A DNA stretch of 22,323 nt from a virus: positions 1 to 22,323 of IMG/VR virus record IMGVR_UViG_3300046007_012031, one strand, 5' to 3'. This document shows positions 1 to 22,323 of this stretch, piece after piece. The translations under genes and the position numbers were made by a program. How positions within the stretch are numbered: position 1 is the stretch's first letter; each line of letters opens with the position of its first letter. The notes beneath the pieces are model-generated. The model was not told the origin of the DNA and made no database searches. It saw nothing but the letters and a program-made list of their open reading frames with translations.

Positions 1-209
1 AGACTTACATCAGCTTTGATAGCGAAAACGACAAGTTGGTTATCACAACACCAGACTTCATGGCTCACACTGGTATCTTACGCAAACACACATTCGGTGT
101 TATTGATGTTGTAAGAGAATCAATCAAAACTCTTTACCAAGCTGAAAAACAAGCTGAGGAAGAATCTAAGGCTACTACTGAAAAAGCTAAAAAACAAAAA
201 ACTTACTAA
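1..209 (+). CDS. C-terminal end of an unknown phage protein (5' truncated)
   Basis: An open frame enters from the left edge (first full codon at base 3) and ends at TAA 207-209, giving 68 visible residues. The end is rich in Lys, Glu, Gln and Ala (AEKQAEEESKATTEKAKKQK), probably a flexible charged tail. I do not recognise the family from this fragment. Its stop overlaps the ATG of the next gene (TAATG), so the two are probably translationally coupled in one operon. Confidence 0.75.
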   Translation, partial: TYISFDSENDKLVITTPDFMAHTGILRKHTFGVIDVVRESIKTLYQAEKQAEEESKATTEKAKKQKTY

Positions 210-502
210 TGACAAGAGAAGAAATCGCAGATATAAACCCAGATGCGTTGGTATGTGATGGGTTTGATGAAGCAATCATAGGCATGGCCGAGAGAATCAA
301 TCTCGGCCCTGTCGTTGCTTATAGTGTTGATAAAATCATTGAAATCCTTATGAAAGATATGGAAGTAGATGAAGAAGATTTGGAAGAAGGTGACTCAATT
401 GAAAATTTAAAATATCAAATGGCTTACGAACATTTCGAATATAATATCAAGGGTGCTTGGATGGGAGAATTCACACCTGTATTTATAACAACAACAATGT
501 AA
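209..502 (+). CDS. Small conserved phage protein, unknown function
   Basis: A 97-residue acidic protein. It resembles a widespread small phage family with the pattern 'NPDAL..DGFDEAIIG' at the N-terminus and 'AYEHFEYNIKGAW.G..TPVF' near the C-terminus; the resemblance is from memory of the family pattern. No catalytic motif, signal peptide or membrane segment is visible. It starts inside the stop codon of the gene before it and is followed 3 bases later by the next gene, so it belongs to a compact operon running towards clpP. Confidence 0.85.
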   Translation: MTREEIADINPDALVCDGFDEAIIGMAERINLGPVVAYSVDKIIEILMKDMEVDEEDLEEGDSIENLKYQMAYEHFEYNIKGAWMGEFTPVFITTTM

Positions 503-505
503 AAA

Positions 506-751
506 ATGAAATCATTAATTATTGATATGTTGAGAACACAATTAGAAGCTCAACGAAGCAAAGCCATATTAACTTTACATTTATTATCACACCATTCTAG
601 TGGTATTGGTGACCATTCGACAAATGATTATTACAAAAACGCTGATGAAGCTTTAACAATGTTGGCAGAAGCTGATGATAAGTTAGAAACACTTGCGAAG
701 TATGATTTTAATTTCGTCAATGGAGAATATAAAACAATTAAAAGAGATTAA
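506..751 (+). CDS. Small helical protein, unknown function
   Basis: An 81-residue protein, probably all-helical, with a His-rich stretch (HLLSHHSSGIGDHS, residues 25-38) and a charged second half. I do not recognise a function. Its ATG follows the preceding stop by three bases and its own stop is two bases before the ClpP start, so it is very likely co-transcribed with both neighbours. Confidence 0.7.
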   Translation: MKSLIIDMLRTQLEAQRSKAILTLHLLSHHSSGIGDHSTNDYYKNADEALTMLAEADDKLETLAKYDFNFVNGEYKTIKRD

Positions 752-753
752 GT

Positions 754-1458
754 ATGAATATTACAAACGAATTTAGAGATTACGCAATCAAACACATGGG
801 TGTAACATCAATGGAGTTTTTCCAATGGGAACAACTGCAAGAAAAACTTTACGGGGCCAATGCTTCATTGACACCATACATTCTTGAAGAAAGAGAAATG
901 CGTGTTACACAAATGGATATCTTTTCACGACTTATGATGGATAGAATTATTTGGTTGGCTGGCCCAGTAAACGATAGAATGAGTACCGTTGTTCAAGCAC
1001 AGCTTATGTTCTTGGATAACTTGGAAACCAAAGACATCACGTTGCATGTTGACTCACCTGGTGGTTCGGTTAAATCTGGTCTTAGTATTGTTGACGTAAT
1101 GGATTACGTATCATCAGATATCGTAACCATCAACACAGGTATGGCAGCTAGCATGGGTAGTATTTTATTGGGTGCTGGTACCAAAGGTAAACGTTACAGT
1201 TTACGTTTTAGCCGAGTAATGCTTCACCAAGTATCTAGTGGTGCTGAAGGTAACATCCAAGATATGAGAATATCGTTACAAGAAGCTGAAAAGTACAATG
1301 AGTTATTGTTTGGATTGTTAGGTCAGTATACTGACAAAGACCCTAAACAAGTAATGAAAGATGCCACACGTGATAAATGGTTAAATTCTGACGAAGCAAA
1401 AGCATATGGTATTATTGACAACATTATAACCAACAAAAAAGCGAAAGCTAAAAAATAA
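754..1458 (+). CDS. clpP: ClpP-type serine protease
   Basis: A 234-residue ClpP-family peptidase. The catalytic serine is Ser133 in GMAASMGS. The catalytic histidine is His158 in VMLHQVSSG, 25 residues on, as in E. coli ClpP. The aspartate is most likely Asp203 in KDATRDKWL. The substrate-binding strand VDSPGGSV lies at 99-106. ClpP forms a barrel that degrades proteins fed to it by a Clp ATPase; no ATPase is encoded here, so a host ClpX or ClpA would be needed. In phages such proteins can instead act as prohead or scaffold proteases, and the N-terminal ~60 residues are longer than in housekeeping ClpP. The gene lies 424 bases upstream of a tmRNA gene, whose tagged products are classical ClpXP substrates. 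The stop overlaps the next ATG (TAATG). Confidence 0.92.
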   Translation: MNITNEFRDYAIKHMGVTSMEFFQWEQLQEKLYGANASLTPYILEEREMRVTQMDIFSRLMMDRIIWLAGPVNDRMSTVVQAQLMFLDNLETKDITLHVDSPGGSVKSGLSIVDVMDYVSSDIVTINTGMAASMGSILLGAGTKGKRYSLRFSRVMLHQVSSGAEGNIQDMRISLQEAEKYNELLFGLLGQYTDKDPKQVMKDATRDKWLNSDEAKAYGIIDNIITNKKAKAKK

Positions 1459-1763
1459 TGTCTGACATAAACGACTTGTACGAAAAGGTAAAAAACAGCA
1501 CAAAAGATTTTATCGAAAAAATTGGTCAAGAGACTGATGAAACCAAAGAAGCTTATAGACTTCTTGTCGATTCAATCCAAAACGGAACTGAGCTAACACC
1601 AGAACAAAAAGAACAAATTGGTGAACAACTTAAAGACGTTTTAAAAACACTGGGTATAGTTGGGGTTACGTTGTTACCAGGTGGTTCAATATTCCTAATA
1701 TTAACCAAGGTTTTGAAGCTGAACAAATATGTTTTGCCTTCGTCTTTTCAAGACAAAAAATAA
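1458..1763 (+). CDS. Small membrane-associated protein, LETM1-like tail
   Basis: A 101-residue protein: a charged, probably coiled helical N-terminal half (residues 1-65), then a hydrophobic segment GIVGVTLLPGGSIFLILTKV (66-85) and a short polar tail. The LPGG-containing hydrophobic segment recalls small LETM1-like bacterial proteins, but this is weak. It is translationally coupled to clpP by a TAATG overlap, so it may be a partner, anchor or substrate adaptor of the protease. No terminator follows directly; a new promoter for the tmRNA begins 15 bases later. Confidence 0.7.
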   Translation: MSDINDLYEKVKNSTKDFIEKIGQETDETKEAYRLLVDSIQNGTELTPEQKEQIGEQLKDVLKTLGIVGVTLLPGGSIFLILTKVLKLNKYVLPSSFQDKK

Positions 1764-1777
1764 ATTTTACAAAATAC

Positions 1778-1808
1778 TTGTTTTTTAAATAAAAATGTAG
1801 TACCTTTG
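1778..1808 (+). promoter_or_regulatory. Host-type promoter for the tmRNA
   Basis: TTG at 1778-1780, 20 bases, then TACCTTTG at 1801-1808. This is the Bacteroidota TTG / TAnnTTTG promoter. Transcription would begin near 1815, just before an 11-bp hairpin, and run into the tmRNA. Confidence 0.8.
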
Positions 1809-1819
1809 TATAAGTTAAT

Positions 1820-1853
1820 AATATGTGGGTTCTTTTTTAAAGACCCACATATT
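1820..1853 (+). repeat. Inverted repeat at the tmRNA leader
   Basis: An 11-bp perfect inverted repeat: AATATGTGGGT (1820-1830) and ACCCACATATT (1843-1853) with a 12-base U-rich loop. No U-tract follows, so it is a poor terminator. It would form the 5' end of a transcript from the promoter at 1801 and its right arm overlaps the late-type element at 1849, so it may be a stabiliser or processing signal. Confidence 0.6.
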
Positions 1854-1858
1854 TATAG
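1849..1858 (+). promoter_or_regulatory. ATATTTATAG late-type promoter element (tmRNA)
   Basis: ATATTTATAG lies 23 bases before the tmRNA 5' end. The same element stands before many genes in this window without a -33 box. It would give the tmRNA a second start near its mature end. Confidence 0.5.
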
Positions 1859-1881
1859 CTTACAGACGTTCTTTAAATTAT

Positions 1882-2235
1882 GGGGCATACTAGGTATTGA
1901 CTGAATATAGTCGTAATTAGTAAGCATGTAGTGCTAGATTGGAAGCACTTAAATCTGTCTATTAAAATTTGAATTGACAACACATTCGTTGTATCTGAAA
2001 ATTTCCTTGACGAAGCTACATGTAGCTTTGCTGGAGAGCTTGCAGTAGCCTAATACTGATGATGGTGATAATTCACCTAATGGTGGTAAAGTCCACTACA
2101 TGATGGTAGTCCATTCGCTTTCGGTTAACAAGCGTAATAGTCAGCTTATTTCGGAAGGTTAGAAAACCTTGACCTAAACATGTAGAAAGCTTTTGAAGAA
2201 TATTCAACACTAGGGTTCGATTCCCTAATGCTCCA
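1882..2235 (+). ncRNA. ssrA: Transfer-messenger RNA (tmRNA)
   Basis: A 354-base tmRNA. The ends form a tRNA-like acceptor, GGGGCAT (1882-1888) with ATGCTCC (2228-2234), including the G3-U70 pair needed for alanylation, and a T-arm TAGGG-TTCGATT-CCCTA. The encoded 3' end is A-CC-T, so CCA must be completed. The tag frame ends at TAA 2051-2053 and reads ...SENFLDEATCSFAGELAVA. Where the tag begins is uncertain (perhaps the codon at 1994 or 1997). The C-terminal LAVA replaces the usual LAA-type degron. Between the tag and the 3' end several hairpins are visible, consistent with pseudoknots. Role: rescue of stalled ribosomes and tagging for proteolysis. The gene sits between clpP and a homing endonuclease gene. 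Confidence 0.9.
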
Positions 2236-2252
2236 CCTTGAACTTTTTGTAC

Positions 2253-2270
2253 TTTGCCATATATTTATAG
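2253..2270 (+). repeat. 18-base repeat, copy 1
   Basis: TTTGCCATATATTTATAG occurs here and identically at 8996-9013, in both cases just before a gene starting ATGGCAA. It contains a late-type promoter element and forms the left arm of a start-codon hairpin. Confidence 0.9.
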
Positions 2271-2280
2271 TATATGGCAA
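2254..2280 (+). promoter_or_regulatory. Late-type element nested in a start-codon hairpin (GIY-YIG gene)
   Basis: TTGCCATATA (2254-2263) pairs perfectly with TATATGGCAA (2271-2280) over 10 bp with a 7-base loop. The right arm contains the ATG (2274-2276). The promoter-like ATATTTATAG (2261-2270) overlaps the left arm and loop. Readthrough RNA would hide the start codon, while RNA begun at the nested element would lack the left arm. Such a start would be almost at the ATG. Confidence 0.65.
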
Positions 2281-2924
2281 GGTTAGAAAAGAGATATCAT
2301 TATATCTATAAAATAACATGTATTGTTACTAATAGATATTATATTGGAATGCATAGCACTGATAACTTGAACGATGGTTATTTTGGTAGCGGTAAAAGAT
2401 TATGGTTTTCTTTAAAATATCATGGTAAAGAAAATCACACTAAAGAAATATTAGAATTTTTACCCACTAGAGAAGCGTTAAAAGTTAGAGAAAAAGAAAT
2501 CGTAACTAAAGAACTGATAGGTGAAAACTTATGTATGAATCTTAAAGAAGGCGGTGATGGTGGTTTCATGAATGAAGAACACATGTTGAAATGTTCAAAA
2601 GCTGGAAATTTAGCTTTTAAAGAAAAGTTAAAGTTTGATGAAGAGTTCAGAAGAAACTGGTCTGAAAAATATTCTAAGCTTATGAAAAAAACAAAAGCTG
2701 AATATAAAGCTATTGGTAAATATATTGGTTGTGATTGGAATGGTAAACATCATTCCGTTGAAACTAAAAAATTAATGTCCCAAGTTAAAAAGGGTACTGG
2801 TATTGGTAAACAAAATTCACAATACGGTACTTGTTGGGTAACCAAAAACGGTACCAATAAAAAAATAAAAAAAGAAGACCTTGAAATCTTTTTAATAGAA
2901 GGTTGGGTCAAAGGAAGAAAATAA
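2274..2924 (+). CDS. GIY-YIG homing endonuclease with NUMOD-like DNA-binding tail
   Basis: A 216-residue GIY-YIG nuclease. The core is YIY-x10-YIG (residues 10-25: HYIYKITCIVTNRYYIG), followed by the YFGSGKRL stretch (36-43) typical of phage members. The second half holds a NUMOD3-like motif (HHSVETKKLMSQVKKG, about 155-170), a DNA-binding element, and a C-terminal 'GTCWVTKNGTNKKIKKEDLE...GWVKGRK' segment also common in phage homing nucleases. Such enzymes cut a target allele and spread their own gene. Its position next to the tmRNA gene suggests the target is a version of this locus without the insert. Expression appears to be controlled by the start-codon hairpin with its nested promoter. 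A terminator follows. Confidence 0.9.
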   Translation: MARLEKRYHYIYKITCIVTNRYYIGMHSTDNLNDGYFGSGKRLWFSLKYHGKENHTKEILEFLPTREALKVREKEIVTKELIGENLCMNLKEGGDGGFMNEEHMLKCSKAGNLAFKEKLKFDEEFRRNWSEKYSKLMKKTKAEYKAIGKYIGCDWNGKHHSVETKKLMSQVKKGTGIGKQNSQYGTCWVTKNGTNKKIKKEDLEIFLIEGWVKGRK

Positions 2925-2976
2925 TTTTTCGCACCCGATTCTTGTCCACTCCTCACCAATAGGATAAGAAATAAAA

Positions 2977-3014
2977 AACCCTCGGCAAGTCGCTTTGTCG
3001 GGGGTTACTTTTTT
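2977..3014 (+). terminator. Rho-independent terminator
   Basis: AACCC (2977-2981) with CG pairs below faces CGG-GGGTT (2999-3006), followed by a run of T. It ends the GIY-YIG transcript. Confidence 0.75.
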
Positions 3015-3033
3015 ATGGTAAATTTTCAAATAT

Positions 3034-3060
3034 ATGATATTTATTTAGAAAACATATCAT
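3034..3060 (+). promoter_or_regulatory. Late-type element overlapping a start-codon hairpin (holin-like gene)
   Basis: ATGATAT (3034-3040) pairs with ATATCAT (3054-3060), 7 bp, and the right arm includes the first two bases of the start codon at 3059. ATATTTAT at 3037-3044 overlaps the left arm and loop. Confidence 0.5.
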
Positions 3061-3313
3061 GAAAAAATTTTTTATTAATTGTGTGTCTTCGGATGGAAAA
3101 GTTTCCAGTAAAAGATTGGTAACATTGTTGGCTTTCTTAATGATGGCAACAGGTTTTATAAGCAACCTATTTTGGAAGTTTACGATTGACCCAAATATTT
3201 ACGATTCAATGAAATGGATAGTAATTGGTGGTCTAGGTTTTACAGCTTCTGAGCAGTTTTCTAATAAAAACAATGGTCCATCACTAATCAACACTGAAAA
3301 AGAACAACAATAA
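3059..3313 (+). CDS. Two-helix membrane protein, holin-like
   Basis: An 84-residue protein with two predicted membrane helices: residues about 19-39 (RLVTLLAFLMMATGFISNLFW) and about 49-66 (SMKWIVIGGLGFTASEQF), joined by a short polar loop and ending in a hydrophilic tail. The layout resembles small phage holin or holin-like proteins of Bacteroidota phages, but no family-specific motif is decisive and no lysin gene is adjacent. It has a late-type promoter element upstream and a strong terminator directly after the stop, so it is probably expressed alone and late, which fits a lysis role. Confidence 0.75.
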   Translation: MKKFFINCVSSDGKVSSKRLVTLLAFLMMATGFISNLFWKFTIDPNIYDSMKWIVIGGLGFTASEQFSNKNNGPSLINTEKEQQ

Positions 3314-3337
3314 AAAAAGGGCCAATAGCCCTTTTTT
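3313..3337 (+). terminator. Rho-independent terminator
   Basis: A-tract, GGGC (3319-3322), loop CAATA, GCCC (3328-3331), T-tract. The flanking A and T tracts make it work in both directions, so it also closes the small minus-strand gene at 3356-3448. Confidence 0.9.
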
Positions 3338-3355
3338 AATGATTGACTCCTAAAC

Positions 3356-3448
3356 TTATTTACTAGGTCTTGGAGTTGGTGGTCTTGTTATAGTGGTTTG
3401 TCCACCTTTTGGTTTACCACAACCACATCCGTTTGTTACAGTGTTCAT
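3356..3448 (-). CDS. 30-residue Gly/Cys/Pro-rich peptide, minus strand
   Basis: Read on the minus strand from ATG at 3448 to TAA at 3356: a 30-residue basic peptide with NGCGCGKPKGG in the middle and a Pro-rich end (TRPPTPRPSK). It is the only minus-strand gene I find. Support: a late-type TATTTATA element lies upstream on the same strand (about 3481-3488), and the bidirectional terminator at 3313-3337 lies just past its stop. The two cysteines could bind a metal. I do not recognise a function, and a gene this short may be spurious. Confidence 0.45.
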   Translation of the reverse strand: MNTVTNGCGCGKPKGGQTTITRPPTPRPSK

Positions 3449-3480
3449 AGTGTTTGAAAAATTAAGGCTTGTTATTTTAT

Positions 3481-3490
3481 TTATAAATAC
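3481..3490 (-). promoter_or_regulatory. Late-type element, minus strand
   Basis: On the minus strand this reads GTATTTATAA, matching the ATATTTAT element, about 33 bases before the ATG of the 30-residue gene. The core TTTATAAA is palindromic, so orientation is not certain. Confidence 0.35.
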
Positions 3491-3521
3491 TTGCTTTATC
3501 TAAATTTATTTAGTATATTTG
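3491..3521 (+). promoter_or_regulatory. Host-type promoter
   Basis: TTG 3491-3493, 20 bases, TATATTTG 3514-3521. The ATG of the next gene begins at 3525, three bases after the box, implying a leaderless mRNA. Confidence 0.75.
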
Positions 3522-3524
3522 CAT

Positions 3525-3737
3525 ATGTTTAGAACAAAATATAAGGTGACGCTAATAGATAGTAAATGGAATGTTGTAAAAAACAACGTGAAAGTTTCTG
3601 TTTTACCTAGAAGAGATGAATATGTGTTCTTTGACGGTTTGTATTATTTGGTTTTGAATGTGGTTCACACTTTGGATAGTCAACAAGGTATTTTTGTCAT
3701 CATAAATGAAACACCGCATCAACTGAAACAAGCCTAA
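3525..3737 (+). CDS. Small beta-rich protein, unknown function
   Basis: A 70-residue protein beginning MFRTKYKVTLID. The pattern of alternating hydrophobic residues suggests a small beta-barrel or beta-sheet fold. I do not recognise the family. I chose ATG 3525 rather than the in-frame TTG at 3519 because the TTG lies inside the promoter -7 box (TATATTTG). The gene is alone on its transcript: host-type promoter immediately upstream and another promoter 45 bases after its stop. Confidence 0.7.
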   Translation: MFRTKYKVTLIDSKWNVVKNNVKVSVLPRRDEYVFFDGLYYLVLNVVHTLDSQQGIFVIINETPHQLKQA

Positions 3738-3781
3738 AATAAGGGTTTTTGAAAAAAGTTAAAAAATATTTTCAAAAAAAC

Positions 3782-3812
3782 TTGACAAATGGAAACTTTT
3801 TTCGTACCTTTG
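3782..3812 (+). promoter_or_regulatory. Host-type promoter for the structured RNA and tRNA unit
   Basis: TTG 3782-3784 (within TTGACA), 20 bases, TACCTTTG 3805-3812. It would start RNA near 3819, running through the structured RNA and three tRNAs to the terminator at 4702. Confidence 0.8.
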
Positions 3813-3821
3813 CATATATAT

Positions 3822-4292
3822 TTAAAAAACGTTCATTAATTTAATAAAAATATTGTTTGACTTAAATGTTTAGGTTCAGTCGGCAATAATAGTTTGTGAG
3901 GAAAGTGAGACTGTGTATGACTCGAAAGAGAGGTAGCCCTTCGCAATTAAATTGGTTATGAAACATGAACCAGCTATTATAAAGTCATTCAAAAATTATC
4001 CAAAAAGGTGGGTTCTGCAAACGAACTTAAAACAACTACAAATGGAAAAAAAGTATGTGGGCCTTTTACCAAACCTATGACCGAAAGGATGGTTTGGACT
4101 CAAAACCACGATGGTGTAAGACCATTTAAAAAAATAACTTCATGACGGAGGTCATGTAAAATAGCTGCCAGGTAAACGGGAGTCCTGTAAAATAAAAACG
4201 AACAGCCATCTTGGGATAACATAGGGGATTGAGCGTAAGTAACGCTGAGGGCGTTTGGGCCCTTTGATGAAGTATCGAGTCTTCATCCCCTA
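3822..4292 (+). ncRNA. Large structured RNA, possibly a divergent RNase P RNA
   Basis: About 470 bases without a credible gene, after a strong promoter and leading into tRNAs. Helices seen: GACTT 3859/AAGTC 3982; GGTTCA 3873/TGAACC 3966 crossing ATAATAG 3886/CTATTAT 3974 (a pseudoknot); CCAAACC 4069/GGTTTGG 4091 around a CC-GAAA-GG cap; ATGGT 4111/ACCAT 4121; CATGAC 4141/GTCATG 4151; and TAGGGG 4222/CCCCTA 4287 closing a multi-hairpin junction. Pieces resembling bacterial RNase P RNA occur in the right order: GAGGAAAGT (3898), GGTGTAAGACC (4113), GGTAAACGGGAG (4171), GATGAA (4266). The expected ACAGAA...CGGCUUA 3' core is not found, so identity is uncertain. Ornate phage RNAs found near tRNAs (GOLLD, ROOL) are an alternative. 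Confidence 0.6.
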
Positions 4293-4297
4293 CATAT

Positions 4298-4369
4298 TGC
4301 GGAGTAGAGCAGTGGTAGCTCGCAAGGCTCATAACCTTGAGGTCAGTGGTTCGATTCCACTCTCCGCTA
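4298..4369 (+). tRNA. tRNA-Met(CAT), initiator-like
   Basis: Acceptor TGCGGAG/CTCCGCT with an unpaired 1-72 (T-T), D-stem GAGC/GCTC giving A11-U24, anticodon arm CAAGG-CTCATAA-CCTTG, T-arm AGTGG-TTCGATT-CCACT, A73. The unpaired 1-72 and A11-U24 are initiator traits; only two of the three G-C pairs above the anticodon are present. No CCA encoded. Confidence 0.88.
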
Positions 4370-4440
4370 CTAAAATAGAAGTAAACTGCACCTGTGAAAT
4401 TCACATAAAGTAAGATTCACAACTTAACTGGTAGTAGTTT

Positions 4441-4469
4441 TTTAAAATGGTAAATGTGAACATTTTAAA
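4441..4469 (+). repeat. Inverted repeat between tRNAs
   Basis: TTTAAAATG (4441-4449) pairs perfectly with CATTTTAAA (4461-4469), loop of 11. It lies between two tRNAs of one transcript, so a processing hairpin is likelier than a terminator. Confidence 0.5.
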
Positions 4470-4480
4470 CTATTTTTCAT

Positions 4481-4550
4481 ACTGCTGTAGCTCAATTGCT
4501 AGAGCCCCTCAGATTGGAGGGAGATGTGGGTGCAAGGCCCACCAGCGGTA
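4481..4550 (+). tRNA. Aberrant tRNA with six-base anticodon loop, anticodon undetermined
   Basis: Acceptor ACTGCTG/CAGCGGT, D-arm GCTC-AATTGCTA-GAGC, T-arm GTGGG-TGCAAGG-CCCAC, A73. The anticodon stem is a perfect CCCTC/GAGGG but its loop is AGATTG, only six bases, so no anticodon can be assigned. The D-loop lacks the GG pair and the T-loop has G55, so the usual elbow contacts are weakened. It may be a decayed tRNA or a specialised one. Confidence 0.7.
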
Positions 4551-4556
4551 CAACAT

Positions 4557-4628
4557 AGCGAGTCGGAGAAATGGTAACTCGTTGGGCTCATAACCCAAAG
4601 ATAGTTGGTTCGATTCCAACACTCGCAA
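4557..4628 (+). tRNA. Initiator tRNA-fMet(CAT)
   Basis: Acceptor AGCGAGT/ACTCGCA with a 1-72 mismatch (A-A), D-stem GAG/CTC with A11-U24, anticodon arm TTGGG-CTCATAA-CCCAA carrying three consecutive G-C pairs next to the loop, T-arm GTTGG-TTCGATT-CCAAC. Unpaired 1-72, A11-U24 and the three G-C pairs are the classical bacterial initiator determinants. Position 8 is C instead of the near-universal T. No CCA encoded. Confidence 0.88.
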
Positions 4629-4701
4629 CAAAAAAGAATGGATTCAGCAATTTAAAACTCTATTTAGGAAAAACAGAAAACAAACCCATTCTGAACTTAT
4701 T

Positions 4702-4729
4702 AAAAAGCCTCTTCGTGAGGCTTTTTTTG
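4702..4729 (+). terminator. Rho-independent terminator of the tRNA unit
   Basis: AAAAAGCCTC, loop TTCG(T), GAGGCTTTTTTT. A strong hairpin with a UUCG-type loop and long T-tract ending the structured RNA and tRNA transcript. Confidence 0.92.
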
Positions 4730-4753
4730 TTTATAATAATTACAAAGAATTAT

Positions 4754-4784
4754 TTGCACAATTCAATTTTTTTTGGTACCTTTG
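4754..4784 (+). promoter_or_regulatory. Host-type promoter, leaderless gene
   Basis: TTG 4754-4756, 20 bases, TACCTTTG 4777-4784; ATG follows after four bases at 4789. Confidence 0.8.
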
Positions 4785-4788
4785 CAGC

Positions 4789-5289
4789 ATGAATAAAAAA
4801 TTATTAATTATTGGACATATGAGACACGGCAAGGATAGTTTTGCCGAAATATTAAATGAACAATTTGGGTTAAAATATCAGTCGTCATCACAAGCATCCG
4901 CTGATATTTTTTTATATGATGCCCTTAAAGATAAGTATGGTTACAAAACACCAGAAGAATGTTTTGAAGACCGTGTTAATCACAGAGCAGAATGGAAACA
5001 AATGATTTGTGATTATAACAAAGACGATAGGGCAAGATTGGCAAAGGGTATTTTGAAGAATTCTGATTGTTATGTTGGAATGCGTGACAGAGAAGAAATC
5101 AACGAGTGTATGAGACAAGGTTTGTTTGATATTATCGTATGGGTTGATGCATCTGAAAGACTTCCTTTGGAACCAGCTAGTTCTTTTGATATTGACAAAA
5201 CTTGTGCTGATGTTATAATTGAAAACAACGGTACTTTTGAAGAGTTCAAAGAAAAAGTTTTGAGATTTGGAAAATTATTTTCAAATTAA
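4789..5289 (+). CDS. Deoxynucleoside monophosphate kinase-like P-loop protein
   Basis: A 166-residue P-loop NTPase of the phage dNMP kinase type (like T4 gp1), which would phosphorylate dNMPs to dNDPs for phage DNA synthesis. The Walker A motif GHMRHGKDS lies at residues 9-17 right after the first beta strand (KLLIIGH). A basic lid-like stretch (RARLAKGI, about 81-88) precedes VGMRDREEIN, and a later strand reads IIVWVDAS. It is shorter than T4 gp1, so substrate range is not certain; an adenylate-kinase-like role is the alternative. The mRNA is probably leaderless, as ATG is four bases after the promoter -7 box. Confidence 0.8.
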   Translation: MNKKLLIIGHMRHGKDSFAEILNEQFGLKYQSSSQASADIFLYDALKDKYGYKTPEECFEDRVNHRAEWKQMICDYNKDDRARLAKGILKNSDCYVGMRDREEINECMRQGLFDIIVWVDASERLPLEPASSFDIDKTCADVIIENNGTFEEFKEKVLRFGKLFSN

Positions 5290-5290
5290 T

Positions 5291-5321
5291 TTGGAAGTCT
5301 CAAAAAAGTTTTGTACCTTTG
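5291..5321 (+). promoter_or_regulatory. Host-type promoter for tRNA-Cys and suppressor tRNA
   Basis: TTG 5291-5293, 20 bases, TACCTTTG 5314-5321. The first tRNA begins ten bases later; transcription may continue into the peptidyl-tRNA hydrolase gene because no terminator intervenes. Confidence 0.8.
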
Positions 5322-5330
5322 TATCATAAT

Positions 5331-5402
5331 GGTCGAGTGACTGAGTGTTTTAGGTGTAGCTACGCAATAGCTATAACGGTGGTTCGAATCCATCCTCGAC
5401 CT
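5331..5402 (+). tRNA. tRNA-Cys(GCA)
   Basis: Acceptor GGTCGAG/CTCGACC, anticodon arm TAGCT-ACGCAAT-AGCTA, T-arm GGTGG-TTCGAAT-CCATC, T73. T73 is the cysteine identity base, supporting the GCA reading. Position 33 is C rather than the near-universal U. No CCA encoded. Confidence 0.82.
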
Positions 5403-5407
5403 CAACT

Positions 5408-5480
5408 GACTCCTTGGTGTTAGCGGTAGCATATCGGTCTCTAAAACTGAAAGGCGTGGGTTCGAATCCCACAGGAGCCA
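5408..5480 (+). tRNA. Amber suppressor tRNA(CTA)
   Basis: Acceptor GACTCCT/AGGAGCC (one A-C mismatch at 2-71), D-stem GTG/CAT, D-loop TTAGCGGTAG, anticodon arm TCGGT-CTCTAAA-ACTGA with U33 and A37, T-arm GTGGG-TTCGAAT-CCCAC, A73. The anticodon CTA reads UAG. The D-stem has T11-A24, an elongator trait. The amino acid cannot be told from the sequence alone. The gene is 54 bases upstream of a gene with an in-frame TAG. Confidence 0.88.
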
Positions 5481-5510
5481 CAAAAATTTGACTTTTTAAA
5501 CAAGTAAACT

Positions 5511-5518
5511 ATATTTAT
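5511..5518 (+). promoter_or_regulatory. Late-type element before the peptidyl-tRNA hydrolase gene
   Basis: ATATTTAT, 16 bases before ATG 5535. The spacing matches the CCA-adding enzyme gene (16) and the gene at 9475 (16), which supports ATG 5535 as the true start. Confidence 0.5.
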
Positions 5519-5534
5519 ATAAAACAACAAAACA

Positions 5535-5885
5535 ATGACACACTAGATTAACCAAAAATTAAGAGTCGTATCCCGTAGGGATTTACCACTGTCAGTCCAA
5601 GCAGTTCAATCGGGACATGCTGCCATTGATTTCCAACATCAACATCCAGTTGAAGCACAGGAATGGCACACCAAATCAAACTATTTAGCCTTTTTAACTG
5701 TTTCGGATGAAGCTGAACTTATCAAGCTCATCACCAAGGCCATTCTCACAGGTATCAAACATACCATATTCCGTGAGCCAGACTTAAACAATCAAATAAC
5801 TGCCGTTGCATTCGAAGCTAGCGAAGCTGCTCGTAAACTTACCAGTTCATGCCCATTATTAGGAAAGGAGGTGAACTATGTGTAA
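5535..5885 (+). CDS. PTH2-type peptidyl-tRNA hydrolase with an in-frame TAG at codon 4
   Basis: ATG 5535, then ACA CAC TAG (5544-5546) ATT AAC, followed by an uninterrupted frame to TAA 5883-5885; 116 codons counting TAG as sense. After the TAG the protein reads KLRVVSRRDLPLSVQAVQSG then HAAIDFQHQHP, the N-terminal pattern of PTH2-family peptidyl-tRNA hydrolases, which free tRNA from peptides dropped by ribosomes. No ATG or GTG start occurs between the TAG and this conserved start, so expression seems to need UAG reading by the tRNA encoded just upstream, or an unusual start codon. The end overlaps the next gene, whose AAGGAGGTG ribosome site lies inside this frame. Confidence 0.82.
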
Positions 5886-6129
5886 GAGCAATGATATCGT
5901 CTTCCACTTCAATAAGAAGCACCTAGAAGACTCTAGGATACCTATGTGGGTGGTTAAATGCAAAGGTGAAACACATTACGTTCATCATGTCAACGTTGAC
6001 AAGGGTGTAGGTTTTTCAACCAAAGAAACACCAGACAACCCACACACCAAAGGGTCCATCAAATTCAAAGGAGTATTAAATATAACAACAGAGGGTGATA
6101 TGATTATTGCCCATATAACAAACAATTAA
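5878..6129 (+). CDS. Small conserved phage protein, unknown function
   Basis: An 83-residue protein with an HVNVDKGVGFSTKETP stretch and many beta-type residues; I do not recognise a catalytic motif. Its start overlaps the end of the peptidyl-tRNA hydrolase gene (ATG within AACTATGTGTAA) and is preceded by AAAGGAGGTGAACT, an unusually strong Shine-Dalgarno site for a Bacteroidota-type genome, where such sites are usually weak. The strong site lets it be translated even if ribosomes stop at the TAG of the upstream frame. Confidence 0.8.
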   Translation: MCKSNDIVFHFNKKHLEDSRIPMWVVKCKGETHYVHHVNVDKGVGFSTKETPDNPHTKGSIKFKGVLNITTEGDMIIAHITNN

Positions 6130-6181
6130 AACCAATAGCTATGAAGTAGATTATCAGAGGACCAACTTAAGTTTTGAATTA

Positions 6182-6211
6182 CTTGGACAAAAACTTGGAC
6201 ATCATGTCCAA
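6182..6211 (+). promoter_or_regulatory. CTTGGACA repeats with a palindrome, possible operator
   Basis: CTTGGACA occurs at 6182-6189 and 6194-6201, and the second copy is part of a near-perfect palindrome TTGGACAT-C-ATGTCCAA (6195-6211). It lies in the 117-base leader of the next gene, for which no promoter of either class is seen. It could be a protein-binding site or an RNA hairpin. Confidence 0.45.
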
Positions 6212-6246
6212 CAATTAAATAACAAATAAAACAAAACTTAAACAAA

Positions 6247-6657
6247 ATGGAACAAAAATCAAGACAACAAATTTTAAAACAAGCTGCTGCTTACTTAAAC
6301 AAAACATCTAACCACTTATTCGTAACCAATGATGGATATTTTTACAAGGTGGAAACCTTTGAACGTGAAGGTAAACTTTATTATGCTACCATCTTTATGG
6401 GTAAGAATAAAGTCATGATAAACGTAAAAGAAGCGGTGTCTGAAAGACAATATGCTTACGCTGGGAATAATACTTTGAGTATTCTACAACACGAGTTGTT
6501 CCCAGTATATTACAAAGCCAAATCAATACCTTACTTCAAGAAAATGAGGGTTCTTATCAAAGATTTGATGGCAGAAATAAAACTTGACAATAGTTTAAAC
6601 AAGGAATTGGCTGACAAAATATCAGCTAGGCTTCCAGAACTTGAACAAGTAAAATAA
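6247..6657 (+). CDS. Unknown protein, 136 residues
   Basis: A mainly helical C-terminal half (about residues 80-136) after an N-terminal part with beta strands (HLFVTNDGYFYKVETF, KLYYATIFMGKNKVMINV). I do not recognise a family. The A-rich leader (AACAAAATAAAACAAAACTT type) is common in this genome. A palindromic repeat lies upstream and a strong terminator immediately after the stop, so the gene is the end of its transcript. Confidence 0.75.
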   Translation: MEQKSRQQILKQAAAYLNKTSNHLFVTNDGYFYKVETFEREGKLYYATIFMGKNKVMINVKEAVSERQYAYAGNNTLSILQHELFPVYYKAKSIPYFKKMRVLIKDLMAEIKLDNSLNKELADKISARLPELEQVK

Positions 6658-6658
6658 T

Positions 6659-6682
6659 AAAAAGGGCTTCGGCCCTTTTTTA
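6659..6682 (+). terminator. Rho-independent terminator
   Basis: AAAAAGGGC-TTCG-GCCCTTTTTT, beginning at the stop codon of the preceding gene. Confidence 0.92.
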
Positions 6683-6694
6683 TTTTAAAAAAGT

Positions 6695-6725
6695 TTGGAA
6701 ATGTCAAATCTTTTTCCTACCTTTG
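6695..6725 (+). promoter_or_regulatory. Host-type promoter for the sigma factor
   Basis: TTG 6695-6697, 20 bases, TACCTTTG 6718-6725, then ATG at 6745 after an A-rich leader. Confidence 0.8.
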
Positions 6726-6744
6726 TTTAAAACAAAAGAAAATT

Positions 6745-7773
6745 ATGAATTTAACCAACTTCAAAAGTGGTACAGGTACAGGTATCATTGTAAAACACGC
6801 AAATAGAGAATTGTTTGAGTTGTACATAAAAGACATTGCCAAACATAAACCTTTATCACGTGAAGAAGAACAAGCTCTTTTTGTTCTTATCAAAGAAACC
6901 AAAGACCCAGCGGCAATTGAAAAAATTTGGAAACATAATCTGTTATTTGTCGTTAGCGTTGCTAGAAGATATGCAGCAACGATAAAATCTTCAGTGATAA
7001 CAATGGAAGATTTGGTTACTGATGGCAACATAGGTTTATATGAAGCAATTGAAAGGTTTGACCATACTCAAGGTTACAAATTTATTTCATATGCTGTATG
7101 GCATGTTAAAAAACAAATTTTGAATTGTATCAATAAAAATTTGAAATCCATTAAATTACCACCAAACATAAAGGCTGAAATCAACAAGGTAAATAAAAGA
7201 CGTGAAAGTCTTGAACAACAAGAGTGTCGTACAGTTAGCACTTTGGAAGTTTTTGAAGCTATGTTGAGCAATGGTGAAATAGAAAGTTTTGACGATGTTC
7301 ATAAATTGGAACAAATGATGTCTTTGAATCAATTTGAAAAAAGCCTAAACGACAAAGTTGGTGATGAAGACCAAACAGAACTATGTGAAATGATAGAAGA
7401 TAGTTCACCTAGTGCGGAGGATTTTTTAATAAAGTCTGAACGTGAAAACTTGGCTAACCTTTTATTAAATGATATACCATCTGAAGTTAGCGACTACATA
7501 AAAGATTATTTTGGTATTGGAACGAACATTCCACTTAGTTATACGGAAATAGCTGAAAAGTACGGTAAAAAAGCGTACTATGTTAGAAACATTGTTGAAA
7601 AATACTTATCGTGGATAAGAAGAAAAAATCAAAAATCAAAAGAATTCTTCTTTCCAATAACCAGTGAAGAAATGAGAATAAAAGCTGAATTAAAAGCTAT
7701 AGCGATAAATGAAAGCACTAGAATGACCTTTAAAAAGAATTCAAATGGTTCATATGACCGTATGATATTTTAA
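6745..7773 (+). CDS. Sigma-70 family RNA polymerase sigma factor
   Basis: A 342-residue sigma factor. Region 1.2-like LYIKDIAKHKPLSREEEQAL lies at about 26-45. Region 2 follows: HNLLFVVSVARRYA (2.1), then MEDLVTDGNIGLYEAIERFD and GYKFISYAVWHVKKQI (2.2 to 2.4, about 87-126), where housekeeping sigmas have 'YKFSTYA.WWIRQAI'. The middle is shortened and acidic. A region 4-like helix-turn-helix, LSYTEIAEKYGKKAYYVRNIVEK, is at about 270-292, followed by a basic tail. The changed residues in 2.4 suggest a different -10 sequence. The gene itself has a host-type promoter, so it would be made early and could direct RNA polymerase to the second promoter class (ATATTTAT) found in this window; that link is inference. 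Confidence 0.9.
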   Translation: MNLTNFKSGTGTGIIVKHANRELFELYIKDIAKHKPLSREEEQALFVLIKETKDPAAIEKIWKHNLLFVVSVARRYAATIKSSVITMEDLVTDGNIGLYEAIERFDHTQGYKFISYAVWHVKKQILNCINKNLKSIKLPPNIKAEINKVNKRRESLEQQECRTVSTLEVFEAMLSNGEIESFDDVHKLEQMMSLNQFEKSLNDKVGDEDQTELCEMIEDSSPSAEDFLIKSERENLANLLLNDIPSEVSDYIKDYFGIGTNIPLSYTEIAEKYGKKAYYVRNIVEKYLSWIRRKNQKSKEFFFPITSEEMRIKAELKAIAINESTRMTFKKNSNGSYDRMIF

Positions 7774-7775
7774 AG

Positions 7776-7785
7776 ATATTTATAG
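7776..7785 (+). promoter_or_regulatory. ATATTTATAG late-type element (CCA enzyme)
   Basis: ATATTTATAG with the core ending 18 bases before ATG 7802; no -33 TTG at the spacing used by host-type promoters. Confidence 0.55.
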
Positions 7786-7801
7786 TGAAAAAGAAATTTT
7801 T

Positions 7802-8983
7802 ATGAAAGAAAACATCAGACAAATATTAAGAGAAGGGCTTGTACGTGAAGAACGTATCAAGTTTGATTTGCCCATCCCACAGGATATCCAACAAATAAAA
7901 GACGTGTTCAAAAAGAACGGTTTTAAATTATATGTTGTTGGTGGTGCTGTTCGTGATGCTATATTGGGCAAGACACCAAAAGATTACGACCTAGCTACTG
8001 ATGCAGTTCCAGACAAGGTAGAACAAATAATGGCCAAGGCTGGATTCAAAACTCTTCCAACAGGAAAAGCGTTTGGTGTTATAAATGTATTCACTGACCA
8101 AGGTGAATACGAGATTGCTACGTTCCGTGAAGATTTGTCTGGTGGACGTAGACCAGATGCTGTAAGTTTTACAGACATTGAAGGTGATGTAAAAAGACGT
8201 GACCTTACAATCAATGCATTGTTCTACGATATTGACACACATGAAATTGTTGACCTTGTAGGCGGTGTGCAAGACCTTAAAAATGGTGTTGTAAGAACCG
8301 TTGGTGCACCAGAAGATAGATTTGGTGAAGACCGTTTGCGTATCATGAGAGCAATACGTTTTGCTGGTAGATTCGGAAATGAATTGGACCCAGCTACTGA
8401 TGCTGCGTTGCAAAAAGATGCGAGTCTTGAAGGTATTTCTGGTGAACGTATTCGTGATGAATTCATCAAAGGAATCAAATCTGCCAAGTCACAAAAACAC
8501 TTCTTGGAAATGTTGGACAAATACCATTTGTTTGATTGGATATTCAAAGGGTTGAATGTTGATATGGATTTCATATCAAGAATAGGTGGTTACAATCATG
8601 ATGATTACATCGTGTTATTGGCAAGACTTCTAAAGAAAAACAACTTGGATGTATTGAAGAAAAAGTTGAATGAATTGAAATACTCTGTTGAAGAAGTGAA
8701 AGCCATAACATTCCTTATTGCAATGTTGAAATTGGATGTTGACACAGCTGTTACATTAAAAAAGGCTGAACAACATGCTGGCGTATCTCAAGACCAAATC
8801 AGAGACTTTTGTGGCAAGGAAAACGTTCCATCACAATTGCTAGATGCATTTGAACAATTCAGACTTACAGTGAGTGGTCCAGAGGTGATGGATAAGATGG
8901 GGTTAAAACCAGGTCCAGAGTTGGGCAAAGCAATTCAAAAAATTGAAACTGATAATTTCAAAAAGTTACTGGGCATCTCTTGA
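7802..8983 (+). CDS. cca: CCA-adding enzyme / poly(A) polymerase family tRNA nucleotidyltransferase
   Basis: A 393-residue class II tRNA nucleotidyltransferase, adding CCA to tRNA 3' ends. Seen: the catalytic GGAVRD (47-52) and PKDYDLAT (59-66) with the metal-binding DxD, RRDLTINAL (132-140, sugar recognition), the neck motif EDRLRIMRAIRFAGRF (176-191) and GERIRDE (214-220). Family members of this sequence type can be CCA-adding, A-adding or poly(A) polymerases; the context favours CCA addition because 24 of 25 tRNAs here stop at C74 or earlier, as does the tmRNA. The N-terminus MKENIRQILREGL is extra to the family and matches the start of the kinase-phosphodiesterase at 14227 (MKDRIKEILRESS). 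Stop is TGA, rare in this window. Confidence 0.93.
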   Translation: MKENIRQILREGLVREERIKFDLPIPQDIQQIKDVFKKNGFKLYVVGGAVRDAILGKTPKDYDLATDAVPDKVEQIMAKAGFKTLPTGKAFGVINVFTDQGEYEIATFREDLSGGRRPDAVSFTDIEGDVKRRDLTINALFYDIDTHEIVDLVGGVQDLKNGVVRTVGAPEDRFGEDRLRIMRAIRFAGRFGNELDPATDAALQKDASLEGISGERIRDEFIKGIKSAKSQKHFLEMLDKYHLFDWIFKGLNVDMDFISRIGGYNHDDYIVLLARLLKKNNLDVLKKKLNELKYSVEEVKAITFLIAMLKLDVDTAVTLKKAEQHAGVSQDQIRDFCGKENVPSQLLDAFEQFRLTVSGPEVMDKMGLKPGPELGKAIQKIETDNFKKLLGIS

Positions 8984-8994
8984 TTTCTTTTTTA

Positions 8995-9039
8995 TTTTGC
9001 CATATATTTATAGCATATTAGCAAACATATATGGCAAAA
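8995..9039 (+). promoter_or_regulatory. Late-type element nested in a start-codon hairpin (acidic protein gene)
   Basis: TTTTGCCATATAT (8995-9007) pairs perfectly with ATATATGGCAAAA (9027-9039) over 13 bp with a 19-base loop; the right arm contains the ATG (9031). ATATTTATAG at 9004-9013 overlaps the left arm and loop. The left part is the same 18-base repeat as at 2253-2270. Confidence 0.7.
8996..9013 (+). repeat. 18-base repeat, copy 2
   Basis: TTTGCCATATATTTATAG, identical to 2253-2270. Confidence 0.9.
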
Positions 9040-9432
9040 TACTTAGTTACTTTCAATGACCAAATAAACGAAATTGAAGTTTATGGTTTTAGATTAATGA
9101 CGGATAAAGAAGTCGAAAATCTTGAAGATTTAGCATCAAGCATAGCATGGTCATTTACTTACCCACTAAACAGTGGCGATGAATTAGAATTCTTAAGCGG
9201 TGACGATTACTTAACAAAATTAGAGTTCAAAGAAATTACGAATGAAGAGTTTAAAGCTATTAAAAAAGCATTCGGTAGTGATGAATTCGGTATCTTCATA
9301 GGTGAAGAAAGCTTGGAACACTTGATTGAAGAAGAAGATGAAGATTTTGACGATGAAGAGGATGAAGACAATGATTACAATGATAAAGATTATCGAGATA
9401 CTGATTTTTATTCAGATGATGATGAATTTTAA
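9031..9432 (+). CDS. Acidic-tailed protein, unknown function
   Basis: A 133-residue protein. The first ~90 residues look folded (MAKYLVTFNDQINEIEVYGF, strands and helices); the last ~40 are almost all Asp and Glu with Tyr and Asn (EEEDEDFDDEEDEDND...). Such tails can mimic DNA or bind basic partners, a trait of many phage host-takeover proteins, but no specific function can be read. Its start codon is hidden in a 13-bp hairpin that contains a late-type promoter element, so translation is probably restricted to late transcripts. Confidence 0.8.
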   Translation: MAKYLVTFNDQINEIEVYGFRLMTDKEVENLEDLASSIAWSFTYPLNSGDELEFLSGDDYLTKLEFKEITNEEFKAIKKAFGSDEFGIFIGEESLEHLIEEEDEDFDDEEDEDNDYNDKDYRDTDFYSDDDEF

Positions 9433-9450
9433 TGTTTTTTCATAAATAAG

Positions 9451-9460
9451 ATATTTATAT
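9451..9460 (+). promoter_or_regulatory. ATATTTATAT late-type element
   Basis: ATATTTATAT, 14 bases before ATG 9475. The core also pairs with ATAAATA at 9442-9448. Confidence 0.5.
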
Positions 9461-9474
9461 AGAAACGTAAAACA

Positions 9475-10032
9475 ATGAAAAAAATACTTTTAAACGAATC
9501 TGAGAGAAAAGCCGTAATCTTAGATAGAGAAAAAGCCATCGTTGAAAACTTTGCTAAAATCTTCAATAAAATCAAGAGAATTGATGAAATTTCTAATGAA
9601 GAAAATGATATTTCTAGTGAAATAAACGAGATTTCACCAAACTTATTTAAAAGTGCTATTGACGTTTCAAAAGAACGTGGAACTGATAATAGAACTAGAA
9701 AATTGGGTTCTTTATTCTTTAATAAATTTATTGGTGGTGATTTATTAGGTGGAAAAATAAAAAACATAACAGTAAATGCTCCACAACAAGCAAATTATAC
9801 ACAACTTACAATTCAAGTAGAACATACTTATCCAAATGCTCCAGTAGTTCCCGACTCATTAAAAAATAGTTTTATTCATTATGATATTTATGGTGATATT
9901 TATTACGATTTAGACAAAGTAGAATTAGATAGAAAGGATGCTTTTACATTATTTACGATAGCACAACACATTAATCCAAATACTCGTTATAAAGAAGTTG
10001 GTAAGTATTTTAATATAAAAGGATATAGATAA
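9475..10032 (+). CDS. Unknown protein, 185 residues
   Basis: N-terminal region (1-60) is charged and probably helical, starting MKKILLNESERKAVILDREK; from about residue 75 a more compact part with beta strands follows (KIKNITVNAPQQ, TQLTIQVEHTYP, HYDIYGDIYYDLDKVEL). I do not recognise the family. It is preceded by a late-type element and followed by two host-type promoters for the next small gene. A virion or head-associated protein would fit, but this is only context. Confidence 0.75.
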   Translation: MKKILLNESERKAVILDREKAIVENFAKIFNKIKRIDEISNEENDISSEINEISPNLFKSAIDVSKERGTDNRTRKLGSLFFNKFIGGDLLGGKIKNITVNAPQQANYTQLTIQVEHTYPNAPVVPDSLKNSFIHYDIYGDIYYDLDKVELDRKDAFTLFTIAQHINPNTRYKEVGKYFNIKGYR

Positions 10033-10046
10033 TTTTTTTAATAAAT

Positions 10047-10077
10047 TTGGTAATATCAAAATTAATTTGTACCTTTG
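10047..10077 (+). promoter_or_regulatory. Host-type promoter, first of a tandem pair
   Basis: TTG 10047-10049, 20 bases, TACCTTTG 10070-10077. Confidence 0.8.
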
Positions 10078-10110
10078 TCCTATCAAATTAAAAAAAAGTT
10101 TGCAAAAAAC

Positions 10111-10141
10111 TTGACAAATTGAAAAATAGTTAGTACCTTTG
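10111..10141 (+). promoter_or_regulatory. Host-type promoter, second of a tandem pair
   Basis: TTG 10111-10113 (TTGACA), 20 bases, TACCTTTG 10134-10141. Both copies point at the 33-residue gene. Confidence 0.8.
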
Positions 10142-10163
10142 CATAACTTTTAACAACAAGAGT

Positions 10164-10171
10164 ATATTTAT
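10164..10171 (+). promoter_or_regulatory. Late-type element before the 33-residue gene
   Basis: ATATTTAT, 33 bases before ATG 10205; a third promoter candidate for this small gene. Confidence 0.4.
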
Positions 10172-10204
10172 ATCAAAACAGGGGAAACCCACAAAACAAA
10201 AAAA

Positions 10205-10306
10205 ATGAGAAACAATAACATACATATTAATTCGATTAGCATGTGGAGACGTAATAGTCATCCGCTTGAGTCGGCTATGTCTGTGAGTTTCTTCGATGAT
10301 ATTTAA
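10205..10306 (+). CDS. 33-residue peptide with its own promoters and terminator
   Basis: ATG 10205 to TAA 10304-10306: MRNNNIHINSISMWRRNS then HPLESAMSVSFFDDI. It is too short for standard gene calling, but it sits alone between two tandem host-type promoters plus a late-type element and a strong terminator, in 300 bases with no other gene. Upstream AGGGGAAA may act as a ribosome site. The first half is polar and basic, the end is hydrophobic and acidic. I do not recognise it. A regulatory RNA using the same promoters and terminator is the alternative. Confidence 0.55.
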   Translation: MRNNNIHINSISMWRRNSHPLESAMSVSFFDDI

Positions 10307-10331
10307 TATTGAAGGAATAATATAAACAAAC

Positions 10332-10366
10332 AAAACCCGACTTGGAGCAATCTTAGTCGGGTTTTT
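10332..10366 (+). terminator. Rho-independent terminator
   Basis: AAAACCCGACT faces AGTCGGGTTTT (11 bp), followed by further T. Strong; ends the 33-residue gene transcript. Confidence 0.92.
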
Positions 10367-10378
10367 CATTTTAGGCCC

Positions 10379-10549
10379 ATGGAAGAACAAAGACTTAAAA
10401 AACTTGGAATAGAAAAAGCAAAATCCTTAAACAAAGATTTTGATAAACTTTACGAGGTCTACAAAAAGAAAGCTCTTGAAGCTGGATATACTGGTGAACT
10501 TAGGTTCATCAACGAACACGGTAGAGTGTTTATCTACGTGGTTCTTTGA
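10379..10549 (+). CDS. 56-residue basic helical protein, unknown function
   Basis: ATG 10379-10381 to TGA 10547-10549: MEEQRLKKLGIEKAKSLNKD, then FDKLYEVYKKKALEAGYTGE and LRFINEHGRVFIYVVL. Mostly a charged helix followed by two short strands. No recognised family. No promoter of either class lies between the terminator at 10332 and its start, so it probably relies on readthrough or on an unrecognised signal. The first tRNA of the array starts 15 bases after its stop. It is one of two genes here ending in TGA. Confidence 0.6.
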   Translation: MEEQRLKKLGIEKAKSLNKDFDKLYEVYKKKALEAGYTGELRFINEHGRVFIYVVL

Positions 10550-10563
10550 CATATTGGTTAAAT

Positions 10564-10634
10564 ACGGGAGACAGGCTTGGTGTCGGTGGGCTCTCCAAAA
10601 GCTTCACGAGTCGTTTCGATTACGACCTCCCGTG
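10564..10634 (+). tRNA. tRNA-Trp(CCA)
   Basis: Acceptor ACGGGAG/CTCCCGT, anticodon arm GGGCT-CTCCAAA-AGCTT, short five-base variable loop, T-arm GTCGT-TTCGATT-ACGAC, G73 (the Trp identity base). D-arm is weak (ACA/TGT or similar). No CCA tail encoded. Confidence 0.85.
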
Positions 10635-10639
10635 CATAT

Positions 10640-10727
10640 ACAGGTACTCATTGGCGTGACAAGCTGGCTCCAACCCAGTCCGAAAGGGTCTAACGATTTG
10701 CTAAGAGTTCAATTCTCTTTACCTGTG
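10640..10727 (+). tRNA. tRNA with CCA anticodon and long variable region
   Basis: Acceptor ACAGGTA/TACCTGT, weak D-arm TCA-TTGGCG-TGA, anticodon arm GCTGG-CTCCAAC-CCAGT, 23-base variable region, T-arm AAGAG-TTCAATT-CTCTT, G73; 88 bases. The loop gives anticodon CCA (Trp), but a variable region of this length belongs to Ser, Leu or Tyr tRNAs. An alternative arm, ACCCA-GTCCGAA-AGGGT (anticodon CCG), is possible but fits the rest less well. Confidence 0.7.
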
Positions 10728-10729
10728 CT

Positions 10730-10814
10730 AAAACGTTGGCAGAGTGGCTTAATGCGACCCTTGTGAAAAGGGTGGCCCGTGAAGGGCCCACAGGTTCGAA
10801 TCCTGTACGTTTTT
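10730..10814 (+). tRNA. tRNA-Ser-like (TGA), with G33
   Basis: Acceptor AAAACGT/ACGTTTT, D-stem GCA/TGC, anticodon arm ACCCT-TGTGAAA-AGGGT, long variable arm GGCCC-GTGAA-GGGCC, T-arm ACAGG-TTCGAAT-CCTGT. The class II shape and TGA anticodon indicate serine, but position 33 is G instead of U and position 73 is T instead of the usual serine G. Confidence 0.75.
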
Positions 10815-10818
10815 CAAT

Positions 10819-10909
10819 GGAGGGGTAAACCGAAATTGGTATCGGCCTAGTCTTGAAAACTAGTCAGCGGTGATGAACTGCTGTGTCGGTTCGAGTCCGA
10901 CTCCCTCCG
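10819..10909 (+). tRNA. tRNA-Ser(TGA)
   Basis: Acceptor GGAGGGG/TCCCTCC, anticodon arm CTAGT-CTTGAAA-ACTAG, long variable arm, T-arm GTCGG-TTCGAGT-CCGAC, G73. A normal class II serine tRNA with U33, the canonical partner of the variant just upstream. Confidence 0.9.
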
Positions 10910-10921
10910 CAAGCTTCGATT

Positions 10922-10938
10922 GGTGCACGTTACGCACC
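10922..10938 (+). repeat. Small hairpin between tRNAs
   Basis: GGTGC (10922-10926) and GCACC (10934-10938) around a 7-base loop, in the spacer between two serine tRNAs; possibly a processing signal. Confidence 0.4.
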
Positions 10939-10942
10939 CCAT

Positions 10943-11030
10943 GGAGAGTTTAGACGGGACAGGTGGTCCCTGTTTGTTTGGAAAACAAAAACCCATTAAG
11001 TTGGGCCTGTTTCGACTACAGAACTCTCCG
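10943..11030 (+). tRNA. tRNA-Ser(GGA)
   Basis: Acceptor GGAGAGT/ACTCTCC, anticodon arm TTTGT-TTGGAAA-ACAAA, class II variable arm, T-loop TTCGACT, G73. A good serine tRNA reading UCC and UCU. Confidence 0.88.
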
Positions 11031-11038
11031 CTTTAGAT

Positions 11039-11111
11039 GGTGGACGTAGCTCAGAGGCAGAGCAGCGGTTTGTGAGACCGAAGGTCGGGATTTCGAAATT
11101 CCTCGTCCACC
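11039..11111 (+). tRNA. tRNA-His(GTG)
   Basis: G-1 (11039), acceptor GTGGACG/CGTCCAC, D-arm GCTC-AGAGGCA-GAGC, anticodon loop TTGTGAG, T-loop TTCGAAA, C73. The G-1/C73 pair is the histidine identity element. Confidence 0.9.
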
Positions 11112-11121
11112 CAAAATACAT

Positions 11122-11193
11122 GGTGTTTCAAGCATTAAGGTGATGCGTTGCTCTGTGAAAGCAAAGAACTCGGCTCGGTACCGTGGTTACACC
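11122..11193 (+). tRNA. Second tRNA-His(GTG), degenerate
   Basis: G-1 and C73 are kept, D-arm GCAT-TAAGGTG-ATGC and anticodon arm TTGCT-CTGTGAA-AGCAA are perfect. But the acceptor GTGTTTC/GTTACAC has two mismatches, positions 8-9 are AA, and the T-loop is CTCGGTA, lacking the conserved T54 and A58. A variant or decaying copy beside a good tRNA-His. Confidence 0.72.
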
Positions 11194-11264
11194 CAAAAAT
11201 TTTTTAAAATGAAAAACAGATTTTACATGTATTAGGTGCCTAATTAAACAATAGGCTCCTTTAT

Positions 11265-11486
11265 ATGAGCAAAAAAACAAACAGAGCAAAACTGAACAAA
11301 GCAAAAACTGGACGTGAATATCACATCCTTTATGTTAACGAACTTTATCCTCCGTACTGGGATGATGGTTTGATTGAACACCCTCGATACAGAAGAGGAT
11401 TCAAAAACTCTAACAAGTCAATACCTTATTACAAGGTTAGAATGTATAGAACTTGGAAGTACAATAGAAAAACACAATGGAAGTAA
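11265..11486 (+). CDS. Small basic, aromatic-rich protein
   Basis: A 73-residue strongly basic protein rich in Tyr, Arg, Lys and Trp (ELYPPYWDDGLIEHPRYRRG, VRMYRTWKYNRKTQWK). It looks like a small nucleic-acid-binding or ribosome-associated protein, but I recognise no family. It lies inside the tRNA array with no promoter of either class directly upstream, so it is probably co-transcribed with the tRNAs. A hairpin with arms around GCCTA and TAGGC (about 11234-11261) directly precedes the ATG. Confidence 0.75.
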   Translation: MSKKTNRAKLNKAKTGREYHILYVNELYPPYWDDGLIEHPRYRRGFKNSNKSIPYYKVRMYRTWKYNRKTQWK

Positions 11487-11495
11487 TTCCATTAT

Positions 11496-11569
11496 GGGCA
11501 TCTAGCTCAATTGGTTAGAGCACCTCGCTGATACCGAGGAGGCTGCTGGTTCGAGTCCAGCGGTGCCCA
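11496..11569 (+). tRNA. tRNA-Ile(GAT)
   Basis: Acceptor GGGCATC/GGTGCCC, D-arm GCTC-AATTGGTTA-GAGC, anticodon arm CCTCG-CTGATAC-CGAGG, normal short variable loop, T-arm GCTGG-TTCGAGT-CCAGC, A73. Fully canonical. Confidence 0.95.
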
Positions 11570-11575
11570 CAACAT

Positions 11576-11659
11576 TGTGAGGTAGCCTAGCGGTTTAGGC
11601 ACCAGTCTGATACACTGGAGAGGAAACTCTGTACATGGGTTCGATTCCCATCCTCACAA
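11576..11659 (+). tRNA. tRNA with Ile anticodon (GAT) and class II variable arm
   Basis: Acceptor TGTGAGG/CCTCACA, D-arm GCCT-AGCGGTTT-AGGC, anticodon arm CCAGT-CTGATAC-ACTGG, then a 16-base variable region with hairpin AGAG-GAAA-CTCT, T-arm ATGGG-TTCGATT-CCCAT, A73. The loop is identical to the canonical tRNA-Ile next door, but the long variable arm is normally confined to Leu, Ser and Tyr tRNAs. Confidence 0.85.
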
Positions 11660-11667
11660 CTTTAAAT

Positions 11668-11748
11668 CGGCAAGTACCGTTGGAATCTTATACATTCTAT
11701 ACACGTAGTGGTATGTTGAAAACGTGGGTTCGAGTCCCACCTTGCCGA
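11668..11748 (+). tRNA. tRNA with TAT anticodon, D-arm absent from its usual place
   Basis: Acceptor CGGCAAG/CTTGCCG, then only seven bases (TACCGTT) before the anticodon arm GGAAT-CTTATAC-ATTCT, then 25 bases, then T-arm GTGGG-TTCGAGT-CCCAC, A73. The anticodon would read AUA (Ile). The 25-base region contains ACGT-AGTGGT-ATGT, which looks like a D-arm with its GG loop. Confidence 0.7.
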
Positions 11749-11756
11749 CAACATAT

Positions 11757-11841
11757 GGATTGGTAGCTCAGTTGGTCAGAGCAGCGTGCTGTTAACACGA
11801 AGGCCGTAAGGTTCACATAGGTTCGAATCCTATCCAATCCG
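11757..11841 (+). tRNA. tRNA-Asn(GTT) with long variable region
   Basis: Acceptor GGATTGG/CCAATCC, D-arm GCTC-AGTTGGTCA-GAGC, anticodon arm GCGTG-CTGTTAA-CACGA, 16-base variable region with GGCC-GTAA-GGTT, T-arm ATAGG-TTCGAAT-CCTAT, G73. Asn tRNAs normally have a five-base variable loop; a canonical copy lies at 12335. Confidence 0.85.
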
Positions 11842-11861
11842 CAACTTTTTATAATTTCGAC

Positions 11862-11887
11862 ATATTTATTAACATAAAACGTTAATA
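11862..11887 (+). promoter_or_regulatory. Late-type element with hairpin before the HNH gene
   Basis: ATATTTAT (11862-11869) overlaps the left arm of TATTAAC (11867-11873) / GTTAATA (11881-11887), a 7-bp hairpin ending two bases before ATG 11890. Confidence 0.5.
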
Positions 11888-11889
11888 AT

Positions 11890-12330
11890 ATGAGCGAACA
11901 AAGAAAAAATAAATTAACAAACGAATTAATAAAACAAATACAAGAATATTACAATAAAGGTTTTTCTTGTCAAGAAACAGCTATAAAATTTGGTGTTGGT
12001 AAAACAACTGTAAGAAGTTATGTAGAAATAAGACATAAAAAAATACTTAGTAATACAGAGAGAAAGAAAAATGCTGTTAATGCGGTAAATAAAAGAAGAA
12101 GAAAAATTAAACAAATGGCTATTGATTATAAGGGTGGCCAATGCGTTAAGTGTGGTTATAAAAAATGTAATTCAGCCTTAGAATTTCATCATTTAGACCC
12201 AACTCAAAAAGATTTTTCGTTAGGTGCTAAAGGTCATTGTACTTCTTGGGATAAAATAAAAAAAGAATTAGATAAGTGTATTTTAGTCTGTGCAAATTGT
12301 CATCGAGAAATACACGGTGAAATTGAATAA
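11890..12330 (+). CDS. HNH homing endonuclease with helix-turn-helix
   Basis: A 146-residue HNH nuclease. N-terminal helix-turn-helix (about 14-45: IKQIQEYYNKGFSCQETAIK, then FGVGKTTVRSYV) for DNA binding. The HNH domain holds zinc-binding pairs CVKC (85-88) and CANC (134-137), the EFHHLDP motif (98-104) and the closing CHREIH (137-142). It sits between a variant and a canonical tRNA-Asn, a typical place for a mobile nuclease gene; the homing target may be a tRNA gene. Expression seems to be controlled by a late-type element overlapping a hairpin before the ATG. The gene is more AT-rich than the tRNAs around it. Confidence 0.9.
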   Translation: MSEQRKNKLTNELIKQIQEYYNKGFSCQETAIKFGVGKTTVRSYVEIRHKKILSNTERKKNAVNAVNKRRRKIKQMAIDYKGGQCVKCGYKKCNSALEFHHLDPTQKDFSLGAKGHCTSWDKIKKELDKCILVCANCHREIHGEIE

Positions 12331-12334
12331 ACAT

Positions 12335-12405
12335 TCAGATGAAGCTCAATGGCGAGCAACGAGCTGTTAACTCGTAGGAATAGGGTTCGATTCCCTACAT
12401 CTGAG
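12335..12405 (+). tRNA. tRNA-Asn(GTT)
   Basis: Acceptor TCAGATG/CATCTGA, anticodon arm ACGAG-CTGTTAA-CTCGT, short variable loop, T-arm TAGGG-TTCGATT-CCCTA, G73. Canonical. Confidence 0.92.
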
Positions 12406-12410
12406 CACAT

Positions 12411-12480
12411 TGCGTGGCTTATTGGAAAAGGCTCAGCTCTCATAAGGCAGAGTAAGACGGTTCGACTCCGTTCCACGCAA
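12411..12480 (+). tRNA. tRNA(CAT), elongator Met or Ile2
   Basis: Acceptor TGCGTGG/CCACGCA fully paired, short D-arm (CTT/AAG), anticodon loop CTCATAA, T-arm GACGG-TTCGACT-CCGTT, A73. Unlike the two CAT tRNAs at 4298 and 4557, 1-72 is paired, so this is the elongator, or an Ile tRNA if its C34 is modified. It is the only tRNA here followed by an encoded CCA. Confidence 0.85.
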
Positions 12481-12486
12481 CCAAAT

Positions 12487-12563
12487 GCCTTCATATTGGC
12501 CTCGTCTTCGAAACGAGAGACGCATAATGGATGTGAATGTGGGTTCGAATCCCTCTGAAGGTA
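12487..12563 (+). tRNA. tRNA-Arg(TCG), D-arm absent from its usual place
   Basis: Acceptor GCCTTCA/TGAAGGT, only seven bases (TATTGGC), anticodon arm CTCGT-CTTCGAA-ACGAG, 21-base region with CGCAT-AATGG-ATGTG, T-arm GTGGG-TTCGAAT-CCCTC, A73. The hairpin after the anticodon arm looks like a D-arm with its GG loop. Confidence 0.75.
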
Positions 12564-12624
12564 CTAGTGTGACTGTGATGGTTTCATGAAAGTTGTGGGA
12601 TAATTACGTAATAATGCACAGCTT
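12564..12624 (+). other. Structured spacer in the tRNA array
   Basis: AGTTGTG (12590-12596) can pair with CACAGCT (12617-12623), enclosing the palindrome ATTACGTAAT; CTGTG (12572) can alternatively pair with CACAG. No T-arm is present, so it is not an intact tRNA. It may be a decayed tRNA or a processing element. Confidence 0.4.
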
Positions 12625-12694
12625 TGGGAATTAGGATAATGGTAGTTCGCTGGGGTTTTTCCCAGAGGTGGTGGTTCGATTCCATCGTTCCCAA
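12625..12694 (+). tRNA. tRNA, anticodon TTT or TTC, six-base loop
   Basis: Acceptor TGGGAAT/GTTCCCA, D-arm GGAT-AATGGTA-GTTC, T-arm GGTGG-TTCGATT-CCATC, A73. The anticodon stem CTGGG/CCCAG is perfect but encloses only GTTTTT, six bases, so it could read Lys (TTT) or, in another register, Glu (TTC). Variable loop four bases. Confidence 0.75.
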
Positions 12695-12699
12695 CTAAT

Positions 12700-12774
12700 G
12701 GTTCCATAGCTAAACTGGATACAGCACTTCGCTACGAACGAAGAGATTTGGGGGTTCGAATCCCTCTGGGACTA
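12700..12774 (+). tRNA. tRNA-Arg(ACG)
   Basis: Acceptor GGTTCCA/TGGGACT, D-loop with GG, anticodon arm CTTCG-CTACGAA-CGAAG, T-loop TTCGAAT, A73. Canonical; A34 would need deamination to inosine for wide CGN reading. Confidence 0.9.
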
Positions 12775-12779
12775 CACAT

Positions 12780-12852
12780 GGCTTTATAGTTCAACAGGAT
12801 AGAATGGGAGTTTCCTAAACTTTTGATTCCAGTTCGAGTCTGGGTGAAGCTA
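12780..12852 (+). tRNA. tRNA-Arg(CCT)
   Basis: Acceptor GGCTTTA/TGAAGCT, D-arm GTTC-AACAGGATA-GAAT, anticodon arm GGAGT-TTCCTAA-ACTTT, T-arm TCCAG-TTCGAGT-CTGGG, A73. Reads AGG. Confidence 0.88.
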
Positions 12853-12860
12853 CAAAATAT

Positions 12861-12940
12861 GGCCACATACACGAGTTTGCCTTCTAAGCAGATAATCGTA
12901 ATTGGATGTGAAAATGTGGGTTCGAATCCCTCTGTGGTCA
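12861..12940 (+). tRNA. tRNA-Arg(TCT), D-arm absent from its usual place
   Basis: Acceptor GGCCACA/TGTGGTC, eight bases (TACACGAG), anticodon arm TTTGC-CTTCTAA-GCAGA, 23-base region with TCGT-AATTGG-ATGTGA, T-arm GTGGG-TTCGAAT-CCCTC, A73. Same plan as the tRNAs at 11668 and 12487. A canonical tRNA-Arg(TCT) with nearly the same anticodon arm lies at 16178. Confidence 0.75.
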
Positions 12941-12947
12941 CAAAAAT

Positions 12948-13030
12948 GGAGAGAAATGCTGGCTGGGCTGGTGCTTCTTTGCTAAAGAAAGTGTGCCTTC
13001 GGGCATGGGGTTCGATTCCTCTTCTCTCCG
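12948..13030 (+). tRNA. tRNA-Ser(GCT)
   Basis: Acceptor GGAGAGA/TCTCTCC, anticodon loop TTGCTAA, class II variable arm GTGCC-TTCG-GGCAT, T-loop TTCGATT, G73. Reads AGC and AGU; last tRNA of the main array. Confidence 0.88.
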
Positions 13031-13034
13031 CACT

Positions 13035-13073
13035 TTTTTCAAGTTTATTATATTTATTAGAAAATTTGAAAAA
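13035..13073 (+). promoter_or_regulatory. Late-type element nested in a start-codon hairpin (SpeD-like gene)
   Basis: TTTTTCAAGTTT (13035-13046) pairs with AAATTTGAAAAA (13062-13073), 12 bp with one G-U, reaching the A of the ATG. ATATTTAT (13050-13057) lies in the loop. Confidence 0.6.
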
Positions 13074-13462
13074 TGTTTATACCGAATCATTTGCATTTGA
13101 TAGTGAAGGGACACTGTAAAACCCCACCAAAAGAGGTAGAGTTATTAAATAAATGGTTCGTAGAACTAGTCGAAAAAGTTAGGATGGTTGTGGTCGCTGG
13201 GCCAACATCCGTTTACGTTTCGGAAGAAGGAAACGAAGGTTTGACTGGTACCGTTACACTTGCCACATCACATGCATCAATCCATATATGGGAAAAATAC
13301 GAACCACCCATGTTTCAATTTGACATTTATTCTTGCTCATGTTTTTCAGCTGAAGAAGTTATTCAACACTTAAACAAATTTGAGTTGATTGATTGTGAAT
13401 ATATGTTTATTGATAGAAACAATGGGTTCGAGGTTACTGACCACAAAAAAATACAATTTTAA
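13073..13462 (+). CDS. speD: SpeD-like pyruvoyl-dependent decarboxylase
   Basis: A 129-residue protein of the prokaryotic S-adenosylmethionine decarboxylase family. The motif TSHASIHIWEKY (65-76) corresponds to ESHxxIHTWPEY, where chain cleavage before Ser66 makes the pyruvoyl cofactor; His71 matches the processing histidine and Cys88 or Cys90 (YSCSC) the catalytic cysteine. Normal product: decarboxylated AdoMet for spermidine synthesis. Phage and bacterial homologs of this small type have been reported to act on ornithine or arginine instead, so substrate is open. The PE of the usual WPEY is changed to EK. Polyamines could help pack DNA or stabilise tRNA. Preceded by a hairpin-nested late-type element. 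Confidence 0.85.
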   Translation: MFIPNHLHLIVKGHCKTPPKEVELLNKWFVELVEKVRMVVVAGPTSVYVSEEGNEGLTGTVTLATSHASIHIWEKYEPPMFQFDIYSCSCFSAEEVIQHLNKFELIDCEYMFIDRNNGFEVTDHKKIQF

Positions 13463-13485
13463 AACCAATATGTTGTTAAATCTGG

Positions 13486-13493
13486 ATATTTAT
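13486..13493 (+). promoter_or_regulatory. Late-type element before the kinase-like gene
   Basis: ATATTTAT, eight bases before ATG 13502. A weak 5-bp ATATT/AATAT hairpin overlaps it. Confidence 0.45.
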
Positions 13494-13501
13494 TAGGTAA
13501 T

Positions 13502-14188
13502 ATGAAAGACTTTATCAAACACAAAGTGCAACAAGAAATGCACAACAAGTTAATCGAAAACCTAATGGATGAAGATTACCCATCTAGCTTCGACATGGAG
13601 CATTTTAAATCATTAAGAAAGTATTCTGAAAGAGTTAAATATTGTGACCAACACTTACAAAAAATATCTTCTGGCAGTGCTAGAATCGTTTACATTATTG
13701 ACAACGAAAAAGTTTTGAAGCTTGCCAAAAATGAAAAGGGTGTTGCACAATGTGAAGTGGAAATCCAATGGGGTAATGATTCTTATTTAGGTGGTATTTT
13801 GGCCAAAACACTTGATAGCCATCCAGATGGACTTTGGGTTGAAATGGAATTAGCTAGAAAAGTTAAAAAAGGTGATTTTAAAACACTTGCTGGTTTCAAT
13901 TTTGATGATTTGAACACATACTTGCGTAATGCTGAACAACAAATGAAAGGTAGAAGACCCATGTTCAGCATTGACCAAAATGTACAGGAGGCGATGGAAC
14001 AAAATGAATTTGTTGTTGAATTGGTGGACCTTATGAATTCCATGGATGCACCAGCTGGTGACATGACCAGACTTAACTCTTACGGAATTGTTAAAAGAAA
14101 TGGTCATGATACTATAGTGTTGATTGACTTTGGTTTAACCAATGATGTTTATAGTGATTATTATGATAGAACAAAAAGTAGGTATTAA
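13502..14188 (+). CDS. Protein-kinase-like fold protein
   Basis: A 228-residue protein with kinase-fold features: a glycine-containing loop SSGSARIVYIID (56-67), the VLKLAK strand with Lys73 as the probable ATP-binding lysine, acidic residues at 84-88 for a salt bridge, a GD pair (186-187, GDMTRLNSYG) in the place of the catalytic loop, and DFG at 209-211 (VLIDFGLT). The HRD motif of eukaryote-type kinases is missing; the GD...N pattern is nearer to aminoglycoside phosphotransferase folds. It may phosphorylate a host or virion protein, or be a pseudokinase. The N-terminus MKDFIKHKVQQEM is a helical extension, similar in style to other phage proteins here. Late-type element upstream. Confidence 0.75.
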   Translation: MKDFIKHKVQQEMHNKLIENLMDEDYPSSFDMEHFKSLRKYSERVKYCDQHLQKISSGSARIVYIIDNEKVLKLAKNEKGVAQCEVEIQWGNDSYLGGILAKTLDSHPDGLWVEMELARKVKKGDFKTLAGFNFDDLNTYLRNAEQQMKGRRPMFSIDQNVQEAMEQNEFVVELVDLMNSMDAPAGDMTRLNSYGIVKRNGHDTIVLIDFGLTNDVYSDYYDRTKSRY

Positions 14189-14190
14189 AT

Positions 14191-14221
14191 TTGGTTTTAT
14201 CAAATTAATTTAGTACCTTTG
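14191..14221 (+). promoter_or_regulatory. Host-type promoter for the RNA repair and Nudix genes
   Basis: TTG 14191-14193, 20 bases, TACCTTTG 14214-14221; ATG follows five bases later at 14227. Confidence 0.8.
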
Positions 14222-14226
14222 TGCTT

Positions 14227-15156
14227 ATGAAGGATAGAATCAAAGAAATATTACGTGAGAGTTCTGAAAAGAATGTGTTGGGTGTAGCAGTAAGCCGTCC
14301 AAACCAAGAACTTATTATAATGCGTGGAATTCCTGGAGCTGGGAAATCCACCAAAGCCAAATCCCTTGTTGGTCAAGGAAAGATTCATTCAACTGACGAC
14401 CTTATTGAAAAGTCTGGTGACTATCGTGAATTTTTTGCCAAGATGATTGCATCTGGTGATTTTAGCTCGTTGGGTAAAATGCACTCACAAAATTTAAAAG
14501 ACGCTATCGAATCAATGAAAGCTGGTGTTTCACCAGTTATTGTTGACAACACCAATATCAAACACAATGAGCCAAAAGCTTATGTCAAAGCTGCTTTAGA
14601 AATGGGCTTTGCTGATAACAACATAAAATTTGTTGACGTTGGTACTGCTGGGCTTGAAGCCGCACAATTAGCTGCTAGAAATACTCATGGTGTTCCATTG
14701 GAAAAGATTGAAGCCATGATTGCAAGTCATACAGCACAAGGCCCATTGACACTTAAAAGCATTTTGGATGCCAAAGACATGTACAAAAATTCAAATGTTT
14801 TATACTCAGCTGTTGTGTTGGATAAATCATCTCACAATAAATTGCTTGAGCGATTTGCTTTGGATATCCCAGAGGGATGGAAAACCTTTGCTCATCACAT
14901 GACTATAACATTGGGTGAATTGAAAGATAAAACAGATATTGGCAAGGAAGTAACTCTTACAGTAACCAAAGTTGGTAAGTCTGATATGGCTATGGCTGTA
15001 CAAGTTGAAGGATATGTATCTAAAAAAGCTATTCCACATGTTACTCTTGCGGTAAACCCAGAAGGTGGTAAACCAATGATGTCTAACAACATCACCAAAT
15101 GGCAAGATATTAAATCGTTTTATATTACAGGTATTGTAACCGAAATCACAAAGTAA
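14227..15156 (+). CDS. RNA repair enzyme: polynucleotide kinase fused to 2H phosphodiesterase
   Basis: A 309-residue two-domain protein. The N-terminal domain is a P-loop kinase: Walker A GIPGAGKST (34-42), STDD (55-58), VDNTNI (106-111) and a lid arginine in AARNTHG (149-155), as in 5'-polynucleotide kinases. The C-terminal domain (about 190-309) has two HxT motifs, His224-Met-Thr and His271-Val-Thr, each after a strand, the hallmark of 2H phosphoesterases that open 2',3'-cyclic phosphates. Kinase plus cyclic phosphodiesterase is the end-healing half of yeast tRNA ligase Trl1; the sealing enzyme is encoded 1.4 kb downstream. The start MKDRIKEILRESS matches the CCA enzyme's N-terminus. I chose ATG 14227 since an upstream GTG lies in the promoter. 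Confidence 0.88.
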   Translation: MKDRIKEILRESSEKNVLGVAVSRPNQELIIMRGIPGAGKSTKAKSLVGQGKIHSTDDLIEKSGDYREFFAKMIASGDFSSLGKMHSQNLKDAIESMKAGVSPVIVDNTNIKHNEPKAYVKAALEMGFADNNIKFVDVGTAGLEAAQLAARNTHGVPLEKIEAMIASHTAQGPLTLKSILDAKDMYKNSNVLYSAVVLDKSSHNKLLERFALDIPEGWKTFAHHMTITLGELKDKTDIGKEVTLTVTKVGKSDMAMAVQVEGYVSKKAIPHVTLAVNPEGGKPMMSNNITKWQDIKSFYITGIVTEITK

Positions 15157-15788
15157 TGAAAGTATCCGCACAAGTAGTATTGATTAACCCAGAAGGGTTG
15201 GTATTGGGTGTATCACGTAAAAATGACCATGATGATTTCGGTCTTATCGGTGGAAAAATGGACCCAGAAGATAATGGTGATGCAATGGTTACAGCCATTC
15301 GTGAAACACTTGAAGAGACTGGTCTTAATATTTCAAATTTGAGATTGGTTTTAGCTATTCATAAAGATGGTTATATGAGTTATACATATTTGGCTGATTA
15401 CGAAGGAGAAATCAACCATAATGAGCCACATGTAGTGAAATGGTTGCCGATGGAAAGATTGGTTAATGGTAGTTTTGGAAAGTATAACAAATTGGTTTCT
15501 GAATCTTTGAAAGATATGGGTGTATCATTTACGTATGATATATCATTGGATGAAATCAGAGAAGAAATAAAGAACTACATAACATCTATTGGTTACAGGT
15601 ATATATCTGCCAACAAATCTCATGATTGGTTAGGCACTCCAATACTCAAAGTTAGATTTGGAAATAAGCTTGAAGAAATTGATGAAGAACTTGGCAGTGA
15701 AGGATTTCGTATTCAAGATAAATTAAGAAAACTTGGCAAAGGATATGGATTAAATATTTCTTTTCCTACCCATTATTTTTCAAAATAA
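15156..15788 (+). CDS. Nudix hydrolase with C-terminal extension
   Basis: A 210-residue protein. The Nudix box GGKMDPEDNGDAMVTAIRET followed by LEETGL spans residues 32-57, with the metal-binding REtLEE at 49-54. Nudix enzymes cleave X-linked nucleoside diphosphates such as (d)NTP derivatives, NAD-type cofactors or RNA caps; the substrate cannot be read. Residues about 125-210 form an extra helical domain not seen in minimal Nudix proteins. Its ATG overlaps the stop of the kinase-phosphodiesterase gene (TAATG), so the two are coupled; removing NAD or dinucleotide caps or adenylylated repair products are possible roles. T4 also encodes a Nudix hydrolase. Confidence 0.9.
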   Translation: MKVSAQVVLINPEGLVLGVSRKNDHDDFGLIGGKMDPEDNGDAMVTAIRETLEETGLNISNLRLVLAIHKDGYMSYTYLADYEGEINHNEPHVVKWLPMERLVNGSFGKYNKLVSESLKDMGVSFTYDISLDEIREEIKNYITSIGYRYISANKSHDWLGTPILKVRFGNKLEEIDEELGSEGFRIQDKLRKLGKGYGLNISFPTHYFSK

Positions 15789-15789
15789 C

Positions 15790-15820
15790 TTGCAACTTGT
15801 AAAAAATAATAGTATATTTG
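15790..15820 (+). promoter_or_regulatory. Host-type promoter, leaderless gene
   Basis: TTG 15790-15792, 20 bases, TATATTTG 15813-15820; ATG at 15825 after four bases. Confidence 0.75.
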
Positions 15821-15824
15821 TAAA

Positions 15825-16172
15825 ATGAAGAAAGATAAATTATTTGAAAGACGTTTGGAGTTGAGTTCTAAATTCTTAGAAATGGGACAAGCTTTAATGA
15901 AAGAAGGTACTGAAAAGAAAGACTACTGTATTTCACAAAGTGGTAGTTTTATGATACTTATTGCTGGCGTTATTATTGAAGAAAGCGATGTTTATGAATT
16001 TGGTAACTTGTGTTCCATGTTTTCAGCAAAAAAACTTTTGGATGGAATGGAACGAAGCGATAGCGACATGACCAACTTCTTAAAAGCCAAAGCTGATAAT
16101 GAGTCTTATGACGATTTTATCAAAAGAATAAACAGATTCATGGGTGGTGATAAAGACACACTTAAAGATTAA
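15825..16172 (+). CDS. Helical protein, unknown function
   Basis: A 115-residue, probably all-helical protein: an amphipathic charged N-terminal helix (KKDKLFERRLELSSKFLEMG), a more hydrophobic middle (SFMILIAGVIIEESDVYEFG) and a charged C-terminal helix. I do not recognise a family. Probably translated from a leaderless mRNA, with a tRNA-Arg five bases after its stop on the same transcript. Confidence 0.75.
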   Translation: MKKDKLFERRLELSSKFLEMGQALMKEGTEKKDYCISQSGSFMILIAGVIIEESDVYEFGNLCSMFSAKKLLDGMERSDSDMTNFLKAKADNESYDDFIKRINRFMGGDKDTLKD

Positions 16173-16177
16173 TATTT

Positions 16178-16249
16178 GGTTCCATCGTTCAACGGATAGG
16201 ACATCTGCCTTCTAAGCAGAGAATGTAGGTTCGATTCCTACTGGGACTA
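16178..16249 (+). tRNA. tRNA-Arg(TCT)
   Basis: Acceptor GGTTCCA/TGGGACT, D-arm GTTC-AACGGATA-GGAC, anticodon arm TCTGC-CTTCTAA-GCAGA, T-arm GTAGG-TTCGATT-CCTAC, A73. Canonical, outside the main array, between two protein genes. Confidence 0.95.
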
Positions 16250-16263
16250 CTAAATAAAAAATT

Positions 16264-16521
16264 GTGAAAACTTTTACATTTGTTTTACTTAGCTTTTTTA
16301 CAAAATCTGGTACGTTAACAAATTATGAAACCAAAATTAGATATCAATTAGAGTGTCCAGAAGGTAATTATTCATCATGTTACTTCGACATTCAGTTATC
16401 TAGTGGTTTTTATGAATATATTTCATACGACAAAAAAGATACAACCTTTTTATTGGTTGGTAGGGGTAAATCTGATATCTATATTTATAAAACAACAGGT
16501 GAATTTATTTTAAGTAATTAA
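16264..16521 (+). CDS. Small beta-rich protein, possible GTG start
   Basis: An 85-residue frame from GTG 16264 to TAA. It is rich in Tyr, Ser and beta-forming residues (TNYETKIRYQLECPE, CYFDIQLSSGFYEYISYD, TTFLLVGRGKSDIYIY). The first 12 residues are hydrophobic after a Lys, but too short for a clear signal peptide. No promoter of either class lies between the tRNA and this start, so co-transcription with the tRNA is likely. No family recognised. Confidence 0.65.
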   Translation: MKTFTFVLLSFFTKSGTLTNYETKIRYQLECPEGNYSSCYFDIQLSSGFYEYISYDKKDTTFLLVGRGKSDIYIYKTTGEFILSN

Positions 16522-16538
16522 TTTTTTCCGTTAAAAAT

Positions 16539-16569
16539 TTGGTTAATCCAAATTTTTTTATTACCTTTG
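16539..16569 (+). promoter_or_regulatory. Host-type promoter for RNA ligase
   Basis: TTG 16539-16541, 20 bases, TACCTTTG 16562-16569, then AAAGGA-type ribosome site before ATG 16590. Confidence 0.8.
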
Positions 16570-16589
16570 TGTTCTAAAGGAAAAATACT

Positions 16590-17714
16590 ATGTTAGCAAT
16601 TCAAAAATACATATTGGAGAACGGTCTAGAAAAGGCTATACTTGAGTTCAACCTAAAAACTAGGGTGTACGAAAACAAAGTATTGCTTAAATACGACCAA
16701 TTATCTAGCCCAACTCTTATGGCAAACAAAGAGGTTCAAGAGTGTCGTGGTCTTATACTTGAAAAGGGTACTTGGAAAGTGATGTCATTGGCGTTCACCA
16801 AGTTCTTCAATTCAGAAGAAGGCAACGCACATAAGATTGATTGGGATACAGCACACGTGCTTGAAAAGCTTGATGGTTCGTGTATCCAATTATATTGGGA
16901 TTGGAATAAAGAACAATGGTTTGCTGCAACTACTGGCACTGCCGAAGGTGAAGGTGAAGTAAACAACAAATTGGGTACTACCTTCAACCAATTGTTTTGG
17001 AATACCGTTACTGAAAAGTATGAGTTTAAAAAAGAAAACTTGAACAAGTTGTTCTGTTATGTGTTTGAGTTGACCACACCATACAATATAGTTGTGAAGC
17101 CACACGGTGAATCAGCTGCATCATTGCTTATGGTTAGAAACCTTTTGACACTTGAAGAAGTACCGTTTGAAGCATTGACAGGTATTGCTGATTCGTTGGG
17201 TGTACCACGTGTTAAGTCTTACGACTTGAACGCTAAAAATGTTGGAGCATTGCTTCGTACATTTGAAACCATGGTATGGCACGATGAAGGTTATGTTGTA
17301 GTAGATGCTAACTTCAACCGAGTAAAGATAAAGAACCCAGCTTATGTTGCGGTTCACCACTTGAAAGGTAAGACTGCTGAACACAACATTATGACCATAG
17401 TAAAGACCAATGAAATAGAAGAATTTGCTGCTACCTTCCCAGACCGTAAGGATGAGTTGGTTAAGTTGAAGGCTAACTATGATGCATTGATTGCTAAGTT
17501 GGATTTAGTTTGGGCTGAGTTACAAGCATTCCGTCCAAAGAATATCACACCACAAGAAAAGAAGAAGTATGCGACAGCTGTGTTCGAAGTGTGTGGTAAG
17601 AATGATGTTAAGAATTTTACTGGCCTATACTTCGGTTTGGCTGATGGTAAAGTAACATCTGTTGAAGACTTCATAGCAAACTATGACGACAAAACGTTGT
17701 ACAAAATCCTCTAA
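16590..17714 (+). CDS. rnlA: T4 Rnl1-family RNA ligase
   Basis: A 374-residue RNA ligase, about the same length as T4 Rnl1. Motif I is EKLDGS with the AMP-accepting Lys93; upstream ECRGLILE (51-58) is the family's R-G strand; motif IIIa is CYVFELTTPYNIVV, motif IV HDEGYVVVD and motif V RVKIKNPAYV. A helical C-terminal domain follows. T4 Rnl1 seals tRNA cut in the anticodon loop by host PrrC after end healing by Pnkp. Here the healing enzyme is the kinase-phosphodiesterase at 14227. If its 2H domain leaves a 2'-phosphate, as in yeast, this ligase must accept or avoid that end; the sequence does not say which. Confidence 0.93.
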   Translation: MLAIQKYILENGLEKAILEFNLKTRVYENKVLLKYDQLSSPTLMANKEVQECRGLILEKGTWKVMSLAFTKFFNSEEGNAHKIDWDTAHVLEKLDGSCIQLYWDWNKEQWFAATTGTAEGEGEVNNKLGTTFNQLFWNTVTEKYEFKKENLNKLFCYVFELTTPYNIVVKPHGESAASLLMVRNLLTLEEVPFEALTGIADSLGVPRVKSYDLNAKNVGALLRTFETMVWHDEGYVVVDANFNRVKIKNPAYVAVHHLKGKTAEHNIMTIVKTNEIEEFAATFPDRKDELVKLKANYDALIAKLDLVWAELQAFRPKNITPQEKKKYATAVFEVCGKNDVKNFTGLYFGLADGKVTSVEDFIANYDDKTLYKIL

Positions 17715-17735
17715 GAAAATTTTTTAGGGGATTTT
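17703..17735 (+). terminator. Terminator overlapping the RNA ligase stop codon
   Basis: AAAATCCTCTAA (17703-17714, including the stop) pairs with TTAGGGGATTTT (17724-17735), 12 bp with one G-U, followed by CTTGTTT. The last codons of the gene form the left arm. Confidence 0.7.
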
Positions 17736-17736
17736 C

Positions 17737-17767
17737 TTGTTTAATTGAAAATAAAAAAGTACCTTTG
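17737..17767 (+). promoter_or_regulatory. Host-type promoter, leaderless gene
   Basis: TTG 17737-17739, 20 bases, TACCTTTG 17760-17767; ATG at 17772 after four bases. Confidence 0.8.
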
Positions 17768-17771
17768 CATA

Positions 17772-18020
17772 ATGGAAAGAAATAATATAAATGCTGAATG
17801 GGCTAGAAAACAAGCCACATCAATTTTAGGTGAAAAAGTAAAAAAAGAAATTAACATTTGTTTAGATGCAATAGAAAAAGCTGTTGCTAGCAATCAAATG
17901 TCAATAAGTCTTGGAATTTACGCTGAATCATTAACAATCGAAGATTTGCGTAAACGTGGTTTTACTGTTAAACAATATGATGACCAAAGGGATGGTTCTT
18001 ATCTTTCAATTAGTTGGTAA
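17772..18020 (+). CDS. Small conserved phage protein, unknown function
   Basis: An 82-residue protein: long N-terminal helix (INAEWARKQATSILGEKVKK) and a C-terminal part ending in DDQRDGSYLSISW. The pattern of a helical start and a 'DqRDGdyy.ISW' end is familiar from small phage proteins of unknown function. I chose ATG 17772 rather than the longer in-frame start at 17745, which lies inside the promoter. Ten bases separate it from the next gene, so they probably share a transcript. Confidence 0.78.
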   Translation: MERNNINAEWARKQATSILGEKVKKEINICLDAIEKAVASNQMSISLGIYAESLTIEDLRKRGFTVKQYDDQRDGSYLSISW

Positions 18021-18029
18021 ATTTTTAAT

Positions 18030-18359
18030 ATGAATATAAACGAAACACTCAGAGCCAATGGCTTTATTATGGGTAGAATGATATCATTCTCTAAAAGTGA
18101 TTATAGGGATAAAAACCCTAACAGCGTTTGCTACTTTAATGCAAACATCGTAACTGCCAAAGAAGGTAAAGTTTGGTATGGTGATTTGGACCTAACCAAA
18201 GATGGTGAATCACTTAAAGCTGTCGCTGAAGCCACAGGTGAAATAATCTATGTCCTAAGAGAGATGGATGGTAGATTTGAACATGAAGATGAAGATGGCA
18301 CCAAGCTTATTCAAAAAGCTGTTTGGGACACAACACAAGAAATTCCAGTAAACAATTAA
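18030..18359 (+). CDS. Unknown protein, 109 residues
   Basis: An acidic mixed alpha/beta protein (SVCYFNANIVTAKEGKVWYG, DLDLTKDGESLKAVAEATGE, then a negatively charged region FEHEDEDGT). No recognised domain. Its stop is 20 bases before the SPFH gene start, with no promoter between, so it is the upstream partner of that gene in the operon from 17760. Confidence 0.75.
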   Translation: MNINETLRANGFIMGRMISFSKSDYRDKNPNSVCYFNANIVTAKEGKVWYGDLDLTKDGESLKAVAEATGEIIYVLREMDGRFEHEDEDGTKLIQKAVWDTTQEIPVNN

Positions 18360-18379
18360 AAACAAATAAAAACAAAAAA

Positions 18380-20290
18380 ATGAAAAGTGAAATTCTACAA
18401 AACATCACCAATTATTGGTGGTTAGTGATACCAATCTTAGCATTGTTATTCTACAAATTTACACTTCGTTTTATCTGCGGTATGGTAAACGTACCCGATG
18501 GTAAAATAGGTGTTGTCTACAAAAAGTTCGTACTATTTGGTTCAAACAAATCGTTGCCAGATGGTAAAATCATCGCTTTGAATGGTGAAGCTGGTTATCA
18601 AGCTGATACACTAGCACCAGGTTTCTTAGGTTGGGGCTACTGGCCATGGCAATATAGTGTTGACTATGTACCGTTTATTGAAGTACCTAGAGGAAAAATT
18701 GGTTTGCTAACAGCACGAGATGGTGCATCATTGCCAGTTGGTTCAATCCTTGCTCGTCACGTTGATTGTGATAACTTTCAAAATGCACGTTTGTTTTTAA
18801 CAAATGGTGGTCAACGTGGTAAACAAGTTTCTTATTTGAACTCAGCGACATATCGTATCAACCCACAGTTATTTGAAGTTTTCTTTGCTGAAATTACAAA
18901 TATTGAAGACGGTCAAGTTGGTGTCATTACTGCTTTAGATGGTATTCCATTAGGACAAGGTGATATTGCTGGTAAAGTTATTGAAGGTCATAATAACTTC
19001 CAAAATTTTGATGCTTTCTTAAACAATGGAGGTCAACGTGGTCTTCAAGAACAAGTAGTTCAAGCTGGTAACTATTCATTCAACCCATGGGCTGTTGAAA
19101 TCGAGAAAGTACCTATGACACAAGTTCCTATTGGTCACGTAGCAGTTGTTATTTCTTACGTTGGTGACGAAGGTAAAGACTTGACTGGTGATAGTTTCAA
19201 ACATGGTAACATTGTAAACAAAGGACAAAAAGGTGTTTGGATTACACCGTATGACCCAGGTAAATACGCCATCAACCCATACACTCACAAAGCTGAGTTG
19301 GTTCCTACAACCAACCTTGTATTAAACTGGGCAACTGGTCGTAATGAATCACACAAATTGGATGCTGGGTTGAGCACAATTACTGTTCGTTCAAAAGATG
19401 GTTTCCCATTCAACTTGGATGTGTCTCAAATCATTCATATTCCAGCCAACGAAGCACCAAAAGTAATTGCACGTTTCGGTTCAATGGCTAACCTTGTGTC
19501 ACAAGTATTGGAACCTACAATTGGTAACTATTTCCGTAACTCTGCACAAGATAGTGACGTTATCGCATTCTTGAAAACTCGTCAAGCTCGTCAAGATGCT
19601 GCTAAGCAAGCTATTAGCAAAGTACTTGAAGAATACAACGTACATGCAGTTGATACTCTTATCGGTGATATTACACCACCAGAATCTCTTATGAAGACGC
19701 TTACTGACCGTAAGATTGCTGAAGAAGAAAAGATTACTTATGACACTCAACGTCAAGCACAAGACCAACGTAAAACTCTTGAATCTGCTAAAGCATTGGC
19801 TGATATGCAACCTAAAATGGTTATAGCTCAACAATCGGTTGAAATCTCTGAAAAAGAAGCTGCTGCTGCGGTTAAATCTTCAGAAGGTAAGGCTAAATCA
19901 ATTGAGTTGACAGCGGTGGCACAAGCTAACGCTAAGAAAGTAACGGCTGATGCTGATGCTTATCAAACTGAAGTTAATGGTAAGGCTGAAGCCGAGAAGA
20001 TTGCTTCGATAGGTAAGGCAACGGCTGAAGCTTATTCACAACAAGTAACTGCAATGGGTGCTGATAACTTTGCTAAGTTTAAAGTAACTGAAATGATTGG
20101 TCAAAACGGTATTAAAATCATCCCAGATGTTCTTATCTCTGGAAACGATGGTGGAAACGGACCTATCAGTGGGTTGCTTGGTTTTGAATTGCTAAAACAA
20201 ATTCAAGAAAAGGGTAAAACACTTCCAAATACAAAAACGCTTCTTACTGAATCAACACAAGTTGACAACAGCAAGAAAGACAACAAGTAA
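18380..20290 (+). CDS. SPFH/band 7 (flotillin-like) membrane protein with internal repeats
   Basis: A 636-residue protein. One membrane segment near the N-terminus (YWWLVIPILALLFYKF, about 12-27). Residues about 35-300 hold four related units of roughly 75-90 residues, each with 'vP.GkiGvv...G..l..G' and ending 'Ng(G)QrG......aG.Y.iNP'. The SPFH domain follows (ITVRSKDGFPFNLDVSQIIH, about 345-470), then a long Ala/Glu/Lys coiled coil (about 475-580) and a Gly-rich tail. SPFH proteins form large membrane rings or cages. In a phage it could reshape the membrane, protect phage proteins from FtsH-type proteolysis or block superinfection; these are inferences. Start chosen at ATG 18380, after an A-rich leader; an upstream in-frame start overlaps the previous gene. 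Confidence 0.88.
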   Translation: MKSEILQNITNYWWLVIPILALLFYKFTLRFICGMVNVPDGKIGVVYKKFVLFGSNKSLPDGKIIALNGEAGYQADTLAPGFLGWGYWPWQYSVDYVPFIEVPRGKIGLLTARDGASLPVGSILARHVDCDNFQNARLFLTNGGQRGKQVSYLNSATYRINPQLFEVFFAEITNIEDGQVGVITALDGIPLGQGDIAGKVIEGHNNFQNFDAFLNNGGQRGLQEQVVQAGNYSFNPWAVEIEKVPMTQVPIGHVAVVISYVGDEGKDLTGDSFKHGNIVNKGQKGVWITPYDPGKYAINPYTHKAELVPTTNLVLNWATGRNESHKLDAGLSTITVRSKDGFPFNLDVSQIIHIPANEAPKVIARFGSMANLVSQVLEPTIGNYFRNSAQDSDVIAFLKTRQARQDAAKQAISKVLEEYNVHAVDTLIGDITPPESLMKTLTDRKIAEEEKITYDTQRQAQDQRKTLESAKALADMQPKMVIAQQSVEISEKEAAAAVKSSEGKAKSIELTAVAQANAKKVTADADAYQTEVNGKAEAEKIASIGKATAEAYSQQVTAMGADNFAKFKVTEMIGQNGIKIIPDVLISGNDGGNGPISGLLGFELLKQIQEKGKTLPNTKTLLTESTQVDNSKKDNK

Positions 20291-20309
20291 AAATACTTGT
20301 CCATAAATT

Positions 20310-20347
20310 AAATCGCCTTGGCTCTAGTAGTTAAGGCGATTTTTTTT
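20310..20347 (+). terminator. Rho-independent terminator
   Basis: AAATCGCCTT faces AAGGCGATTT around a 13-base loop, followed by T8. Ends the SPFH operon. Confidence 0.92.
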
Positions 20348-20356
20348 GGAATATAT

Positions 20357-20387
20357 TTGGTGATTTCAAATATTTTTCGTACCTTTG
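20357..20387 (+). promoter_or_regulatory. Host-type promoter for the HD hydrolase
   Basis: TTG 20357-20359, 20 bases, TACCTTTG 20380-20387; ATG 20403. Confidence 0.8.
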
Positions 20388-20402
20388 TCAAAACTATTAT
20401 TT

Positions 20403-20912
20403 ATGCGTTATACAGATAAAACCTACAAAGAAGCAAGAATGGTTGCAGTTGTTGCACATTCAAATCAACGTTATGATGAAATCTTCCCTTATGAGAAGCA
20501 TCTGGATGACGTTGTAGATATTTTAAAAAGATTTGGTTTCTCTGGCAAATACATTGTTGCTGGCTACTTGCATGATACCATTGAAGACGATGGTATTAGT
20601 TACAATGACATTAAAAAACACTTTGGATTTGAAGTAGCTGAGATGGTTTATTGTGTTACTGATGAATTGGGTCGTAACCGTAAAGAGAAAAAAGAAAAGA
20701 CTCTTCCTAAAACAGCTAGCAACCCAGATGCTATTATAATCAAGCTTGCTGACCGTATTGCCAACATCGAACATGGTGGTAAGATTGACATGTATGCCAA
20801 AGAATACGATGAGTTCAAGGGTGCATTGTACCTTAACACTCCTAAAGATGGTAAACTTATGTGGGAGTGTTTGGATAAATTGTTGTCGAAAAATTTGGTA
20901 GAATCAATTTAA
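20403..20912 (+). CDS. MESH1/SpoT-type HD phosphohydrolase
   Basis: A 169-residue protein consisting of a RelA/SpoT-type HD hydrolase domain alone, like MESH1. Seen: the N-terminal AHSNQRYDEIFPYEKHLDDV (18-37; His33 metal ligand), YLHDTIED (55-62; HD at 57-58), FGFEVAEMVYCVTD (74-87) and IKLADRIANIEH (113-124; Asp117 ligand). Lacking a synthetase domain, it probably only degrades (p)ppGpp or related alarmones, or NADPH as some MESH1 proteins do. Removing (p)ppGpp would keep transcription and translation running during infection. I chose ATG 20403; an earlier in-frame TTG is in the promoter. The -33 box of the DNA ligase promoter lies in the last codons. Confidence 0.88.
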   Translation: MRYTDKTYKEARMVAVVAHSNQRYDEIFPYEKHLDDVVDILKRFGFSGKYIVAGYLHDTIEDDGISYNDIKKHFGFEVAEMVYCVTDELGRNRKEKKEKTLPKTASNPDAIIIKLADRIANIEHGGKIDMYAKEYDEFKGALYLNTPKDGKLMWECLDKLLSKNLVESI

Positions 20913-20925
20913 TTTATTACCTTTG
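20895..20925 (+). promoter_or_regulatory. Host-type promoter for DNA ligase
   Basis: TTG 20895-20897 (inside the preceding gene), 20 bases, TACCTTTG 20918-20925; ATG 20948. Confidence 0.8.
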
Positions 20926-20947
20926 CATTAACAAAACAAAAAACGAT

Positions 20948-22323
20948 ATGAGTATCAAACAAATCTTTGACGAAATCGCTGCTGAATCAAGCACCAACCA
21001 AAAAATGGAAATCCTTAAAAAGTATAAGGATAACGAATTGCTTAAACGTGTATTGTATTTGGCAAACTCAAAGCGAGTAAAGTTTTATTTAAAACAAATC
21101 CCAGCCTACACTCATAATAAAATTGGTTGGACTCTTGAAGAAGCGTTGAATATGCTTATGAGTATAGCTAATCGTGAGTTTACAGGTCAAAACGCTATAG
21201 ATAAATTAACTATTTGGTTAGAGAATGTATCAGCTGATGATGCGTATATCATTGAGCGTATTATTGAAAAAGATTGTAAGATTGGTATGGGAACAACCTT
21301 TATGAACAAGGTTATCAAAGACCTTATTGAAGATACACCATACATGGGTGCTATCTCTTTTGATGAAAAAAAGGCTCGTGCTATTTTTGATAAAGGTAGT
21401 CGTGGTATCTCTCAAATCAAAATGGATGGTCGTTATTGCAACGCTATCATCCGTGGCGGTGAAGTTGAATTGGAAAGCCGTAGTGGTGAAGCAACTGTTG
21501 TAACTGGTGCTAAGTTCTTGGCTGAACTGGCCAACTTTGAAGATTGCGTATTAAACGGTGAATTGACAATGGATGGTGTACCACGTTACGAATCAAACGG
21601 TATTATTGCATCTGTTATTGATATTCAAAGCAAGCGTGGTGAGCGTACTGAAAAGGAAACTGAAAAAAAGCTTGAAGCGTTTGAAAAGAAGCACGGTAGT
21701 TTTGAAAAAGCTTTGAATTCTATTCGTTATACCGTATGGGATACTATTAGTGTAGATGAGTATTTTGACAAATCATCAAAGATACCGTACTTGATACGTT
21801 TGCTTAAAGTTGAACAACTTATCATGAAGTCTGGTTCTTCAATGGTTTATGTGATTGAAAGTCGTATTGTTAATACATACGCTGAGGCCATGGAACACTT
21901 CCAAGAAGTTCTAGCTACTGAGGTTAATGGTGTACCACAAGAAGGTACTATCCTTAAAGATGAAAATGGTACTTGGAAAGATGGTAAACCAACATGGCAA
22001 ATCAAGATGAAACTTGAAATGGATGTTGATTTGGTTATCGTTGGTTTTAATTACGGAACCAAAGGAACCAAAAATGAAAACGTTATCTCAAGCTTCAACT
22101 GTGAATCATCTGATGGGTTGGTGAAGACTCGTCCTCAAGGTATCAAAGAAGACATGATGGTTTACATCACTGAAAATCAAGATAAGTTGTTGGGTAAAAT
22201 TCTTCAAGTTAAATGCAACGGATTGTCAAAAGACAAAGAAGGCAATTATTCTTTGCTTTACCCATCATTTGTTGAAGTGCGTGACGATAAAAACACGTGT
22301 GATAGTCTTGAGTCTATCAATTA
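20948..22323 (+). CDS. ATP-dependent DNA ligase, T4 gp30 type (3' truncated)
   Basis: 458 residues are visible before the window edge; T4 gp30 has 487, so only the C-terminal end is missing. The nucleotidyl lysine is Lys158 in IKMDGR (157-162), near the equivalent T4 Lys159. Also seen: the ELESRSGE motif (174-181), VLNGELTMDG (motif III, about 202-211), EGTILKDENG (motif IV region), and WQIKMKLEMDVDLVIVGF (motif V and the start of the OB domain). It joins nicks and Okazaki fragments during phage DNA replication. The host-type promoter implies early or middle expression. Confidence 0.95.
   Translation, partial: MSIKQIFDEIAAESSTNQKMEILKKYKDNELLKRVLYLANSKRVKFYLKQIPAYTHNKIGWTLEEALNMLMSIANREFTGQNAIDKLTIWLENVSADDAYIIERIIEKDCKIGMGTTFMNKVIKDLIEDTPYMGAISFDEKKARAIFDKGSRGISQIKMDGRYCNAIIRGGEVELESRSGEATVVTGAKFLAELANFEDCVLNGELTMDGVPRYESNGIIASVIDIQSKRGERTEKETEKKLEAFEKKHGSFEKALNSIRYTVWDTISVDEYFDKSSKIPYLIRLLKVEQLIMKSGSSMVYVIESRIVNTYAEAMEHFQEVLATEVNGVPQEGTILKDENGTWKDGKPTWQIKMKLEMDVDLVIVGFNYGTKGTKNENVISSFNCESSDGLVKTRPQGIKEDMMVYITENQDKLLGKILQVKCNGLSKDKEGNYSLLYPSFVEVRDDKNTCDSLESIN

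Follow-up and report, generated by a model that had tools for sequence, protein, structure and literature searches.

Introduction

Stop codons are recoded in phages that use genetic code 15, among them crAss-like and Lak phages (PMC9523058, PMC8346664), and a code-switch model has been described (PMC10879173). The prfB gene, which encodes release factor 2, is autoregulated through an early in-frame UGA (PMC12421855). Both elements, recoding in phages through suppressor tRNAs and an early in-frame stop in a translation gene such as prfB, are then already known. The jumbo phages XacN1 and RsoM2USA carry a CUA tRNA for which no target was identified (PMC5852040, PMC8504454), the latter report guessing only that several genes are targeted. 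A survey of jumbo phages proposes ribosome rescue as the role of phage PTH2 and mentions neither stop codons nor suppressors (PMC7824862), and no suppressor or amber mechanism appears in the text of the mBio 2024 paper on tRNA-dependent lysogeny (PMC10865867). In open-licence papers we found no conserved amber gate that acts on a single gene near its tRNA while TAG is still a stop, and a prior report is possible.

Here we analyse a virus record of 22,323 bases (the window), which reads as a 22 kb piece from the genome of a huge phage. In the phage collection, the DNA most closely related to it comes from uncultured phages of 630-640 kb.

Results

The locus

A preliminary description of this DNA had noticed a CTA tRNA followed by ATG-ACA-CAC-TAG-ATT and a PTH2-type open reading frame of 112 codons, and ARAGORN, Rfam and PF01981 place these features at the same coordinates (Table 1). 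The frame continues from the ATT at 5547 through 112 sense codons to a TAA at 5883-5885. If the TAG is read as sense the product has 116 amino acids, with its core at 5547-5882. A gap of 53 nt separates the tRNA from the ATG. As expected of an amber suppressor, the tRNA forms a cloverleaf with a CUA anticodon. It is elongator-like, has discriminator A and carries no encoded CCA; its acceptor end, read from the sequence, has a G1-C72 pair and an A2/C71 mismatch, and the GGG/CCC stem of initiators is absent. The CCA-adding enzyme encoded in the window would mature tRNAs that lack an encoded CCA.

Table 1. Features of the amber-gated locus and its context in the window
Feature	Position	Strand	Evidence
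tRNA, CTA anticodon (anticodon 5441-5443)	5408..5481	+	ARAGORN; Rfam RF00005, 52.2 bits
TATATTTATA promoter-like element	5510..5519	+	also precedes the ATG in the majority of close relatives
ATG start codon of the candidate amber-gated gene	5535..5537	+	in one frame with TAG and core in the window and 99 loci
conserved in-frame amber codon TAG	5544..5546	+	99/136 distinct loci; TAA or TGA in none
EPD-type PTH2-like gene, with putative readthrough of the TAG	5535..5885	+	PF01981, AlphaFold2 model, VIA structure match
tmRNA, ribosome-rescue neighbour (context only, outside the switch)	1882..2238	+	Rfam RF00023, 64.5 bits
CCA-adding enzyme (context only)	7802..8983	+	PF01743, 125 bits

Two other RNA predictions were noted in the window. 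The tmRNA was found by Rfam and is absent from the ARAGORN output; a tmRNA also lies upstream of the EPD-type gene in two relatives. The Ser(TGA) tRNA that ARAGORN predicts at 10819-10910 also exceeds the Rfam threshold for selenocysteine tRNA (48.7 vs 47 bits), and is probably a long-arm tRNA-Ser.

Conservation of the early TAG

Relatives of the gene were gathered from IMG/VR and from GenBank phages, the 5' end of each was read, and identical cores were removed, leaving 136 distinct loci. The preliminary description had proposed aligning homologs to find their starts. Read in this way, 99 of the 136 loci carry an in-frame TAG 0-6 codons past the start, which is ATG in 97 of them and GTG in 2. 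Another 34 have an ordinary start, two are cut by a contig edge, and the remaining odd locus (L161) perhaps contains a frameshift. No early TAA or TGA was found in the 136 loci. Carriers of the early TAG include cultured jumbo phages of Erwinia, Pectobacterium and Xanthomonas, and a scan of GTDB genomes returned one relative, without an early TAG.

Across the 99 loci the TAG is constant, and the flanking codons, the distance from ATG to TAG and the distance from TAG to core all vary. The base after the TAG is A in 76 loci and G in 21; a purine 3' of an amber codon favours suppression. In a protein tree of 132 sequences, built on a short alignment of about 100 columns and with many forks unresolved, the TAG-bearing part covers 35.7 substitutions per site and the early-TAG trait needs 7 changes.

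The in-frame TAG could in principle come from a sequencing error, and a check of the base calls at 5544-5546 had been suggested. Since a separate contig (L013) carries the identical ATG-ACA-CAC-TAG, and about 100 relatives have an in-frame TAG, sequencing error is excluded. Taken together with the alternative of a decaying pseudogene, this explanation has the in-frame stop itself in its favour and nothing more; against the codons shared with L013, the conserved cores of the 99 TAG loci and the intact fold, its probability is negligible.

The start site

In the window the stretch from the TAG to the first conserved strand contains no ATG, GTG or TTG, as had been claimed, and the same holds up to the conserved core in most of the 99 early-TAG loci. 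The claim that a promoter-like element stands at its standard spacing from the ATG likewise agrees with our data: TATATTTATA is 25 nt upstream of the ATG in the window, and about 23-33 nt ahead of it in most of the close relatives; elsewhere in a 368 kb relative (G004) it recurs mainly 20-30 nt ahead of starts. A Shine-Dalgarno-like sequence is present in 35 loci, where its spacing to the ATG preceding the TAG is almost always 5-9 nt and does not depend on the distance from ATG to TAG; the exceptions are the Myrna-type mycobacteriophages (1 nt) and L160 (13 nt). The codon after the TAG is ATT in 49 of the 99 loci, and AAT, GTA, GTT, CTT, GGA, AGC, ACT and more in others. Because the Shine-Dalgarno spacing fits the ATG and the codon after the TAG varies, translation outside mycobacteriophages probably starts at the ATG, and the earlier preference for readthrough over a start at TAG or ATT is upheld.

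The same data bear on whether translation begins after the TAG by reinitiation, at ATT or another unusual codon, with ATG-TAG serving as a leader mini-ORF. The prevalence of ATT would suit such a start, as would the mycobacteriophages, in which a GTG directly after the TAG lies at a good Shine-Dalgarno distance and is where GenBank starts the gene. The variety of codons at this position and the spacing that suits the upstream ATG outside mycobacteriophages nevertheless make it very improbable, and the same two observations disfavour a non-AUG start in general, including one at the TAG. In the mycobacteriophages, where a CUA tRNA follows the gene at a distance of 130-310 nt, the sequences are ambiguous and readthrough may not be needed, because the GTG after the TAG fits the Shine-Dalgarno sequence better.

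An ATG followed by one or two codons and a stop might also act as a minigene, causing drop-off of a short peptidyl-tRNA that regulates the product or is relieved by it. The minigenes of lambda bar cause drop-off of short peptidyl-tRNAs; the geometry here matches theirs, and the gene behind the leader has a PTH2 fold. Drop-off, however, requires no specific stop and no CUA tRNA, yet TAG alone is used and a CUA tRNA is linked to it, and readthrough would still be required for the protein. We regard this explanation as highly unlikely.

The gene has been missed by GenBank annotation because of its in-frame TAG. In CBB and XbC2 it is shortened to start at an inner codon, and Erwinia phage pEa_SNUABM_50 has no CDS over it (these three are loci L065, L066 and L073, around 3001-3312). 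Gene callers, then, omit or truncate this candidate amber-gated gene even in cultured phages.

TAG elsewhere in the genomes

The preliminary description had also pointed to the absence of TAG among the stops of the window and to phages that reassign this codon. None of the 29 stops in the window is indeed a TAG, but this is weak evidence, since TAG makes up only about 3-6% of the stops in related phages, and a set of about 30 stops would fairly often contain none. Reassignment in general fails in the relatives read at length, for which we reject global recoding: TAG terminates 20 coding ORFs in G004, 8 in CBB and 10 in the 400 kb of LR756501 that were read, and in-frame TAGs within coding regions are few in all three. 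Neither mark of code 15, many genes with in-frame TAG and no TAG terminators, was found there. In G004 no coding ORF other than the EPD-type gene has an early amber that a later start could not avoid, and in CBB the remaining matches to the early-amber pattern have plausible later starts or look non-coding. Depletion of TAG relative to TGA terminators in CUA-bearing phages was not consistent.

It could still be argued that TAG is an ordinary sense codon in a code 15 phage, reassigned genome-wide, so that its position near the start is meaningless. The presence of the CUA tRNA would agree with this, together with a second in-frame TAG in the core of two relatives (L158 and LR756501) and an internal TAG in one further gene of G004. 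However, besides the TAG terminators, the confinement of internal TAGs to few genes and the single unavoidable early amber of G004, a neutral sense codon would have drifted across the divergence measured on the tree, and we consider general reassignment improbable.

Two loci of G004 merit separate mention. Its phrog_4301 gene (239121-239792; L036 19121-19792) has an internal TAG at a position where the homolog in the window (13502-14188) has a serine codon, and is a possible second target of readthrough. At 348073-350880 (L042 8073-10880) an ORF of 663 codons is followed by TAG-x-TAG and 269 further codons with coding-like composition, which is a possible readthrough extension.

The partner tRNA and the putative inserted residue

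A CUA tRNA is present in the fetched locus of 77 of the 99 early-TAG genes and of 5 of the 34 homologs without TAG (Fisher p 8e-11, a value that ignores relatedness and compares loci with different flank sizes). With 7 changes on the tree, the association is not independent of ancestry; a test on independent pairs never pointed in the opposite direction, with too few pairs for significance. The other 22 early-TAG loci have no CUA tRNA in the fetched piece, which is incomplete in some cases, and two of them show one under relaxed settings. In CBB, pEa_SNUABM_50 and XbC2 the CUA tRNA is about 3-4 kb from the gene, and of the 62 tRNAs in G004 the one beside the EPD-type gene alone has a stop-reading anticodon. 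Three contigs with TAG-free homologs were read whole: G018 and G014 lack stop-reading tRNAs altogether, and the one in G010 is distant from the gene.

The sequences weakly favour glutamine as the amino acid read at UAG, because L246 (in G018) reads ATG-AAG-CAG against the ATG-AAG-TAG of others, the position of the TAG is occupied by CAA in L214, and the second in-frame TAG of L158, in the core, aligns with a Gln consensus.

Among the TAG-free homologs, L068 (Lak-A1), L018, L067, L215, L222, L253 and L258 often have a predicted UUA tRNA within about 1.2 kb, although that of L067 overlaps the gene end and may be spurious. A universal TAA-reading tRNA has been reported in Lak phages without evidence of TAA recoding (PMC8346664). 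The hydrolase-like genes beside UUA or UCA tRNAs (Lak-A1, L018, L020, L215, L222, L253 and L258) have no early TAA or TGA, and a pattern search of the genes neighbouring these loci gave nothing convincing and no early TAA. The UUA and UCA tRNAs near some TAG-free homologs are a hint that the protein may have stop-reading tRNAs in general as its partners.

The encoded protein and its neighbours

The gene had been taken to encode a translation-rescue enzyme. The PTH2 part of this claim stands: the ORF of the window matches PF01981 with 27.4 bits (cut-off 23), and an AlphaFold2 model of the EPD-type protein (pLDDT 94.5) matches the PTH2 structure 3erj (VIA) with Z 15.7 and rmsd 2.1 over 107 residues, and archaeal and human PTH2 structures with Z about 15. 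Fold and PF01981 thus place it in PTH2, and its scores stay below the NCBIfam Pth2 equivalog cut-offs (25.9 vs 82 and 24.7 vs 126 bits). The GK lysine and the DxGxT motif of canonical PTH2 are absent and an EPD motif is found instead; invariant residues of this type include R10, D12, Q21, H24, E77-P78-D79 and T85 (positions within the 112-residue core). We class the gene as a divergent 'EPD' paralog of PTH2: the canonical Lys, Asp and Thr, which we take to be the catalytic residues, are absent, and this makes its role in rescue uncertain.

Several phages carry two genes of PTH2 fold, a canonical one with an ordinary start and a divergent one of EPD type. Canonical copies with ordinary starts are CBB gp587, Myrna gp36, XacN1 ORF295 and those of LR756500 and G010; among the copies examined, only EPD-type genes carry an early TAG. 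The TAG precedes the first strand, so according to the model the inserted residue would lie outside the folded core. XacN1 has a related domain within a longer protein without an early TAG, and therefore the amber gate does not explain the CUA tRNA of that phage.

Four relatives (G001, G003, G004 and G005) encode an RF1-like protein of about 175-185 aa, 2-3 kb upstream of the EPD-type gene; none was seen in the window. The mini factor of G004 (225489-226043; L036 5489-6043) spans RF1 residues 166-333, lacks the N-terminal half and keeps the P-x-T motif (PPT), which is of the RF1 codon-recognition type. The tmRNA, the CCA-adding enzyme, this RF1-like factor and the published PTH2 survey support, without proving, a role in connection with stalled or misterminated ribosomes.

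Discussion

What the genomes show directly is the TAG codon and how it is conserved, together with the start site and a linked tRNA, and on these grounds readthrough of the early TAG is well supported. An early stop that usually lies close to a tRNA able to read it, in many different giant phages, looks like a conserved on-switch, and we think it probable that the gene is amber-gated, being expressed only while the suppressor tRNA of the phage is active. The course of events that we infer in vivo is as follows. Ribosomes would initiate at the ATG just past the promoter-like element and meet the UAG within a few codons. If host release factor 1 won at this point, termination would follow after a very short peptide, leaving no protein product. 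Once the phage CUA tRNA had been made, matured and charged, it would outcompete RF1 and the UAG would be decoded as an amino acid, giving the full-length EPD-type PTH2-like protein only in cells where UAG suppression is ongoing. The likeliest purpose would be to tie a factor that acts on tRNAs or stalled ribosomes to the period in which suppression generates readthrough and stalling products.

A different purpose for the same readthrough is negative feedback. The PTH2-like protein would hydrolyse or sequester the peptidyl- or aminoacyl-form of the CUA tRNA, and the amber codon would be a thermostat that caps suppression, much as the in-frame UGA of prfB reports on RF2. The PTH2 fold is compatible with this, and so are the linkage of the gene to stop-reading tRNAs (CTA, TTA or TCA) even where no early stop is present (13 of 34 TAG-free loci) and the RF1-like mini factor upstream of the gene in four relatives. 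On the other hand, the canonical Lys, Asp and Thr are absent, hydrolase activity is putative, and the gene persists in two TAG-free contigs that encode no stop-reading tRNA. Although the data are consistent with both rescue coupling and feedback, we hold feedback to be rather unlikely. Tentatively, and with limited confidence, the CUA tRNA and an amber-gated tRNA-acting protein might form a self-contained circuit that senses and sets how far stop codons are suppressed in the infected cell, and that has been retained by jumbo phages whose hosts differ widely; in some phages such a feedback circuit would have an RF1-like mini release factor nearby.

Many large phages with the standard code carry suppressor tRNAs, and the putative amber-gated gene is a specific and conserved candidate target for them. 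Since this candidate is present in cultured phages, what phage suppressor tRNAs are for can now be tested directly. If real, the arrangement would be a natural amber switch of compact design, and of broad interest to studies of gene regulation and of the genetic code.

The closest described systems each share part of this arrangement. As in code-15 phages, where Gln is known or favoured, a phage CUA tRNA would turn UAG into sense so that selected genes are expressed; there, however, many genes with many TAGs are involved, whereas here it is essentially one gene with one TAG 0-6 codons in, and TAG is still a stop. As in prfB, a stop near the start of a translation-related gene, found here in 99 loci, would make expression depend on how that stop is decoded, but prfB uses a +1 frameshift, while in the present gene the ORF is in the same frame as the ATG and the TAG and a dedicated tRNA lies nearby. 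Finally, the protein resembles phage PTH2 (PMC7824862; PF01981) in its fold, its occurrence in jumbo phages, its tRNA-rich neighbourhood and the proposed rescue of ribosomes or tRNAs. Unlike canonical phage PTH2, it is divergent and lacks the Lys, Asp and Thr, and the canonical copies found in some of the same genomes start ordinarily.
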